64,000 nt of DNA from Pseudomonadota bacterium. Lineage in GTDB: Bacteria; Pseudomonadota; Alphaproteobacteria; Rhizobiales; Xanthobacteraceae. The stretch covers positions 1-64,000 of the forward strand of contig QEVP01000007.1 in assembly GCA_003576765.1 (NCBI GenBank), in the 5' to 3' direction. Below are positions 1 through 64,000 of this stretch, piece after piece. A program made the translations under genes and the position numbers. Numbering within the stretch: the stretch's first letter is position 1; the number at the start of each line of letters is the position of its first letter. The notes under the pieces are model-generated. The model was not told where the DNA came from. It did not search any database and saw only the letters and a program-made list of their open reading frames with translations.

Positions 1-872
1 TCACCATCGCCAAGCTGCCGTTGGCCAAGGATCTCGACGACTTCCAGTTCGAGGGCACGCCGATCAATCAGACGCTCGTCAATGATCTCGCCGGCGGCGA
101 AGCGGTAGGTCGTGCCCTCCGCCGGCGTCGCTTCGAGATTGTAGAGGTTTCCGGTCTCTTCCTGAAACTCGCGAATGCGCGTGCGCACATGGTCGAGCAG
201 GCGCACCGCGAAGGCGTGGCCCCACGACGTAGTGATGTTCTCACAATCGGCGGTGAAGTTTCGGATCATCTCGTTAACGCCGTTGACGCCGAGCGTGGCG
301 AAATGGTTACGGAGTGTGCCGAGGTAACGCTTGCTGTAGGGAAACAGCCCGTCGTCCATGTAGCGCTGCACCACCTTGCGTTTGATCTCCAGGCTGTTGC
401 GGCCGATCGCAAGCAGCGCATCGAGGCGCTGGAACAGACCGGCTTCGTCACCGCGATGGAGATAGCCAAGCCGCGCGCAGTTGACCGTGACCACGCCGAT
501 TGAGCCGGTCTGCTCGGCGCTGCCGAACAGGCCGTTGCCGCGCTTCAGTAACTCGGTGAGGTCGAGTTGTAATCGGCAGCACATCGAGCGGATCATGTTC
601 GGCTTCAATTCGGAATTGATGAAGTTCTGGAAGTACGGCAGGCCGTATTTTGCCGTCATCTCGAACAGCCGGTCGGCGTTCTCGCTGTCCCACGGAAACT
701 CAGACGTGATGTTGTAGGTCGGAATCGGGAAGGTGAAGACGCGGCCCTTGGCGTCGCCCCTGGTCATTATCTCCATATAGGCACGGTTGATCATGTCCAT
801 TTCGGACTGCAGATCGCCGTAGGTGAAATCCATCTCCTCGCCGCCGATCACAGGCACCTGGTCGCGCAGGTC
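1..872 (-). pseudogene. nrdD: Anaerobic ribonucleoside-triphosphate reductase, 5'-truncated and open at the left edge
   Basis: An open minus-strand frame runs from about 872 to the window edge without a stop, about 290 codons. It reads as class III ribonucleotide reductase, the oxygen-sensitive glycyl-radical enzyme that makes dNTPs under anoxia. Visible family motifs include PVIGGEEMDFTYGDL, INRAYMEI, GRVFTFPIPTYNIT, IRSMCCRLQLDL and GLFGSAEQTGSIGVVTVN. Family-like sequence begins abruptly at DLRDQ near 872. Upstream, the same frame reads unrelated residues because the DNA there belongs to a pstS fragment in another frame. The N-terminal part (ATP cone and the start of the barrel) is therefore missing and no start codon is credible. 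The C-terminal half, including the glycyl-radical loop, lies outside the window. I read it as a truncated, probably inactive gene; an assembly chimera is the alternative. Confidence 0.8.
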
Positions 873-1042
873 TTGGCGAGGAAACTCGTGAAGGTGAAGG
901 TCGAGCCTGACCCGTCGTTGCGATGGAGCACCTCGATCGTGGCGTCGGGCAGCGGCAGGTCGAGGTTGAGTGCCTTGATCGCGGGGTCGGACCAGGTCGT
1001 GATCTTGCCGAGATAGATGTCGGCCAGCACCGGACCGGATAA
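872..1042 (-). pseudogene. pstS: Internal fragment of phosphate-binding protein PstS
   Basis: In a different minus-strand frame from nrdD, about 57 codons read LSGPVLADIYLGKITTWSDP and then HRNDGSGSTFTFTSFLAK. This is the internal segment of the periplasmic phosphate-binding protein of the Pst transporter, where DGSG contributes to the phosphate site. The similarity stops sharply at both ends: near 872 it passes into nrdD, and near 1042 it passes into DNA belonging to a small plus-strand element gene. The frame hits a stop at 848-850, inside nrdD sequence. There is no signal peptide, start or C-terminal domain. It is a gene relic left by recombination, not a functional protein. Confidence 0.75.
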
Positions 1043-1062
1043 CCGAGGACGAGACGGAGCGC

Positions 1063-1143
1063 ATGTACTTCGTGCTGTGCCACGTCTGCCAGTACAGCAG
1101 GAAGCTCAAGGAGTTCTACTACTCGGACGCGGAGGCCGCCTGA
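1063..1143 (+). other. Short open frame, probably the tail of a disrupted element gene
   Basis: This reads MYFVLCHVCQYSRKLKEFYY and then SDAEAA, ending in a TGA that overlaps the ATG of the next gene (TGATG). The CHVC pair could bind metal. Only 26 codons follow the first ATG. Upstream in the same frame the DNA is antisense to the pstS fragment, so the natural N-terminus was probably lost at the junction near 1042. It may also be a genuine micropeptide. No family is recognised. Confidence 0.35.
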
Positions 1144-1388
1144 TGTCCCGCGCTCTCACCCCTCGCGAACTATCTCTGCCGCGCTTTGCGGTGCGCCGTG
1201 AGGAGGCGGCCGCATCGGTTGGCGTGTCAGCGAGTAAGTTCGACGAGTGGGTGAGGGACGGTAAGATGCCGAAGGGCCATAAGATCGATGGTGTGGTACT
1301 GTGGGACGTGCAGGAGATCCGGGAGGCGTGGCTGCGGCTCCGCGACGGAGAGTTCACAGTGAACCCATTTGATCGGGTGGTCGCATGA
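1143..1388 (+). CDS. AlpA/excisionase-like helix-turn-helix protein
   Basis: This is an 81-residue protein. Residues 14-60 resemble a MerR/excisionase-type helix-turn-helix: FAVRREEAAASVGVSASKFD is followed by VRDGKMPKGHKIDGVVLWD and a helix EIREAWLRL. Small proteins of this kind sit directly upstream of integrases in integrative elements and act as excision directionality factors or regulators. The start is supported by GGAGG at 1131-1135, seven bases before the ATG. The stop overlaps the integrase start as ATGA, so the two are translationally coupled. The DNA-binding call is from pattern recognition; the excision role is inferred from context. Confidence 0.75.
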   Translation: MSRALTPRELSLPRFAVRREEAAASVGVSASKFDEWVRDGKMPKGHKIDGVVLWDVQEIREAWLRLRDGEFTVNPFDRVVA

Positions 1389-2527
1389 CAGAAAGCGGTC
1401 TCAAGTATTGTCTTTTCGATCCCGACCCGAACGGCAACCCGCGATATTATGTACGGCGGAACGGCAAAAAGATCAGGATCAGAGAACAGTTTAAGGCGCC
1501 AGACGGAACGATCACCCGGAAGTTCATGGATGCGTATTGGGCGGCGTTGGCGAAGCTGAATAGCGGCGTCGTCGAGGATGCTCCAAAGGCACCACGCGAG
1601 AAGACGTTCTATTGGCTCTGCGATCAGTACTATCGCTCGGGCGAATTTCGGCGCTTCGACAGGCTTACGCAAGCTGACAAGCGGAGCGTCCTCAACCGGT
1701 TCTGTGTGACGGCCGGCGATCTTCCCTACGCAGCCTTTCGCAAGGAGGATGTCGAGCGAAGCCGTGACAAAAGGAGCGACAAACCCGGCGCTGCCGACAA
1801 GTTGGTGAAGTATCTCCGGGCGCTGTTCAAATGGGCGATTGATAAGAAACACGCTACCCATAATCCCGCCGTGGGCGTTGCCAAGATCAACGAGGGGGAG
1901 GGCTGGCATACGTGGACGCCGGACGAGGTGGCGACCTACCGCAGGCACCACAGGGTCGGTACAAAAGCCCGGTTGGCTCTGGAGCTGATGATCAATGTCG
2001 GGGCGCGTGTATCGGATGCGTGCCGGATTGGTCGTCAGCATGAAAGCGACGGTTGGCTCAAATTCGTAGCGTGGAAAAACCGCAACAAGAAGTCACGCAA
2101 GACCATCGAATGCCCGATTACGGCTGAGTTGCGGGCCGCGATCGACGCGACTTCAACTGGTGATCTCACCTATCTGATCAATGATCTCGGGAAGGCATTC
2201 ACCATCAACGGACTTGGCAACAAGGTGCGCGACTGGTGCGATGAAGCCGGGCTGCCTCAATGTTCATCGCATGGCCTGCGAAAAGCAGCAGCGGTGATCA
2301 TGGCAGAGAATGGAGCGACCGCACCAGAGCTTTGCGCGATCTTCGGATGGTCGAAGTTGGAGACCGCAGAGATTTACATCCGCGAGGCGCAGAAACGGCG
2401 AATGGTCAGCAACGCTTTCGCCCGCCTTGACGAGTACAGAAACCGAAAAAGTGTCTCAGTGAACGGGCCAAAACCGATCGGTGAGACAAAAACGGGGAAA
2501 ACCAAAGGAAAATCAAATGGGAAATAA
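1385..2527 (+). CDS. Tyrosine recombinase / phage-type integrase
   Basis: This 380-residue site-specific recombinase is expected to integrate the element at the adjacent tRNA. The N-terminal part contains an arm/core-binding region (about 70-165). The catalytic domain shows R208 in GARVSD, H296 and R299 in SHGLRK, W322 in GWS (replacing the usual second histidine) and the probable nucleophile Y331 in AEIYIRE. All key residues appear present, so the enzyme could be active. The basic tail (TKTGKTKGKSNGK) is AT-richer than the host average. The gene begins inside the stop of the AlpA-like gene and ends 5 bases short of the tRNA CCA end. Confidence 0.9.
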   Translation: MTESGLKYCLFDPDPNGNPRYYVRRNGKKIRIREQFKAPDGTITRKFMDAYWAALAKLNSGVVEDAPKAPREKTFYWLCDQYYRSGEFRRFDRLTQADKRSVLNRFCVTAGDLPYAAFRKEDVERSRDKRSDKPGAADKLVKYLRALFKWAIDKKHATHNPAVGVAKINEGEGWHTWTPDEVATYRRHHRVGTKARLALELMINVGARVSDACRIGRQHESDGWLKFVAWKNRNKKSRKTIECPITAELRAAIDATSTGDLTYLINDLGKAFTINGLGNKVRDWCDEAGLPQCSSHGLRKAAAVIMAENGATAPELCAIFGWSKLETAEIYIREAQKRRMVSNAFARLDEYRNRKSVSVNGPKPIGETKTGKTKGKSNGK

Positions 2528-2532
2528 TCCGT

Positions 2533-2608
2533 TGGTGGGCCCGGCAGGACTCGAACCTGCAACCAGACCGTTATGAGCGGTCGGCTCTAACCATTGAGCT
2601 ACAGGCCC
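2533..2608 (-). tRNA. tRNA-Ile2 (anticodon CAT, read AUA after lysidine modification)
   Basis: The minus strand folds as a cloverleaf of 76 nt including an encoded CCA. The acceptor stem is GGGCCTG paired with CGGGCCC (one G-U pair), the anticodon loop is CTCATAA, and the T-arm contains GGTTCGAGTCC. The loop matches the AUA-decoding isoleucine tRNA (E. coli ileX-like) better than elongator or initiator Met tRNA. That class needs TilS to convert C34 to lysidine. The 3' end faces the integrase gene and is the presumed attachment site; the tRNA itself is intact. Confidence 0.88.
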
Positions 2609-2756
2609 TTTTGCGCGGCGGGTGCGCATCCCGTATGGGCGCTTTCCATACAATGGCGCTGGCCGGCGGGCAATCCGCCGCGCCGTCGCCCATGCTCCCG
2701 TGGAGTCCCAGCCCGGCGAGCGGCCAAAATGCGAGTAGCGCCGCGTGGCGCCGAGC

Positions 2757-3986
2757 TTACGCCAGCGCCAGCCGCGACCTCGCCCGCCACAACAGCCCGA
2801 GCGCGATGACGAGGTTCAGGAGATTCCAGCCGAGGCCGTTGACGAAGGCCGCGGTATAGGAGCCGGTGGCATCGAAGATTACGCCGGACAGCCAGCCGCC
2901 GAGCGACATCCCCACCACGGTGGCGGACACCACGATGCCGACCCGCGTCGCCGCCTCGCGCGCCGGCATGGATTCGCGAACGATGATGGCGTAGCTCGGC
3001 ACGATGCCGCCCTGGAACAGGCCGAACAGCGCCGAGATGATGTAGAGCGAGGTCAGGCCGTCGAACATCAGGAACAGGGCAAGCGCCACGCCTTGCGCCA
3101 GCGAGCTCACCAGCAGCGTGCGCAGGCCCCCGATCTTGTCGGCGAGATAGCCCGAGCCGATCCGGCTGACGATGCCGAAGCCGAGCATCAGCGACAGCAT
3201 TTCGGCGCCCCGCGCCGCGCCGTAGCCGAGGTCGCCGCAGTAGGCGACGATATGCACCTGCGGCATCGCCATCGCCACGCAACAGGCGACGCCGGCGATG
3301 CACAATAGCACCGTCAGCGTGTTGGCGCTCATCGGCAGTTGCACCCTGAGCGGCGCGGCATCGTTGCGGACCTGGCGTGCCGTGCCGTTCATGCGCGCGC
3401 GCAGCACCATCAGCACGACGAGCATTGCGATGCCGGACGATACCCCGATCGCGATATGCGCCGATGGCCAGCCGATGCCGGCGATCGCCGCATGAACCAC
3501 CGGCGGCCACAGGGCGCCGCCGAGGTAGTTGCCGCTGGCGGCGACGGTGACGGCAATGCCGCGCCGGCGCTCGAACCAGTGCGAGGCTTCGGCCATCAGC
3601 GGGCCGAACGTCGCCGATGCGCCGGTCCCGATCAGGAAATGCGCGGCCACGAACGACCACAGCGTCGGCGATAGCCCGGCCCAGATATAGCCGAACGTGG
3701 TGCCGATACAGCTGCTGCCGAGTGCGACGACGAGACCATAGCGGTCGCAGAGCCGCCCGGTGATCACGCCGCCGATGCCGAAGCCGAGCATCACCGCGGT
3801 GAACGCCAGCGACGCCGCCGCCCGCGTCGTGGCAAAATCGCTCTGCACCGCCGGCAGCGCCACCACCACCGACCACATGCCGACGCTGCCGATGGCGCCG
3901 ATCAGCACGGCGAGGCCGAGCCGCACCCACGCCTGAGGCGAATCGGGGACGAACGGGGCGGGGGCAGGGTGGAGTGTGGTGGTCAC
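2757..3986 (-). CDS. Major facilitator superfamily transporter
   Basis: This membrane carrier of about 409 residues has twelve predicted hydrophobic segments. The signature loop between TM2 and TM3 reads GRLCDRYGLVV, and the equivalent loop in the second half reads SGYLADKIGGLR. Overall it resembles the monocarboxylate/oxalate-type MFS group, but the substrate cannot be told from sequence. I chose the GTG at 3986, which has GAAGG about ten bases upstream; a TTG at 4022 would add 12 residues. It stands alone between the tRNA and flhA and is transcribed away from flhA. Confidence 0.85.
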   Translation of the reverse strand: MTTTLHPAPAPFVPDSPQAWVRLGLAVLIGAIGSVGMWSVVVALPAVQSDFATTRAAASLAFTAVMLGFGIGGVITGRLCDRYGLVVALGSSCIGTTFGYIWAGLSPTLWSFVAAHFLIGTGASATFGPLMAEASHWFERRRGIAVTVAASGNYLGGALWPPVVHAAIAGIGWPSAHIAIGVSSGIAMLVVLMVLRARMNGTARQVRNDAAPLRVQLPMSANTLTVLLCIAGVACCVAMAMPQVHIVAYCGDLGYGAARGAEMLSLMLGFGIVSRIGSGYLADKIGGLRTLLVSSLAQGVALALFLMFDGLTSLYIISALFGLFQGGIVPSYAIIVRESMPAREAATRVGIVVSATVVGMSLGGWLSGVIFDATGSYTAAFVNGLGWNLLNLVIALGLLWRARSRLALA

Positions 3987-4097
3987 GGGCCGCACCTTCG
4001 GCGGGCGGTGGCGCCGGGTCAAGCTATTCCATGGATGGCCGCCATGCAGGAATATCGTTCTCCGTGGCGGGCGGAGCCGGCCTCGCCACGCCCGTCC

Positions 4098-4114
4098 TTA
4101 ACGATTTGCTAACC
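4098..4114 (+). promoter_or_regulatory. Candidate CtrA box upstream of flhA
   Basis: The sequence TTAACGATTTGCTAACC matches the CtrA consensus TTAA-N7-TTAA with one mismatch (CTAA in the second half). It lies in the gap between the divergent transporter and flhA, about 165 bases before the chosen flhA start. Control of flagellar export genes by CtrA is established in alphaproteobacteria; use of this site is inferred. Confidence 0.5.
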
Positions 4115-4277
4115 ATACACCGGGCAAATTTTGCCGGGTGAGGTCGTCGTCACGCTCGTGAGCGCGGGGAGTCCCGTGGACGCCAGTGCGGTGAATCACA
4201 TCCCGGTGGGTGGCCCCTCGGCTGCCGCGCCGGCCATCGGCAAACGGGACCGGCGTTCGCGGGGAGAGTCGGCACGC

Positions 4278-6419
4278 ATGACGGATACGACGGCGAGCCC
4301 GGGTTCGGGGGCGGCACCGGCCGGCGGCAGCCTGTCCGGTGGGTTGCCGAGCCTTGCCGAGATCGGGGCGCTATTGCGGCGCGGCGACATCGCGCTCGCG
4401 GTCGGCGTCCTCGTCATCCTGGTGGTGCTGATCCTGCCGCTGCCACCGCTGGCGCTCGATATCTTCTTCGCGATCTCCATCACGCTGTCGATTCTGATCC
4501 TGATGACGGCGCTGTTCATCCAGGCACCGCTGGAATTCTCCGCCTTTCCGACCGTACTGTTGATCGCCACGATGTTGCGGCTGGCGCTCAACCTCGCCTC
4601 GACCCGCCTCATCCTGTCGCACGGCCACGAGGGCACCAGCGCCGCCGGCCACGTCATCGAGGCGTTCGGCAACTTCGTAATGAGCGGCAACTTCGTGATC
4701 GGGATCATCGTGTTCACGATCCTGGTCATCGTCAATTTCGTGGTCATCACCAAGGGCTCAGGCCGCATCGCCGAGGTCGCCGCGCGCTTCCACCTCGATT
4801 CGATGCCGGGCAAGCAGATGGCGATCGATGCCGACCTGTCCGCCGGCCTGATCGACGAGAAGAGCGCCCGCGAGCGCCGCAAGGAGCTGGAGGACGAAAG
4901 CGGCTTCTTCGGCGCCATGGACGGCGCCTCGAAATTCGTGCGCGGCGATGCGGTCGCCGGCCTGCTGGTGGTGTTCATCAACGTGATCGGCGGCATGATC
5001 ATCGGCATGGCGCAGCAGGGCCTGAGCTTTGCCGACGCCGCGCACACCTACACGCTGCTGACCGTCGGCGACGGCCTCGTCACCCAGGTGCCGGCCCTGA
5101 TCGTCTCGACCGCCGCCGGCCTTCTGGTGTCCAAGGCCGGCGTTTCGGGCGCCGCCGACAAGGCGCTGATGAAGCAACTGTCCGGCTATCCGCAGGCGCT
5201 CGGCATGTCGGCCGCGGTGATGCTGGTGCTGGCGCTGATTCCGGGCATCCCGATGCTGCCGTTCCTCGCGCTTGGTGGCGGCGCGGGCGCCCTGGCCTGG
5301 GCTGCCCGCAAGCGCAATCTCGGCGCGGCGGAGACGGCGGCGCGGGCCGCGCCGGCCGACGCGTCGCCGCAGCCGACGGCCGAGGAGCCGATTGCCGCCG
5401 CGCTCAAGATCGACGACCTCAAGATCGAACTGGGCTATGCGCTGCTGCCGCTGGTCAATGCGCCCGACGGCACCGACCGCCTGACCGAGCAGATCAAGGC
5501 GCTGCGCCGGTCGCTGGCGATCGAGATGGGTTTTGTCATGCCGGCGGTGCGCATCCTCGACAACGTGCAACTGGAGGCCAACAGCTACGTCATCAAGATC
5601 AAGGAGGTCGATGCCGGCTCGGGCCGCATCTGGCCGAACCAGTACATGGTGATGGACCCGGCCGGCAGTCGCATCTCACTGCCCGGCGTCCACACCACCG
5701 AGCCGACGTTCGGGCTGCCCGCGACCTGGATCGACGCCGGGCTGAAGGAGGAAGCCTCGCTCAAGGGCTACACCGTGGTCGATGCCGCGACCGTGCTTTC
5801 CACCCACCTGACCGAACTGCTCAAGGTCAACATGGCCGAGCTTCTGTCCTATGGCGAGGTGCAGAAGCTCCTGAAGGAATTGCCGAAGGAGCAGGGCGAA
5901 CTGGTCAAGGACATCGTGCCGGCGCAGATCACCGTGTCGGGCATCCAGCGGGTGCTGCAACTGTTGTTGGCCGAGCGGGTGTCGATCCGCGACCTTGCGA
6001 CCATTCTCGAAGGAATCGCCGAGGCGCTGGCGTTCTCGCGCAGTCCGTCGACGCTGGTCGAGCATGTCCGCGCCCGGCTCGCCCGCCAGATCTGCGCGCA
6101 AAACACCACCGCGAACGGCTACCTGCCCTTGATCGCGCTGTCGGCGCAGTGGGAACAGGCGTTCGCCGAATCGATTATCGGTCAGGGCGAGGATCGCAGC
6201 CTCGCCATGGCGCCGACGAAGCTGTCGGAGTTCATGACGGCCGTGCGCGACCGTTTCGAGCAGGCGGCCGAGGCCGGCGAGGCGCCGGTGCTGGTCACTT
6301 CCGTTGCGGTGCGGCCATTCGTGCGCTCGCTGACTGAGCGTTTTCGGCCACAGACAAGCGTTTTGTCGCAGGCGGAAATTCATCCGCGCGCCCGGCTGAA
6401 AACCGTCGGAAGTATTTGA
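4278..6419 (+). CDS. flhA: Flagellar type III export gate protein FlhA
   Basis: This is the inner-membrane export gate that passes flagellar rod, hook and filament subunits and binds chaperone-substrate complexes. The N-terminal half holds about eight membrane segments and family motifs such as FPTVLLIATMLRLALNLAST and the cytoplasmic FHIPEP-type loop (here FHLDSMPGKQMAIDAD). The C-terminal half is the soluble substrate-docking domain. The ATG at 4278 gives 713 residues, close to family size, and has GGGGAGAG nine bases upstream. A TTG at 4131 would add 49 unlikely residues. The gene is single here, with fliI and fliJ 1 kb further on in the opposite orientation. Confidence 0.95.
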   Translation: MTDTTASPGSGAAPAGGSLSGGLPSLAEIGALLRRGDIALAVGVLVILVVLILPLPPLALDIFFAISITLSILILMTALFIQAPLEFSAFPTVLLIATMLRLALNLASTRLILSHGHEGTSAAGHVIEAFGNFVMSGNFVIGIIVFTILVIVNFVVITKGSGRIAEVAARFHLDSMPGKQMAIDADLSAGLIDEKSARERRKELEDESGFFGAMDGASKFVRGDAVAGLLVVFINVIGGMIIGMAQQGLSFADAAHTYTLLTVGDGLVTQVPALIVSTAAGLLVSKAGVSGAADKALMKQLSGYPQALGMSAAVMLVLALIPGIPMLPFLALGGGAGALAWAARKRNLGAAETAARAAPADASPQPTAEEPIAAALKIDDLKIELGYALLPLVNAPDGTDRLTEQIKALRRSLAIEMGFVMPAVRILDNVQLEANSYVIKIKEVDAGSGRIWPNQYMVMDPAGSRISLPGVHTTEPTFGLPATWIDAGLKEEASLKGYTVVDAATVLSTHLTELLKVNMAELLSYGEVQKLLKELPKEQGELVKDIVPAQITVSGIQRVLQLLLAERVSIRDLATILEGIAEALAFSRSPSTLVEHVRARLARQICAQNTTANGYLPLIALSAQWEQAFAESIIGQGEDRSLAMAPTKLSEFMTAVRDRFEQAAEAGEAPVLVTSVAVRPFVRSLTERFRPQTSVLSQAEIHPRARLKTVGSI

Positions 6420-6528
6420 TGGCTGATAAGCTACTGTAATTAATTGATTTCATAGCTTTGACGGGTGCCGCCCAACGCCCCCAATCGCGGCCTATCACAG
6501 ATCATCACTGCTTTGTGATGTCCCCTTC

Positions 6529-6554
6529 GGAACGCAAACCCGGTTTCCTACGTT
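6529..6554 (+). promoter_or_regulatory. EcfG-type general stress promoter
   Basis: GGAAC at 6529-6533 is followed by 17 bases and CGTT at 6551-6554. This fits exactly the GGAAC-N16/17-CGTT pattern described for the EcfG extracytoplasmic sigma factor of alphaproteobacteria. It lies about 110 bases upstream of the small membrane protein gene and points at it. Confidence 0.6.
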
Positions 6555-6662
6555 TTCGTGGCGAGTGACGTTGAACCCGCCGCCAAACGCGGACGACCGA
6601 TAGCGCAGGAAGGCAAAACTGCCGGTTGGATGGAGCAATCAGATCCAACGACGGAGGCCAAG

Positions 6663-6872
6663 ATGAACCATTCGATTTACAGCGCGGATCGCATGACCCA
6701 CCTGAAGATCGTGGTGGTGGCGCTGGTCACCGCGGTGACGATTGCGGGCGTCAGCGTCACGACCCGGATCACGTCGGGCGATAGCTATGAGACGGCGCGC
6801 GTTACCACGCCGGTGGTCAAGGCCACCAAGGACGTTCTGGTGACCCGCAGCGACAACACCATGGTGCGCTAA
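6663..6872 (+). CDS. Small single-span membrane protein, probable stress-regulon member
   Basis: This is a 69-residue protein of unknown function. Residues about 16-33 form one hydrophobic segment (VVVALVTAVTIAGVSVTT), preceded by a short basic stretch and followed by a polar tail containing TRITSGDS and VLVTRSDN. It could be a membrane-anchored peptide or have a long signal sequence. The ATG at 6663 has GGAGG eight bases upstream; an earlier in-frame start at 6558 is unsupported. A near-perfect EcfG promoter upstream suggests induction in the general stress response. I recall similar short hypothetical proteins in Bradyrhizobium relatives, but no function. Confidence 0.7.
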   Translation: MNHSIYSADRMTHLKIVVVALVTAVTIAGVSVTTRITSGDSYETARVTTPVVKATKDVLVTRSDNTMVR

Positions 6873-6992
6873 CAACAGAGGAATTTGAGAGATTCACGCG
6901 GTCGCTTGACCCCCAGCCCCCCAAAGTCGCCGCGTGGATAATTGGAAGACCACCCCAAAGGCAATCAACGACCCCAAAGTTGACTTGTAAGA

Positions 6993-7022
6993 AAGCGCCC
7001 GCTCCCCACGGGCGCTTTTTTC
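6993..7022 (+). terminator. Rho-independent terminator
   Basis: AAGCGCCCG (6993-7001) pairs with CGGGCGCTT (7009-7017) around a 7-base loop, followed by a run of T to 7021. It would end plus-strand transcription from the small membrane protein gene. Confidence 0.8.
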
Positions 7023-7044
7023 TTGTCGTGGTGCGGCCGGCAGC

Positions 7045-7070
7045 AAAAAAGACCCGGCCGATTGGCCGGG
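7045..7070 (-). terminator. Rho-independent terminator for fliI-fliJ
   Basis: On the minus strand CCCGGCC pairs with GGCCGGG around a 4-base loop (7053-7070), followed by a U tract from the A run at 7045-7050. It lies just after fliJ and back to back with the plus-strand terminator. Confidence 0.8.
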
Positions 7071-7110
7071 CCTTCTTGCGAAAGAATAACAAATCGTCGG
7101 CGGTCCGCTG

Positions 7111-7530
7111 TCAGGCGACGGCGCCGATCCGCGAGCGCATCAGGCCGATGCTGTCGAGGTCGGCCTGTTCGCGGGCGTCTTCTTCGGCGCGTCCGCGTGC
7201 CTGGTCGCGCTCGTCGAGCAGTTCGACTTTCTTGAGTTCCTCGAAGGCGTCGGCCAGTTGGGCGCGAGCCTCGTCGAGCTGCGTCTCGAGCTCGGCCGCC
7301 GAGTGCAGCAGGTTCTCGCGGCGCGTGATCGCCGCCTTGGCGTAGGTGGGGTAGGCGAAATGCGTCGGGTCGTCGATGCCGGCGCGCTCCTGCTCGATCG
7401 CGATCTCGCGCTCCAGCTCAGCCGACATGCGCCGGAAATCGGCGATCATGGCCTCGATCTGCGTGACCCGCCGGCGCATCTCGTCCACCTGAAACTTTTT
7501 CAGGCGGATCAGGGTGTCTCGTGACTTCAT
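7111..7530 (-). CDS. fliJ: Flagellar export chaperone FliJ
   Basis: This 139-residue, highly charged and almost wholly helical protein is predicted to form a long antiparallel coiled coil, the family's fold. FliJ is the stalk-like subunit that inserts into the FliI hexamer and links the ATPase to FlhA. Heptad-like leucines run from LIRLKKFQVDEM through FEELKKVELLDERDQ. It follows fliI by 105 bases on the same strand and ends just before a strong terminator, so the two form a short operon. Sequence conservation in this family is low, so the assignment rests on size, predicted structure and position. Confidence 0.88.
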   Translation of the reverse strand: MKSRDTLIRLKKFQVDEMRRRVTQIEAMIADFRRMSAELEREIAIEQERAGIDDPTHFAYPTYAKAAITRRENLLHSAAELETQLDEARAQLADAFEELKKVELLDERDQARGRAEEDAREQADLDSIGLMRSRIGAVA

Positions 7531-7635
7531 CGACTCCTACTCCCCAGAAGTCCCGATCCGGACCGGGACCGTGCCGGCGCCTCTGGCCCCGCCGGCATCA
7601 GAACATGAACACGGGGCGATCATGGCGCGACAAAG

Positions 7636-8988
7636 TTAGCTTTCCGTTGCCGAAGTTCCGACGATTTGAGCCAACCGGGCGTAGCCGTCGGGGAGCACCG
7701 TGGCCTCGTCCTTGCCCTGGCGGAGAAAATCCTCCAGCGGCTCGTGGAGCCGGATCGCCTCGTCCACCTCGGGGCTGGAGCCTGCGCGGTAGGCGCCGAG
7801 CCGGATCAGTTCCTCCATGTCGGAATAGGTCGCCATCACCTGCCGGGCGCGCATTACGGTCGGCAGATAGGCCGGATCGGCGGATTTCGGCATGGTCCGC
7901 GACACCGATTTCAGCACGTTGATCGCCGGGTAGCGGCCACGCTCGGCGATGGCGCGCTCCATCACGATGTGACCGTCGAGGATGCCGCGCACCGCGTCGG
8001 CGACCGGCTCGTTGTGGTCGTCGCCATCGACCAGCACCGTGAAGATGCCGGTGATGGTGCCCTCGCCGATGCCCGGGCCGGCGCGCTCCAGCAGCTTCGG
8101 CAGTTCGGTGAACACGGTGGGGGTATAGCCCTTGGCGGTCGGTGGCTCGCCGGCTGACAGCCCGATCTCGCGCTGCGCCATGGCGAAGCGCGTCACCGAA
8201 TCCATCAGCACCAGCACGTCGCGCGCCGCGTCGCGGAAGTATTCGGCGATCGCCATGGTGAGATAGGCGGCCTGGCGGCGCATCAGGGCCGGTTCGTCCG
8301 AGGTCGCCACTACAACGACGGAGCGGGCCAGCCCCTCCTCGCCGAGGTCGTCCTGCAAAAACTCCTGCACCTCGCGGCCGCGCTCGCCGACCAGGCCGAT
8401 CACCGAGACGGCCGCCTCGACGTTGCGCGCCAGCATCGACAGCAGCACCGACTTGCCGACGCCGGAGCCGGCGAAGATGCCCATGCGCTGGCCGCGGCAG
8501 CAGGTCAGGAAGGTGTTGAGCGCACGCACGCCGAGGTCGAGCGGCGCGCCGACCCGCCTGCGGGCGTGGGCCGGCGGGGGCGGGTTGCGGAACGGCATCG
8601 GCACGGGACCCTGCGGCAGCGGTCCCTTGCCGTCGATCGGCTCGCCCATGGCGTTGAGCACGCGGCCGAGCCAGGCCGGCGAGGGCCGCACCTTGGAAGC
8701 GGCGTTGACGATGGTCGCGCGGCAGCCGCGGCGCACCCCGTCGAGCGTGCCGAACGGCATCGCCACCGCGTTGTCGCCGGAAAAGCCGGTCACCTCGCAG
8801 GGGATCGACGCGCCGCGCCCGGTCTCGATCACCACGCGGGCGCCGACCGACATCGCGTGCAGGGGGCCAGCGATCTCCACCATCAGGCCGCGGACCCCGG
8901 CGACGCGGCCATAAGTATTGACGTCGTCGATGTCGCCGATCTGCTCGGCGAGCGTCCTCACCGTGAAAGCCTTACGTTTCGCGACCAT
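7636..8988 (-). CDS. fliI: Flagellum-specific ATPase FliI
   Basis: This 450-residue ATPase energises flagellar protein export and is related to F1-beta. The Walker A motif [11 protein letters not shown] lies at 170-180 and Walker B in [12 protein letters not shown]. The type III secretion signature [18 protein letters not shown] and the arginine-finger region follow. Length is typical. The gene is transcribed away from ctrA, from a shared 341-base intergenic region that carries a CtrA-like box 13 bases before this start. It is followed by fliJ. Confidence 0.96.
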
Positions 8989-9000
8989 GAGGCGATCGCC

Positions 9001-9015
9001 TTAACCTGGTGTTTA
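9001..9015 (-). promoter_or_regulatory. CtrA-like box upstream of fliI
   Basis: TTAACCTGGTGTTTA fits TTAA-N7-TTAA with one mismatch and lies 13 bases upstream of the fliI start codon. CtrA control of fliI is known in Caulobacter; use of this copy is inferred. Confidence 0.45.
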
Positions 9016-9151
9016 CCCGCGTCGTTAATCATTGCGTCACTGTCTCGGCGTTCGCGCACTCTTTCCCTCGATCTCGAGGGGAACGTTTGCATGAAATCCG
9101 CTGAGACCCGCTCTTAATTTGGAACCTGAACGACGGCGGACCGGAAAAGTT

Positions 9152-9253
9152 GATTCACTCCAGCACTTTAGGTCGATTCGACGAAAATTGCACCGGGCCT
9201 GCTTGCGGGGACGAATCAGTTTTTGTTAACCATATGTCGTCAGGATCCGAATC
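9152..9253. promoter_or_regulatory. Cluster of four GANTC (CcrM) methylation sites before ctrA
   Basis: GATTC occurs at 9152-9156 and 9175-9179, and GAATC at 9213-9217 and 9249-9253. Base composition predicts fewer than one such site in 102 bases. GANTC is the target of the cell-cycle methylase CcrM, and GANTC sites affect ctrA promoters in Caulobacter and relatives. Confidence 0.6.
9226..9233 (+). promoter_or_regulatory. CtrA half-site before ctrA
   Basis: TTAACCAT, the well-conserved half of the CtrA recognition sequence, lies about 97 bases upstream of the ctrA start and between two GANTC sites. This suggests autoregulation. Confidence 0.45.
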
Positions 9254-9329
9254 AGTTGTTCCACGGCGTTTTCCAGTGCCGCTCCGCGGCCGGCCTGACG
9301 CCCGCATCGGCGACGACTAGGGGACTGGC

Positions 9330-10031
9330 ATGCGCGTATTGCTGATAGAAGATGACAGCGCGACTGCGCAGTCGATCGAGCTCATGCTCAAATCCGAGAG
9401 TTTCAACGTCTACACGACGGATCTCGGCGAAGAGGGCATCGATCTCGGCAAGCTCTACGATTACGATATCATCCTGCTCGACCTCAACCTGCCCGACATG
9501 TCGGGCTACGAGGTGTTGAAGTCGCTGCGGCTGTCCAAGGTCAAGACGCCGATCCTGATCCTGTCCGGCCTCGCCGGCATCGAGGACAAGGTCAAGGGCC
9601 TTGGCGTCGGCGCCGACGACTACATGACAAAGCCCTTTCACAAGGACGAGCTGGTCGCCCGCATCCATGCCATCGTGCGCCGCTCCAAGGGCCATGCGCA
9701 GTCGGTGATCCAGACCGGCGATCTGATCGTCAACCTCGACACCAAGACCGTCGAGGTCGCCGGCCAGCGCGTGCATCTGACCGGCAAGGAATACCAGATG
9801 CTGGAGCTGCTTTCGCTCCGCAAGGGCACGACGCTGACCAAGGAGATGTTCCTCAACCATCTCTATGGCGGCATGGACGAGCCCGAACTGAAGATCATCG
9901 ACGTGTTCATCTGCAAGCTGCGCAAGAAGCTCGCCAACGCCTCCGAAGGCCGCAACTTCATCGAGACGGTGTGGGGCCGCGGCTATGTGCTGCGCGAGCC
10001 CAACGAGGACGAGGCGCGCATCCCCGCTTAA
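9330..10031 (+). CDS. ctrA: Cell-cycle response regulator CtrA
   Basis: This 233-residue OmpR-type regulator has an N-terminal receiver (residues 1-115; acidic pocket E8-D9, phosphoacceptor D51 in LLDLNLP, K in TKPFHK) and a C-terminal winged helix ending in [13 protein letters not shown]. It is very close to the alphaproteobacterial master regulator that controls replication, division and flagellar genes. CtrA is phosphorylated through CckA and ChpT, and chpT lies 6 kb downstream in this window. The C-terminus ends in PA, whereas the proteolysed Caulobacter CtrA ends in AA. The gene is monocistronic, followed by a bidirectional terminator. Confidence 0.97.
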
Positions 10032-10061
10032 GCGGCCGCCTGATAACGACATTCCGCAACC

Positions 10062-10091
10062 AAAAACTCCGCCGGCTTCGGCGGAGTTTTT
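10062..10091. terminator. Bidirectional terminator between ctrA and cheR
   Basis: AAAAACTCCGCC (10062-10073) pairs perfectly with GGCGGAGTTTTT (10080-10091) around a 6-base loop. A and T runs on both sides make it usable for both convergent genes. Confidence 0.85.
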
Positions 10092-10116
10092 GTTTGTGCC
10101 TGCGGATGGTGGTGGA

Positions 10117-10965
10117 TCAGAGCTGCGCCGGCGCCATGGTGGCAGGCTGGGCGGCGGCGGGCGTCAGCCGGTACAGGCCGCGATGCTCGGCCCACGGCCG
10201 GAACGCGTCGCTGAGCCCGATCACCGTTTCGGCGGCGCCGAGCACCAGCACGCCGTCGGGCTCGATCGCTTTGGCGAGCCCGGCGAACAGCCGGCTCTTG
10301 GTCGGCTGGTCGAAATAGATCAGCACGTTGCGGCAGAAGATGATGTCGAAAGTGCCGAGGTGGGCAAAGCCCTGCAGCAGGTTCAACTGGCGATGCTGCA
10401 CCATGGCGCGGATGTCGGGGTTGATCTGCCACAGTTCGCCGATCTGCTTGAAGTATTTCATCAGCATCTGGATCGGCAGCCCGCGCTGCACCTCGAACTG
10501 GGTGTAGATGCCGGCCTTGGCCTTCTCCAGCACGCCCTGCGACAGGTCGGTTGCCAGAATCTCGATGCGCCAGCCGGCCAGCAGCGTGGCCATCTCCTTG
10601 AAGCACATCGCGATGGAATAAGACTCTTGCCCGGTCGAGCCAGCGGCGCACCAGACCCGCAGCACCTTACGCTGGGCGCGCGGTCCGGTCAGCATCGGCA
10701 CGATGGTATCGCGGAGTTCGTCGAACGGTGCCTTGTCGCGAAAGAAGAACGTCTCGTTGATGGTCATCGCCTCGACGAGATCGGTGGCGAGGCTGTCGGG
10801 GCGCATCTTGATGCGCTCGACAAGCTCGCTGATGCCGGCCAGCCCGGCCCGCCGCGCCAGCGGCGCAAGCCGGCTCTCGACCAGGTATTGCTTGTCGGCG
10901 GCAAGGTCGAGGCCGGAGCGCTCCTTGAGGAAGCGGCGCAGGAAATCGTAGTCCTGGGGCGTCAC
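10117..10965 (-). CDS. cheR: Chemoreceptor glutamate methyltransferase CheR
   Basis: This 282-residue S-adenosylmethionine-dependent enzyme methylates receptor glutamates during adaptation. An N-terminal helical domain is followed by the Rossmann-fold domain with the SAM-binding [12 protein letters not shown] and the conserved CRNVLIYFD. The GTG start at 10965 overlaps the cheB stop by four bases (GTGA), so the two are coupled; longer frames read into cheB. It is the last gene of the chpT-che operon, before the terminator shared with ctrA. No chemoreceptor gene lies in the window, so its methylation target is encoded elsewhere. Confidence 0.95.
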
Positions 10966-12113
10966 AGGCGATCCCCCGCATAGATCTGGACCAGCGATCC
11001 GGCGATGCGGTCGAGCGGCAGGATCGCCGAGCACTGGCCGTCCTGCGCCACCGCGCCCGGCATGCCCCACACCACGCTCGAGGCTTCGTCCTGCGCCATG
11101 ATGCTGCCGCCGGCGGCGACGATCTCGCGCCCGCCGCGCATGCCGTCGGCGCCCATGCCGGTCAGCACCAGCGCGAGCGCCGCGCCCTGCCAGACGCGCG
11201 CCGCCGAGGCGAACAGGGGATCGACCGCCGGTTTGCAGAAGTTGACCGGCGGGCCATCGTCGAGCGCGATCGCTGCTCCGGCTCCCCGTGCAACCACCTG
11301 CATGTGCGACTTGCCCGGCGCGATGTAGATGTGCCCGGTCCGGATCGATTCGCCGTCGACACCTTCCGCCGCCGGGCGCCGGCTCACCCGTGCGAGGTGC
11401 TCGGCGAGAATGGTGGTGAACATCGGCGGCATGTGCTGGGTGATCAGCACCGGCACGCGGTCGATCACCGGGCCGAGGTCGGCGGCCAACCGCATCAAGG
11501 CCTGTGGGCCGCCGGTCGATGCCCCGATCAGCAGCACGCGCGGGCGCAGCGGGCTGAACGGCCGCAGCACGCTCTCGCGCGCAGGCGCCGCCGGGGCGAG
11601 TGTGGGCTGCATCGGCGTCGTGGCGGGCGTGACCGTCGCGGGGCCGCGGGGGCTGCGCCGCTTGCGGGCGGCGAGCGAGCGGATTTTGCCGATCAGTTCG
11701 TGGCGGAACATCTCCGCCGTGCCGGCCTCGCGGGTGCTTTCCGGCTTGGGCACGTAGTCGGCGGCGCCGAGCGCCATTGCCCGAAAGCTGATCTCGGCAT
11801 TCCGGCGGGTCAGCGTCGAGGCCATGATGACGGTGAGCTGCGGCAGCTTGGCCAGCAACAGCGGCAGCGCCGAGAGGCCGTCGAGATCGGGCATCTCGAT
11901 GTCGAGCACCACCACGTCGGGGGCGACGCGCTCGATCTGGTTGACGGCATCGCGGCCGGTGCGTACCGACGCCACCACCGAAAGGTCGCTCTCGGCATCG
12001 ATCCAGCGGGACACCAGGCCGCGGATCACAGCGGAATCGTCAACGACCATGACCCGCACCGTATCCTGCTGCACGGGAGGCCGAGTGGCGGGTGGGGTGA
12101 GGGATACTGTCAT
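10962..12113 (-). CDS. cheB: Chemotaxis response regulator protein-glutamate methylesterase CheB
   Basis: This 383-residue two-domain protein removes receptor methyl groups when phosphorylated. The receiver domain (about 20-140) has D25-D26 and phosphoacceptor D71 in VLDIEMPD. A Pro/Ala/Thr-rich linker (about 155-190) leads to the esterase domain with catalytic S199 (GASTGGP), H227 (TQHMPP) and D323 (GMGADG). All key residues are intact. It overlaps cheR by four bases and follows cheY by 119 bases. Confidence 0.96.
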
Positions 12114-12232
12114 GGTCGAGGGAGGCGGCGGTCCGGCGATTGTGCCGTTCGGCGGTGGTGCCGGATGGGCCTCTGCACGTCTCCTTGCCGAAAGGCGCTG
12201 TGTCCGAAGGCGGAGGCCACCCCCCGATCGTG

Positions 12233-12598
<366 letters not shown>

Positions 12599-12661
12599 GG
12601 TTGTTTCATCCCCGAAAAATCCAGCATTCGTTCAGCCGCCGCACAGGTAAGCGATCCGTGG

Positions 12662-13132
12662 TCACGCCGCCGTCGCCTCTGGCAGCATGTCCAGCACGCG
12701 ATCGACGTCGAGAATCACCAACAGCCGGCCGTCGAGCCGGTGGATGCCCGCCGTCATCCTGGCAAGCCGCGGGTCGAGATTGGCGGGGTTCGATTCGCGC
12801 TCGGCATCGGCGAGCTTCATCACTTCGCCCACCGAATCGATCAACAGCCCGTAGGATTCGCCGCGCAGGTCGACGCCGATGGCCATCGGCGGTCCGCCCG
12901 CCTCGCTTTTGGGCAGGCCGAGCCGCGCACGCATGTCGATCGCGGTGACGATGCGGCCGCGCAGGTTGAGAAGACCAGCGATCTCCTGAGACGCCAGCGG
13001 CACGCGGGTCAGCCGTTCCGGCATGAACACGTCCTGCACGCGCGCGATCGGGAGCCCGAACAACTGCTCTCCGATGGTCGCGGTGACGTATTCGGTCACG
13101 CTGTTGTCGTCGTTGGCAACCCTGGTGCTCAT
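12662..13132 (-). CDS. cheW: Chemotaxis coupling protein CheW
   Basis: This 156-residue protein consists of one CheW domain, with family-typical GLPIARVQDVFMPERLTRVP, EIAGLLNLRGRIVTAIDMR and LIDSVGEV. It couples chemoreceptors to CheA in the membrane-associated array. It starts 12 bases after the end of cheA and is surely co-transcribed with it. Confidence 0.95.
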   Translation of the reverse strand: MSTRVANDDNSVTEYVTATIGEQLFGLPIARVQDVFMPERLTRVPLASQEIAGLLNLRGRIVTAIDMRARLGLPKSEAGGPPMAIGVDLRGESYGLLIDSVGEVMKLADAERESNPANLDPRLARMTAGIHRLDGRLLVILDVDRVLDMLPEATAA

Positions 13133-13144
13133 CGCTTTTCGTCC

Positions 13145-15814
13145 TCATGCCGCCTTGCTGGCCTCGGCGGTCTGCTCCTTGAGCGCCGCGATCAGGCCGG
13201 GACGGTCGAACTTCGCCACATAGTCATGGAAACCGGCCTGCCGGCCACGCTCGATCGCCGCCGGCGACACCATCGAGGAGAGCGCGATGATCGGCGTGGC
13301 GTTGAGCGCAGTATCGGCGCGCACGGCTTCGGCGAACTCAAAACCGCTCATGTCAGGCATCTCGATGTCGGTGAGGATGACATCCACGGGATCGCCGCCG
13401 CGCAACAGGTCCAGCCCCTCGCGGGCGCCGCCGGCGAGCTGCACGCGGTAGCCCGCCGCCTTGAGCACCGGCGCCAGCATGTTGCGGAAGAAGGCGGAAT
13501 CGTCGATCAGCAGCACCGAGCGGGCGCCGGCCGACGGGCGCATTTCCTTGCGCGTGAACCAGTCGGCGAACGCCATGGGCAGGAAATGGCCGACATCGAT
13601 CACCTCGGTCGCCTGGCCCTTGACGATGGCCGAGCCGAGCGTGCCGGCGGCGCCGGCCGAGACCTCGATATGCAGGTGCTCCTCGACGATATCGACGATC
13701 TCGTCGACCACGAGGCCCATCGAGCGGCTGTCGTCGGTGAACACCAGCACCGACTGCTTGCCGCTATCGCGGACCGACACGCCGTCCATCTCGACCAGCG
13801 GCATTAGGTGGCCGCGATACTGCACCATGTGCCGGCCGTTGGAGAGTTCGATCTTGTCGGCGGCGATCTCCTCGAGCCGGGTGACGAGTTCGAGCGGCAC
13901 CGCCTTGGGCTGCGGCGAGCCGGCGCGGAACACCAGGAGCGAGGTGCGCGTCTCGCCGGCGCCGGCGGCGGCGTCCGTGGTTTCCGCCCCGTGCTGAAGC
14001 GTCGCCGCCGCGCCAAGCGCCTGGGCGATGCCGTTGGGGTCGAGGATCATGATCACGGCGCCGTCGCCGAGGATGGTGTTGCCCGAGAACATGCCGATGT
14101 GGCGCAGCCGCGTTGACATCGGCTTGATGACGATTTCCTCGGTGTGGAACACGCCGCCGACGACGATGCCAAAGGTCTGACTGCCGACCTGCATCACCAC
14201 GATGAAGTGGCTGGCGGTATCGGCGGCCGCGCCGTCGTCGATCTTCAACAGGCGGTCGAGGTGGACCAGCGGCAGCAGCTTGTTGCGCAGTCGCAGTACG
14301 GGCGTGTCCTTGATGCGCTCGATGCGGTGTTCCGAATCGGCCTGCGCGCGCACCAGTTCGACCACAGCCAACTGCGGGATGGCGAAGCGTTCGCCGCCCG
14401 CTTCGACGATCAGGGCCGAGACGATGGCGAGCGTCAGCGGAATCTTGACGGTGACGCTGGTGCCTTCGCCGCGCACCGACTTGACGTCGATGGTGCCGCC
14501 GATCTGGTCGATGTTGCTGCGCACCACGTCCATGCCGACGCCGCGCCCGGACACGCTGGTGACGGTCGCCGCGGTGGAAAAGCCGGGCGCGAAGATGAAC
14601 TTGTGGATCTGCGCCTCGGTCATCGCCTCAAGCTCGGCCTCGGTCACGAGCCCGAGCGACAGTGCCTTGGCGCGGATGCGCGCGGTATCGAGGCCACGGC
14701 CGTTGTCGGCGATGCGGATGTTGATGTGGCCGCCTTCGTGATAGGCCGACAGCCGGATGGTGCCCTGCGCCGGCTTGCCGGCGGCGGTGCGCTCGGCCGG
14801 CGTTTCGAGGCCGTGGTCGGCGCAGTTGCGCACCATATGGGTGAGGGGGTCCTTGATCAGGTCGAGCACCTGGCGGTCGAGCTCGGTCTCGGCGCCGTGC
14901 ATCTCCAGCTCGATCTGCTTGCCGAGCTCGGCGGCGAGGTCGCGTACGATGCGCGGCAGCTTCTGCCAGGCGTTGCCGATCGGCTGCATGCGCGTCTTCA
15001 TGACGCCTTCCTGCAACTCGGCGGTGACGTTCGAGAGCCGCTGCAGCGGCACCTTGAACTCGTTGTCCTGGTGGCGCCGGCTGATTTCGAGAAGCTGGTT
15101 GCGGGTCAGTACCAGCTCCGACACCATCGTCATCAGGTGTTCGAGGGTATCGACATTGACGCGGATCGACTGGTGGACGACCTTGTCGGCCTCCGGCGCG
15201 TCGGCATGCAGCACGGTCTTTTTCGCAGGCTCCGCCGCGGGTGTGGCCGCCGAGGGTGCCGCCGCCGGCACCACCTCGGTCTCGGTCTCCCGGAAGGCGC
15301 GTTCCAGTTCGTCGAGCGACACTTCGCCCGGCCGCAGCGGCCGCTCCAGCGCCTGTTGCACCAGCGTGCCTTGTTCGGGCGCGGCCGGTGCGGCCGGTGC
15401 CTGGGCCTCTGGCGCGGCCTCGACGGCTGTGGGGGTGCCGCCTCCCTCGGCGGCCTGGTGAAGTGCGCCGATCAGGTCGCCATCGTTGCCTTCCGGCTCC
15501 GCGCCGCTCGCTTCGAGGCTGACCAGGATGTCCTTGATGCGATCGATGGTGGTGAGAATCAGCGTCACGGCGTCGCCGGTCACCGGCATGCCGTCGCGAA
15601 ACTCGCCCATCAGCGTTTCGGCGGCGTGCGCCAGCGCTTCCAGCCGCGGCAGGCCGATGAATCCGCAGGTGCCCTTGATGGTGTGAACCAGCCGGAAGAT
15701 ATTGCCGAGGATCTTGGTATTGTTCGGATCCTGCTCGAAGCGGACAAGCTCGTTGTCCACGACATCGAGACTTTCGTTGGTCTCGGTCAGGAATTCCTGC
15801 AGCAGATCGTCCAT
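13145..15814 (-). CDS. cheA: Hybrid chemotaxis histidine kinase CheA with C-terminal receiver
   Basis: This 889-residue kinase contains an HPt domain (phosphorylatable H44 in HTIKGTCGF), an Ala/Pro-rich linker, a dimerisation helix pair (near VNVDTLEHLMTMVSEL), an HATPase domain (MVRNCADHGLE, IADNGRGLD, SGRGVGMDVV), two CheW-like domains, and a receiver at about 764-889 with D816 in LTDIEMPD. Classical CheA ends after one CheW domain. The fused receiver is seen in FrzE/ChpA-like kinases and in the chpT-linked che clusters of alphaproteobacteria. The ATG at 15814 begins MDDLLQEFLTETNESL; the 49 residues upstream in frame are not family-like. The start lies 211 bases after chpT, so cheA may have its own promoter. 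Confidence 0.95.
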   Translation of the reverse strand: MDDLLQEFLTETNESLDVVDNELVRFEQDPNNTKILGNIFRLVHTIKGTCGFIGLPRLEALAHAAETLMGEFRDGMPVTGDAVTLILTTIDRIKDILVSLEASGAEPEGNDGDLIGALHQAAEGGGTPTAVEAAPEAQAPAAPAAPEQGTLVQQALERPLRPGEVSLDELERAFRETETEVVPAAAPSAATPAAEPAKKTVLHADAPEADKVVHQSIRVNVDTLEHLMTMVSELVLTRNQLLEISRRHQDNEFKVPLQRLSNVTAELQEGVMKTRMQPIGNAWQKLPRIVRDLAAELGKQIELEMHGAETELDRQVLDLIKDPLTHMVRNCADHGLETPAERTAAGKPAQGTIRLSAYHEGGHINIRIADNGRGLDTARIRAKALSLGLVTEAELEAMTEAQIHKFIFAPGFSTAATVTSVSGRGVGMDVVRSNIDQIGGTIDVKSVRGEGTSVTVKIPLTLAIVSALIVEAGGERFAIPQLAVVELVRAQADSEHRIERIKDTPVLRLRNKLLPLVHLDRLLKIDDGAAADTASHFIVVMQVGSQTFGIVVGGVFHTEEIVIKPMSTRLRHIGMFSGNTILGDGAVIMILDPNGIAQALGAAATLQHGAETTDAAAGAGETRTSLLVFRAGSPQPKAVPLELVTRLEEIAADKIELSNGRHMVQYRGHLMPLVEMDGVSVRDSGKQSVLVFTDDSRSMGLVVDEIVDIVEEHLHIEVSAGAAGTLGSAIVKGQATEVIDVGHFLPMAFADWFTRKEMRPSAGARSVLLIDDSAFFRNMLAPVLKAAGYRVQLAGGAREGLDLLRGGDPVDVILTDIEMPDMSGFEFAEAVRADTALNATPIIALSSMVSPAAIERGRQAGFHDYVAKFDRPGLIAALKEQTAEASKAA

Positions 15815-16025
15815 GAACTGAAACCTTCGCGGGCGCCCTCGCGCGCAAGGGCAGCGCGCACGGCGGGAGACCCGCAGTTTCGCCGCAAAGGGTTTAATAT
15901 TGGTTGCAGGGTCCCGGCGATACGCGCGGACGACGACGGCGGGATCGCCTGCCGGCAGCACTCAAGGCGCGTTCGAGCAAAGCGGTGGCCGCTTCGCTGC
16001 CGATCCTGCCGGAACGAAAACGCGC

Positions 16026-16673
16026 TTACGCGGTGGCGACCGCGATGCCGTCGCCGTCGGGGGCGAGCGTGACAGTGAGTCCGCAGGCTTTGGCGAGCAG
16101 GCGCGTGTAGTAAGGCTGCACGGCGTGGGCATCGACCCCGCCCTCGTGCGTCTCTTGCAACTGGTCGGCGATCGCCTGCGGCACGCGCGCGTTATGCCCC
16201 GTGGTACGCACCCGAAAGCCCATCGTGTCGCCTTCGCCGATCGGCTCGACGGTCATCTCGCCGCCACGTGGAATGGTCTGCTGGGCGATCACCAGCATGT
16301 TGAGCAAGAGCTTGACGCGGTTCTTGGGCAGGAGCAGGCGCGGCAGGGTCCAGGTCAGCCGCGTGCGGTCGTCCTCGAACTGGCCGCGCGCCATGGTCTC
16401 GGCGTCGCCGAGGTCGATCTGCGCGCCGCTCGAACCGGCGGCGCCGAAGGCGAGGCGGCAGAATTGCAGCCGCGCCGAGGCGGTTTTCGCGCTCTTGCGG
16501 ATCAGATCGAGGGCGAAATCGCGGTCGTCCGGCTTCGGATTGTCGTCCAGCACTTCGAGCCCATTGACGATTGCGCCGACCGGGCTGATGAGATCATGGC
16601 AGACGCGCGAGCACAGAAGGGCCGCGAGTTCGAGCGCGTCGGGGGCGGGAGCGGGAAGGGAAGTGCCAGACAT
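16026..16673 (-). CDS. chpT: Histidine phosphotransferase ChpT
   Basis: This 215-residue protein has a dimerisation helix with the phosphorylatable histidine in SRVCHDLISPVGAIVNGLEVL, then a degenerate HATPase-like domain. ChpT passes phosphate from the kinase CckA to CtrA and CpdR and so controls the cell cycle. The ATG at 16673 gives the family length; the longer open frame upstream runs antisense through cysQ and is spurious. It heads the che operon, and ctrA lies beyond the operon's end, which supports a functional link. The family is often annotated as a hypothetical protein or DUF2328. Confidence 0.9.
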   Translation of the reverse strand: MSGTSLPAPAPDALELAALLCSRVCHDLISPVGAIVNGLEVLDDNPKPDDRDFALDLIRKSAKTASARLQFCRLAFGAAGSSGAQIDLGDAETMARGQFEDDRTRLTWTLPRLLLPKNRVKLLLNMLVIAQQTIPRGGEMTVEPIGEGDTMGFRVRTTGHNARVPQAIADQLQETHEGGVDAHAVQPYYTRLLAKACGLTVTLAPDGDGIAVATA

Positions 16674-16817
16674 GTCGCAAGGTCCTGCAGTGGGAGACCG
16701 GGGCGCCGGATCGGGGCCGGACGAATCGGGTGCGCCCCGTGTGATACACTGGCCGTGGCGAGGCGGCCATATCGTCGGGCCGCCGCCGTATCCTGCCGCA
16801 GCGCCGGACCGGACGCC

Positions 16818-17648
16818 ATGACAGCCGGACCCGCCACCGCGGCGCCCGCCGTTGCCGCCCTGCTCGATCCGCTCACCGACCTCGTGGCGCAGGCCGGCGC
16901 GGCCATTGTCGCGGTGGACCGGCGTACCATGACGGTCGCGGGCAAGAGCGACGGCTCGCCGGTCACCGCCGCCGATCTCGCCGCCGACCGCGTGCTGGCC
17001 GAAGGCGTGGCGCGCCTTCTGCCCGGCATGCCGGTGGTCTCGGAGGAGCGGCCGCAGGCGCTGCGGCTGCCGTGCCGCGACAGCTTTGTGCTGATCGATC
17101 CGCTCGACGGGACCCGCGAGTTCGTGGCCGGGCGCGACGAGTATACCGTCAACCTCGCCATCATCGCGCATGGCGTGCCGGTGCTCGGCATCGTTGCCGC
17201 GCCGGCGCTGGGCGTGATCTGGCGTGGCGTGACGGGCCAGGCGAATGCCGGCGCCGAGCGGCTCAAAGTCGGACGCGACGGCAAGCCGAGCGAGCGTGTG
17301 CCGATCCGCACCCGCCCATGCCCCGCGCCCGGGGCGCCGTGGGTTGCTCTCGTCAGCCGCTCGCACCCCGACGCGGCGACCGATGCCTTCATCGCGGGTC
17401 GCCCCGGCGCAGTCCGCGAGGCCGCGGGCTCTGCGGTGAAATTCGGCCGCATCGCGGAAGGGACGGCTGACATCTATCCGCGTCTGGCGCCGACCCACGA
17501 ATGGGACGTTGCCGCAGGATGTGCCGTGGTGGAGGCGGCCGGCGGCAAGGTGACGGCGCTCGATCGCACGCCGTTGCGTTTCGGCCAGAAAGCTACGGAT
17601 TTCATTGTGCCCGGTTTCATCGCCTTCGGAGATCCGGCCGCGATATAG
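16818..17648 (+). CDS. cysQ: 3'(2'),5'-bisphosphate nucleotidase CysQ
   Basis: This 276-residue member of the inositol monophosphatase superfamily dephosphorylates PAP, the by-product of sulfate activation. The Mg2+ sites are visible: GSPVTAADLAADR, the SEE of VVSEERP, DPLDGTREFV, and the C-terminal WDVAAGCAVVEAAGG. It is divergent from chpT across a 144-base gap. Sulfate uptake genes lie 3 kb downstream, which fits a sulfur role. Other IMPase-family phosphatases cannot be excluded. Confidence 0.88.
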   Translation: MTAGPATAAPAVAALLDPLTDLVAQAGAAIVAVDRRTMTVAGKSDGSPVTAADLAADRVLAEGVARLLPGMPVVSEERPQALRLPCRDSFVLIDPLDGTREFVAGRDEYTVNLAIIAHGVPVLGIVAAPALGVIWRGVTGQANAGAERLKVGRDGKPSERVPIRTRPCPAPGAPWVALVSRSHPDAATDAFIAGRPGAVREAAGSAVKFGRIAEGTADIYPRLAPTHEWDVAAGCAVVEAAGGKVTALDRTPLRFGQKATDFIVPGFIAFGDPAAI

Positions 17649-17680
17649 AGCGTTTTCGCGCGCAAGAAGATCGGACAGAG

Positions 17681-17707
17681 AGAAAACTCCCGGCCACTGG
17701 CCGGGAG
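17681..17707 (-). terminator. Terminator of csbD
   Basis: On the minus strand CTCCCGGCC (17699-17707) pairs with GGCCGGGAG (17687-17695) around a 3-base loop. A U-rich stretch from the A run at 17683-17686 follows. It lies 19 bases after the csbD stop. Confidence 0.75.
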
Positions 17708-17725
17708 TGTCCTCGACGGACTTTC

Positions 17726-17926
17726 TTATTTCAGCGTGCCGAACCAGTCATCGACGTCCTTCTTGATCTGGTCCTTGGCGTAGCCGTAGCGCTGCTGCAG
17801 CTTGCCTTCGAGCTGCTCGCGGCGGCCCTCGATGACGTCGAGATCGTCGTCGGTGAGCTTACCCCACTTCTCCTTGGCCGCGCCCTTGAATTGCTTCCAG
17901 TTCCCTTCAATCCGGTTCCAGTCCAT
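17726..17926 (-). CDS. CsbD family stress protein
   Basis: This 66-residue charged helical protein starts MDWNRIEGNWKQFKGAAKEK, the hallmark of CsbD, and ends in DDWFGTLK. CsbD proteins are induced by general stress; their biochemical role is unknown. The ATG at 17926 has GGAG at a proper distance; an ATG at 17938 has no ribosome site. An EcfG-like promoter lies about 30-55 bases upstream. It is a single-gene unit with its own terminator. Confidence 0.92.
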   Translation of the reverse strand: MDWNRIEGNWKQFKGAAKEKWGKLTDDDLDVIEGRREQLEGKLQQRYGYAKDQIKKDVDDWFGTLK

Positions 17927-17956
17927 CGTCGTCTCCATATGCAAAGATGACGATAT

Positions 17957-17981
17957 AACTGTGGGGCGCAGCATTCGTTCC
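17957..17981 (-). promoter_or_regulatory. EcfG-like promoter of csbD
   Basis: Reading the minus strand, GGAAC (17981-17977) is followed by 16 bases and AGTT. This fits GGAAC-N16/17-CGTT with one mismatch, and also the GGAAC-N18/19-TT form described for RpoE2 of Sinorhizobium. Its distance from csbD is suitable. Confidence 0.5.
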
Positions 17982-17994
17982 GGTGCTGGTACAG

Positions 17995-18043
17995 CCCCCT
18001 CCCTAATCCTTCCCCGCTTGCGGGGGAGGGAAGGGTGGGGGGG
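17995..18043. repeat. Interspersed palindromic repeat (copy 1)
   Basis: CCTCCC is followed by a core of CCCCGC, TT and GCGGGG and then a G-rich tail AGGGTGGGGG. The same arrangement occurs at 43056-43107. It resembles a REP-type element placed between the csbD promoter region and the end of glcB. Confidence 0.7.
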
Positions 18044-18068
18044 TATCGAGGCGTTTGATGCCTCAGCG

Positions 18069-20225
18069 TCAGCCCGCAGCCTTCGCTTCCTTGCGGCGTG
18101 CGTGGAGGATGAACTCGGTGTAGCCGTTGGGCTGCTCGGCACCCTTGAACACCAGGTCGCAGGCCGCCTTGAAGGCGACGCCGTCGAACGCGGGCGCCAT
18201 CGGCTTGTAGAGCGGATCGCTTTCGTTCTGCCGGTCCACCACCGCCGCCATGCGTTTCAGCGCGTCCATCACCTGATCCTTGCTGACCACGCCGTGGTGC
18301 AGCCAGTTGGCAAGATGCTGGCTGGAGATGCGTAGCGTGGCGCGGTCCTCCATCAGGCCGACGTCGTGGATGTCCGGCACCTTGGAGCAGCCGACGCCCT
18401 GATCGATCCAGCGCACCACGTAACCGAGGATGCCCTGGCAGTTGTTGTCGATCTCCTGACGCACGTCGTCGGGCGCCCAGTTCGACTGCGACACCGGGAT
18501 GGTGAGGATATCATCGACCTTGGCGCGCTCGCGCGACTTCAATTCCTGCTGACGCGCGGGGACATCGACCTGGTGATAGTGCAGCGCGTGCAGCGTCGCC
18601 GCGGTCGGCGAGGGCACCCATGCGGTCGAGGCGCCGGCCTGCGGGTGGGCGATCTTCTGCGCCACCATGTCGGCCATCTTGTCCGGCGCCGCCCACATGC
18701 CCTTGCCGATCTGGGCATGGCCGGGCAGGCCGTCGATCAGGCCGTTGTCGACGTTCCAGTTCTCGTAAGCCTTGATCCACGTCGCCGACTTCATGTCGTT
18801 CTTGCGGATCATCGGGCCCGCCTCGAGCGAGGTGCGGATTTCGTCGCCGGTGCGGTCGAGGAAGCCGGTGTTGATGAACATCAGCCGGGTCGAGGCGTTC
18901 TGGATGCACGCCTTGAGGTTGACCGTGGTGCGGCGCTCCTCGTCCATGATGCCGATCTTCATGGTGTTGGCCGGCAGCCCGAGCAGCTTCTCGACGCGGG
19001 TGAAGATCTCGCAGGCGAACGCCACCTCGTCGGGGCCGTGCATCTTCGGCTTGACGATGTAGATCGAACCGGTGCGGCTGTTGCGCAGTTTGCCGGTGGC
19101 TTTGATGTCGTGGATGCCGATCAGGCCCGACAGCGCCGCATCGAGGATGCCTTCGGGAATCTCGTTGCCGTCCGCGTCGAGCACGGCGTCGGTCCACATG
19201 TGATGGCCGACGTTGCGCATCAAGAGCAGGCTGCGGCCGTGCAGCGTCAGGGTCTTGCCGTCCGGCGTCTTGTAGACGCGGTCGGCGTTGAGCGTGCGCT
19301 GCAGCGTCTTGCCGCCCTTTTCGAAGTCGGCCGCGAGCGTGCCTTTGAACAGGCCGAGCGTGTTGCGGTAGACCAGCACCTTGTCGTCGGCATCGACGGC
19401 CGCGACCGAATCCTCCATGTCGAGGATGGTGGAGATCGCCGCCTCGATCACGATATCGGCGACGCCTGCGGCATCGTCCTTACCGATGATGTTGGCGCGG
19501 TCGATGCGAATGTCGATGTGCAGGCCGTGGTTGACCAGCAGCACCGCCGACGGCATCGCCGCATCGCCCTGGAAGCCGGCAAACTGCGCCGGGTTCTTCA
19601 AGGCCGTGCTCTGGCCGCTTGCGAGCTTCGCCACGAGCTTGCTGCCGTCGACGCTGTAGGCGGTGACGTCGGCATGGCTGCCCGAGGCGAGCGGTACAGC
19701 GGAATCGAGAAACGCTTTCGCCCGCGCGATCACCCTGGCACCGCGCGCCTTGTCGTAGCCGCGCGCCTCGTTCGCCTCGTGGGGAATGACGTCGGTGCCG
19801 TAGAACGCGTCGTACAGGCTGCCCCAGCGTGCGTTGGCGGCGTTGAGCGCATAGCGCGCATTGGTCAGCGGCACCACGAGCTGCGGTCCGCAGATTTTTG
19901 CGATCTCGTCATCGACGTTGGCGGTTTCGACCTCGCGTGTCGCCGGCTCCGGCACCAGATAGCCGATCTCCTGCAGGAATGCCTTGTAAGCGGCGGCGTC
20001 GAACGCCTTCCCCTTATGAGAGCGGTGCCAGGCATCGATCTTGCCTTGCAGCGTGTCGCGGAAGCCGAGCAGTTCGCGATTTTTCGGCGTGAGATCGCGC
20101 ACGATTCCTGCGAAGCCGGCCCAGAACGTGTCCGCAGCAATGCCGGTGCCGGGTGCCGCTTCCTTCTCGACGAAGTCGAACAGCACGCGGGCGATTTTCA
20201 GTCCATGGGCATCGATACGGGTCAT
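18069..20225 (-). CDS. glcB: Malate synthase G
   Basis: This 718-residue monomeric enzyme of the glyoxylate cycle condenses glyoxylate with acetyl-CoA to give malate. Length and sequence match isoform G. Recognisable parts are [21 protein letters not shown] (metal and substrate region), [16 protein letters not shown]-like [29 protein letters not shown] and [26 protein letters not shown], which carry catalytic Arg, Glu and Asp residues. ATG at 20225 is preferred over GTG at 20231. No isocitrate lyase gene is adjacent. Confidence 0.96.
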
Positions 20226-20300
20226 AGGCACGGTCTCACGGTTCGATTTGAGTCGGGCGGATGCGGGCGGGAGATGTCTGGCAGACGCGCCAGCGCCAGT

Positions 20301-20326
20301 CTTTTAGCGCGAAAGCGCTCTAAAAG
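20301..20326. repeat. Inverted repeat in the glcB/sbp intergenic region
   Basis: CTTTTAG (20301-20307) mirrors CTAAAAG (20320-20326), and AGCGC mirrors GCGCT around GAAA in the centre. It lies between divergent glcB and sbp. It could be an operator or a copy of a short dispersed repeat; nothing else stands out between 20226 and 20515. Confidence 0.4.
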
Positions 20327-20515
20327 AGAAGGCTTTTGCAGGACCTTGCGCAGCCGTCTTTCGTTGAAAGGGGCGGACTGTCGCGGTGCCGCCCGCCGTC
20401 GCCCGGTGCTGCCCGATGTCGCGCTCGGGCAAGGGTTGATTGACATGCCGCGCCATCTTGCGGATTTTCGTCCGACGGTCGTGGGTGGCGGCCGCGCCGG
20501 TGCATGGAGGGACCG

Positions 20516-21505
20516 ATGACGCTTCGCTGTCTCGCCGTTGTGGCCGCGCTCATGGTTGCCACCTCGGCGCACGCCGCCGACGTCTCGCTGCTCAACGTCT
20601 CCTACGATCCGACGCGCGAGCTTTACGCCGACTTCAACAAGGCGTTTGCCGCGGCCTACAAGGCCGACACCGGCCGCGAGGTTGCGATCCGGCAATCGCA
20701 CGGAGGCTCCGGCAGTCAGGCCCGGGCGGTGATCAGCGGCCTGCAGGCCGACGTGGTGACGCTGGCGCTTGCCTACGACATCGACGCCATCGCCGCGCGT
20801 GGGCTGATCGCTGCCGACTGGCAGTCGCGCCTGCCGGACAATTCCGCGCCCTACACGTCCACCATCGTGTTCCTGGTGCGCAAGGGCAACCCCAAGGCGA
20901 TCAAGGACTGGGACGATCTCGCCAAGGCAGGCGTCAGCGTCGTCACGCCCAATCCGAAGACGTCAGGCGGCGCGCGCTGGAACTACCTCGCCGCCTGGGG
21001 CTACGCGCTGAAAAAATATGGCGGCGACGACAAGGCGCGCGATTTCGTGGCGCGCATTTTCAAGAACGTGTCGGTGCTCGACACCGGCGCGCGCGGCTCC
21101 GCCGTCACCTTCATCGAGCGCGGCGTCGGCGATGTGCTGATCGCATGGGAGAACGAGGCGTTCCTCGCGATGAAAGAGACGGGCAAGGGCCAGTTCGAGA
21201 TCGTGGTGCCATCGATATCGATTCTTGCCGAGCCGCCGGTGGCGGTGGTCGATGCCGTTGCCGCGAAGAAGGGAACCCGCGCCGCCGCTGACGCCTACTT
21301 GAGATACTGGTATACGAAGGAGGGTCAGGAGATTGCCGCTCGCCACGGTTACCGTCCGCGCGACGCCGAGGTTGCCAAGGCGCATGCGGCGTCGTTCGCC
21401 AAGGTCGATCTGTTCACCATCGACGAGGTGTTCGGCGGCTGGGCCAAGGCGCAGAAGACGCATTTCGGCGAGGGTGGCATCTTCGACCGGATCTATCGGG
21501 ACTGA
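20516..21505 (+). CDS. sbp: Sulfate-binding periplasmic protein of an ABC transporter
   Basis: This 329-residue protein has a signal peptide ([20 protein letters not shown], cleaved before AD) and matches the Sbp/CysP family. Family motifs include [25 protein letters not shown] and [14 protein letters not shown], which shape the dehydrated sulfate site. The ATG at 20516 has GGAGG five bases upstream; an ATG at 20504 is badly placed. It begins the sbp-cysT-cysW-cysA operon. Thiosulfate may also be a ligand. Confidence 0.95.
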
Positions 21506-21550
21506 CGACCCGCCGCGAGAGCCGCACACGCCGTTCGTTTGGGGGCGCGT

Positions 21551-22384
21551 TTGAAGGGACAGGCGAGACGCAGCACGCTGCCGGGATTCGGCCTCACCAT
21601 GGGGCTGACCCTGACGTGGCTGTCGCTGATCGTGCTGATCCCGCTCGCCGGGCTGTTCATTCAGACGGCGGACCTGAGCCCCGCCGAGTTCTGGGCCATC
21701 GTCACCAGCCGCCGCACGCTCAACGCGCTGAAGCTGTCGTTCGGCCTGTCGCTGGCGGCCGCCGCAACCAGCCTCGTCATGGGTATGGTGGTGGTGTGGG
21801 CGCTGGTGCGGTACCGCTTTCCGGGCCGGCGACTGTTCGACGCCATCGTCGATATTCCGTTCGCGCTGCCGACGGCGGTGGCCGGGGTGGCGCTGACCGC
21901 GCTGTTCGCGGAACAAGGCTGGCTCGGCGCGCCGCTTGCCGCGCTTGGCATCAAGGTCGCGTTCACGCCGCTCGGCATCTATGTGGCGATGGTGTTCATC
22001 AGCTTTCCGTTCGTGGTGCGCACGGTGCAGCCGGTGTTGCAAGACCTCGAGGCGGAGCTCGAGGAGGTCGCCGTCAGCCTCGGCGCCAACCGCTGGCATG
22101 TCGTTGTCCGCGTCATCCTGCCGAGCATCGCGCCGGCGATCCTCACCGGGCTTGCGCTCGCCTTCGCCCGCGCGGTCGGCGAATACGGCTCCGTGATCTT
22201 CATTGCCGGCAACCTGCCGAACGTGTCGGAGATCGCGCCGCTTCTGATCGTCATCAGGCTGTCCGAATACCGTTATGCCGACGCAACCGCCATCGCCGTG
22301 GTGATGCTAGCTGCGGCCTTTCTCGTCATCTTCGTCATCAATCGCATCCAGCGCCGGGCGCAGGCCCGCGCGCCGGCGTTGTGA
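21551..22384 (+). CDS. cysT: Sulfate ABC transporter permease CysT
   Basis: This 277-residue inner-membrane permease has six hydrophobic segments. The EAA loop that contacts the ATPase reads LEAELEEVAVSLGANRWHVVVRVILPSI. The N-terminal LPGFGLTMGLTLTWLSLIVLIPL is typical of CysT (CysU). I prefer the TTG at 21551, preceded by a G-rich stretch; a TTG at 21539 would add four residues. It follows sbp by 45 bases and precedes cysW by six. Confidence 0.93.
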   Translation: MKGQARRSTLPGFGLTMGLTLTWLSLIVLIPLAGLFIQTADLSPAEFWAIVTSRRTLNALKLSFGLSLAAAATSLVMGMVVVWALVRYRFPGRRLFDAIVDIPFALPTAVAGVALTALFAEQGWLGAPLAALGIKVAFTPLGIYVAMVFISFPFVVRTVQPVLQDLEAELEEVAVSLGANRWHVVVRVILPSIAPAILTGLALAFARAVGEYGSVIFIAGNLPNVSEIAPLLIVIRLSEYRYADATAIAVVMLAAAFLVIFVINRIQRRAQARAPAL

Positions 22385-22390
22385 GGCGCG

Positions 22391-23272
22391 ATGGCTGAGG
22401 CCGAAAGTGCCCGCGCCGTGCGCGCTTGCGAGGCGCGCAACGATGCGCTGACCGAGCCGCGCCTCGTGCGGCTTGGCATCATCGCGCTGGCGGTGGCGTT
22501 TCTTACCGTGTTCATCGTGCTGCCGCTGGTGCTGGTGTTCGCGCAAGCCTTCCGGGAGGGCATTGCCGCTTACATCGCCGCGCTTGCCGACCCCGAGGCT
22601 CAGAGCGCCGTTGTGCTGACGCTGACGGTCGCGGCGATCTCGGTCGGGCTCAACCTCGTGTTCGGTCTGGTCATGGCCTGGGCGATCGCAAAATTCGAGT
22701 TCGCCGGCCGCACGCTGCTGATCAGCCTGATCGACCTGCCGTTCTCGGTGAGTCCGGTGATCGCCGGCCTCGTCTTCGTGCTGTTGTTCGGCGCGCAAAG
22801 CGCGCTCGGCGCCTGGCTGATCGCCCGCGACATTCCGATCCTGTTCGCGCTGCCGGGCATCGTCCTCGCCACCACCTTCGTCACCTTTCCGTTCGTGGCG
22901 CGCGAACTCATTCCCCTGATGCTGCAGCAGGGCACGCAGGAGGAGGAAGCGGCGATCTCGCTCGGCGCCTCGGGCTGGCGTGCATTCGTCCGCGTCACGC
23001 TGCCCAATATCAAGTGGGGGCTGATCTATGGCATCCTGCTGTGCAACGCCCGCGCCATGGGCGAGTTCGGCGCGGTGTCGGTGGTGTCCGGCCACATCCG
23101 CGGCGAGACGAATACCATGCCGCTGCTGGTCGAAATCCTTTATAATGAATACCAGATCATGGCCGCCTTTGCCGTCGCCTCGCTGCTTGCGCTGCTCGCG
23201 GTGGTGACGCTGGTGGTCAAGGCGGTGCTCGAACGGCGGCTTGCGGAAGGACGGCGGCAACGTGACCATTGA
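22391..23272 (+). CDS. cysW: Sulfate ABC transporter permease CysW
   Basis: This 293-residue permease partner of CysT has six membrane segments and the EAA loop [21 protein letters not shown]-terminal family features [24 protein letters not shown] are present. The 11-base overlap of its end with the GTG of cysA shows translational coupling in the transporter operon. Confidence 0.95.
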
Positions 23273-24311
23273 GGTGCGCAACATCGTGAAGCGGTTCGGC
23301 GCCTTTGCCGCGCTCGACCACGTCGATCTCAAGGTCGAGACCGGCGAACTGGTGGCGCTGCTCGGCCCGTCCGGCTCCGGCAAGACCACGCTTCTGCGCA
23401 TCATCGCCGGCCTCGAATGGCCGGACGAGGGCGATATCCGCTTCGACGGCGAGGACGCGCTGCAACAGGGCGCCGGCGAGCGCCATGTCGGCTTCGTGTT
23501 CCAGCATTATGCGCTGTTCCGCCACATGAGCGTGTTCGAGAACGTCGCCTTCGGCCTGCGCGTGCAGCCGCGCGCGGTGCGCAAGAGCGAGGCCGCGATC
23601 CGCGCCCGTGTCCACGACCTGCTCGACCTCGTGCAGTTGCGCTGGCTTGCCGAGCGCTACCCGAGCCAGTTGTCCGGCGGCCAGCGTCAGCGCATCGCGC
23701 TGGCGCGTGCGCTTGCCATCGAGCCGCGCATCCTGCTGCTCGACGAGCCGTTCGGCGCGCTCGACGCCAAGGTGCGCAAGGAACTGCGCCAGTGGCTGCG
23801 CACGCTGCACGACGAAATCCACGTCACCTCGCTGTTCGTCACCCACGACCAGGAGGAGGCGCTGGAGGTCGCCAACCGCGTGGTGGTGATGGACAAGGGC
23901 CGCATCGAGCAGATCGGCACGCCGGCGGAGGTCTACGACAACCCAAGGACCGCCTTCGTCCACGCCTTCATCGGCGAGTCGATCGTGCTGCCGGTCGAGG
24001 TGCGTGACGGCCGGGTGCGGCTCGGCGCCAGCGATCTCGACCTTGCCGCCGACGGCGCCGCCTCCGGCCCCTCGCAACTGTTCGTGCGCCGTCACGACAT
24101 GGATGTCGGCCCGGTCGATTCCGGCGTCCTCAGGGGCGCGGTGCGCCGCGTGCGCACCTTCGGCCCGGTGCAGCGGGCCGACGTCGCGCTGACCTCGGCT
24201 GGCGGCGAAACGCTGATCGAGATCGACACCCCGCGCGACCGCCGGCTTGCGCCGGGCGACGTCGTCGGGCTGCATCCGCGCCGCTACCGTATCTTTGCCG
24301 CCGAGGCCTGA
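23262..24311 (+). CDS. cysA: Sulfate ABC transporter ATP-binding protein CysA
   Basis: This 349-residue ATPase powers sulfate import. It shows Walker [10 protein letters not shown], the Q-loop VFQHYALF, the signature LSGGQRQR, Walker [13 protein letters not shown] and the switch histidine in [11 protein letters not shown]-terminal TOBE-like regulatory region follows (about 240-349). The GTG at 23262 lies inside the end of cysW, consistent with coupling. It completes a four-gene sulfate uptake operon. Confidence 0.96.
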
Positions 24312-24383
24312 GGCGGCCGCGGCGTTCACGATTAAGCCACGGTTGATGTGCAACAACGGCTCCCTTCCTTGGGAGAGCCTTCG

Positions 24384-24896
24384 ATGTTGCGGATGATTCT
24401 GGCCGGCGCCGGGCTTGCGCTGGCACTGGCGCTCGGCGGCTGCGCCGACCGCCCGCCGCCGGACCAGCCGGCCTTCTATCTCAGCATGGCGCATGGCGGC
24501 GCCAAGCTCGACAGCGCGGTCGCGGCCTCGATGATTTCCGGCTATCGCCGCAACAACGGGCTCGATGCCGTTACCGTCGATCCGCAGCTGACCGCGGCCG
24601 CAGAAGCGCAATCGATGGCCATGGCGAAGCAGAACAAGCTCGACCACAATGCCGGCGGCACGCTGATCAAGCGCATCAAGGCGGCGGGCTTCGAGCCGTC
24701 GCTGGCGGTCGAGAATATCTCGGCCGGTTACCACACGCTGGCGGAAGCGTTTTCCGGCTGGCGCGATTCGCCGCCGCATCGCGATAACATGCTCAAGAAG
24801 GGCGTGACCCGGATGGGGATCGCCGCGACCTACGCGCCCAACACCAAGTACAAGGTGTTCTGGACCCTGATCCTCGCGGCGCCCGATGCCCGATGA
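24384..24896 (+). CDS. CAP/SCP domain lipoprotein
   Basis: This 170-residue protein has a lipoprotein signal (ALALALGGC, lipid-anchored cysteine at about 20) and a CAP (cysteine-rich secretory/PR-1) domain. Family-like parts are MISGYRRNNGL, HNAGGTLIKRIKAAGF, AVENISAG and the SPPHRDNMLKKGVTRMGIA segment. Bacterial CAP proteins are exported and of mostly unknown function. GGGAGAG lies six bases before the ATG at 24384. It follows cysA by 72 bases but is probably unrelated to sulfur uptake. Confidence 0.88.
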   Translation: MLRMILAGAGLALALALGGCADRPPPDQPAFYLSMAHGGAKLDSAVAASMISGYRRNNGLDAVTVDPQLTAAAEAQSMAMAKQNKLDHNAGGTLIKRIKAAGFEPSLAVENISAGYHTLAEAFSGWRDSPPHRDNMLKKGVTRMGIAATYAPNTKYKVFWTLILAAPDAR

Positions 24897-24989
24897 CGGC
24901 GACGTGACGGCGGCCGCACCAAAGGCCGATTGACGCCGGGCCTAAGTCTCGCCACGGTGCATCGAACCTTTCGCTTTGCGCATGCGCTG

Positions 24990-26147
24990 ATGGACGACAG
25001 CCCCGCCACATCTCCTACGACCACCGCCATGTCTGCCGGAGCGCACCGCGTGCTGGTGCTGCAAGGCGGCGGCGCGCTCGGCTCCTACCAGGCCGGCGCC
25101 TACAAGGCGCTGTGCGAGCACGGCTTCGAGCCTGATTGGATCGCCGGCATCTCGATCGGCGCGATCAATGCCGCGATCATCGCCGGCAATCCGGCCGAAC
25201 TGCGCGTGCCACGCCTCAAGGAATTCTGGGACATGGTGTCGGCGCCGGTGCCATGGACGCCGAAACTCGCCAGCGACCACGGCCGTTCGTTTTTCAATGA
25301 AGCGAGCGCGGCGACGGTGGCGGCGTTCGGCGTGCCGGGCTTCTTCACGCCGCGCTTTCCGCCGGCGCAGTTCCTGCCGTCGGCGCGGGTGGACAATCTC
25401 AGCTATTACGACACCGCGCCGCTGCGCGCCACATTGGAGCGGCTGGTGGATTTCGACCGCATCAATGCCGGCATCACGCGGCTCAGCGTCGGCGCGGTCA
25501 ATATCAAGACCGGCAACTTCGCCTATTTCGACAACGCCCGCCAGCGCATCGGCCCCGAGCACATCATGGCCTCGGGCGCGCTGCCGCCCGGGCTGCCGGC
25601 GGTCGAGATCGGCGGCGAGTTCTACTGGGACGGCGGCGTCGCCTCCAACACCCCGCTCGACTATGTGCTCGATCAGGACTCGCGCGACGATCTTCTGATC
25701 TTCCAGGTCGATCTGTTCAGCGCCCGCGGGCCGCTGCCAACGACGCTGTTCGAGGTCGCCGAGCGCGAGAAGGACATCCGCTATTCGAGCCGCACCCGCC
25801 TCAACACCGACCTCAACAAGCGCATCCGCCATGCGCGGCGGGCGCTACGCGCGCTGATCGCCAAACTGCCGGAGGAATTGAAGTCTGACCCTTCGGTCGC
25901 CATCCTGAGCGAGGCGGCGAAGGAGAACAGCGTCACCGTGGTGCACCTGATCTACCGGCGCAAGACGCACCAGTCCTCGTCGAAGGATTACGACTTCTCG
26001 CGGCTCAGCATGCGCGAGCACTGGCGCGCCGGCGAGGAGGATGTGCATCGCTCGCTGCAGCGCCCGGAGAAACTGGCGCAGCGGCCGGACGAGGAGACGC
26101 TGGTGGCGCTCGACCTCACGCCGCCCAACGGCAGTTCAGGATCGTAG
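24990..26147 (+). CDS. Patatin-like phospholipase family protein
   Basis: This 385-residue serine hydrolase has the oxyanion glycine run LQGGGALGSYQAGAY, the nucleophile elbow GISIGAIN and the catalytic aspartate in WDGGVASNTP, so the Ser-Asp dyad is complete. The C-terminal part is typical of a bacterial patatin group that includes a DUF3734 region. Likely substrates are acyl lipids, or polyhydroxybutyrate granule material given that bdhA lies 36 bases downstream. The start at 24990 is tentative, with no clear ribosome site; ATG 25029 is an alternative. Confidence 0.88.
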   Translation: MDDSPATSPTTTAMSAGAHRVLVLQGGGALGSYQAGAYKALCEHGFEPDWIAGISIGAINAAIIAGNPAELRVPRLKEFWDMVSAPVPWTPKLASDHGRSFFNEASAATVAAFGVPGFFTPRFPPAQFLPSARVDNLSYYDTAPLRATLERLVDFDRINAGITRLSVGAVNIKTGNFAYFDNARQRIGPEHIMASGALPPGLPAVEIGGEFYWDGGVASNTPLDYVLDQDSRDDLLIFQVDLFSARGPLPTTLFEVAEREKDIRYSSRTRLNTDLNKRIRHARRALRALIAKLPEELKSDPSVAILSEAAKENSVTVVHLIYRRKTHQSSSKDYDFSRLSMREHWRAGEEDVHRSLQRPEKLAQRPDEETLVALDLTPPNGSSGS

Positions 26148-26183
26148 CGCCGCGCGGCGCAACAACGAAGCAAGGAGAACGAC

Positions 26184-26969
26184 ATGGCACTGACAGGCAA
26201 GACGGCGGTCGTGACCGGCTCGACCAGCGGCATCGGCTTGGCTTATGCGCGGGCGCTGGCGGCGGCCGGCGTCAACGTGGTGATCAACGGCTTCGGCGAA
26301 GCCAAGGATATCGAGGCCGAGCGCGCCCGCATCGAATCCGACTTCAGGGTGAAGGCGGCCTATTCGCCGGCCGACATGACCAAGCCTGCCGAAATCGCCG
26401 GCATGATCGCGTTCGGCGAGAAGACCTTTGGCGCGGTGGACATTCTCATCAACAATGCCGGCATCCAGTTCGTCTCGCCGATCGAGGAGTTTCCGGTCGA
26501 GAAGTGGGACGCGATCATCGCCATCAACCTGTCGTCGGCGTTTCATGCGATCCGTGCCGCGGTGCCGGGCATGAAGAAGCGCGGCTGGGGCCGCATCATT
26601 TCCACCGCCTCGGCGCATTCGCTGGTGGCCTCGCCCTACAAGGCCGCCTACATCGCGGCCAAGCACGGCATCGCCGGGCTGACCAAGACGGTGGCGCTGG
26701 AACTGGCGCAGTCCAGGATCACCTGCAACTGCATCTCGCCGGGCTATGTGTGGACGCCGCTGGTCGAGAAGCAGATTCCCGACACCATGAAGTCGCGCAA
26801 TATGACCAAGGAGCAGGTCATCAACGACGTGCTGCTGGCGGCACAGCCGACCAAGCAGTTCGTCACCGTCGAGCAGGTCGCGGCGCTGGCGGTGTTTCTG
26901 TGCGGCGACGAGGCCAGCCAGATCACCGGCGCCAACCTGTCGATCGACGGCGGCTGGACCGCGGCGTAG
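26184..26969 (+). CDS. bdhA: 3-hydroxybutyrate dehydrogenase (short-chain dehydrogenase)
   Basis: This 261-residue NAD-dependent SDR has the TGSTSGIG cofactor motif, NNAG, the catalytic Ser in STASAHSLV, and the YKAAYIAAKHG motif (Tyr and Lys). The C-terminal WTPLVEKQIPD and the QPTKQFVTVEQVAALAVFLC segment are characteristic of BdhA, which oxidises 3-hydroxybutyrate from polyhydroxybutyrate breakdown. A strong AAGGAG lies eight bases before the ATG. It is probably co-transcribed with the patatin gene. Confidence 0.94.
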   Translation: MALTGKTAVVTGSTSGIGLAYARALAAAGVNVVINGFGEAKDIEAERARIESDFRVKAAYSPADMTKPAEIAGMIAFGEKTFGAVDILINNAGIQFVSPIEEFPVEKWDAIIAINLSSAFHAIRAAVPGMKKRGWGRIISTASAHSLVASPYKAAYIAAKHGIAGLTKTVALELAQSRITCNCISPGYVWTPLVEKQIPDTMKSRNMTKEQVINDVLLAAQPTKQFVTVEQVAALAVFLCGDEASQITGANLSIDGGWTAA

Positions 26970-27042
26970 AGCATGATCCCGAAAAGCCTGCCCTCGGGCT
27001 TGACCCGGGGGTGGGAACCGGTTTTCGGACAAGATCATGCTC
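26968..27042. repeat. Interspersed repeat with terminal inverted repeats
   Basis: GAGCATGATC at the left mirrors GATCATGCTC at the right. Inside, CCCGAAAAG partly mirrors GGTTTTCGG around a hairpin made from TCGGG and CCCGG-rich arms. It begins in the bdhA stop codon and may act as its terminator. Copies of this type are abundant between genes of Bradyrhizobium relatives. Confidence 0.7.
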
Positions 27043-27095
27043 AAACAAAAATAACCGGAGTGCCGATTCAACACGGCCGAGTCGGACACGAAGGT

Positions 27096-28472
27096 TCAGC
27101 GCGGGCCGTGGCCGAATGCCAGCACGTTGAGGCCGGTCGCGCGCTTCGCCATCAGGAACAATAGCACGGTCTCGAACGACAGCGCGATCGAGGTGGCGGC
27201 GGCGGCGCCGTGGGCGCCATAGGCCGGGATCAGCCAAAGGCACAGCGCGACGTTGGCGACGAAGGCGAGCGCATAGGCGAGCGCGCACAGATACTGGTGC
27301 CCGAGCATGTTCAAGAGCCGCTCCACCGGGCCGGTGGCGGCACGCACCACGAGGCCGATCACGGCGATGAACATGATGTCGTAACCGGCGACGAACTGTG
27401 GGCCGAACAGCCACAACAGCGGCTTGCCGAACGCGAGCAGGACCAGCGTCGCCGCCACCGTCGGCCAGAACGTCCAGCGGCTGGCATAGGCGACGTAGGC
27501 CGCAAGCCCTTCGTGGTCGCCGTTCACATGATAGCTGGCGAAGCGGTGGGCGGTGGTGGCCGCCATCGCGAAATGGATGAAGGAGATCAGCGCCACCGTC
27601 TTGATCACCGCGAAGTAAAGACCGACCTCGGCGGCCGGACGGAACTGCTGCAGCAGCAGCACGTCGCAGTAGGACAGGAGCAGGTAGAAGCCTTCCACCA
27701 TCATGATCGGCAGCGACACCACGATCCAGCCGCGCAGATCGTGGGTCCTGGCGCCGCGCGGTACGGTGCGGGCGAGGCGGCGGTTGAGCACCAGAAGCTG
27801 CCCGGTCATCGCCAGCCAGACCGCGGCGCTGCTTGCCACCATCGCCGCCGTGGCGTCGATCCCGACGCCGAGCGCAAAGGCGCCGGCGACGAAGCCGATG
27901 ATCAGCGTCTGGCGGACGATGAACTGCGGCAGTTGCGCAAGCGGCACCCAGTCGTAGGAGCGGGCGATGCCGTCCTGGGTGTTGGCGACGACGAACGGCG
28001 GCAGAATGGTGCAGCCGACATAGAGCGGCGCGACGGTCGCCGGGTCGAGCCAGGGCGTGATCAGCCAGACCACGGCGGCGAGCGTCAGCGCCACCGCCGA
28101 GGAGGCCGCCAGCGTCAGCCAGCGGCTGCCCGACAGGAAACCGCGCAGGGCGTCGAGATCGCCGCGGGCGCGGTATTCGGGAATGAGCTTTTGCGCGCCG
28201 ACCGCGATGCCAAAATCCAGCATGCTGCCCAGCAGCAGCACCCAGGTCCAGACGTAGACGTAGACGCCGTAGTCGGAGGCATCCATCCAGCGCGCGAGCA
28301 GGATCTGCACGACATAGGCGAGGCCGGCGCTGATCACGCGGATGGCGAACACGGTGCCGGCCAGGCGGTTGGTGATCGAGGCGTCGCTGTCGCCGCCGAG
28401 CACGGCGCGCAGCCACGCCACCGGCCCGGTGGCGGGGCCACCGCCTCGGTCTGCTCCGGGTCCAGAGGTCAT
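27096..28472 (-). CDS. Polysaccharide flippase (Wzx/MATE-like membrane protein)
   Basis: This protein of about 458 residues has 12-14 hydrophobic segments and the general pattern of the oligosaccharide flippase superfamily. An amphipathic start SITNRLAGTVFAIRVISAGLAY is followed by LARWMDASDYGVYVYVWTWV, close to family signatures. Such proteins flip lipid-linked sugars across the inner membrane for capsule, exopolysaccharide or O-antigen. No glycosyltransferase is adjacent, so the polymer is unknown. ATG 28472 is chosen; the 27 residues upstream in frame look non-coding. Confidence 0.82.
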   Translation of the reverse strand: MTSGPGADRGGGPATGPVAWLRAVLGGDSDASITNRLAGTVFAIRVISAGLAYVVQILLARWMDASDYGVYVYVWTWVLLLGSMLDFGIAVGAQKLIPEYRARGDLDALRGFLSGSRWLTLAASSAVALTLAAVVWLITPWLDPATVAPLYVGCTILPPFVVANTQDGIARSYDWVPLAQLPQFIVRQTLIIGFVAGAFALGVGIDATAAMVASSAAVWLAMTGQLLVLNRRLARTVPRGARTHDLRGWIVVSLPIMMVEGFYLLLSYCDVLLLQQFRPAAEVGLYFAVIKTVALISFIHFAMAATTAHRFASYHVNGDHEGLAAYVAYASRWTFWPTVAATLVLLAFGKPLLWLFGPQFVAGYDIMFIAVIGLVVRAATGPVERLLNMLGHQYLCALAYALAFVANVALCLWLIPAYGAHGAAAATSIALSFETVLLFLMAKRATGLNVLAFGHGPR

Positions 28473-28607
28473 GGCCGCCGCATCGGGATGTCCGGGGGTG
28501 CAGGATCGCCGGTGCCGTGGCGCGGCGCGATCCAGGAGGCCGCAATATCGCAACCGTTCGTTAACATAGGGTTCGGCGAGCGCGGTGCGACGACGGCCGC
28601 TTTCGCA

Positions 28608-29297
28608 TTACGAGAAGAAGGCGAGCTTGTCGGCTTGCGTCATGCGCCGTAAGGCCGCGAGTGCGTCGGCGGCCGGCGGGGCGGGCAGCGTCACCATCCC
28701 CTCAGTCAACAGCGCCTGGCCGAGCGAGACGGCCGCTTCCTCCTCCGGCGGTTCGTCGGCCGGAGGCATGACGGCGGGCGCAGGCGTTGGGAGCACGGCT
28801 GCCGGCAGCGGTTCGATCATGGCTGCCTCGGGGGCCGGGACGTCGGCTGGAGGGACGTCGGCGGGCGGTGGGGGCGCCGCACGGGTCGGCTCCGGGGCAT
28901 GAACCGGCTCTGGCGCAGGAGCCGCGCCCGTATCTGCTGCGGCAGGGCCGCCGGCGGTATCGAACTGCGCCTTGAGGGCGTCGACGGCAGCAAGCGCCTC
29001 AGCCGCCTGTGCCAGCGCGGCGCGGCCCTCGTCGATGATTCGCACAAGCTCGTCGACTGCTGCGGTCGGCGCGCCGGGCGGCGGCTCGGCCTGCTGCGCC
29101 GCCAGCCGCGCCTCGATGCGCGCCACTGCGTCGAGCACCATGACGGTGTCGGCATTGCGCTGGCGGCGGGCGAATTCCTCGAGAAACCGGCGGCCGCGCG
29201 CGGTTCCCTGCAGCGCGCCGAGCAGCGCGGTGAACTCCGCTTCGTCGGCGTCGTCGTCGCGGGGCGGTGGCGGCAGGGTGGCTGCGTGCTCGGCCAT
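28608..29297 (-). CDS. Conserved hypothetical protein with Ala/Pro-rich linker
   Basis: This 229-residue acidic protein is of unknown function. The N-terminal 75 residues look structured and helical (FTALLGALQGTARGRRFLEE, then a segment ending in IEARL). A second helix follows at about 90-120, then a low-complexity Pro/Ala/Glu region (120-195), and a short terminal helix ending MTQADKLAFFS. This pattern suggests two binding segments joined by a flexible tether. No signal peptide or membrane span is evident. It lies alone between the flippase and an Lrp regulator on the same strand. Confidence 0.7.
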   Translation of the reverse strand: MAEHAATLPPPPRDDDADEAEFTALLGALQGTARGRRFLEEFARRQRNADTVMVLDAVARIEARLAAQQAEPPPGAPTAAVDELVRIIDEGRAALAQAAEALAAVDALKAQFDTAGGPAAADTGAAPAPEPVHAPEPTRAAPPPPADVPPADVPAPEAAMIEPLPAAVLPTPAPAVMPPADEPPEEEAAVSLGQALLTEGMVTLPAPPAADALAALRRMTQADKLAFFS

Positions 29298-29394
29298 CTC
29301 GGTCTCGTCGGCGCGGGAACGGTACGGGAATCTAACGATCACCACGATCTCGGCCGAGTCGCAATCGAATTGATGCCGCAGCCGGGCACCGACC

Positions 29395-29877
29395 CTAGAG
29401 CGTGCGCGCGAGGTCGCCCTTGACCCGGCGCAACGGAATCGAGCTTTCGATCGAAGCGACGCCGGGCACCTTGGTTAGTCGCCCGACAAGGAATGTCTCG
29501 AACTCGACCAGATCGGCCGCGGCGATGCGCAGCAGATAATCGCGGTTACCGGTCATCAGCCAGCAATCCACCACCTCGGGAAAGCGCCGGATCGCGGCTT
29601 CGAACTCCGCCAGCGCGCCGTCGATCTGGCGATCAAGCCGGACCGAGACGAACACCGAAACCCCGAAACCCAGCGCCGCCTCGTCGATCAAGGCCCGATA
29701 GCCGGTGATGATGCCTGCCTCTTCGAGCGCGCGGATGCGGCGGGCGACCGGGGTCGGAGACAGGCCGACGGTGGCGCTGAGCTCCTGAACGCTCATGCGC
29801 CCGTTGGTCTGAAGACTGCGCAGGATACGCCTGTCGATTTCGTCGATCGTGCCTGTTTCCGCCAAACTCAACCCCAC
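29395..29877 (-). CDS. Lrp/AsnC family transcriptional regulator
   Basis: This 160-residue protein has an N-terminal helix-turn-helix (DEIDRRILRSLQTNGRMS, then LSATVGLSPTPVARRIRALE) and a C-terminal RAM ligand-binding domain (VVDCWLMTGNRDYLLRI). Such regulators sense amino acids. It is divergent from the AceE-like E1 gene with 126 bases between them, so that gene is its likely target. A GTG at 29877 is used; no strong ribosome site decides the start. The arrangement resembles mdeR/mdeB of methionine-degrading pseudomonads. Confidence 0.93.
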   Translation of the reverse strand: MGLSLAETGTIDEIDRRILRSLQTNGRMSVQELSATVGLSPTPVARRIRALEEAGIITGYRALIDEAALGFGVSVFVSVRLDRQIDGALAEFEAAIRRFPEVVDCWLMTGNRDYLLRIAAADLVEFETFLVGRLTKVPGVASIESSIPLRRVKGDLARTL

Positions 29878-30003
29878 AATTATCGGAAATCGGCGCTACC
29901 ATAGGGTATCCCCGCCGGTCTTCGCAAGAAAACCCCGCGCGGCCCGTGTCAGGGTGGCCGTCGATCGCGTCGAGGCTCGGGCCCTGCGGGTGATGAGGAC
30001 AAT

Positions 30004-32370
30004 ATGCGTCAGGACCAACTCAAGACCATCGAGCAGCGGCTCTTGTGGCTGGCGTGCTGGACCATCCATAACGCCAATCATCTCCGCCCCAGGGACGACG
30101 GCGACGTCAAGGTCGGCGGGCATCAGGCGTCGTCGGCTTCGATGGTCTCAATCCTGACGGCGCTCTATTTCGGCGTGCTGCGGCCGCAGGATCGGGTGGC
30201 CGTAAAACCTCATGCCGGACCGGTGTTCCATGCGATGCAGTATCTCATGGGCAACCTGCCGCTCGAAAAACTGCAGGCGTTTCGCGGCTGGGGCGGCGTG
30301 CAGAGCTATCCGTCGCGGACCAAGGATATCGACGACGTCGATTTCTCGACCGGGTCGGTCGGCCTCGGCGCGGCGATCCCGATCTTTGCAAGTCTGGTGC
30401 AGGACTACATCGAGGGCCATCGCTGGGGTCGCGAACTGGGGCGCATGGTCGCCCTGATCGGCGACGCCGAACTCGACGAGGGCAACATCTACGAGGCGCT
30501 GCAGGAAGGCTGGAAACACGACCTGCGCAATGTCTGGTGGGTGATCGACTATAACCGGCAAAGCCTCGACGGGGTGGTGCGCGAGGGATTGTGGTCGCGG
30601 ATCGAGGCGATCTTCGGCGCGTTCGGCTGGCGCGTCGTTCGGCTGAAATACGGCGCGCTGCAACGCGCGGCGTTCGCCGAGCCGGGCGGCGAGCGTTTGC
30701 GTGAATGGATCGATGCCTGTCCCAATGCGCTCTATTCGGCGCTGCTCTACCAGGGCGGGCCGGCGTGGCGCAGACGCCTGATGGAGGATCTCGGCGATCA
30801 GGGCGAGGTCACCGCCTTGCTCGACCGCCGCTCCGACCGGGAGCTCGCCGACCTGATGGAGAACCTGGGCGGGCACTGCCTCGAAACCCTGACCGAAGGG
30901 TTTTACGGCGCGAACGACGACAGGCCGACCGCCTTCCTTGCTTATACGGTCAAGGGCTGGGGCACGCCGCTCGCTGGCCACAAGGACAATCACGCCGGGC
31001 TGATGACCCCGGCCCAGATGGCGGAGTTTCAGGCGGCGATGCTGGTGCCGCAAGGCGCAGAGTGGGAGCCGTTCGCGACCGTTGCCGACGTCGCCGCGCT
31101 CAAGGCCGCATTGGCTGATGTTCCGTTTTTCCGTGCGGGGACGCGCCGCTTCAGTGCTCCGGCGTTACCTGTCCCCGATGCGGTGAGGCTGACGGACAAG
31201 GTGTCGTCCACCCAGGCGGGCTTTGGCAAAATCCTTGACGAGATCGCCCGTGCCGGCGGGCCGCTGGCTGACCGGATGATGACGATGTCGCCGGACGTCA
31301 CCGTGTCCACCAACCTCGGCGCGTTCGTGAATCGGCGTGGCCTGTTCGCGCGCGACGCCCGCGCCGATACGTTCCGCGACGAGCGCATTCCCTCGGCGCA
31401 GAAATGGGCATTCTCGCCGCAAGGCCAGCATCTGGAGCTCGGCATCGCCGAGATGAACCTGATGCTGGCGCTCGGGGCGGCGGGGCTGTCGCATTCGCTG
31501 TTCGGCGAACGGCTGATCCCGATCGGCACGGTGTACGATCCCTTCGTGGCCCGTGGCCTCGATGCCTTGAACTACGCCTGCTATCAGGGCGCGCGCTTCA
31601 TCCTCGCCGGCACGCCGTCGGGGATCACGCTGGCGCCTGAAGGCGGCGCGCATCAATCGATCGGCTCGCCGCTGATCGGCATCAGTCAGGACGGTCTCGC
31701 CGCCTTCGAGCCGGCGTTTCTCGATGAACTGTCGCTGATCATGCACTGGGCGTTCGATTACATGCAGCGCGATGGCGACGGCGAGGCGGACGAGCGCACG
31801 TGGCTGCGCGATGAGACCGGAGGGGCCGTCTATCTGCGGCTGTCCACCAGACCTATCGAGCAGCCGCTGCGCCGGGCCGATCTGGATTTTGCGCGAGGCG
31901 TCATCGACGGAGCGTACTGGTTGCGCGAGCCGGGGCCGAACGCCGAGGTGGTCATTGCCTATCAGGGCGTCGTTGCGCCGGAGGCGATCGCGGCGGCGGG
32001 CTGGATAGCCGACGGGCGGCGTGACGTCGGCGTGCTGGCGGTGACGTCGGCCGACCGGTTGAACGCGGGCTGGACCGCGGCGCGGCGCGCGCGGGCGCGA
32101 GGCTATGTCGGCGCGACCAGCCATGCGGAACGGTTGCTTGCCGGGTTGCCGCCCCACTGCACGCTGGTCACGGTCATCGACGGACACCCGGCGACGCTGG
32201 CCTGGCTGGGCGCGGTGGCAGGACATCGCACCGTGCCGCTCGGCGTCGAACATTTCGGCCAGACGGGGACCATTGCCGAACTCTATCGCCATTTCGGCAT
32301 CGATGCCGCCGCCATCGTTCAGGCCGCGGATAGGCTTGTCCCGGGGCGGCCGTTGCGGCGACCGGCCTGA
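30004..32370 (+). CDS. AceE-like thiamine-diphosphate-dependent 2-oxoacid dehydrogenase E1
   Basis: This 788-residue protein resembles the homodimeric E1 of pyruvate dehydrogenase (about 885 residues) but is shorter. Matching parts include the thiamine-diphosphate motif GDAELDEGNIYEAL and IDYNRQSLDG, the active-site histidines near KVGGHQASSAS and KPHAGPVFH, the transketolase central domain (QHLELGIAEMNLMLALGAAG) and the C-terminal transketolase domain. No lipoyl E2 or E3 gene is adjacent. It may act on 2-oxobutyrate or a branched oxoacid with E2/E3 supplied from elsewhere, as proposed for MdeB, or alone as a decarboxylase. Automated annotation often calls this group transketolase. Confidence 0.85.
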   Translation: MRQDQLKTIEQRLLWLACWTIHNANHLRPRDDGDVKVGGHQASSASMVSILTALYFGVLRPQDRVAVKPHAGPVFHAMQYLMGNLPLEKLQAFRGWGGVQSYPSRTKDIDDVDFSTGSVGLGAAIPIFASLVQDYIEGHRWGRELGRMVALIGDAELDEGNIYEALQEGWKHDLRNVWWVIDYNRQSLDGVVREGLWSRIEAIFGAFGWRVVRLKYGALQRAAFAEPGGERLREWIDACPNALYSALLYQGGPAWRRRLMEDLGDQGEVTALLDRRSDRELADLMENLGGHCLETLTEGFYGANDDRPTAFLAYTVKGWGTPLAGHKDNHAGLMTPAQMAEFQAAMLVPQGAEWEPFATVADVAALKAALADVPFFRAGTRRFSAPALPVPDAVRLTDKVSSTQAGFGKILDEIARAGGPLADRMMTMSPDVTVSTNLGAFVNRRGLFARDARADTFRDERIPSAQKWAFSPQGQHLELGIAEMNLMLALGAAGLSHSLFGERLIPIGTVYDPFVARGLDALNYACYQGARFILAGTPSGITLAPEGGAHQSIGSPLIGISQDGLAAFEPAFLDELSLIMHWAFDYMQRDGDGEADERTWLRDETGGAVYLRLSTRPIEQPLRRADLDFARGVIDGAYWLREPGPNAEVVIAYQGVVAPEAIAAAGWIADGRRDVGVLAVTSADRLNAGWTAARRARARGYVGATSHAERLLAGLPPHCTLVTVIDGHPATLAWLGAVAGHRTVPLGVEHFGQTGTIAELYRHFGIDAAAIVQAADRLVPGRPLRRPA

Positions 32371-32377
32371 TCCCCAT

Positions 32378-32425
32378 AGAGCGTTTCCAAGCGAAGCGGA
32401 TACCGGTTCGCGTGAAGAAAACGCG
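32378..32425. repeat. Short interspersed repeat (AGAGCGTTT type)
   Basis: It begins AGAGCGTTTCC and ends GAAGAAAACGCG, with GCGGATACCGGTTCGCG between. The outer GCGTTTCC partly mirrors GAAAACGC. Sequences of this form recur between genes in Bradyrhizobium-type genomes. It follows the E1 gene directly. The remaining 32426-32577 shows no other clear signal. Confidence 0.6.
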
Positions 32426-32577
32426 ACAGACCACAGGTTCCATGACACGAGGGATTTCTGCGAATTCGGCACCTATGTGGTCAGACGGTAAAAGTCTCTC
32501 TTTGCAGAGATCGCTATGCCAGTCTGTCGAATCAGCCTACCTTCTTTCTCGCTTCTCGACCTGAAAGGGGGGAACCC

Positions 32578-32829
32578 ATGGAAAGTGCAGGTGTCGGTTG
32601 GATTGCGGCGATCATCATCGGCGGGATAGCCGGATGGCTCGCTGAAATGTTCATGAAGAGCAACATGGGCGTGCTCATGAACATTATTCTCGGTATCGTT
32701 GGAGCGATACTCGCTAATTTTCTTCTCGGACTTTTCGGTTTGGTGCTGACGGGGTGGATCGGATACCTGATCGCCGGTTTTATCGGAGCTTGTATCCTCA
32801 TCGCGGTCGGGCGAATGATCAAGCGTTAG
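32578..32829 (+). CDS. GlsB/YeaQ/YmgE family membrane protein
   Basis: This 83-residue, very hydrophobic protein has three predicted spans: GWIAAIIIGGIAGWLAEMFM, the segment centred on IILGIVGAILANFLLGL, and GWIGYLIAGFIGACILIAVG. It belongs to the transglycosylase-associated protein family. The family is linked to stress in many bacteria, but its molecular role is unknown. A very strong ribosome site (AAAGGGGGGAA) precedes the ATG. It is a single gene with its own terminator. No EcfG promoter match was found upstream. Confidence 0.9.
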   Translation: MESAGVGWIAAIIIGGIAGWLAEMFMKSNMGVLMNIILGIVGAILANFLLGLFGLVLTGWIGYLIAGFIGACILIAVGRMIKR

Positions 32830-32859
32830 CCGTCCGATCCCGGGATGAACGCGACGTGG

Positions 32860-32894
32860 CGGGCGGCCGTAGTGCATCGGCCGCCCGTTTTTTT
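32860..32894 (+). terminator. Rho-independent terminator after glsB-like gene
   Basis: CGGGCGGCCG (32860-32869) pairs with CGGCCGCCCG (32878-32887) around an 8-base loop, followed by seven T. Confidence 0.85.
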
Positions 32895-32989
32895 GATCGC
32901 AACCGCCGCCAATCTGGAGCGGACATCCCGGATCGAACCGACCGTAGCGGCTTGAAGGGGGCGCGCCACCTGCGAGAGCGATACGCGCT

Positions 32990-33559
32990 ATGACGATGCA
33001 AAGCGAACGTGAGAAGATGCTGGCGGGAGAGCTCTATGATCCGTCGGACGGCGAGCTAAGCGCCGCGCGGGACCGTGCCCGGGACCTTTGCCAGGCTCTC
33101 AACGCGACCGCGGAGGCCGACAAGGACGAGCGACGGCGCATCCTTCGCGCGCTCTTCGGCGCTGGCGGCGATACGGTCTGGATGCAGCCGCCGTTCTTCT
33201 GCGACTATGGCTCGAACATCGAGCTTGGCGAGCGCGTGTTCTTCAACTTCAACTGTGTCGTTCTGGACGTCTGCCCGGTGCGCATCGGCAGTTTTGCGCA
33301 GTTCGGGCCGGCGGTGCAGATTTACACCGCGACGCACCCGCTCGATGCCGCCGAGCGCCGGCGCAGGGAATACGGCAAGCCCGTCGAGATCGGCTCCGAC
33401 GTGTGGGTCGGTGGCGGCGCCATCGTGCTGCCGGGCGTCACCATCGGCCCGCGCGCGGTGATCGGTGCCGGCAGCGTCGTGACACGGGACATTCCGGCGG
33501 ACGTATTCGCCGCTGGCAATCCGTGCCGCGTCATTCGTGCGATCGATCAGCAAAAATAA
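32990..33559 (+). CDS. Sugar O-acetyltransferase (maltose acetyltransferase / NodL-like)
   Basis: This 189-residue left-handed beta-helix (hexapeptide repeat) enzyme transfers acetyl from acetyl-CoA to sugars. An N-terminal Mac domain (EREKMLAGELYDPSDGEL) is followed by repeats such as IELGERVFFNFNCVVLDVC and VEIGSDVWVGGGAIVLPGVT. The catalytic histidine is in YTATHPLDA. The family covers Maa, LacA and NodL; the acceptor sugar cannot be told. ATG at 32996 is an alternative start two residues in. Confidence 0.92.
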   Translation: MTMQSEREKMLAGELYDPSDGELSAARDRARDLCQALNATAEADKDERRRILRALFGAGGDTVWMQPPFFCDYGSNIELGERVFFNFNCVVLDVCPVRIGSFAQFGPAVQIYTATHPLDAAERRRREYGKPVEIGSDVWVGGGAIVLPGVTIGPRAVIGAGSVVTRDIPADVFAAGNPCRVIRAIDQQK

Positions 33560-33582
33560 AGCCCCGCCATTTCTGACGGGGC
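33552..33582 (-). terminator. Terminator on the minus strand after cspA
   Basis: On the minus strand GCCCCG (33582-33577) pairs with CGGGGC (33566-33561), followed by TTTATTTTT. It lies about 45 bases after the cspA stop and overlaps the end of the acetyltransferase gene. Confidence 0.65.
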
Positions 33583-33628
33583 CCATTGCGATCAGCCCAG
33601 TACATCCGTGGGCCGTCGCGTCGCTCGA

Positions 33629-33838
33629 TCAAACGAGCGACAGATTCTCTGCGCTGGTCTTGCCGCGCATTTGATCGGTCTTTGACTCGAATGAGATCTT
33701 CTGGCCTTCGCCAAGGCCGGCGAGACCGGCGCGCTCAACCGCGCTGATGTGCACGAACACTTCGTTGCCGCCATTGTCCGGCTGGATAAAACCAAAACCC
33801 TTCTGGGCATTGAACCACTTCACAGTACCTGTCGTCAT
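33629..33838 (-). CDS. Cold-shock protein (CspA family)
   Basis: This 69-residue single cold-shock domain has both nucleic-acid-binding motifs: KGFGFIQP (RNP1) and VFVHIS (RNP2). It binds single-stranded RNA or DNA and melts RNA structure. GAGAAGA precedes the ATG. The 230 bases upstream (33839-34068) are less GC-rich than average and carry no gene. A long structured 5' leader is common for cspA, but no specific element could be verified. Confidence 0.95.
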
Positions 33839-34068
33839 CTTCTCTTCTCCATGAGCACAAGCGCTCGCTGCCTCACGCGATAGTCGCGCAATGGCTTATC
33901 CAATCTCAGCGATGTCCAAGGAAAAGAGCCCGAAGGCGCGGTTACAAGGCAATGCCAACAAATCGAACAGCAACACCGTACAGGTATTCTGCGGGATAGC
34001 AAGCCACCAATTGTGTTCACTTCGCGTCATGCGTGGCATTTTGCGATTGCGTCCCTATATAAACGGCC

Positions 34069-34281
34069 ATGAGCGGAAAACTGGTCAGTCCAGCGGCCGA
34101 GGCGCGTCGGGAACGGCAGCGGCTTGCTGCCGAGGAGGGCGCGAAGGCCCTTGCGGAATATGCTGCCGAGGCGATCGCGGTGCGAGAAAACATGTCTCGT
34201 CTGCGCGCGCTTCGCTTGGCGAAGATGCCCGACGCCTCCGCACGATCCGAACCTCGAACGAAGTCTCGCGCCAAGCCCTGA
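34069..34281 (+). CDS. Small basic hypothetical protein
   Basis: This 70-residue Ala/Arg/Glu-rich protein is predicted to be mostly helical: EARRERQRLAAEEGAKALAE, then a second helix through ENMSRLRALRLAKM, and a basic tail ending KSRAKP. There is no membrane span or known domain. I recall comparable short proteins, often unnamed, in Bradyrhizobium-like genomes. It is transcribed divergently from cspA. Whether it is expressed is unproven, but the composition and start near GGCC-poor promoter DNA look gene-like. Confidence 0.6.
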   Translation: MSGKLVSPAAEARRERQRLAAEEGAKALAEYAAEAIAVRENMSRLRALRLAKMPDASARSEPRTKSRAKP

Positions 34282-34378
34282 CCGTCGTGTGACGACTGAA
34301 GGCCGGAAGGCGGTGCCAGCGACGGCGCCGTTCTTCGCGGCTGACGACCGCCGCCCGGCGCAAAGCGGAGGGAAGCGA

Positions 34379-34399
34379 CCGGCCAGGCATGCTGGCCGG
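34379..34399. terminator. GC-rich hairpin between convergent genes
   Basis: CCGGCCAG (34379-34386) pairs with CTGGCCGG (34392-34399) around five bases. It sits between a plus-strand small gene and the end of the minus-strand fsr-like gene. There is no U tract on either side, so it may be a weak or Rho-assisted terminator. Confidence 0.4.
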
Positions 34400-34405
34400 C
34401 CCTGC

Positions 34406-35665
34406 TTACACCGCGGCTTTACGCGGCTCCGCGTCGGTTGCCGCAAGACGGCCAGCGACGGGACCGTCTTCGATCCGCGGCAGAAACCACGTCAGCAGCC
34501 CGGCCAGGGGTAAGAACGCGCAGAGCTGGTAGACGTTCTCGATGCCGATGCTGTCAGCCAGCCCGCCGAGAATAGCGGCCGCGATGCCCGCCAATCCGAA
34601 GTTGAGACCGTAAAACAGTCCGCCGATCAGGCCGACGCGCTCCGGCACCAGTTCGATCGCGTAGATCAGGATTGAAGCAAAGGCGCTGGCGATGATCAGG
34701 CTGATCGCAACCGTCAGGACGCCGGTCCAGAAGAAATCGGCATAGGGCAGCAGAAGGGTAAGCGGCAGCGGGCCGAGGACGGAGATCCAGATGATGCGGT
34801 AGCGGCCGATCCTGTCGCCGGCGATGCCGCCGATCAGCACGCCCACGGCCTGAGCCAGCAGGAAGACGAACAGCATCACCTGCGACACCGGGATCGACAC
34901 CCCGAACCGCTCGATCAGGTAGAACGTATAGAACGACCGGAAGCTCTCGGTGTAAGCGACCTTCGAGAACATCAGCACCGTCAGAACCGCCAGCCCGATC
35001 AGGACGGTTGTCCTCGAATGGAGCCGGCTGTTTGCGACGCCGCCGGCCAGTGCCGTTTTCAAGGCCGCGATATGCTTGCGGATGATGCCATGCTGTCCCG
35101 CCGTCCACAGCATCAGCACCATGGCGAGCAGCGCCGCCAGCGTGAACCAGGCCAGACTGGTCTGGCCGTGCGGCACGATGATGAAGGCGGCGAGCAGGGG
35201 GCCGAGCGCGCCGCCGGCCTGGCCGCCGACCTGAAAGAGCCCTTGGGCCAGCCCCTGCCGGCCGCCGGAGGCATGGCGCGCCATGCGGGTGGCTTCGGGG
35301 TGAAAGATGGCCGAGCCGATGCCGATAAGGGCGACCGAGAGCAGGATGAAGCCATAGCTCGACGCGAAACCGAGACTGGCCAGGCCGACAAGAGTGAAGC
35401 CCATGCCGATAATGGTCGAATACGGCATCGGGCGGCGGTCGGTGACGAGCCCGACGACCGGCTGCAACAGCGAGCCGGCGATCTGAAAGGTAAAGGTGAT
35501 CATCCCGATCTGGACGAAATCGAGCGCATAGGCGTCCTTGATGATCGGGTAGACGGCCGGGATAAGCGACTGGATCAGATCGTTGAGCAGATGCGTCAGG
35601 CCGAGGACGACAAGGACAGCCATGAATGTCCGCGGGCGCGTCGCGGTGGAGGGAGACGAGGTCAA
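34406..35665 (-). CDS. MFS efflux transporter, fosmidomycin-resistance (Fsr) type
   Basis: This protein of about 419 residues has twelve membrane segments. It matches the Fsr family: LTHLLNDLIQSLIPAVYPI near the N-terminus, LVTDRRPMPYST at loop 2-3, and GIGSAIFHPEATRMAR, the family-typical HPE motif. E. coli Fsr exports fosmidomycin and related compounds; the natural substrate is unknown. I prefer the TTG at 35665, which has AAAGGA seven bases upstream; the ATG at 35728 lacks a ribosome site. Confidence 0.88.
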   Translation of the reverse strand: MTSSPSTATRPRTFMAVLVVLGLTHLLNDLIQSLIPAVYPIIKDAYALDFVQIGMITFTFQIAGSLLQPVVGLVTDRRPMPYSTIIGMGFTLVGLASLGFASSYGFILLSVALIGIGSAIFHPEATRMARHASGGRQGLAQGLFQVGGQAGGALGPLLAAFIIVPHGQTSLAWFTLAALLAMVLMLWTAGQHGIIRKHIAALKTALAGGVANSRLHSRTTVLIGLAVLTVLMFSKVAYTESFRSFYTFYLIERFGVSIPVSQVMLFVFLLAQAVGVLIGGIAGDRIGRYRIIWISVLGPLPLTLLLPYADFFWTGVLTVAISLIIASAFASILIYAIELVPERVGLIGGLFYGLNFGLAGIAAAILGGLADSIGIENVYQLCAFLPLAGLLTWFLPRIEDGPVAGRLAATDAEPRKAAV

Positions 35666-35822
35666 CTCTTTATCCTTTGGATCGGAATCCCACCGAAGCG
35701 GCTGATTCTCCCCGCAAACTATCTTCATGCCAGTCTGTTGGGAACGGTCGCCGACGGAAACCGTGGCCTGCGTGGCACTCAGACCTGAAATTCGAAGAAA
35801 TCAACGATTACAGAAGGATAAA

Positions 35823-35897
35823 TGGTGCTGCCAGACAGGATTGAACTGTCGACCTCTTCATTACCAATGAAGTGCTCTACCACTGAGCTACGGCAGC
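35823..35897 (-). tRNA. tRNA-Thr (anticodon GGT)
   Basis: The minus strand gives a 75-nt cloverleaf with encoded CCA. The acceptor stem is GCTGCCG paired with TGGCAGC (one G-U), the D-arm is GCTCAGTGGTAGAGC, the anticodon arm is CTTCA-TTGGTAA-TGAAG and the T-arm contains GTTCAATCC. GGT reads ACC and ACU. Confidence 0.95.
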
Positions 35898-36062
35898 ACG
35901 GTCCCGGCGCCTCAAGCGGCGGGAAGGCTCGTCACCGAGCGGGCCTTCCTTGCCATAGCGGCTGCCGGGGTGCAAGCGGGCAGGCCGATAAAGCGCCGCG
36001 CCGGTCCGGTCCGCTTGCGGTTGCTCGATTCCCTTGCGCGACCGGATATCGTATGGAGCGCC

Positions 36063-36239
36063 ATGGCCGACAAGAGCTCCCCGTCACCGCCGCAGGGCCG
36101 TGACCGCCTCGCTGCGGCACTGCGGGAAAACCTGAAGCGCCGCAAAGCGCAGGCGCGCGGCCGCACCAAAGCCGCGGACCAGCCGGCGCGGGACGATACC
36201 ACCCCTGTCGCGGCCGGAAACGGGGGCAAAGACACATAG
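36063..36239 (+). CDS. Small basic conserved hypothetical protein upstream of murA
   Basis: This 58-residue protein has a central basic helix RDRLAAALRENLKRRKAQAR and disordered ends. Similar short proteins precede murA in other Bradyrhizobium-type genomes as far as I recall. The ENLKRRKAQ motif suggests nucleic acid or ribosome contact, but the function is unknown. The ATG at 36063 is used; earlier in-frame starts run into the tRNA flank. Confidence 0.65.
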   Translation: MADKSSPSPPQGRDRLAAALRENLKRRKAQARGRTKAADQPARDDTTPVAAGNGGKDT

Positions 36240-36339
36240 CCCGGCTTTTGCCGCATTCGGCTGAGATGCGGAACCGGGGCGGGGACCTCCTCCGCGCCGT
36301 GGACTGATGCGTCCTCCGGGCGGGTTTTCGTGGTGCCGG

Positions 36340-36368
36340 AGGCGGAAACGCTCTAGAGCTTTCCGCCT
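36340..36368. repeat. Near-palindrome upstream of murA
   Basis: AGGCGGAAA (36340-36348) mirrors TTTCCGCCT (36360-36368), with the palindrome CTCTAGAG inside. A further CGAAAACGCT lies just downstream. It sits 59 bases before the murA start and could be an operator or a remnant of a dispersed AGAGCGTTTTC-type repeat. Confidence 0.45.
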
Positions 36369-36426
36369 CGCCCGAAAACGCTCAAAGGCTCACCTGCGTC
36401 ATCGGCAAACTCTTGAAGGAAGCGGC

Positions 36427-37716
36427 ATGGATCGTATTCGCATCAATGGCGGCAAGGAGCTTCACGGCACCATCCCGATTTCGGGCGCGAAGAACGCCGC
36501 GCTGCCGCTGATGACCGCGAGCCTGCTGACCGACGAGACGCTGATCCTCGACAACGTGCCGCGGCTCGCCGATGTGGCGCAGCTCCAGCGTATTCTCGGC
36601 AACCACGGCGTCGATATCATGGCCGCCGGCAAGCGCGCCGGCGACAGCGAGTATCAGGGCCAGACCCTGCACATCTCGGCAAAGAACATCATCGACACCA
36701 CCGCGCCGTACGAACTCGTGTCGAAGATGCGGGCAAGCTTCTGGGTGATCGCGCCGCTGATCGCGCGCATGGGCGAGGCCAAAGTGTCGCTGCCCGGCGG
36801 CTGCGCCATCGGTACGCGGCCGGTGGACCTGTTGATCATGGCGTTGGAGAAGCTGGGCGCCGCGATCGCCATCGACGGCGGCTATGTGCTGGCGCGGGCG
36901 CCGCAGGGCTTGCGCGGCGCGGCGATCGCATTTCCGAAAGTCACCGTCAGCGGCACCCACGTCGCGCTGATGGCGGCGACGCTGGCGCGCGGCACCACCG
37001 TCATCGACAACGCCGCACGCGAGCCGGAAATCGTCGATGTCGCCGACTGCCTCAACAAGATGGGCGCGCACATCGCCGGCGCCGGCACCTCGCGCATCGT
37101 CGTCGAGGGCGTGGCGCGGCTTGGCGGCGCGCGCCACACCGTGCTGCCCGACCGCATCGAGACCGGCACCTATGCGATGGCGGTCGCGATGACCGGCGGC
37201 GACGTTATGCTCGCCGGTGCGCGGCCGGAACTGTTGCAGGCGGCGCTCGACGTGCTGGTCGAGGCCGGCGCCACCGTGACGCCGACCAACGAGGGCATCC
37301 GCATCGCCCGCAACGGCAGCGGCATCGCGCCGGTCGAGGTCACGACCGCGCCGTTCCCCGGCTTTCCCACCGATTTGCAGGCGCAGTTGATGGCGCTGAT
37401 GACGCGTGCGCGCGGCACCTCGCACATCACCGAGACGATTTTCGAGAACCGCTTCATGCACGTTCAGGAGCTGGCGCGGTTCGGCGCGCGCATCCAGCTC
37501 GACGGCGAGACCGCGACCATCCAAGGTGTGGAAGCCTTGCGCGGCGCGCCGGTGATGGCGACCGACCTGCGCGCCTCTGTGTCGCTGGTGATCGCCGGCC
37601 TCGCCGCCGAGGGTGAGACCATGGTCAACCGCATCTACCACCTCGACCGCGGCTTCGAGCGGCTGGAAGAAAAACTGTCCGGCTGCGGCGCGGTGATCGA
37701 GCGCATCACCGGATGA
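36427..37716 (+). CDS. murA: UDP-N-acetylglucosamine 1-carboxyvinyltransferase
   Basis: This 429-residue enzyme makes the first committed step of peptidoglycan synthesis, adding enolpyruvate to UDP-GlcNAc. It shows the N-terminal SGAKNAALP (catalytic Lys/Asn) and the active-site cysteine in [11 protein letters not shown], which confers fosfomycin sensitivity, as well as the C-terminal [18 protein letters not shown] precedes the ATG at 36427. It heads the murA-DUF2948 part of a cluster conserved in alphaproteobacteria. Confidence 0.97.
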
Positions 37717-37723
37717 GCGCGCC

Positions 37724-38155
37724 ATGTCCTCCCCGAAGTCCTCGCCGCCGCACCGCCATCGCCTGATCGCGCTCGACGCCGACGACCTCGCCGTCATTTC
37801 CGCCCATCTGCAGGACGCCGAGGTGCGTGCCGCCGACATCCTGTGGCGCGCGCCGGAAAAGCGGCTGGTGATCGGCCTGCGCCGGCTCGACTGGGATCAG
37901 GCGCTGGATGGCGCCCTGTCGCCGCGCCGGCTCGCTGCGGCGCTGCGGTTCGACCGTGTGCTGGCGTGCCAGGCGCGTGACATCGATCCGGCGGCCAAGG
38001 ATGCCGAACTCTACCTGATCGGCATCGAGTTTCATCAGACCGCGGCCCCCGGCGGCAGCGCATTCCTCCTGTTCTCCAGCGGCGCGGCGCTCAGGCTCGA
38101 CGTCGAATGCGTCGAGTGCGAACTGGCCGACCTCGACGCGGAGACGACGCTTTAG
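37724..38155 (+). CDS. DUF2948 family protein
   Basis: This 143-residue protein is of unknown function. Family-like parts are LIALDADDLAVISAHLQDA, KRLVIGLRRLDWD and the C-terminal LRLDVECVECELADL. DUF2948 genes are nearly always found between murA and hisD in alphaproteobacteria. It starts seven bases after murA, so it is co-transcribed. Its 3' end overlaps the convergent EamA gene by 65 bases, an unusually tight tail-to-tail overlap. Confidence 0.88.
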   Translation: MSSPKSSPPHRHRLIALDADDLAVISAHLQDAEVRAADILWRAPEKRLVIGLRRLDWDQALDGALSPRRLAAALRFDRVLACQARDIDPAAKDAELYLIGIEFHQTAAPGGSAFLLFSSGAALRLDVECVECELADLDAETTL

Positions 38156-39083
38156 CCCGCGCCTTCCCGCCGATGGCGATGCCGGCCAGTATCAGCATTG
38201 CCGAGACCACCAGAGCGGGGTCGACCGTCTCACCAAGAACGATTGCGGCCAGACCGATCCCGACCACCGGCGTCGCGAGAACGCCGAGCGCGGTCGTGGT
38301 CGCGGGAAGGCGCCTGTTCACCACGGTCATCGCCCAATAGCCGAGCGCCGTGCCGATCACGCCATTGTAGGCCAGGGCCCAGAGCGCGCCGGTGCCGAGC
38401 CGATAATTCGGCAGCCCTTCGAAGGCGAGCGCAAGTACCGATAGGACGACGGCGGCCAGAAGGGTTTGCCAGAGCACCAGTTGCAGCGGGGTAGCGATCC
38501 AACGGTGTGCGCGCGTGTAGACGATGCTCACCGACCAGCACATCGCCGCCAGCAGCACCAGAGCATTGCCGAGGATGGCTTGCGAATTGCGCCAGTCGAA
38601 CGCGCGGGGCTCGAACAGGATTAAGAGACCGGCGAGTCCGATGGCGATACCGATCATTTGCCGGACGGAAACGGGCTCTCTTAGAAATACCAGGGCGGCC
38701 GGCGCAACCCACAGGGGCGTCGTGTAGCCCAGCACAATCGCGCGGCCGGCGGTGACGTGTGTGAGGCCGGCAGCCATCAGTGTCGCGAACGCGACCATGT
38801 GGAACAACGAGATCACCAGGATGATCGGATAGTCGCCCCGTCTGGGGACGATCAGTTGACCCGTCGCGTAAAGGCTGGGTGCGAGCACCGCGACGGCCAG
38901 CGCGGTGCGCATCGCCACCGCCCACAGCGGCGTGACGTCCTGCACCAGGATCTTCATCGTCACCCAGTTGAGCCCCCAGGCCAGCACAACGAACGCGAAC
39001 AGCGCCGGTGTCGTCAGGCGGCCGGTCCGGCTGGTGCGCAGGGCGGGCGGTGCCGCCGACTGGTCGGGGGTGGCGTGGGCCAT
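38091..39083 (-). CDS. EamA/DMT family transporter
   Basis: This 330-residue protein has ten membrane segments in two EamA repeats (first repeat about 28-155, second 168-305), with family-like LAWGLNWVTMKILV and VLLAAMCWSVSIVYTR. Members export amino acids, metabolites or drugs. The basic C-terminal tail extends into DNA that also encodes the end of DUF2948. It is divergent from a TetR regulator with two palindromes in the 69-base gap, so it is probably the regulated efflux gene. Confidence 0.9.
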   Translation of the reverse strand: MAHATPDQSAAPPALRTSRTGRLTTPALFAFVVLAWGLNWVTMKILVQDVTPLWAVAMRTALAVAVLAPSLYATGQLIVPRRGDYPIILVISLFHMVAFATLMAAGLTHVTAGRAIVLGYTTPLWVAPAALVFLREPVSVRQMIGIAIGLAGLLILFEPRAFDWRNSQAILGNALVLLAAMCWSVSIVYTRAHRWIATPLQLVLWQTLLAAVVLSVLALAFEGLPNYRLGTGALWALAYNGVIGTALGYWAMTVVNRRLPATTTALGVLATPVVGIGLAAIVLGETVDPALVVSAMLILAGIAIGGKARAKASSPRRGRPVRTRRIRRRA

Positions 39084-39098
39084 GTTCGGGGTGCCTAT

Positions 39099-39116
39099 GT
39101 AGACAGGTCAGTCTAC
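39099..39116. promoter_or_regulatory. TetR operator candidate 1 (EamA side)
   Basis: GTAGAC (39099-39104) mirrors GTCTAC (39111-39116). The half-sites are the same as in the longer palindrome 23 bases away. It lies immediately upstream of the EamA start. Confidence 0.65.
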
Positions 39117-39121
39117 CTAGC

Positions 39122-39147
39122 TTATGTAGACAGACCTGTCTACATAA
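39122..39147. promoter_or_regulatory. TetR operator candidate 2 (tetR side)
   Basis: TTATGTAGACAG (39122-39133) is a perfect inverted repeat of CTGTCTACATAA (39136-39147) with two bases between. It ends five bases before the tetR ATG, where a bound repressor would block its own translation initiation region. Confidence 0.75.
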
Positions 39148-39152
39148 AGGGC

Positions 39153-39791
39153 ATGACTCCCGACCCGTCCGTTCCCTCCACCCGGGAGCCGGCCAGCCTT
39201 CCGGCCCGGGAGCGCATTCTGCGCGCGGCCGAACGCCTGTTTTACCTGAACGGTGTCCGTGCCACCGGAATCGACCGCATCATTGCCGAGGCGGGGGTGA
39301 CGAAAGTGACTGTTTATCGGCACTTTCCGTCGAAGGACGACCTGATCGCCGTCTATCTGGACCGGCGCCACGAGACCTGGATTGCCTGGTTCAAGGAGGC
39401 GCTGGCGAAGGCCCGTGCCGCCCAGCCGTCCGCTGCCAGAAACGCGCACCCTTTCGATCCCTTGCTGCAGGCTGCGAGGGAATGGTTCGAACAACCGGGA
39501 TTCCGGGGCTGCGCCTTCGCGAATGCGGTCGCCGAAGTCGGTGCGACGGTGCCCACGGTGGCCGGTATCGCCGCCCGGCATAAGACCGAGGTCCGGGATG
39601 CTATCGCGACCCTGCTTCCCGCGGACGAGACCGCCCGCGATATGGCCTGGGCTGCGACGCTCGCCTTGGACGGGGCGGTCGCCAATGCGCAATCGGGCAT
39701 CGGATCCGCCGAGGCGTCCTTGAAGGGGCTGCGGGATCTGCTTGAGGCCCTTGCCTTGCGCGCACGCGCGCGCCGGGGTGGGCGGGGTTGA
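39153..39791 (+). CDS. TetR/AcrR family transcriptional regulator
   Basis: This 212-residue repressor has an N-terminal helix-turn-helix (ERILRAAERLFYLNGVRATG, then IIAEAGVTKVTVYRHFPSKDDLI) and a C-terminal ligand-binding domain with GCAFANAVAEVG. The ATG at 39153 follows AAAGGG closely. Two palindromes lie directly upstream, facing the divergent EamA gene, which makes autoregulation and control of EamA likely. Together the pair interrupts the usual DUF2948-hisD neighbourhood. Confidence 0.92.
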   Translation: MTPDPSVPSTREPASLPARERILRAAERLFYLNGVRATGIDRIIAEAGVTKVTVYRHFPSKDDLIAVYLDRRHETWIAWFKEALAKARAAQPSAARNAHPFDPLLQAAREWFEQPGFRGCAFANAVAEVGATVPTVAGIAARHKTEVRDAIATLLPADETARDMAWAATLALDGAVANAQSGIGSAEASLKGLRDLLEALALRARARRGGRG

Positions 39792-39841
39792 CGGCCGGGG
39801 GGCCGCGCGCCATTGAGCAGGCTTGCAACCGGACCGCCTCC

Positions 39842-41137
39842 ATGCCCATTCGCCTCGACAACCGCAGCGCCGATTTCGCCGACCGTTTTGCCGCGTTTCT
39901 GGGTGCCAAGCGCGAGGCCGCGCGCGACATCGAGGTGGCGGCGCGGGCCATCGTCGATGACGTTGCCGCGCGCGGCGACGCGGCGCTGATCGAGGCGACG
40001 CGCAAGTTCGACCGCTTCGCCGTCGATGCCGCGACCTTGCGCTTCACCGCCGCCGAGATCGCGGCGGCGGCCGCCGCCTGCGATGCCGCGACACTCGACG
40101 CCCTGCGGCTGGCGCGCGAGCGCATCGAAGCCTTCCACCGCCGGCAGTTGCCGCGCGACGAGCGCTTCACCGACGCGCAGGGCGTCGAACTGGGCTGGCG
40201 CTGGAGTGCGGTCGAGGCGGTCGGCCTTTACGTCCCCGGCGGCACCGCCGCCTATCCGTCCTCGGTGCTGATGAACGCGGTGCCGGCCAAGGTGGCCGGC
40301 GTCGACCGCATCGTCATGGTGGTGCCGACGCCGGACGGTGCCGTCAATCCGCTGGTGCTGGCGGCGGCCAAGCTGGCCGGAGTCGATGAGATCTACCGCG
40401 TCGGCGGCGCCCAGGCGATCGCGGCGCTGGCCCATGGCACCGCCACCATCGCTCCCGTCGCAAAAATCGTCGGGCCCGGCAATGCCTATGTTGCCGCCGC
40501 CAAGCGGCTGGTGTTCGGGCGGGTCGGCATCGACATGATCGCCGGTCCCTCCGAGGTGCTGGTGATCGCCGACGATGAGGCCAATGCCGGCTGGATCGCT
40601 GCCGACCTCCTGGCGCAGGCCGAGCACGACGCCAACGCGCAGGCGATCCTGATCACCGACAGCGCGCGGCTCGCCGCCGAAGTCGAGCACACGGTGACCG
40701 CGCAGCTCGCCACGCTGCCGCGGGCCGAGATCGCGCGCGCCTCGTGGGAGACCTATGGCGCCATCGTGCTGGTGGACCGCCTCGATGCCGCGATTGCCCT
40801 TGCCGACCGCATTGCCGCCGAGCACCTCGAGATCGTCACCGCCGACCCGGAGGCGTTTGCCGCGCGCATCCGCAACGTCGGCGCCATCTTCCTCGGCCCC
40901 CACACCCCGGAGGCGATCGGCGACTATGTCGGCGGCTCCAACCATGTGCTGCCGACGGCGCGCTCGGCGCGGTTTTCCTCCGGGCTCGGCGTGCTTGACT
41001 TCATGAAGCGAACGTCGATCCTGAAGTGCGGCCCGGAGCAACTGCGCGCGCTGGGGCCGGCCGCCATCACGCTCGGCCGGGCGGAGGGACTGGAGGCTCA
41101 TGCGCGCTCGGTCGGAGTGCGCCTCAACCTGCGATGA
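39842..41137 (+). CDS. hisD: Histidinol dehydrogenase
   Basis: This 431-residue zinc enzyme performs the last two steps of histidine synthesis, oxidising L-histidinol to histidine with NAD. Family motifs are [24 protein letters not shown] (nucleotide region), [29 protein letters not shown] (zinc ligands) and [16 protein letters not shown]. The ATG at 39842 begins [12 protein letters not shown]; the 18 residues before it in frame are not family-like. It overlaps the next gene by four bases. Confidence 0.96.
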
Positions 41138-41628
41138 GCAAGCCGCCGCCCAAGGACGACGCCCGGAACCGCATCACGGCGGTTATCCTCGATGAGGACT
41201 CGATCGGCCGTACCGGGCCGGACATCGAGCACGAGCGCGCCATCGCGATCTACGACCTGATCGAGCAGAACCTGTTCGCGCCGGAAGGCGCCGACGGCGG
41301 CCCCTATACGCTGCACATCGCCATCACCGGCAGCCGGCTGATGTTCGACATCCGCCGCGAGAACGGCGAGCCGGTGGTCGCGCACCTGCTGTCGCTGACG
41401 CCGTTCCGGCGCATCGTGAAGGACTACTTCATGATCTGCGACAGCTATTACGAGGCGATCCGCACCGCGACGCCGGACCGCATCGAGGCCATCGACATGG
41501 GGCGGCGCGGTATCCACGACGAGGGCTCGCGCACGCTGATGGAGCGGCTGAACGGCAAGGTGCGCGTCGATTTTGAAACCGCGCGGCGGCTGTTCACGCT
41601 GATTTCCGTGCTGCACTGGAAGGGCTGA
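41134..41628 (+). CDS. UPF0262 family protein
   Basis: This 164-residue protein is of unknown function, well conserved in alphaproteobacteria after hisD. Recognisable segments are [33 protein letters not shown] and [20 protein letters not shown]. No catalytic motif or membrane span is seen. The ATG overlaps the hisD stop (ATGA), so it is translationally coupled. Constant linkage to hisD and a phosphatase suggests a housekeeping role. Confidence 0.92.
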
Positions 41629-41634
41629 GCGCGG

Positions 41635-42102
41635 ATGGCGGCGCCCCCGCGCGAGCGCGCCCCGCAATCCGTGCTGTTCGCATGCGGCCAGAACAGCGTG
41701 CGCTCGCCGATGGCGGCGAGCCTGTTGCAGCGGATGTATCCGGACACGCTCTATGTGCGCTCCGCCGGCGTGCGCAAGGGCGAACTCGACCCGTTTGCGG
41801 TGAGCGTGATGGCCGAGATCGGCTACGACATCTCGCACCACCGGCCGATCACCTTCGAGGAACTGGAGGACTGGGAGGGGCTCAACTTCGACCTGATCGT
41901 CACGCTGTCGCCGGAGGCGCATCACAAGGCGCTGGAACTGACGCGCACCATCGCCGCCGAGGTCGAATACTGGCCGACGCCGGATCCGGTCGATGTCGGC
42001 GATACCCGCGCGCAGCGGCTGGCCGCCTACCGCGAAGTGCTCGACAGCCTGTCGGAGCGCATCCAGCAGCGCTTCGCGAGGGGCCGGCTCGGCAACGAGT
42101 GA
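41635..42102 (+). CDS. Low-molecular-weight phosphotyrosine phosphatase-like / arsenate reductase-like protein
   Basis: This 155-residue protein has the P-loop CGQNSVR (C-x5-R) near residue 17, followed by SPMAASLLQ, and the general-acid aspartate in TPDPVD, so the phosphatase site is complete. The fold family includes ArsC of the thioredoxin-linked type and protein tyrosine phosphatases; the substrate is unknown. It follows UPF0262 by six bases in the same operon. In related genomes infA usually comes next, but here it does not. Confidence 0.88.
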   Translation: MAAPPRERAPQSVLFACGQNSVRSPMAASLLQRMYPDTLYVRSAGVRKGELDPFAVSVMAEIGYDISHHRPITFEELEDWEGLNFDLIVTLSPEAHHKALELTRTIAAEVEYWPTPDPVDVGDTRAQRLAAYREVLDSLSERIQQRFARGRLGNE

Positions 42103-42186
42103 CGCCGCCGCCGGCCGGCTTGCGCGGTTGTGAGGCGGTGTGCGTTCGGCTACACCCGTGCCATCGTCTCATCGCTCAAGTGGGTC

Positions 42187-42810
42187 ATGTCGCTCCGTCC
42201 GAAACTCGTTCTCGCCTCGGCCTCGCCGCGCCGTCTCACCTTGCTCAACCAGGCCGGCATCGCGGCCGACGCGCTGCGCCCGGTCGATCTCGACGAGACC
42301 CCGACGCGGGGCGAACTGCCGCGCGCCTGCGCCACCCGCCTGGCTCATGCCAAGGCTACGGCGGCGCTCGAAACCGTCAGGCGTGACGACGACCTCAATG
42401 GCGCCTTCATTCTCGCCGCCGATACCGTGGTGGCGGTCGGCCGCCGCATCCTGCCCAAGGCGGAACTGGAGACCGAAGCCGAGCAATGCCTGCGGCTTCT
42501 GTCGGGGCGCAATCACCGCGTCTATACCGGGATCGTGCTGGTGACGCCGAAGGCGGCGTTCCGCCAGCGGCTGGTGGAGACGCGCGTGCGCTTCAAGCGG
42601 CTCAACGACGAGGACATCCGCGGCTATCTGGCGACCGGCGAGTGGCGCGGCAAGGCCGGCGGTTATGCCGTGCAGGGCATCGCCGGCTCGTTCGTGGTCA
42701 AGCTCTCCGGCTCCTACACCAATGTCGTCGGTCTGCCGCTCTACGAGACGGTCTCGCTGCTCGGCGGTGAGGGCTTTCCGATCCGCGAGGGCTGGTGCGA
42801 TGCCGCCTGA
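42187..42810 (+). CDS. maf: Maf-like nucleoside triphosphate pyrophosphatase
   Basis: This 207-residue house-cleaning enzyme hydrolyses non-canonical or modified nucleoside triphosphates. It shows the N-terminal [31 protein letters not shown] (metal-binding Asp) and [10 protein letters not shown]. The start [16 protein letters not shown] at 42187 is family-typical. Its end overlaps yacG by 11 bases. A gap of 84 bases separates it from the phosphatase gene, and no infA gene is in that gap. Confidence 0.94.
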
Positions 42811-42994
42811 GGGCAAGGGCAGCGCGGACGAACGCCCGCGCAGCATCCGGCCCTGTCCGGTGTGCGGCAAGCCGGCGACGCGCGAGGCGTGGCCGTTCTG
42901 CTCCGAGCGCTGCCGCGACGTCGATCTCCATCGCTGGCTGTCCGGCAGCTACGTCATCCCCGGCCGCGACGACGACGAGGAGACGCCGGGGTAG
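42800..42994 (+). CDS. yacG: DNA gyrase inhibitor YacG
   Basis: This 64-residue zinc protein has the four cysteines in CPVCGKP and [17 protein letters not shown], the signature of YacG, which binds GyrB and inhibits gyrase. The C-terminus is acidic and flexible ([10 protein letters not shown]). It starts inside the end of maf, as in many proteobacteria, and closes this operon. Confidence 0.93.
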
Positions 42995-43017
42995 CCGGGA
43001 TTCGTGTTTCAGTCGTC

Positions 43018-43107
43018 ATGCCCGGACTTTGATCCGGGCATCCACGTCTTTGCGACCCCCTCCCTTTATCCCTCCCCCGCAAGCGGGGGAGGGTAGGGTG
43101 GGGGTGG
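43018..43107. repeat. Compound interspersed repeat (hairpin plus REP copy 2)
   Basis: ATGCCCGGA (43018-43026) mirrors TCCGGGCAT (43033-43041), followed by CCACGTCTTTGCGA, a motif shared with the repeat at 46535-46625. From 43056 a second part repeats the element seen at 17995-18043: CCTCCC, then CCCCCGC AA GCGGGGG and AGGGTGGGGG. It lies between yacG and the convergent gst end. Confidence 0.7.
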
Positions 43108-43130
43108 CCGGGACAAGCCCGGCCGGGCGC

Positions 43131-43733
43131 TTACGCCAGCCCCTCGCTCTTCAGCGCTTCCTGGACCTTCGGCCGCGCCGCCATGCGCGCCTTGTAGGCG
43201 GCGATGTTCTTCAGCGCCGACAGGTCGAGCTTCATGCCGTCGGCCCAGCGCAGCATGACATAGAGATAGCCGTCGGCGACGCTGAAGGTGCCCATCAGGT
43301 AGTCCTTGCCGGCGAGCTTCTCGTCCACGTACTTGAACTTGCCGAGCAGGCGGTCGCGGAAAAACCCTTTTGCGTCGTCGCTCAAGGCCGGCTGGAACAG
43401 CGGGCTGAAGTTCTTGTGCAGTTCGCTGGTCAGGAAGTTGAGCCATTCCTGCAAATGGTAGCGCTCGATGCTGCCGCAGGGCGGGGCGAGCTTCTTGTCG
43501 GCGGCCTTGTCGGCGATGGCCTGCACGATCACCGGACCTTCGGTCAACTGCTCGCCATCGTCGAGCACCAGCACCGGCACCTGGCCCTTCGGATTGACCT
43601 TCAGGAAATCGCCGCCGTCGGCAAGCTTCTTGGCCTTGAGGTCGACCTTGACGGTCTCGTGCGGGATCCCGGCTTCCAGCAGCGCGATGTGAGGCGACAG
43701 CGAGCAGGCGCCCGGCGAGTAATAGAGCTTCAT
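43131..43733 (-). CDS. Glutathione S-transferase (beta-class like)
   Basis: This 200-residue GST has the N-terminal thioredoxin fold MKLYYSPGACSLSPHIAL, where Cys10 is the beta-class catalytic cysteine, NPKGQVPVL and the glutathione-binding LTEGPVIVQ, then the all-helical C-terminal domain. It conjugates glutathione to electrophiles or acts in redox defence. It is divergent from a marR gene across 149 bases, and gshA lies 0.7 kb beyond, so glutathione metabolism is locally concentrated. Confidence 0.94.
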   Translation of the reverse strand: MKLYYSPGACSLSPHIALLEAGIPHETVKVDLKAKKLADGGDFLKVNPKGQVPVLVLDDGEQLTEGPVIVQAIADKAADKKLAPPCGSIERYHLQEWLNFLTSELHKNFSPLFQPALSDDAKGFFRDRLLGKFKYVDEKLAGKDYLMGTFSVADGYLYVMLRWADGMKLDLSALKNIAAYKARMAARPKVQEALKSEGLA

Positions 43734-43830
43734 GATGGCATGTTCCTTCGGTTGCGGTCGCCGACCGTACGGCCGTGGACCGGGACGGGATCATGCGACT
43801 AAAAGCGCCGCCACGGCATAGTCAAGATTG

Positions 43831-43842
43831 ATGCAAGTGCAT
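43831..43842. promoter_or_regulatory. Candidate MarR operator between gst and marR
   Basis: ATGCAAGTGCAT is a short inverted repeat (ATGCA, AG, TGCAT) in the 149-base divergent gap, nearer to marR. It resembles in form the TTGCAT/ATGCAA half-sites bound by several MarR proteins. It is short and could be chance. Confidence 0.4.
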
Positions 43843-43882
43843 TAGCTGGGGTAAGCTCTGCGCTGCACGCGGGGATGACGCC

Positions 43883-44371
43883 ATGAAACGCAAGCCGTCG
43901 CCGGAGGCTACCGAGGCGTGGAGCCGCCTGATGCGGGTCCAGGGCCGGGTGCTGAGCGCCGTCGAGCAGGATTTGAAGAAGGCCGGCTTCCCGCCGCTGG
44001 CCTGGTACGATGCGCTGTTCGAACTGTCGCGGGCCGAGGGTGGGGAGATGCGGCCGGTCGAGCTCGAGCGGCAGATGCTGATTCCGCAGTATTCGACCTC
44101 GCGCCTGATCGACCGGCTGGTCGAGGAGGGGCTGGCGGTACGCCGCGAATGCAAGCTCGACAAGCGTGGCCAGTACGTCGAGATCACCCAGGCCGGGCGC
44201 GAGTTGCAGAAAAGCATGTGGAGCGCCTACGCCGCGGCCATCGAGCGCCATATCGGCTCAAAACTGTCGGACGCCGACGCGGCGACGCTGAGCGGCCTGC
44301 TTGACCGGCTCGGCTGCTCCTGCGATGGAGCGCCACCGGCCCCGCTGCGAGACGCTGCGCCGGTGCGATGA
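43883..44371 (+). CDS. MarR family transcriptional regulator
   Basis: This 162-residue winged-helix regulator has a recognition region MLIPQYSTSRLIDRLVEEGLA and the wing CKLDKRGQYVEITQAG, with an N-terminal dimerisation helix. C-terminal CSCDG might be redox sensitive, but this is only a suggestion. The gene is divergent from gst and 99 bases before gshA, so either could be its target. A few MarR proteins of this type sense organic peroxides or phenolics. Confidence 0.9.
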   Translation: MKRKPSPEATEAWSRLMRVQGRVLSAVEQDLKKAGFPPLAWYDALFELSRAEGGEMRPVELERQMLIPQYSTSRLIDRLVEEGLAVRRECKLDKRGQYVEITQAGRELQKSMWSAYAAAIERHIGSKLSDADAATLSGLLDRLGCSCDGAPPAPLRDAAPVR

Positions 44372-44470
44372 CGCCTTCCTCCACCCGCCCGCCGCCGCTC
44401 GTCTCGCGCAGCGGCCGGCACCCCCGCCTGCACGCGTGCCCGCCGGCCGCGCGCCTATCCCGGATCGTCC

Positions 44471-45841
44471 ATGGCGCGTGACCAGATCGATATGACGCCC
44501 CTCACGTCGCGCGACGAACTGGTTGCGTGGCTGGAAGCGGGCTGCAAGCCGGCCGCCGACTTCCGCATCGGCACCGAGCACGAGAAGACACCGTTCACGC
44601 TGGCCGGCCACCGTCCGGTGCCCTATGCCGGGCCGCGCGGCATCGGCGCGCTGCTGGAGGGCATGCAGCTTCTGCTCGGCTGGGAGGCAATCGTCGAGAA
44701 CGACAACATCATCGGGCTCTACGACGTCACCGGCGGCGGCGCCATTTCGCTCGAACCGGGCGGGCAGTTCGAACTGTCCGGCGCGCCGATCGAGACCGTG
44801 CATCAGACGCGGGCCGAACTGACCGCGCATCTCGCCCAGGTCCGCGAGGTGGCGAGGCCGCTCGGGATCGGCTTCCTCGGCCTCGGCATGACGCCGTCGT
44901 GGTCGCGTACCGAGATTCCGGCAATGCCCAAGGGCCGCTACGGCATCATGACGCGCTACATGCCCAAGGTCGGCACGCTCGGCCTCGACATGATGTACCG
45001 AACCTGTACGGTGCAGGCCAATCTCGACTTCTCTTCGGAAGCCGACATGGTCAAGAAGCTGCGGGTGGCGCTGGCGTTGCAGCCGGTCGCGACCGCGCTG
45101 TTCGCCAACTCGCCGTTCACCGAAGGCAAGCCGAACGGTTTTCTGTCGTTCCGCTCGGAAATCTGGCGCGATACCGATGCCGACCGCACCGGCATGCTGC
45201 CGTGGGCGTTCGAGGACGGCATGGGGTTCGAGCGCTGGGTCGATTACGCGCTCGACGTGCCGATGTATTTCGTCAAGCGTGGCGAGAGCTATATCGACGT
45301 GTCGGGCTCCTCGTTCCGCGATTTCTTCGCAGGGCGCAACCCGCATCTGCCGGGCGAGCAGCCGACGTTGTCGGACTGGGCCAACCATCTCTCGACGATC
45401 TTTCCCGAGGTCAGGCTGAAACGCTACCTCGAGATGCGCGGCGCCGACAACGTGCCGTGGGAGCGGCTGTCGGCACTGCCGGCATTCTGGGTCGGGCTTC
45501 TGTACGATCAGGCGAGCCTCGATGGCGCCTGGGACTTGGTGCGCCGCTGGAGCGCCACTGAGCGGCAGGCGCTGCGCGATGACGTGCCGCGGCTCGCGCT
45601 CAAGGCGCGTATCGGCAATCGCTCCGTCGCCGAGATCGCGCGCGACTGCCTGGCGCTGGCCGAGGCCGGCCTGCGTCGCCGCGGCCGCTGCGACCATATG
45701 GGGCGCGACGAGAGCTATCATCTCGCGCCGCTCGCGCGTACGCTCGACGAAGGCCGCACTCCGGCTGAAGAGATGCTGGAGAAGTTCCACGGCGTCTGGG
45801 GCGGCTCGGTCGAGCCGGCTTATGCCGACTACGCACTCTGA
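44471..45841 (+). CDS. gshA: Glutamate-cysteine ligase (alphaproteobacterial/plant type)
   Basis: This 456-residue ATP-dependent enzyme makes gamma-glutamylcysteine, the first step of glutathione synthesis. The family-specific segments are FRIGTEHEKTPF, ISLEPGGQFELSGAP, PKVGTLGLDMMYRTCTVQANLDF, SYIDVSGSSFRDF and KRYLEMRGAD. It is closer to plant GSH1 and rhizobial enzymes than to the E. coli form. It follows marR on the same strand. gshB is not in the window. Confidence 0.95.
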   Translation: MARDQIDMTPLTSRDELVAWLEAGCKPAADFRIGTEHEKTPFTLAGHRPVPYAGPRGIGALLEGMQLLLGWEAIVENDNIIGLYDVTGGGAISLEPGGQFELSGAPIETVHQTRAELTAHLAQVREVARPLGIGFLGLGMTPSWSRTEIPAMPKGRYGIMTRYMPKVGTLGLDMMYRTCTVQANLDFSSEADMVKKLRVALALQPVATALFANSPFTEGKPNGFLSFRSEIWRDTDADRTGMLPWAFEDGMGFERWVDYALDVPMYFVKRGESYIDVSGSSFRDFFAGRNPHLPGEQPTLSDWANHLSTIFPEVRLKRYLEMRGADNVPWERLSALPAFWVGLLYDQASLDGAWDLVRRWSATERQALRDDVPRLALKARIGNRSVAEIARDCLALAEAGLRRRGRCDHMGRDESYHLAPLARTLDEGRTPAEEMLEKFHGVWGGSVEPAYADYAL

Positions 45842-45948
45842 CGCCGGCGTCTCCGTTTCGCGTTCACCCGGCATACAGGATGGCGGCGACAGACTGACCA
45901 ACGGGAGAGGCGTGCCGTGGCGCCGTCCTGCATCGAGAGCCGTCGGGG

Positions 45949-46491
45949 ATGCACAAAGTCTGGCTGATCATCGTTGTCGCAGTCATGCTCGGGGCGTTTG
46001 CGACGTCGCCCGAGGCATTGGCGCAGGCCGGCTTCGACCGGCCGGGCGGCGACTACAAGCGTCTCGCGCTGGATTCGGGCGATCCGGCCGAGTGCGCCAT
46101 GATCTGCGAGCGCGACCGCCGCTGCCGGGCCTGGAGCTTCAGCTATCCGGCACAGCCCGGTGGCGCGATATGCCGCCTCAAGACCGGCGTGCCGAAGCGG
46201 ACCAGCGATGCCTGCTGCGTATCCGGTGTGCGCGGCGCCGGCGTGGTCGAGAGCCGTACGCAGACGCTGGAGATGTCGATCGACCGCGTCGGCGGCGATT
46301 TGCGCGACTTCAGCCTCAAGGCCGACCAGGGCGGCGATGCCTGCCGCCGCGCCTGCGATGCCGACAACAGATGCCGGGCCTGGACTTTTGCGCGGGCCGG
46401 CTACGGCGGCCGCGAGCCGCGCTGCTTCCTCAAGAGCCAGATCAAGCCGCCGCGGCGCAGCCCGTGCTGCATCTCCGGTGTGGTGCGCTGA
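45949..46491 (+). CDS. Exported protein with two PAN/apple domains
   Basis: This 180-residue protein has a signal peptide (WLIIVVAVMLGAFATSPEALAQA) and two tandem PAN-like repeats. Repeat 1 reads GFDRPGGDYKRLALDSGDPA with CAMICERDRRCRAWSF. Repeat 2 reads IDRVGGDLRDFSLKADQGGD with CRRACDADNRCRAWTF. Each ends in a Cys-Cys pair (ACCVSGV and PCCISGV). PAN domains bind proteins or carbohydrates; all cysteines appear placed for disulfides, so it works in the periplasm or outside the cell. Target unknown. Confidence 0.88.
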   Translation: MHKVWLIIVVAVMLGAFATSPEALAQAGFDRPGGDYKRLALDSGDPAECAMICERDRRCRAWSFSYPAQPGGAICRLKTGVPKRTSDACCVSGVRGAGVVESRTQTLEMSIDRVGGDLRDFSLKADQGGDACRRACDADNRCRAWTFARAGYGGREPRCFLKSQIKPPRRSPCCISGVVR

Positions 46492-46534
46492 AACACGGCC
46501 CGATCGCGTTGAAGGATCATGGATAGCCATTCTC

Positions 46535-46625
46535 CGTCATGGCCGGGCCTGTCCCGGCCATCCACGTCTTGGTTTGCTGAGCAGCCGTCAAGACGTGGAT
46601 GCCCGGCATAAAGCCGGACATGACG
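46535..46625. repeat. MITE-like interspersed repeat with inverted ends
   Basis: CGTCATGGCCGG at the left mirrors CCGGACATGACG at the right with mismatches. Inside, GGCCGGG and CCCGGCC form a hairpin, and CCACGTCTT mirrors AAGACGTGG. Sequences of this form are widespread between genes in Bradyrhizobium and Rhodopseudomonas relatives. It fills most of the gap between the PAN-domain gene and tldD. Confidence 0.75.
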
Positions 46626-46684
46626 ATGGAATCGGCCTATGTATGACCCAATCCGATCTGAACGGATTCTGCGCCAATTCTTGA

Positions 46685-48115
46685 TCAGCCCGTGCCGCCG
46701 ACGGTGATCGCGTCCATCCGCAGCGTCGGCTGGCCGACACCGACCGGCACGCCCTGGCCGTTCTTGCCGCAGGTGCCGATGCCGGCATCGAGCTGGAGGT
46801 CGTTGCCGATCATGGTGATGCGGTTGAGGTCGGTCGGGCCGTTGCCGATCAGCATCACGCCCTTCAGCGGTGCGCCGACCTTGCCGCTCTCGATGCGGTA
46901 GGCTTCGGTGCACTGAAACACATACTTGCCTGAGGTGATATCGACCTGACCGCCGCCGAAGTTGACGGCATAGATGCCGTTCTTCACCGAGGCGATGATC
47001 TCCGCCGGCGCGCGGTCGCCCGCCAGCATGTAGGTGTTGGTCATGCGCGGCATCGGCACGTGAGCGTAGCTCTGGCGGCGGCCGTTGCCGGTCGGCTTCA
47101 TGTTCATCAGCCGGGCGTTCTGGCGATCCTGCATGTAGCCGACCAGAATGCCGTCCTCGATCAGCACGGTGCGGCCCGACGGCGTACCCTCGTCGTCGAT
47201 CGACAGCGAGCCGCGGCGCGCGGCGATGGTGCCGTCGTCCACCACGGTGACGCCCTTGGCCGCGACCTGCTGGCCCATCAGGCCGGCGAAGGCCGAGGTT
47301 TTCTTGCGGTTGAAGTCGCCTTCGAGGCCGTGGCCGACTGCCTCGTGCAGCATCACGCCAGGCCAGCCGGGGCCGAGCACGACGTCCATCTCGCCGGCGG
47401 GCGCCGCAACCGACTCGAGATTGACCAGCGCCTGCCGCAACGCGCCGTCGGCGGCCTCGCGCCATGCGCCGGTCTCGATGAAGCGGGCATAGCCCTCGCG
47501 CCCGCCATAGCCGTGGCTGCCGCTTTCCTGGCGGTCGCCGGAGCCGGCCACCACCGAGACGTTGACCCGCACCAAGGGGCGGATGTCGCGGTAGCTCTCG
47601 CCGTCCGGGCGCAGGATTTCGACCACCTGCCAGGTGGCGCCGAGCGAGACCGAAACCTGCCGCACCCGCGGGTCCTTGTCGCGCAGGTAGGCATCGATCT
47701 CGGCGAGCAGCTTGACCTTGGCCTCGAAGGCCACGCCATCGAGCGGGTTGTCGTCGCCGTAGAGGCTGACGTTGGTGTGCGCCGGTGCCGCCGCGAAGCT
47801 GCCGGAATAGCCGCCGCGCACCGCGGCGACGGCGTCGGCGGCGCGCGTGAGTGCCGCGAGCGACATGTCGGAGGAATGCGCATAGCCGACCGCGTCGTCC
47901 TTCACCGCGCGCAAGCCGAACCCTTGCGCGGTGTCGTAGCTCGCCTGCTTGAGCCGGCCGTTGTCGAAGGCGAGCGCCTCCGACTGGCGGTATTCGAGAA
48001 ACAGTTCGCCGTCGTCGGCGCCGGCAAGGCCGCGGGTCAGTTCCTTGCGGGCGGCGTCGCGGTCGAGGCCGGCGCGGTCGAACAGCGAAGAGGGAGCGGG
48101 AGGAGAAGCGGTCAT
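46685..48115 (-). CDS. tldD: Metalloprotease TldD
   Basis: This 476-residue protein is the zinc-bearing subunit of the TldD/TldE (PmbA) protease, which degrades unfolded peptides and matures some microcins. The metal motif is HEAVGHGLEGDFNRK, and C-terminal CGKNGQGVPVGVGQPTLR is family-typical. The ATG at 48115 begins MTASPPAPSSLFDRAGLD. The partner gene (pmbA) is not nearby. It is transcribed after ialB on the same strand with 95 bases between them. Confidence 0.95.
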   Translation of the reverse strand: MTASPPAPSSLFDRAGLDRDAARKELTRGLAGADDGELFLEYRQSEALAFDNGRLKQASYDTAQGFGLRAVKDDAVGYAHSSDMSLAALTRAADAVAAVRGGYSGSFAAAPAHTNVSLYGDDNPLDGVAFEAKVKLLAEIDAYLRDKDPRVRQVSVSLGATWQVVEILRPDGESYRDIRPLVRVNVSVVAGSGDRQESGSHGYGGREGYARFIETGAWREAADGALRQALVNLESVAAPAGEMDVVLGPGWPGVMLHEAVGHGLEGDFNRKKTSAFAGLMGQQVAAKGVTVVDDGTIAARRGSLSIDDEGTPSGRTVLIEDGILVGYMQDRQNARLMNMKPTGNGRRQSYAHVPMPRMTNTYMLAGDRAPAEIIASVKNGIYAVNFGGGQVDITSGKYVFQCTEAYRIESGKVGAPLKGVMLIGNGPTDLNRITMIGNDLQLDAGIGTCGKNGQGVPVGVGQPTLRMDAITVGGTG

Positions 48116-48210
48116 GGCTGGCCTTGGTCGGGATCGCCGGCGCAATGGACCGCCGGCCGCCTCAAGATAGGAAGGATTGCCCCGGATGGCGAGCGCGGAT
48201 CGCGACCTCG

Positions 48211-48765
48211 TTACGGCAGCTTGTCGTAGCCCTCGCCGAGGCCGTTGAGGCTGAGCGGGAAGCCGATGCCTTCCTCCGGCGTCTCGAAGATGATGAAGGT
48301 CGCGGTCTTGGCGTTGCGCAGCCGGCCGAGCAGGGTGTCGTCGAGCGTGACCTCGGCGACGCAGCCGTTGGGCAGGCAGCGCACGAAGCCGGCGCGGCCG
48401 ACGTCCTGGTCGTCGAGCTTGAGCCCGAGCCCGGACGGCAGCAGCACGCCGAGCGGCGCCACCACCCGCATCAGCTTGCTCTTCTGGTCGGCGGTCTTGA
48501 GCACGATCACGGTCAGGCCGGCGTTGGAGCGATCCTCGGCGACCACGCTCTGGATCAGCGCGCATTGCTCGCTCTTGGCGCCGGGCGGAGTGTCGCACCG
48601 GATCTGCCAGTCGCCGTGCACCGAGCGTACCGCGCCCTGCGCCAGCGCGCCGCCGGCGGCCGCCATCGTCATGAGAGCCGCGGCCAAAAGCCCGGCCGCA
48701 GCCGTCGGCACAATCGCGAGCGGGCGGCGAAGCGGCGGTCGGAATCGTCGGTTTGTCGAGCCCAT
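48211..48765 (-). CDS. Invasion-associated locus B (IalB) family protein
   Basis: This 184-residue exported protein has a long signal sequence (RRPLAIVPTAAAGLLAAALM, ending near GGALAQ) and an IalB domain: VHGDWQIRCDTPPGAKSEQC, LPSGLGLKLD and GFVRCLPNGCVAEVTLDD, with four cysteines likely to form two disulfides. IalB was named in Bartonella, where it aids erythrocyte invasion, but homologues occur in free-living alphaproteobacteria with no known role. The ATG at 48765 is used; the longer upstream frame is non-coding. Confidence 0.9.
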   Translation of the reverse strand: MGSTNRRFRPPLRRPLAIVPTAAAGLLAAALMTMAAAGGALAQGAVRSVHGDWQIRCDTPPGAKSEQCALIQSVVAEDRSNAGLTVIVLKTADQKSKLMRVVAPLGVLLPSGLGLKLDDQDVGRAGFVRCLPNGCVAEVTLDDTLLGRLRNAKTATFIIFETPEEGIGFPLSLNGLGEGYDKLP

Positions 48766-49254
48766 GCGGGCGATCCCCTGCGAGGAAATGAGGTCGGGCG
48801 GCGGCCGCAACGGCGCGTGGAACCCCGGCTTTGTGCCTGACCGGCTCTTGCACCGCAATGGCGGCGCCTTAAAGGCGGGGCGGCGCGTCGAATCAACCGA
48901 ATCGAGCCGATCCGGCATCGGGACCATCGACGCGTCTGGTGTCAAGCGCCGCTCCCTGCAGGGCGGACGGTTTTCGCAAGTTTTACCGGCGATTGCGGGC
49001 ATGCGGAGGGGCTTTGCGGGTCGATTGCGACATTCCCGAATCGTGCATTGCGGCAGCGGGGGAATTGTGGTTTGAGAGGCAGGATTTCGACGCGTTCCAA
49101 TTCACCGGCCTGCATCATCGGGCATTCGGCTGACGGCGCGACCGCCGGCGGAGGGCCGAAGGCTGGCAAGGCGAGGAATTTCGGGCGCGGCAAACGGGAC
49201 CGCAGCGGGACACGGCGGTCGCCGCCGGATTGAATGACGAGGAGCGTAAACGGC
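48766..49254. other. Intergenic region between ialB and ctaC
   Basis: This 489-base stretch separates two divergent operons and must hold the promoters of ialB and of the cytochrome oxidase genes. I found no convincing gene, terminator or perfect palindrome in it. An open frame antisense to the ialB leader (from 48939) has no ribosome site. Confidence 0.5.
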
Positions 49255-50097
49255 ATGACGATGTCGAGGGGCCGGATCGGACGGCAGATGCTGGGCTTGG
49301 CGGTGCTGGCGGTCGCTATCATGGCGGCCAGCGGAGCCTTCGCCGAGATGGGGCAGCCCAAGCCGTGGGAGTTGTCGCTACAGGCGGCCGCCTCCCCGGT
49401 GATGGATAGCGTTCACCGCTTTCACACCTTCCTGCTGGCGATCATCACCGCCATCACGCTCCTGGTGATGGTGCTGCTGGTCGTGGTGATGGTGAAGTTC
49501 AACGCCCGCTCCAACCCGGTGCCGTCGCGCACCACCCACAACACGTTGATCGAGGTGGTGTGGACGCTGGTGCCGGTGCTGATCCTGGTCGGCATCGCGA
49601 TCCCCTCGTTCCGTCTGCTGTTCGAGCAGCTCGACGTGCCGAAGTCCGACCTCACGGTGAAGGCGACCGGCAAGCAGTGGTACTGGAGCTACACCTACCC
49701 CGACAACGGCCCGATCGAGTTCGATTCGCTGATGGCGGCCGAGAAGCAGCCCCGCCTGCTCGCGGTGGACAACGAGCTGGTGGTGCCGGTCAACAAGGTG
49801 ATCCGCGTGCAGACCACCGCCGCCGACGTGATCCATTCGTTCGCGGTGCCGGCGTTCGGCATCAAGATCGACGCCATTCCCGGCCGGCTCAACGAGACCT
49901 GGTTCAAGGCGACCAAGGAAGGCATGTTCTACGGCCAGTGCTCCGAGCTATGCGGCAAGGACCACGCCTTCATGCCGATCGCCGTGCGAGTGGTGAGCGA
50001 TCAGGAGTTCGCCGCCTGGATCGAGGATGCCAAGAAGAAGTTCGCGGCATTCCCGACCAACGCGGTCGCGTCCGCCGACGCGGTCGCGACGAAGTAG
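49255..50097 (+). CDS. ctaC: Cytochrome c oxidase subunit II
   Basis: This 280-residue subunit of the aa3 oxidase accepts electrons from cytochrome c through the CuA centre. It has a signal sequence (to about residue 31), two membrane helices, and the CuA ligands in GQCSELCGKDHAFM with an upstream His in IHSFAVP. The aromatic stretch KQWYWSYTYPD is typical. GAGGAG lies ten bases before the ATG at 49255; ATG 49234 lacks a site. It opens the ctaC-D-B-coxF-ctaG-E cluster. Confidence 0.96.
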   Translation: MTMSRGRIGRQMLGLAVLAVAIMAASGAFAEMGQPKPWELSLQAAASPVMDSVHRFHTFLLAIITAITLLVMVLLVVVMVKFNARSNPVPSRTTHNTLIEVVWTLVPVLILVGIAIPSFRLLFEQLDVPKSDLTVKATGKQWYWSYTYPDNGPIEFDSLMAAEKQPRLLAVDNELVVPVNKVIRVQTTAADVIHSFAVPAFGIKIDAIPGRLNETWFKATKEGMFYGQCSELCGKDHAFMPIAVRVVSDQEFAAWIEDAKKKFAAFPTNAVASADAVATK

Positions 50098-50161
50098 GAC
50101 GGCAGCCCGCGCGCGGGGACGCTTGAAGAAGCGAGCGCCGCGGGACTTGCAAGGGTCATAA

Positions 50162-51796
<1,635 letters not shown>

Positions 51797-51935
51797 GCGG
51801 CGGCGAAAGACCCGGCGCGTACGGCAACGTCCGCGCCGCATGATAAGGACGGGCGGCCGGCGCCACACGAAACGCAACGGCCGTCCGACCGCAGCGCCCG
51901 CGGCGGGCGTCGCGGAGCGATTGAGGTAACGAGCG

Positions 51936-52877
51936 TTGTCGATCGTCGAAAACAGCAGCATCGATCTGGCCCCGGCCATCTCCGAGGCGGGCGTTGCCGA
52001 TTTCTTCGCGCTGCTCAAGCCGCGCGTGATGTCGCTCGTTATTTTCACGGCGCTGGTCGGCCTGGTGCTGGCGCCCGGCCACATGCACCCCGTGCTGGCG
52101 CTGACCGCTCTGCTGTGCATCTCCGTCGGCGCCGGCGCCGCCGGCGCGCTCAACATGTGGTACGAAAGCGACATCGACGCGCTGATGACGCGCACCGTGC
52201 GCCGGCCGATCCCGCAAGGGCGGGTGGCGCCGCGCGAGGCCTTGGCCTACGGCGTGGTGCTGTCGCTGTTCTCGGTGGCGACGCTCGGCATCCTGGTCAA
52301 CTGGCTCGCCGGCGCGCTGCTCGCCTTCACGATTTTCTTCTACGTCGTGATCTACACCATCGGACTGAAGCGCCGCACCGCGCAGAACATCGTGATCGGC
52401 GGCGCCGCCGGCGCGCTGCCGCCAGTGGTGGCGTGGGCGGCGGCGACCGGCACCGTGGCGGTCGAGCCGATCCTTTTGTTCCTCATCATCTTCTTCTGGA
52501 CGCCGCCGCATTTCTGGGCGCTCGCCCTGTTCCGGGCCGACGACTACGCCCGCGCCGGCGTGCCGATGCTGCCGGTGGTCGCCGGTCCCGACGCGACGCG
52601 GCTGCAGATTCTGCTCTACACCGTGGTGCTGGTGGCAGTGGCGATCGCGCCGTGGGCGCTCGGCTATTTCGATGCCGTCTATGGCGTCGCCTCGCTGGTG
52701 CTCGGCGCCGGCATGCTGTGGCTTGCCGTCGAGGTCTATCGTCACCGCGAGGGCCAGCCGGCGCTCAGCGCCGCGCGACGGCTGTTCGGCTTTTCGATCC
52801 TGTATCTGTTCGCCCTGTTCGCTACGCTGCTCGCCGAGGTCGTGATATCGGCGCTGGCGGCGCTGTTCGTCGGGTGA
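51936..52877 (+). CDS. ctaB: Protoheme IX farnesyltransferase (heme o synthase)
   Basis: This 313-residue UbiA-type prenyltransferase with about nine membrane helices adds farnesyl to heme b to give heme o, the precursor of heme a. Motifs are [37 protein letters not shown] (first Asp-rich motif) and [16 protein letters not shown] (second). The TTG start at 51936 has GAGGTAA upstream. Its stop overlaps the coxF start. Confidence 0.95.
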
Positions 52878-53059
52878 TGAGGTTGCTGGCTGCGATGGAT
52901 GACAAGGAGCCCCTGCCCGGAGTGGTTCTGACGGAGAAGCAGAAGCGCCGCCGCCGCGAGCGCTCGATCGCCATCGCGCTCGCGCTCGGCGCGCTGGTGG
53001 TGCTGTTCTTCGTGGTCACCCTCGTCAAGGGGCCCGCGGTGCTGATCCGGCCGATGTGA
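52877..53059 (+). CDS. coxF: CoxF small assembly protein
   Basis: This 60-residue single-span membrane protein has a basic N-terminal stretch [13 protein letters not shown] and the helix [20 protein letters not shown] ending VLIRPM. Such a short gene lies between ctaB and ctaG in many alphaproteobacterial oxidase clusters and is annotated CoxF; its exact assembly role is not known. The ATG overlaps the ctaB stop. MDDKEP at 52895 is a possible later start. Confidence 0.8.
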
Positions 53060-53069
53060 GGAACGCGAC

Positions 53070-53708
53070 ATGACCGCTCCGCATCTTCCGACCACTCCGC
53101 CTCCCGCCGCCCCGCCGCCGGCGCCAAGGGGCTTGCGCCGCGACGGCGCGGTCGCCGCGATATGCGGCCTCGTGGTGGCGCTGATGGTCGGCGCCTCCTA
53201 CGCTGCAGTGCCGTTCTACGACTGGTTCTGCCGCGTCACCGGCTTCAACGGCACGACGCAGCGCGCGACCGCCGCTCCCGCCCACGCGCTCGACCGCACC
53301 ATCACGGTGCGCTTCGATTCCAACATCCACGGCGGGCTGCCGTGGAAATTCCAGCCGGAGAAGACCGAGATCGAGGTCCGTATCGGCGAGGTGGTGACGG
53401 CCTATTATAAGGTCACCAACCAGTCGGCGCGCGAGACCGCGGGACTTGCCTCCTACAACGTGACGCCGCTTACCGCCGGCAGCTACTTCCAAAAGATCAA
53501 CTGCTTCTGTTTCACCGAGCAGACCATGGCGCCGGGCGAGACGCGGGAGATGGCGGTGGTGTTTTACGTCGACGAGGCACTGACGCGTGATGGCGATCAG
53601 GACTCGTTCAAGACCATCACCCTGTCCTATACCTTCTACCCGGCCAAGGACACGCAGCCAAAACCGCTCGCAGAGGTCAAGTCCGACCGGCGCGGAGGTA
53701 ATCTTTGA
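53070..53708 (+). CDS. ctaG: Cytochrome c oxidase assembly protein CtaG (Cox11)
   Basis: This 212-residue copper chaperone inserts CuB into subunit I. One N-terminal membrane helix (about 29-46) is followed by [15 protein letters not shown] and a periplasmic immunoglobulin-like domain bearing the copper-binding CFCF motif (INCFCFTEQ). The order after coxF is standard. Confidence 0.96.
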
Positions 53709-53780
53709 CGTTTCCTGAGTTGAACATTGAGCGACGACGATGCGCCGCTTAAGATCGGCGCCGCTAACGGAGTGACTGAA

Positions 53781-54635
53781 ATGGCTACGGCTCACGCCAA
53801 GCAACACGACTACCACCTTGTCGATCCGAGCCCCTGGCCGCTTGTCGGATCGATCGCCGCCCTCGTCATGGCGATCGGCGGCATCAGCTGGATGCACCAC
53901 CTCTATACCGCCGCGCCGATCGTGTTCGGCGTCGGCGTCATCGGCGTGCTCTACACCATGGCGGGCTGGTGGAGCGATGTGATCCGCGAGGCCGAGCACA
54001 AGGGCGACCATACCCGCGTGGTGCAGATCAGCCACCGCTACGGCATGATCCTGTTCATCACCTCCGAGGTGATGTTCTTCGTCGCCTGGTTCTGGGCCTA
54101 CTTCAACTCGGCGCTGTTCCCGGCCGATCCGGTGCATGTCACCCGCGAGGCGCTGTTCGGCGGCGTCTGGCCGCCGAAGGACATCGCCACCTTCGATCCG
54201 TGGCACCTGCCGCTGCTCAACACGCTGATCCTGCTGACCTCGGGCACCACCGTCACCTGGGCGCACCATGCGCTGCTCGAAGGCGACCGCCGCGGCCTGA
54301 AATACGGGCTGTGGTTGACGGTCATCCTCGGCGCGATCTTCACCTGCGTGCAGGCTTACGAGTACAGCCACGCGGCGTTCACCTTCTCCGGCAACGTCTA
54401 TGGCGGCATCTTCTTCATGGCGACCGGCTTCCACGGTTTCCATGTGCTGATCGGCACCGTGTTCCTGATCGTCTGCCTGATCCGCGCCTATGCCGGCCAC
54501 TTCACGCCGAAGCATCATCTCGGCTTCGAGTTTGCAGCGTGGTACTGGCACTTCGTTGACGTGGTGTGGCTGTTCCTGTTCGTCGCCATCTACGTCTGGG
54601 GCTATGGCGGCCCGGTCGCCGGCGCCGCGCACTGA
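53781..54635 (+). CDS. ctaE: Cytochrome c oxidase subunit III
   Basis: This 284-residue subunit has seven membrane helices and stabilises proton pumping in aa3 oxidase. Conserved parts are [15 protein letters not shown] at the start, [32 protein letters not shown], the [16 protein letters not shown] segment and [18 protein letters not shown]. The ATG at 53781 has GGAG eight bases upstream; the frame extends to 53727 without support. A strong terminator follows. Confidence 0.96.
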
Positions 54636-54654
54636 GTTTTGAACGATCCATGAA

Positions 54655-54684
54655 GGGGGCGGCATCGCGGCCGCCCCCTTTTTT
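54655..54684 (+). terminator. Rho-independent terminator after ctaE
   Basis: GGGGGCGGC (54655-54663) pairs with GCCGCCCCC (54670-54678) around six bases, followed by six T. Confidence 0.9.
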
Positions 54685-54783
54685 GTGACTCGCATTTGGG
54701 CCGGCGCACCTTGCAGGCGCGGTGCCGGCGGCGTAGCGAAAGGGCGAAGCGCCGGCACGTTGCGGCGCGAGGAGACAGGGCCG

Positions 54784-55194
54784 ATGCCGGGGGACAAGGA
54801 CGCAGGCGTGGACACGGCGCCCGTCACCCTGCCGCAGACCGTGCTGCGCGGGCTGTTGTGCGCATGCCCGCGTTGCGGCGAAGGGCGGCTGTTTACGGGC
54901 TTCCTCAATCTTCGTCCGGCCTGTGAGCGCTGCGGCCTCGATTATGCCTTCGCCAACTCCGGCGACGGTCCGGCGGTGTTCATCATCCTGCTGGCGGGCT
55001 TCGTCGTGGTCGGTTCGGCGCTCGCCGTCGAGGTCGTCTATCAGCCGCCGTTCTGGGTGCATGCGGCGCTGTGGGTGCCGCTGGTCCTTGCCGTGACGGT
55101 GTTGCCGCTGCGCCCGATGAAGGGGTTGATGATCGCTTTGCAGTATCACCACAGGGCCGCCGAGGGCCGCATCAGCGTGCGGGAGCGGCCGTGA
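54784..55194 (+). CDS. DUF983 family membrane protein
   Basis: This 136-residue protein has an N-terminal zinc-ribbon-like pair of motifs (CACPRCGEGRLF and CERCGLDY) and two membrane helices (about 63-84 and 91-108). DUF983 genes are constantly linked to the cytochrome oxidase cluster in alphaproteobacteria, suggesting a part in oxidase or heme biogenesis, though none is proven. GAGGAG precedes the ATG. It overlaps surf1 by four bases. Confidence 0.9.
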   Translation: MPGDKDAGVDTAPVTLPQTVLRGLLCACPRCGEGRLFTGFLNLRPACERCGLDYAFANSGDGPAVFIILLAGFVVVGSALAVEVVYQPPFWVHAALWVPLVLAVTVLPLRPMKGLMIALQYHHRAAEGRISVRERP

Positions 55195-55988
55195 GCGCGC
55201 CCGTGCCTCTCACCCGGTCCGGCCCGCGCGGCATCGTCGGCCTCGGCGTCGTCGCGCTGGTGATGACTGCGGTGCTGGTCAGCCTCGGCGTCTGGCAGTT
55301 GCAGCGCCGCGTCGAGAAGCACGCGGTGATCGCCGCGCTCGATGAGCGGCTTGCCGCGCCGCCCGCGGCTCTGCCGCCGCGCGCCGAATGGCCGACGCTG
55401 ACGCGTGCGCGCGACGAGTTTCGCCGCGTCAGCTTTGCCGCGACCTTCGAGCCGCGCCCGCCGGCGCATGTCTATACCTCCGGCTCGGGGCTCCGCCCGG
55501 ACGTCACCGGCACCGGCGCCTGGGTGTTCGCCGCAGCCGATCTCGCCGGCGGCGGCACCGTGGTCGTGAACCGAGGCTTTGCCCCGGAGACCGCGCCCGG
55601 TGCCGGCGTCTCCGACGCAACCGACACCGCGCCGGCCGGCGCGGTGCAACTCACCGGCTATCTGCGCTTTCCCGAGCGGCCCGGCTGGTTCACCCCGGCC
55701 GCCGATCCGGTTCGCCGGCTCTGGTTCCAACGCGACCACCGCGACATGGCGCGGGCGCTGGCGTGGGGCGAGCCGGCCGGCGAGGTGGCGCCGTTCTATA
55801 TCGATCTCGAAGCGCCGGTGCCGCCCGGCGGCGTGCCGAAGCCGGGTCCGCTCAGCGTCCATCTCAAGGACGACCATTTGCAGTATGCGCTCACCTGGTT
55901 CGGCCTTGCGGCGGTCGTCGTCGCGACCTTCGGCTTCTGGCTGGCGGGCGCCCGGCGCGGGCGGGCTCAACGGGACGGGCGGAACTGA
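55191..55988 (+). CDS. SURF1 family cytochrome oxidase biogenesis protein
   Basis: This 265-residue protein has an N-terminal and a C-terminal membrane helix flanking a periplasmic domain, the SURF1 layout. Motifs are LGVWQLQRRVEKHAVIAALDERL near the start, VVVNRGFAP, and NDHLQYALTWF-like KDDHLQYALTWFGLA near the end. It helps place heme a in subunit I. The GTG start overlaps the DUF983 stop (GTGA). Confidence 0.93.
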   Translation: MSAPVPLTRSGPRGIVGLGVVALVMTAVLVSLGVWQLQRRVEKHAVIAALDERLAAPPAALPPRAEWPTLTRARDEFRRVSFAATFEPRPPAHVYTSGSGLRPDVTGTGAWVFAAADLAGGGTVVVNRGFAPETAPGAGVSDATDTAPAGAVQLTGYLRFPERPGWFTPAADPVRRLWFQRDHRDMARALAWGEPAGEVAPFYIDLEAPVPPGGVPKPGPLSVHLKDDHLQYALTWFGLAAVVVATFGFWLAGARRGRAQRDGRN

Positions 55989-56110
55989 CGCGACGGCCTT
56001 CCTTGTGAAGGCGGCCGCGACCCGGTAAAGTCTCGCTCCACCGCTGGAATTTGAAAATTTTAACATACATGTCAGGGGCTTGAGGGTTCCCTTAGGCCCG
56101 GAGGACGATC

Positions 56111-57529
56111 TTGACCGCCTATGTCTCGACGCGGGGCGACGCGCCCCGGCTCGGCTTCTGCGAGGCCATGCTCGCGGGACTTGCGCGCGATGGCGGGCTT
56201 TATGTGCCCGAAACGTGGCCGCGCCTCGGACCGGAGGCGATCGCGGCGCTGGCCGGGCGGCCCTACTGGGAAGCCGCCGTCGAGATTATCCGCCCGTTTG
56301 TCGGCGGCGAAATCTCCGATGCGGATCTCGGCCGCATGGCCAGCGACGCCTACGCCACCTTCCGCCACCCCGCCGTGGTGCCGCTCGATCAGAGCGGGGC
56401 GAACCAGTTCGTGCTGGAACTGTTCCACGGCCCGACGCTGGCCTTCAAGGACGTGGCGATGCAACTCATCGCCCGGCTGATGGACCATGCGCTGGCGGCC
56501 CGCGGCCGGCGCACCACCATCGTGGTGGCGACCTCAGGCGACACCGGCGGCGCCGCGGTCGAGGCGTTTGCAGGGCGCGGTCAGGTCGATCTGGTGGTGC
56601 TGTTCCCGCAGGGGCGCATCTCCGAGGTGCAGCGCCGGATGATGACGACGTCGGCCGCCGCCAACGTCCACGCGGTCGCTGTCGAGGGCACCTTCGACGA
56701 CTGCCAGGCGCTGGTGAAGGCGATGTTCAACCACCACGCCTTCCGCGACGAGGTGGCGCTGTCCGGCGTCAACTCGATCAACTGGGCGCGTATCGTCGCC
56801 CAGACGGTTTATTACTTCACCGCGGCGGTGGCGCTGGGCGCGCCGGCGCGCGAGGTGGGTTTCACTGTGCCGACCGGCAATTTCGGCGACGTGTTCGCCG
56901 GCTACGTCGCCAAGCGCATGGGTCTGCCGATTCGCCATCTCACCGTCGCCACCAACGTCAACGACATCCTGGCGCGCACGCTGGCGACCGGCACCTACGA
57001 GGTGCGCGAGGTCCACGCCACCGCGTCGCCTTCGATGGACATTCAGGTGTCGTCGAATTTCGAGCGGCTGGTGTTCGAGGCGACCGGGCGTAACGCCGGC
57101 GTGGTGCGCGCGCTGATGGCCTCGCTCGCGCAGTCCGGCCGCTTCACGCTGCCGGCGGCGGCGCTGGCCGCGATCCGCGCCGATTTCCGCGCCGGCCGCG
57201 CCGACGAGGAGGAAATGCAGGCCGCGATCCGCGCCGCCTGGCGCGAGGCCGGCGATCTCGTCGATCCGCACACGGCGGTGGCGCTGGCGGTCGCCGACCG
57301 CGACGCCGCCGACCGCGCGGTGCCGAACGTCGTCCTGTCCACCGCGCATGCGGCAAAGTTTCCCGATGCGGTCGAGGCTGCCTGCGGCCGCCGCCCGGCG
57401 CTGCCGGTCTGGCTCGACGGGCTGATGACGCGGCCGGAGCGCATCGACGTCCTCGCCAACGATCAAAATGCCATCGAGCGGTTCGTCAGGTCGAACAGCC
57501 GCGCCGCCAAGCAGGGGATAGCCGGATGA
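56111..57529 (+). CDS. thrC: Threonine synthase
   Basis: This 472-residue PLP enzyme converts O-phosphohomoserine to threonine. The PLP lysine is in TLAFKDVAMQL; other motifs are YVSTRG at the start, VATSGDTGGAAVEAF (phosphate loop), SINWARIVAQTVYYF and PTGNFGDVFAGYVAKRMGLP. It begins with TTG at 56111, supported by GGAGGA six to eight bases upstream. It overlaps the M16 peptidase gene by four bases. Confidence 0.96.
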   Translation: MTAYVSTRGDAPRLGFCEAMLAGLARDGGLYVPETWPRLGPEAIAALAGRPYWEAAVEIIRPFVGGEISDADLGRMASDAYATFRHPAVVPLDQSGANQFVLELFHGPTLAFKDVAMQLIARLMDHALAARGRRTTIVVATSGDTGGAAVEAFAGRGQVDLVVLFPQGRISEVQRRMMTTSAAANVHAVAVEGTFDDCQALVKAMFNHHAFRDEVALSGVNSINWARIVAQTVYYFTAAVALGAPAREVGFTVPTGNFGDVFAGYVAKRMGLPIRHLTVATNVNDILARTLATGTYEVREVHATASPSMDIQVSSNFERLVFEATGRNAGVVRALMASLAQSGRFTLPAAALAAIRADFRAGRADEEEMQAAIRAAWREAGDLVDPHTAVALAVADRDAADRAVPNVVLSTAHAAKFPDAVEAACGRRPALPVWLDGLMTRPERIDVLANDQNAIERFVRSNSRAAKQGIAG

Positions 57530-58815
57530 GCGTCGAAGTCACCAAGCTGCCGTCCGGTCTGACCGTCATCACCGATGCTATGCCGCATCTGGAGACCGCC
57601 GCGCTTGGCGTGTGGGCCGGTGTCGGCGGCCGCGACGAGAAGGAGGACGAGCACGGCATCTCGCACCTGCTCGAGCACATGGCGTTCAAGGGCACGCGCC
57701 GGCGCAACGCGCGGGAGATCGTCGAGGCCATCGAGGCGGTCGGCGGCGACCTCAACGCCGCGACCAGCACGGAGAACACCGCCTATTACGCGCGCGTGCT
57801 CAAGGCCGATGTGCCGCTGGCGCTCGACGTGTTGTCCGACATCCTGTCCGAGCCGGTGTTCGACGAGGGCGAACTCACGCGCGAGAAGGGCGTCATCGTG
57901 CAGGAGATCGGCGCGGCGCAGGATACGCCGGAAGACCTGGTGTTCGAGCACCTGAGCGAACTCGCCTATCCCGACCAGCCGATCGGCCGCTCGTTGCTCG
58001 GTACGCCGCAGACGCTGGAGCGCTTCAACAACCGCATGCTGCACGGCTACCTTGCCACCCATTATCGCGGGCCGGACATGGTGGTCGCCGCCGCCGGCCA
58101 CGTCGATCATACCCGGCTGGTCGAGGATGCGGCGCAGCGCTTTGCCGGCGTCGATGCGACCGCAGCCCCGACATCGCCGCCGGCGCGCTTCGGTGACGGT
58201 GGCGCCAAGGTGGTGCCGCGCGATCTCGAACAGGCGCATCTGGCGCTGGCGCTGGAAGGCGTGCCGCAGAGCGACGCGTCGCTGTTCAGCCTGCAGGCGC
58301 TGAGCAACCTGCTCGGCGGCGGCATGTCGTCACGGCTGTTTCAGGAAGTGCGCGAGAAGCGCGGCCTGTGCTACTCGGTCTATACCTTCCATGTGCCCTA
58401 TGCCGACACCGGATTCTTCGGGCTCTACACCGGCACCGATCCCGCCGATGCGCCGGAGATGATGGAGGTCATCGTCGACGTCATCAACGAGGCCATCGAT
58501 ACGCTGACCGAGACCGAGGTGGCGCGCGCCAAGGCGCAGATGAAGGCCGGGCTGTTGATGGCGCTGGAGAGCTGCGGCGCCCGCACCGAGCAGCTCGCGC
58601 GCCATATCCTCGCCTATGGCCGGCCGCTGTCGACCGACGAGATCGTCGCGCGCATCGATGCGGTGGACGTCGCCTCGACCCGTGCCGCGGCGCAGGCGCT
58701 GCTGTCGCGCCGGCGGCCGGCGGTGGTCGCGCTCGGCAACGGCCGGGGGCTGGACAGCGCCATCGGCTTTGCGGAAAGGTTGTCGGCGACGAGGGCGCCG
58801 GCGCGGCTTCACTGA
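57526..58815 (+). CDS. M16 family zinc peptidase (processing-peptidase-like)
   Basis: This 429-residue metallopeptidase is related to mitochondrial processing peptidase beta and PqqL. The inverted zinc motif is HLLEHMAFKGT, with the third ligand glutamate downstream near EIVEAIEAVGGDLNAATSTENT. The C-terminal half shows LLGGGMSSRLFQEVREKRGLCYSV. It is translationally coupled to thrC, an arrangement that is common in Rhizobiales though the functional reason is unclear. Confidence 0.94.
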   Translation: MSVEVTKLPSGLTVITDAMPHLETAALGVWAGVGGRDEKEDEHGISHLLEHMAFKGTRRRNAREIVEAIEAVGGDLNAATSTENTAYYARVLKADVPLALDVLSDILSEPVFDEGELTREKGVIVQEIGAAQDTPEDLVFEHLSELAYPDQPIGRSLLGTPQTLERFNNRMLHGYLATHYRGPDMVVAAAGHVDHTRLVEDAAQRFAGVDATAAPTSPPARFGDGGAKVVPRDLEQAHLALALEGVPQSDASLFSLQALSNLLGGGMSSRLFQEVREKRGLCYSVYTFHVPYADTGFFGLYTGTDPADAPEMMEVIVDVINEAIDTLTETEVARAKAQMKAGLLMALESCGARTEQLARHILAYGRPLSTDEIVARIDAVDVASTRAAAQALLSRRRPAVVALGNGRGLDSAIGFAERLSATRAPARLH

Positions 58816-58845
58816 GAAGCTTCGCGCCGGCCGGGAGCATCGGCC

Positions 58846-59433
58846 ATGGTCCTGTTCCGGTTGTCCGTTCAAGGTGCTCCGGCGCTCGAGCCGCGCGGCG
58901 GCGGCGTGCGGTTGCGTGCGCCGCAGATGACCGATTTTCCGCAATGGGCGGCCTTGCGCGAGAATAGTCGCGCCTTTCTCACCCCGTGGGAGCCGGTATG
59001 GCCGGCCGACGATCTCACCCGCGCCGGCTTCCGTCGCCGGCTGCGCCACTATGCCGACGACATCGCCGCGGATCGCGTCTACCCCTTTCTGGTCTTCCGT
59101 GACAGCGACCACGCGCTGGTCGGCGGCGTCACGCTCGCCAACGTGCGGCGCGGCATCGTGCAGGCCGGCACGCTGGGCTACTGGATCGGCGAGCCGTTCG
59201 CCGGCCAGGGCTACATGACGGCCGCGCTGCGGGCGCTGATTCCGTCGCTGTTCGGCGAACTGCACCTGCACCGGGTTGAGGCCGCTTGCATCCCGACCAA
59301 TGCCGCCTCGATCCGCGTCCTGCAGAAATGCGGTTTCGTGCGCGAGGGACTGGCGCGCCGCTATCTGTGCATCAACGGCGTCTGGCAGGATCACCTGCTG
59401 TTCGGCCTGCTGCACGAGGATTTCAAGGGGTAG
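58846..59433 (+). CDS. GNAT family N-acetyltransferase (RimJ/RimL type)
   Basis: This 195-residue acetyltransferase is of the kind that modifies ribosomal protein N-termini. Motifs are VRLRAPQMTDFPQWAALRE, TLGYWIGEPFAGQGYMTAAL (acetyl-CoA loop) and the segment ending NAASIRVLQKCGFVREG, followed by ARRYLCINGVWQDHLLFGLL. It follows the M16 gene by 30 bases and is probably in the same transcript. Confidence 0.92.
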   Translation: MVLFRLSVQGAPALEPRGGGVRLRAPQMTDFPQWAALRENSRAFLTPWEPVWPADDLTRAGFRRRLRHYADDIAADRVYPFLVFRDSDHALVGGVTLANVRRGIVQAGTLGYWIGEPFAGQGYMTAALRALIPSLFGELHLHRVEAACIPTNAASIRVLQKCGFVREGLARRYLCINGVWQDHLLFGLLHEDFKG

Positions 59434-59498
59434 GGCGCTTTGGCTTGGGGCGGTTGCGTTGCTATAACCGGCTGACTTTGCAACGGGGTCTTGAAGCG

Positions 59499-60152
59499 AT
59501 GCGGAACGGGTCGATGACGGGGCGTGGACGATGGCGCAAGGGACTGGTGGGACTGGCGGCGGCAACGCTGCTGGCCGGCTGTGGCAGCGTCGGCGGTCCG
59601 TCCTACGATAGCGGCCCCTCGATCGGCGACCGCTTCAGCCAGCTGTTTGGCGGCAGGTCGCAGGCGGTCGGCGAGGCGCCACCGCCGCCGCGAGCGGACG
59701 AGCCGACCTGCCCCTCGGTGATGATCCGTCAGGGTGCGTCGACCTATGCCGTCGGCCTGCCGGGGCAGGAGGCGAGCGGCACCAGCCTGCGCTATCAGGG
59801 CACCATCACCCGCACCGCACGCGACTGCACGCTGCGCGATGGCGAGGTGCATGCCCGGCTCGGCATCGAGGGCCGCGTCATCGTCGGGCCGGCCGGCGCG
59901 CCGCCCAGCGTCGAGCTGCCGCTGCGCGTCGCGGTGGTGGCGGAAGGGGTCAATCCGCGGACCGTCTTCACCAACGCCTATCGCACCACGGTGGCAATCC
60001 CCGAGGGTGGCAACGTCGCCTACAGCCTGGTCGCCGAGGACATCGTCTATCCGGTGCCGGCAGGGGCGGAGGGCGATTCCTACGTGTTCTACATCGGCTT
60101 CGATCCGCAGGCGCTGAAGCCCGAGCCGCGCCGCCGCACGAAGAAGCGCTGA
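59499..60152 (+). CDS. Predicted lipoprotein of unknown function
   Basis: This 217-residue protein has a basic start (MTGRGRWRKG), a hydrophobic segment and the lipobox LLAGC with the cysteine at about residue 28. A disordered Gly/Ser/Pro stretch precedes a beta-rich domain (PTCPSVMIRQGASTYAVGLP and following). Only two cysteines remain in that domain, possibly a disulfide. The tail is basic (EPRRRTKKR). No enzyme motif is seen; it probably sits on the periplasmic face of a membrane. The ATG at 59499 is used; an ATG at 59514 is an alternative. Confidence 0.75.
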   Translation: MRNGSMTGRGRWRKGLVGLAAATLLAGCGSVGGPSYDSGPSIGDRFSQLFGGRSQAVGEAPPPPRADEPTCPSVMIRQGASTYAVGLPGQEASGTSLRYQGTITRTARDCTLRDGEVHARLGIEGRVIVGPAGAPPSVELPLRVAVVAEGVNPRTVFTNAYRTTVAIPEGGNVAYSLVAEDIVYPVPAGAEGDSYVFYIGFDPQALKPEPRRRTKKR

Positions 60153-60187
60153 GGCGGCACGGCCGTTCTCCGCGACGGATGTAAAAG

Positions 60188-60217
60188 AAAAGGCCGGCTC
60201 AACAAGCCGGCCTTTTT
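60188..60217. terminator. Bidirectional terminator between the lipoprotein gene and atpF
   Basis: AGGCCGGCT (60191-60199) pairs with AGCCGGCCT (60205-60213) around five bases, with A and T runs on the two flanks. It serves both convergent transcripts. Confidence 0.85.
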
Positions 60218-60238
60218 ATTGCTGCGATGGCGACGCGC

Positions 60239-60724
60239 TCAGTTGAGCTTGCTGCGGACCTCGCCGATCCCCTTGGCGATCAGGTCGTCGGCCAGCTGAC
60301 CCTTGACCGACTGCGCCATGATCGCGCTGGCCGCGGCCACGGCCGCATCGGCGGCGGCGGCGCGGACGTCGGCCATCGCCTGCGCTTCGGCGAGTGCGAT
60401 CTTGTTCTCGGCCGACTGGGTGCGGCGGGCGACGAAGTCTTCCAGCTTGGCCTTGGCGTCGGCGGCGATGCGCTCGGCCTCGGCCTTGGCTGCCTCGACG
60501 ATGTCCTGCGCCTCGCGCTCGGCGCTGGCGCGGCGGGCGCGATAGTCGGCGACCAGCTTGGCGGCCTCGTCCTTGAGGCGGCGGGCGTCGTCAAGCTCGG
60601 CCTTGATGCGGGCGGCGCGGCGGTCGAGCGCGGTGGTCACCGCGCCCGGCACTCCGGCATAGATGAAGATGCCGATCAGCACGACGAAGGCGACGGCAAC
60701 CCAGAACTCCGGTGTCGAGATCAT
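60239..60724 (-). CDS. atpF: ATP synthase Fo subunit b
   Basis: This 161-residue stator subunit has an N-terminal membrane helix ([19 protein letters not shown]) and a long charged coiled coil rich in Ala, Lys and Glu. Together with b' it forms the peripheral stalk holding F1 to Fo. It begins four bases after b' and ends the operon before a terminator. Confidence 0.95.
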
Positions 60725-60728
60725 CGCC

Positions 60729-61277
60729 TTATCCTCTCAGCGAGCGGTCGACCGCGCTTTGCACGGCACCCGCGTCGGGCTGCACGCCGGTCAGTTGCTG
60801 GACGATCGCCGCCGCCGAATCGGTAGCGATGCCGCGAACGTTGCCCATCGCCGTGTCGCGCGTTGCCGCGATGGCTTTCTCGGCCTCGGCGAGCTTGGTC
60901 GCGAGGCGGTCTTCCAGCGTCCTGCGCTCGCTTTCGGCCTGGGCGTTGAGCTTCTCGCGGGTCTCGGCGCTGATCGCCTGGGCCTTGGCGCGAGCCTCGG
61001 CGAGTTCGGTCTCGTAGGCTTTCATCTCGGCGTCGGACTGGTCGCGCAGCTTCTGGGCCGCGGCCAGATCGTCGGCGATCGCCTTCTGGCGGGCGGCGAT
61101 GATGCCGCCGACCCGCGGCAGCGCCATCCGCGCGACGATCAGGTAGAGAATGACGAACGAGATGACGAGCCACACCAGTTGCGAGGCGAAGGTGTGGGAC
61201 TCGAAGGGCGGAAACGGCGGCTTGCCGCCGTCCGCGGAGGTATGGGCGGAGGTGCCGCCCCCATGTTGTTCGGCCAC
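60729..61277 (-). CDS. atpG: ATP synthase Fo subunit b'
   Basis: This 182-residue divergent second b subunit (also called AtpX or AtpF2) is characteristic of photosynthetic bacteria and alphaproteobacteria. A polar N-terminal extension ([20 protein letters not shown]) is followed by the membrane helix [18 protein letters not shown] and a coiled coil with repeated Ala, Glu and Arg. It lies between the c and b subunit genes. Confidence 0.93.
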
Positions 61278-61342
61278 GACTGCCTCCCGTCAAACGATCG
61301 CGGCCCCGCAACGGGGCTGTGACCGGCGCGTCACGTTCAGGC

Positions 61343-61570
61343 TCAGAGAGCGAACAGCAGAAGAAGCGCGATCAGGAGCGAGAAGATGCCCAGCGCTTCG
61401 GTCACGGCGAAGCCGAAGATCAGGTTGGCGAACTGCCCCTGGGCTGCCGACGGGTTGCGTAGCGCGGCGGCGAGGTAGTTGCCGAAGATGATGCCGACGC
61501 CGGCGCCCGCGCCACCCATGCCGATGCAGGCGATGCCAGCGCCAATGTACTTTGCGGCGATCGGGTCCAT
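61343..61570 (-). CDS. atpE: ATP synthase Fo subunit c
   Basis: This 75-residue hairpin of two membrane helices forms the rotor ring. The glycine-rich first helix ([21 protein letters not shown]) and the loop [11 protein letters not shown] are typical; E58 in [10 protein letters not shown] is the proton-carrying carboxylate. It lies between subunit a and b'. The ATG at 61570 is used; the 29 upstream codons are leader DNA. Confidence 0.97.
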
Positions 61571-61634
61571 GAAGAAGCTCCTTCGTGTGTGCTGTTTGCT
61601 TGGTTGGATTGGGTTGCTTGGGAAACGCGGGCCG

Positions 61635-62381
61635 CTAGTGGCCCGGATGGATCGCATCGTTGAGATAGATGCAGGTCAGGATGGCGAACACGTAAGCCTG
61701 CAGCGCCGCCACCAGCATCTCCAGCGCGGTGATGGCGACGGTCAGCGCCAGCGGCAGCGCGGCGCCGACGACGCCGGCGATGCCGAGCGCGCCGAGCATG
61801 GTGACGAAGCTCGCGAACACCTTCAGCGTGATGTGGCCGGCCAGCATGTTGGCGAACAGACGCACGCTGTGCGAAACCGGCCGCGACAGGAACGAGATGA
61901 TCTCGATGCCCACCACCAGCGGCAGGATCGCCATCGGGATGCCGCTCGGCACGAACAGTTTGAAGAATTTCAGGCCGTTCTTGTAGAAGCCGTAGACGAT
62001 CACGGTGAGGAACACGAGAAGCGCCAGCGCCACCGTGATGATGATGTGGCTCGCCACCGTGAAGGTGTAGGGGATGACGCCGAGCATGTTCGTGACGAAC
62101 ACGAACATGAAGATGGTGAACACCAGCGGAAAGAACTTCATGCCGTGCTCACCCGCGGTCGAGCGCAGCATGTCGGCGATGAATTCGTAGCTCAGTTCGG
62201 CCAGCGACTGCACGCGGCTCGGCACCAGGCGCCGAGCGGCGGTGCCGCCGAGCATCAGGGCCGCGGTGAGGATGACGGCGACGAACATGTAGGCGGCGGA
62301 GTTCGTGAATGCGATCTCGTGGCCGCCGAAAGTGCCGATGGTGAAGAGGTTCTTGATCTCGAACTGGTGGATCGGATCCAT
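61635..62381 (-). CDS. atpB: ATP synthase Fo subunit a
   Basis: This 248-residue membrane subunit forms the proton half-channels next to the c ring. It has six or so hydrophobic segments. The essential arginine is in [15 protein letters not shown], and the C-terminal [19 protein letters not shown] is conserved. It follows atpI by 83 bases. The F1 genes (atpH-A-G-D-C) are not in the window, as is normal for this order where Fo and F1 operons are separate. Confidence 0.96.
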
Positions 62382-62464
62382 TGCCCGGCCGCTCTCTCGT
62401 CGTCCCGCCGGCCGCGCCGGCGCTGAAAATCATCTCGTCCCGCTGCGGGCCTCTCAAGCGGCCT

Positions 62465-62866
62465 TCAGTCGGGGTCCTTCAGTCGCTCGTGGATGTCCGA
62501 AACCACGCCCGCGGACCGCATCAGGTTGACCACCCCGGCCGCGAAGCCGAGCAGGAAGAACACGATGAGACCCCATGGCGAGGTGGACAGCAGATAGTCG
62601 AACCCCCACCCGATCGCCGCGCCGACCGCAACGCCCGCGACCAACTCGGACGACAGCCGAAACCCGCGCGCCAGCGCCGAAGCCCGGGCGGCGGCCGTCT
62701 CGTTCTGCCGCTCCTCGCGGCCCGTCTCGATCTTGCGGCTGTCCTTCAGGTCGGACAGCCGGCGGTCGAGACGCCCAAGCCTTGCGGAAAGCGCAGCATC
62801 GTCAGGGCGCGGTTCGCCGGGTCGTCCCGCGTTCGCCGATCCGTCGTCGCGTGTGCCGTTCGCCAT
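62465..62866 (-). CDS. atpI: ATP synthase assembly protein AtpI
   Basis: This 133-residue protein has a charged, flexible N-terminal half and two C-terminal membrane helices (about 67-86 and 98-117: LVAGVAVGAAIGWGFDYLL and WGLIVFFLLGFAAGVVNLMR). AtpI aids c-ring assembly and Mg2+ handling, and sits first in the Fo operon. The start at 62866 is not supported by a strong ribosome site; GTG 62878 is possible. Confidence 0.88.
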   Translation of the reverse strand: MANGTRDDGSANAGRPGEPRPDDAALSARLGRLDRRLSDLKDSRKIETGREERQNETAAARASALARGFRLSSELVAGVAVGAAIGWGFDYLLSTSPWGLIVFFLLGFAAGVVNLMRSAGVVSDIHERLKDPD

Positions 62867-63135
62867 CGCTATCGACACCCGAAAAGAGGCCGCAAATCGC
62901 AGAAAAGAGACGTCCCGCACCCCTCGAAAGCCGCGCGGACCATACTGACGGGCCTCAAGCAAGTCAAGATTGGGCGAGGACAACGCAAATCGCGGAATTG
63001 ATTGATTTTATTGGGGAAAATAAATCGGACCGGAAACGTTGCGGCGCTGCGGCAGGAATTGCGCCAGATCGTCGCGCCGGAGCATGATCGGCATCGATGG
63101 AATCGGGATGTCATGAGCCAGACAGGGGGCCGCCA

Positions 63136-63759
63136 ATGCCGCGCCGCATCGATTATTACTTCTCGCTGCAATCGCCATGGGCCTATATCGGCCATGGCCC
63201 GTTCCGCGACGTCGTTGCCAGCCATGGCGTCGAGGTGGCGTGCAAGCCGGTGGTGCTGGTCGACCTGTTCGCCGAGACCGGCGGCCTGCCGCTGAAGCGG
63301 CGCCACCCGGTGCGCCAGCGCTACCGCATGATGGAGTTGCAGCGCTGGCGCGAGAAGCGCGGCCTCGATTTCGCCCTTCAGCCGAAGTACTGGCCGTTCG
63401 ACGCCCGGCTTGCCGACGGCATGGTGATCGCCGCGACGCTGGCGGGACACGACCCCGACGGCGTGCTGCGCCGGGCTTTTGCCGCGATCTGGGAGGAGGA
63501 GCGCGACCTCGCCGATCCGGCGACGCTGGTCGCCATCGCCGATGCCGCCGGGCTGCCGGGGCGGGAGCTGGTGGCGCGGGCTGGCACGGATGACGTCGCG
63601 GCCGTCTATGCCGGCAACCGCAGCGATGCGCTCGCCGCCGGCGTGTTCGGCTCGCCGTCCTATGTGCTCGACGGTGAGGTGTTCTGGGGGCAGGACCGGA
63701 TCGAATTGCTCGCGGATGCGTTAGCGACGGGCCGCGCGCCCTATCGGGCCGAGCCGTGA
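63136..63759 (+). CDS. 2-hydroxychromene-2-carboxylate isomerase family (DsbA-like thioredoxin fold)
   Basis: This 207-residue protein is of the HCCA isomerase/kappa-GST family. The N-terminal YYFSLQSPWAYIGH carries the serine that replaces the DsbA cysteine, and GVFGSPSYVLDGEVFWGQDR is the conserved cis-proline end. The founding enzyme isomerises a naphthalene-degradation intermediate using glutathione. In organisms without that pathway the role is unknown, perhaps glutathione-dependent isomerisation or detoxification. It is divergent from the Fo operon. Confidence 0.92.
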   Translation: MPRRIDYYFSLQSPWAYIGHGPFRDVVASHGVEVACKPVVLVDLFAETGGLPLKRRHPVRQRYRMMELQRWREKRGLDFALQPKYWPFDARLADGMVIAATLAGHDPDGVLRRAFAAIWEEERDLADPATLVAIADAAGLPGRELVARAGTDDVAAVYAGNRSDALAAGVFGSPSYVLDGEVFWGQDRIELLADALATGRAPYRAEP

Positions 63760-63776
63760 ACGTCGGGGAGGCGACC

Positions 63777-64000
63777 ATGCCGTATCGGGATCATGTCAGG
63801 CTGGTGGCGGCCGCCGCGCTGATGCTGGCGCTGCCGGCCGCCGCCGTGGCGCAGTCGGCGCCGGACGGCGAGAACGGCCGCTACACGTTTTCGACCACCG
63901 CCGACGGCGTGCTGCGGCTCGATACCCGCAGCGGCCAGGTCTCGTCCTGCACCCGCAAGGCGGGCGACTGGGCCTGCTATGCCGTGCCCGACGAACGCGC
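63777..64000 (+). CDS. Exported hypothetical protein, truncated by the window edge
   Basis: At least 74 residues are visible. A signal peptide (VRLVAAAALMLALPAAAVAQ) is followed by a domain with NGRYTFSTTADGVLRLDTRS, VSSCTRKAGDWACYAVPDER. The two cysteines may form a disulfide. I recall proteins with this start in other Rhizobiales, where a coiled-coil tail follows, but no function. GGGGAG lies upstream of the ATG, 17 bases after the previous stop, so it is likely co-transcribed with the isomerase-like gene. Confidence 0.75.
   Translation, partial: MPYRDHVRLVAAAALMLALPAAAVAQSAPDGENGRYTFSTTADGVLRLDTRSGQVSSCTRKAGDWACYAVPDER

Follow-up and report, generated by a model that had tools for sequence, protein, structure and literature searches.

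The closest described counterpart of the region studied here is P1 of the Caulobacter ctrA gene, in which a GANTC site lies at -29 or -28 and a CtrA half-site, TTAA, at -14; Caulobacter promoters with GANTC between -35 and -10 are active at 40-60 min (PMC4287350). Full methylation of the DNA extends the GcrA footprint to more than 40 nt in Caulobacter, and the GcrA proteins of S. meliloti and B. abortus bound a Caulobacter ctrA probe better when it was methylated (PMC3667746). The extended motif of GcrA-activated Caulobacter promoters, as quoted in PMC8725594 and PMC7987155, is YGAKTCK, and between closely related genera the GcrA regulon has been rewired (PMC7987155). In S. meliloti, a distal ctrA start is located at -291, with CtrA bound upstream of that start (PMC3616915), and CtrA acts weakly on its own two promoters (PMC4433202). 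Methylation has also been shown to matter at the Agrobacterium tumefaciens gcrA promoter, which has six GANTC sites in 250 bp (PMC11514494). Published counts of GANTC upstream of ctrA, broken down by order, reach five or six in Sphingomonadales and Caulobacterales (PMC8116508); in an earlier survey, such counts proved uninformative (PMC2877005). Among the papers searched, we found no report of positional conservation of such sites, of a P1 core across Hyphomicrobiales or of a three-site array.

The window analyzed here is a stretch of 64,000 nucleotides from a member of the Xanthobacteraceae, and all positions refer to it. It encodes a 233-aa CtrA (9330..10031, + strand), which scored 421.4 bits against a cut-off of 350 for the NCBIfam CtrA equivalog NF045991, and a divergent neighbor, FliI (7636..8988, - strand), which scored 654 bits against a cut-off of 587 for TIGR03498 FliI_clade3. 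Four GANTC sites are present between these genes, GATTC at 9152..9156 and 9175..9179 and GAATC at 9213..9217 and 9249..9253 (all + strand), with starts exactly as given in a sequence-only reading of this DNA. The expectation in that reading of fewer than one such site is borne out by the avoidance of GANTC in the window, which contains 95 sites where dinucleotide shuffles predict 294. Over the final 200 bp before ctrA, by comparison, family members have a mean of 3.06 sites, with 0.63 expected from dinucleotide resampling. The cluster of four sites in 102 bp is the only one in the window; the probability of finding one anywhere in 64 kb is about 0.04 at the mean rate of the window but about 0.9, that is, common, at three times this rate, a value assumed for AT-richer intergenic DNA. 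Similarly spaced triples occur at about nine places in the 2.44-Mb genome, compared with one for a control pattern. Clustering statistics alone, being only marginal, were rejected as proof: GANTC density by itself is mildly unusual, and the strong evidence is positional conservation. Elsewhere in this genome, the densest GANTC cluster encountered lies at 14321-14470 of contig C6 (G000; L163-L165), where several sites, among them an inverted repeat, GAGTCTGATTCAAC...GTTGAATCAGACTC, fall within about 150 bp. More sites than in the window were observed within 200 bp upstream of ctrA in some relatives, with seven in L153 (genus g32) and six in L083 (Xanthobacter).

We aligned the window with the ctrA upstream regions of 69 other genomes of the same family (n = 70), sequences that are related, so that the figures are counts and not independent trials. 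The sequence-only reading had made conservation of the site positions in close relatives its test, and three of the four sites passed it: GANTC is found in register with 9175 in 63, with 9213 in 61 and with 9249 in 69 of the 70 sequences, whereas in register with 9152 it is restricted to the window itself. The spacing is 37-38 bp between 9175 and 9213 (38 bp in the window) and 35-38 bp between 9213 and 9249 (36 bp in the window), and none of seven control pentamers, likewise palindromic and of equal composition (GTNAC, CANTG etc.), showed a comparably kept column upstream of ctrA in the family. Site 9249 reads GAATC in 66 sequences, GAGTC in two and GACTC in one, and its counterpart is also present at +35/+36 from the core site in Kaistia and Roseibium, reading GAGTC in the latter. 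Thus, its N base changes without breaking GANTC, as would be predicted for selection on the methylation target. The N base of 9175 and 9213 is nearly invariant, a constraint that methylation alone does not explain; other conserved bases are CA after 9213 and C before both 9175 and 9249.

The core GANTC, 9213, is absent from nine of the 70 family sequences and from several Rhizobium/Agrobacterium species, indicating that it is not indispensable. Sites 9175 and 9249 are retained together in six of the family sequences without it (pattern 0101). Judging from the alignment, selection has maintained both flanking sites in this family, and since they are retained in coreless sequences they probably serve a function of their own. 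In L032, L031 and L154 (genus g19) and in L058, L061 and L064 (Agrobacterium/Rhizobium), the core GANTC has been lost naturally (reading, e.g., GAAAC or CAATT) although the -35 and the CtrA half-site are kept.

From its distribution, site 9152 appears to be a product of recent turnover outside the conserved design. The window has also lost a site pair: at 9085..9098 (+ strand), it contains the remains of an apparently ancestral GANTC-N4-GANTC pair, about -128/-119 from the core site, which is kept in 51 of the 70 family sequences and is also found outside the family in Rhizobium, Brucella, Cohaesibacter, Mesorhizobium and others. In relatives, the pair lies about -245/-236 from ctrA (e.g. L012, L033, L066 and L080) and is common to much of Hyphomicrobiales; within the family, a conserved CTCTTAATGTGG was observed downstream of it. 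The nearest relatives of the window by CtrA sequence (L009 and L010) have kept half of the pair and gained an extra site beside 9249 (GATTCGAATC). The pair may possibly represent a second methylation-dependent element.

Site 9213 is located inside the spacer of a conserved frame, CTTGC(9202)-N19-TTAACCAT(9226), of which the -35 and -10 assignments are themselves predictions. The full core, CTTGC(9202)-N6-GAATCA-N7-TTAACCAT(9226), corresponds to the pattern CTTG-N7-GANTC-N8-TTAAC(CAT) and begins 128 bp upstream of ctrA. Specifically, CTTGC (9202..9206, + strand) is the predicted -35 of a P1-like promoter, and TTAACCAT (9226..9233, + strand) is, by sequence match, a predicted CtrA half-site over the predicted -10 region. 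Visual inspection of the TTAACCAT block revealed no -10 hexamer resembling TATAAT; the predicted start, 9240 (+ strand), therefore rests on the analogy with Caulobacter P1, being extrapolated from its TTAA at -14. With a start near 9240, the four sites would lie at about -88, -65, -27 and +9.

The spacing CTTG-N20-TTAA is present in 65 of 70 family upstream regions and in 34 of 79 other alphaproteobacterial ctrA upstream regions, with no neighboring CTTG/TTAA spacing near this level in the same sequences. When 199 whole genomes of the order were scanned for CTTG-N7-GANTC-N8-TTAAC, 73 contained it, nearly always once, and in 70 of these 73, belonging to 15 families, the core lies about 95-180 bp before ctrA (the exceptions being G529, G571 and G628); in the genome studied here, it matches solely at ctrA. 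In a class-wide scan of 241 genomes, the exact core matched in five, about the same as a control pattern, so that this precise arrangement is not shared across the class. In Caulobacter sp. AP07 (L095), the sequence is CTTGCACCCGATTCGCAAATCAGATTAACCAT, with the same CTTGC-N19-TTAACCAT frame but with GANTC 2 bp further upstream, and the CTTGC-N19-TTAAC frame also occurs in a Phenylobacterium.

Compared with ctrA P1 of Caulobacter crescentus, the window thus has the same gene, the same frame (as judged from Caulobacter sp. AP07), a GANTC between -35 and -10, a CtrA half-site over the -10, and both GcrA and CcrM, but its GANTC, in the form GAATCA, is 2 bp closer to the predicted start and has a conserved GANTC on either side, at -38 and +36 relative to the core site. 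The CTTGC-GAATCA-TTAACC core is shared with S. fredii and other Rhizobiaceae, but neither the +36 nor the -38 site is present in the Rhizobiaceae examined, most of which retain the upstream GANTC pair that is absent from the window. The A. tumefaciens gcrA promoter is likewise a GANTC-rich promoter of a cell cycle regulator, but of a different gene, and methylation there is repressive, even in E. coli without GcrA (PMC11514494).

The upstream region also resembles that of Sinorhizobium meliloti, with its P1 and P2, in a predicted two-promoter arrangement. A TTAACC-N5-TTTACC box (TTAA-N7-TTTA; 9001..9017, + strand), likely to be the CtrA box of a distal ctrA promoter, is largely conserved in the family alignment and fits the CtrA-bound distal start of S. 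meliloti, so that, by this analogy, ctrA probably has two promoters here as well. A second CtrA-like box, TTAATCATTG, was observed at 9025-9034 and is also largely conserved in the family. The two boxes, both near the fliI start, may drive the distal ctrA promoter, affect fliI, or both.

The proteins expected to write and read GANTC methylation are both encoded in the genome. CcrM is represented by one 376-aa N6/N4 methylase, which carries a RAMA domain and can be aligned over almost its entire length with Caulobacter CcrM (6pbd, E=5e-160), and GcrA, present in one copy, aligns over 160 residues with Caulobacter GcrA (7ye1, E=9e-35), the alignment covering the DNA-binding domain of 5yiu. Both scored below the NCBIfam equivalog cut-offs, which are centered on Caulobacter, yet their alignments to the Caulobacter proteins are near full length. 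In a relative, B. diazoefficiens, 99.8% of GANTC sites are methylated (PMC4840208). Together with the P1-like core around 9213, the presence of these genes supports the connection drawn in the sequence-only reading to the methylation-timed ctrA promoter of Caulobacter. The YGAKTCK motif is matched at 9175 on the + strand in all 63 family copies and at 9249 on the - strand in 67 of 69; at 9213, the - strand of the window matches it, as do 38 of the 61 copies, and site 9152 does not match it. By comparison with Caulobacter promoters, 9213 would be the only one of the four sites to occupy a position at which GcrA is known to act. The GcrA footprint of more than 40 nt in Caulobacter is similar to the site spacing in the window, a likeness that is only suggestive.

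Based on these data, we propose, with reasonable though not high confidence, that the region contains a proximal ctrA promoter of the P1 type, which GcrA would read and CtrA would shut, surrounded by an array of three GANTC sites specific to the family. Counting against this proposal are the near-invariance of the N base at 9213 and 9175, the natural losses of the core GANTC, the weak action of CtrA on its own promoters and the lack of GANTC enrichment at cell cycle-regulated promoters (PMC8725594) in S. meliloti, the rewiring of GcrA regulons and the missing -10 hexamer. RNA polymerase-sigma70 would use CTTGC (9202) as the -35 and start near 9240, GcrA would activate from CcrM-methylated GANTC at 9213 in the spacer, and the promoter would be closed again once CtrA occupied TTAACCAT (9226). 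Passage of the fork would leave the sites hemimethylated until CcrM restored them late in the cycle, thereby tying ctrA transcription to replication. In ten complete relatives, the distance between ctrA and gidB, which served as a proxy for the origin, is about 12-27% of the chromosome, or about a quarter to half of the replichore, in agreement with the published 'midway' position in Rhizobiales (PMC8116508); at such a location, the sites should stay hemimethylated for some time once the fork has passed, provided that CcrM is confined to the late cycle in this organism as elsewhere. The flanking sites at -38 and +36 from the core site would add further GcrA/CcrM-dependent input, through extra docking or a methylation-sensitive start region, and 9152 would be a recent, dispensable addition. 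A more elaborate version, which we put forward only tentatively, is that the three conserved sites, with about 3.5 helical turns between neighbors, act together as a multi-site GcrA array, in which the methylation state of the whole promoter, from upstream of the -35 to just past the start, is integrated; if so, activation would be cooperative and switch-like with fork passage, unlike that of the single-site Caulobacter P1.

The conservation data bear on several other explanations. The words GAATCAG and CGATTCG might be sites of another factor, or parts of a strong sigma70 promoter, with GANTC incidental and its methylation without effect. This would account for the conservation of the N base and of some flanking bases and would agree with the finding that cell cycle-regulated promoters of S. 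meliloti are not enriched in GANTC (PMC8725594). We nevertheless consider it rather unlikely, since the changes at 9249, in Roseibium as in the family, preserve GANTC, the core GANTC is within 2 bp of its Caulobacter P1 position though the rest of the spacer differs, and GANTC is strongly avoided elsewhere in the window. Another explanation is that the flanking sites form a protected, hypomethylated patch, in which CtrA or MucR on the promoter keeps CcrM away from GANTC; the array would then report the occupancy of the regulator and not the passage of the fork. In Caulobacter and S. meliloti, GANTC sites are protected by MucR, CtrA boxes placed over three GANTCs in a synthetic promoter lowered methylation (PMC5172544), and in the window the predicted CtrA half-site lies between GANTC sites; against this, nearly all GANTC is methylated in B. 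diazoefficiens and no MucR site was identified in the ctrA upstream region of the window, making such shielding improbable.

The intergenic region is common to ctrA and fliI in the window, and fliI adjoins ctrA in 56 of 109 loci examined, raising the question of whether the sites serve the flagellar gene (start 8988) instead. They are 164-265 bp from fliI, however, and both the core and its distance to ctrA are kept where fliI was not found beside ctrA (Sinorhizobium, Brucella, Kaistia and Caulobacter sp. AP07), so that we give this explanation very little weight. Equally little is left for a chance cluster in AT-rich intergenic DNA, although four sites in 102 bp would be common in 64 kb at three times the mean rate. 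Three sites with nearly fixed spacing in most of the 70 family sequences, unlike the seven control pentamers, refute a chance origin of 9175, 9213 and 9249; for 9152, which is private to the window, the chance explanation stands.

A P1-type ctrA promoter is a known kind of element, of which the family-specific site array is a variant. The 70 genomes of 15 families with the core before ctrA make a sequence-level case that the replication-timed ctrA promoter of Caulobacter is common to much of Hyphomicrobiales, an order including the rhizobia and Brucella, in which control of ctrA transcription is poorly understood. With the exact bases to mutate now defined, and with relatives in which single sites have been lost naturally, the hemimethylation model becomes directly testable outside Caulobacter.
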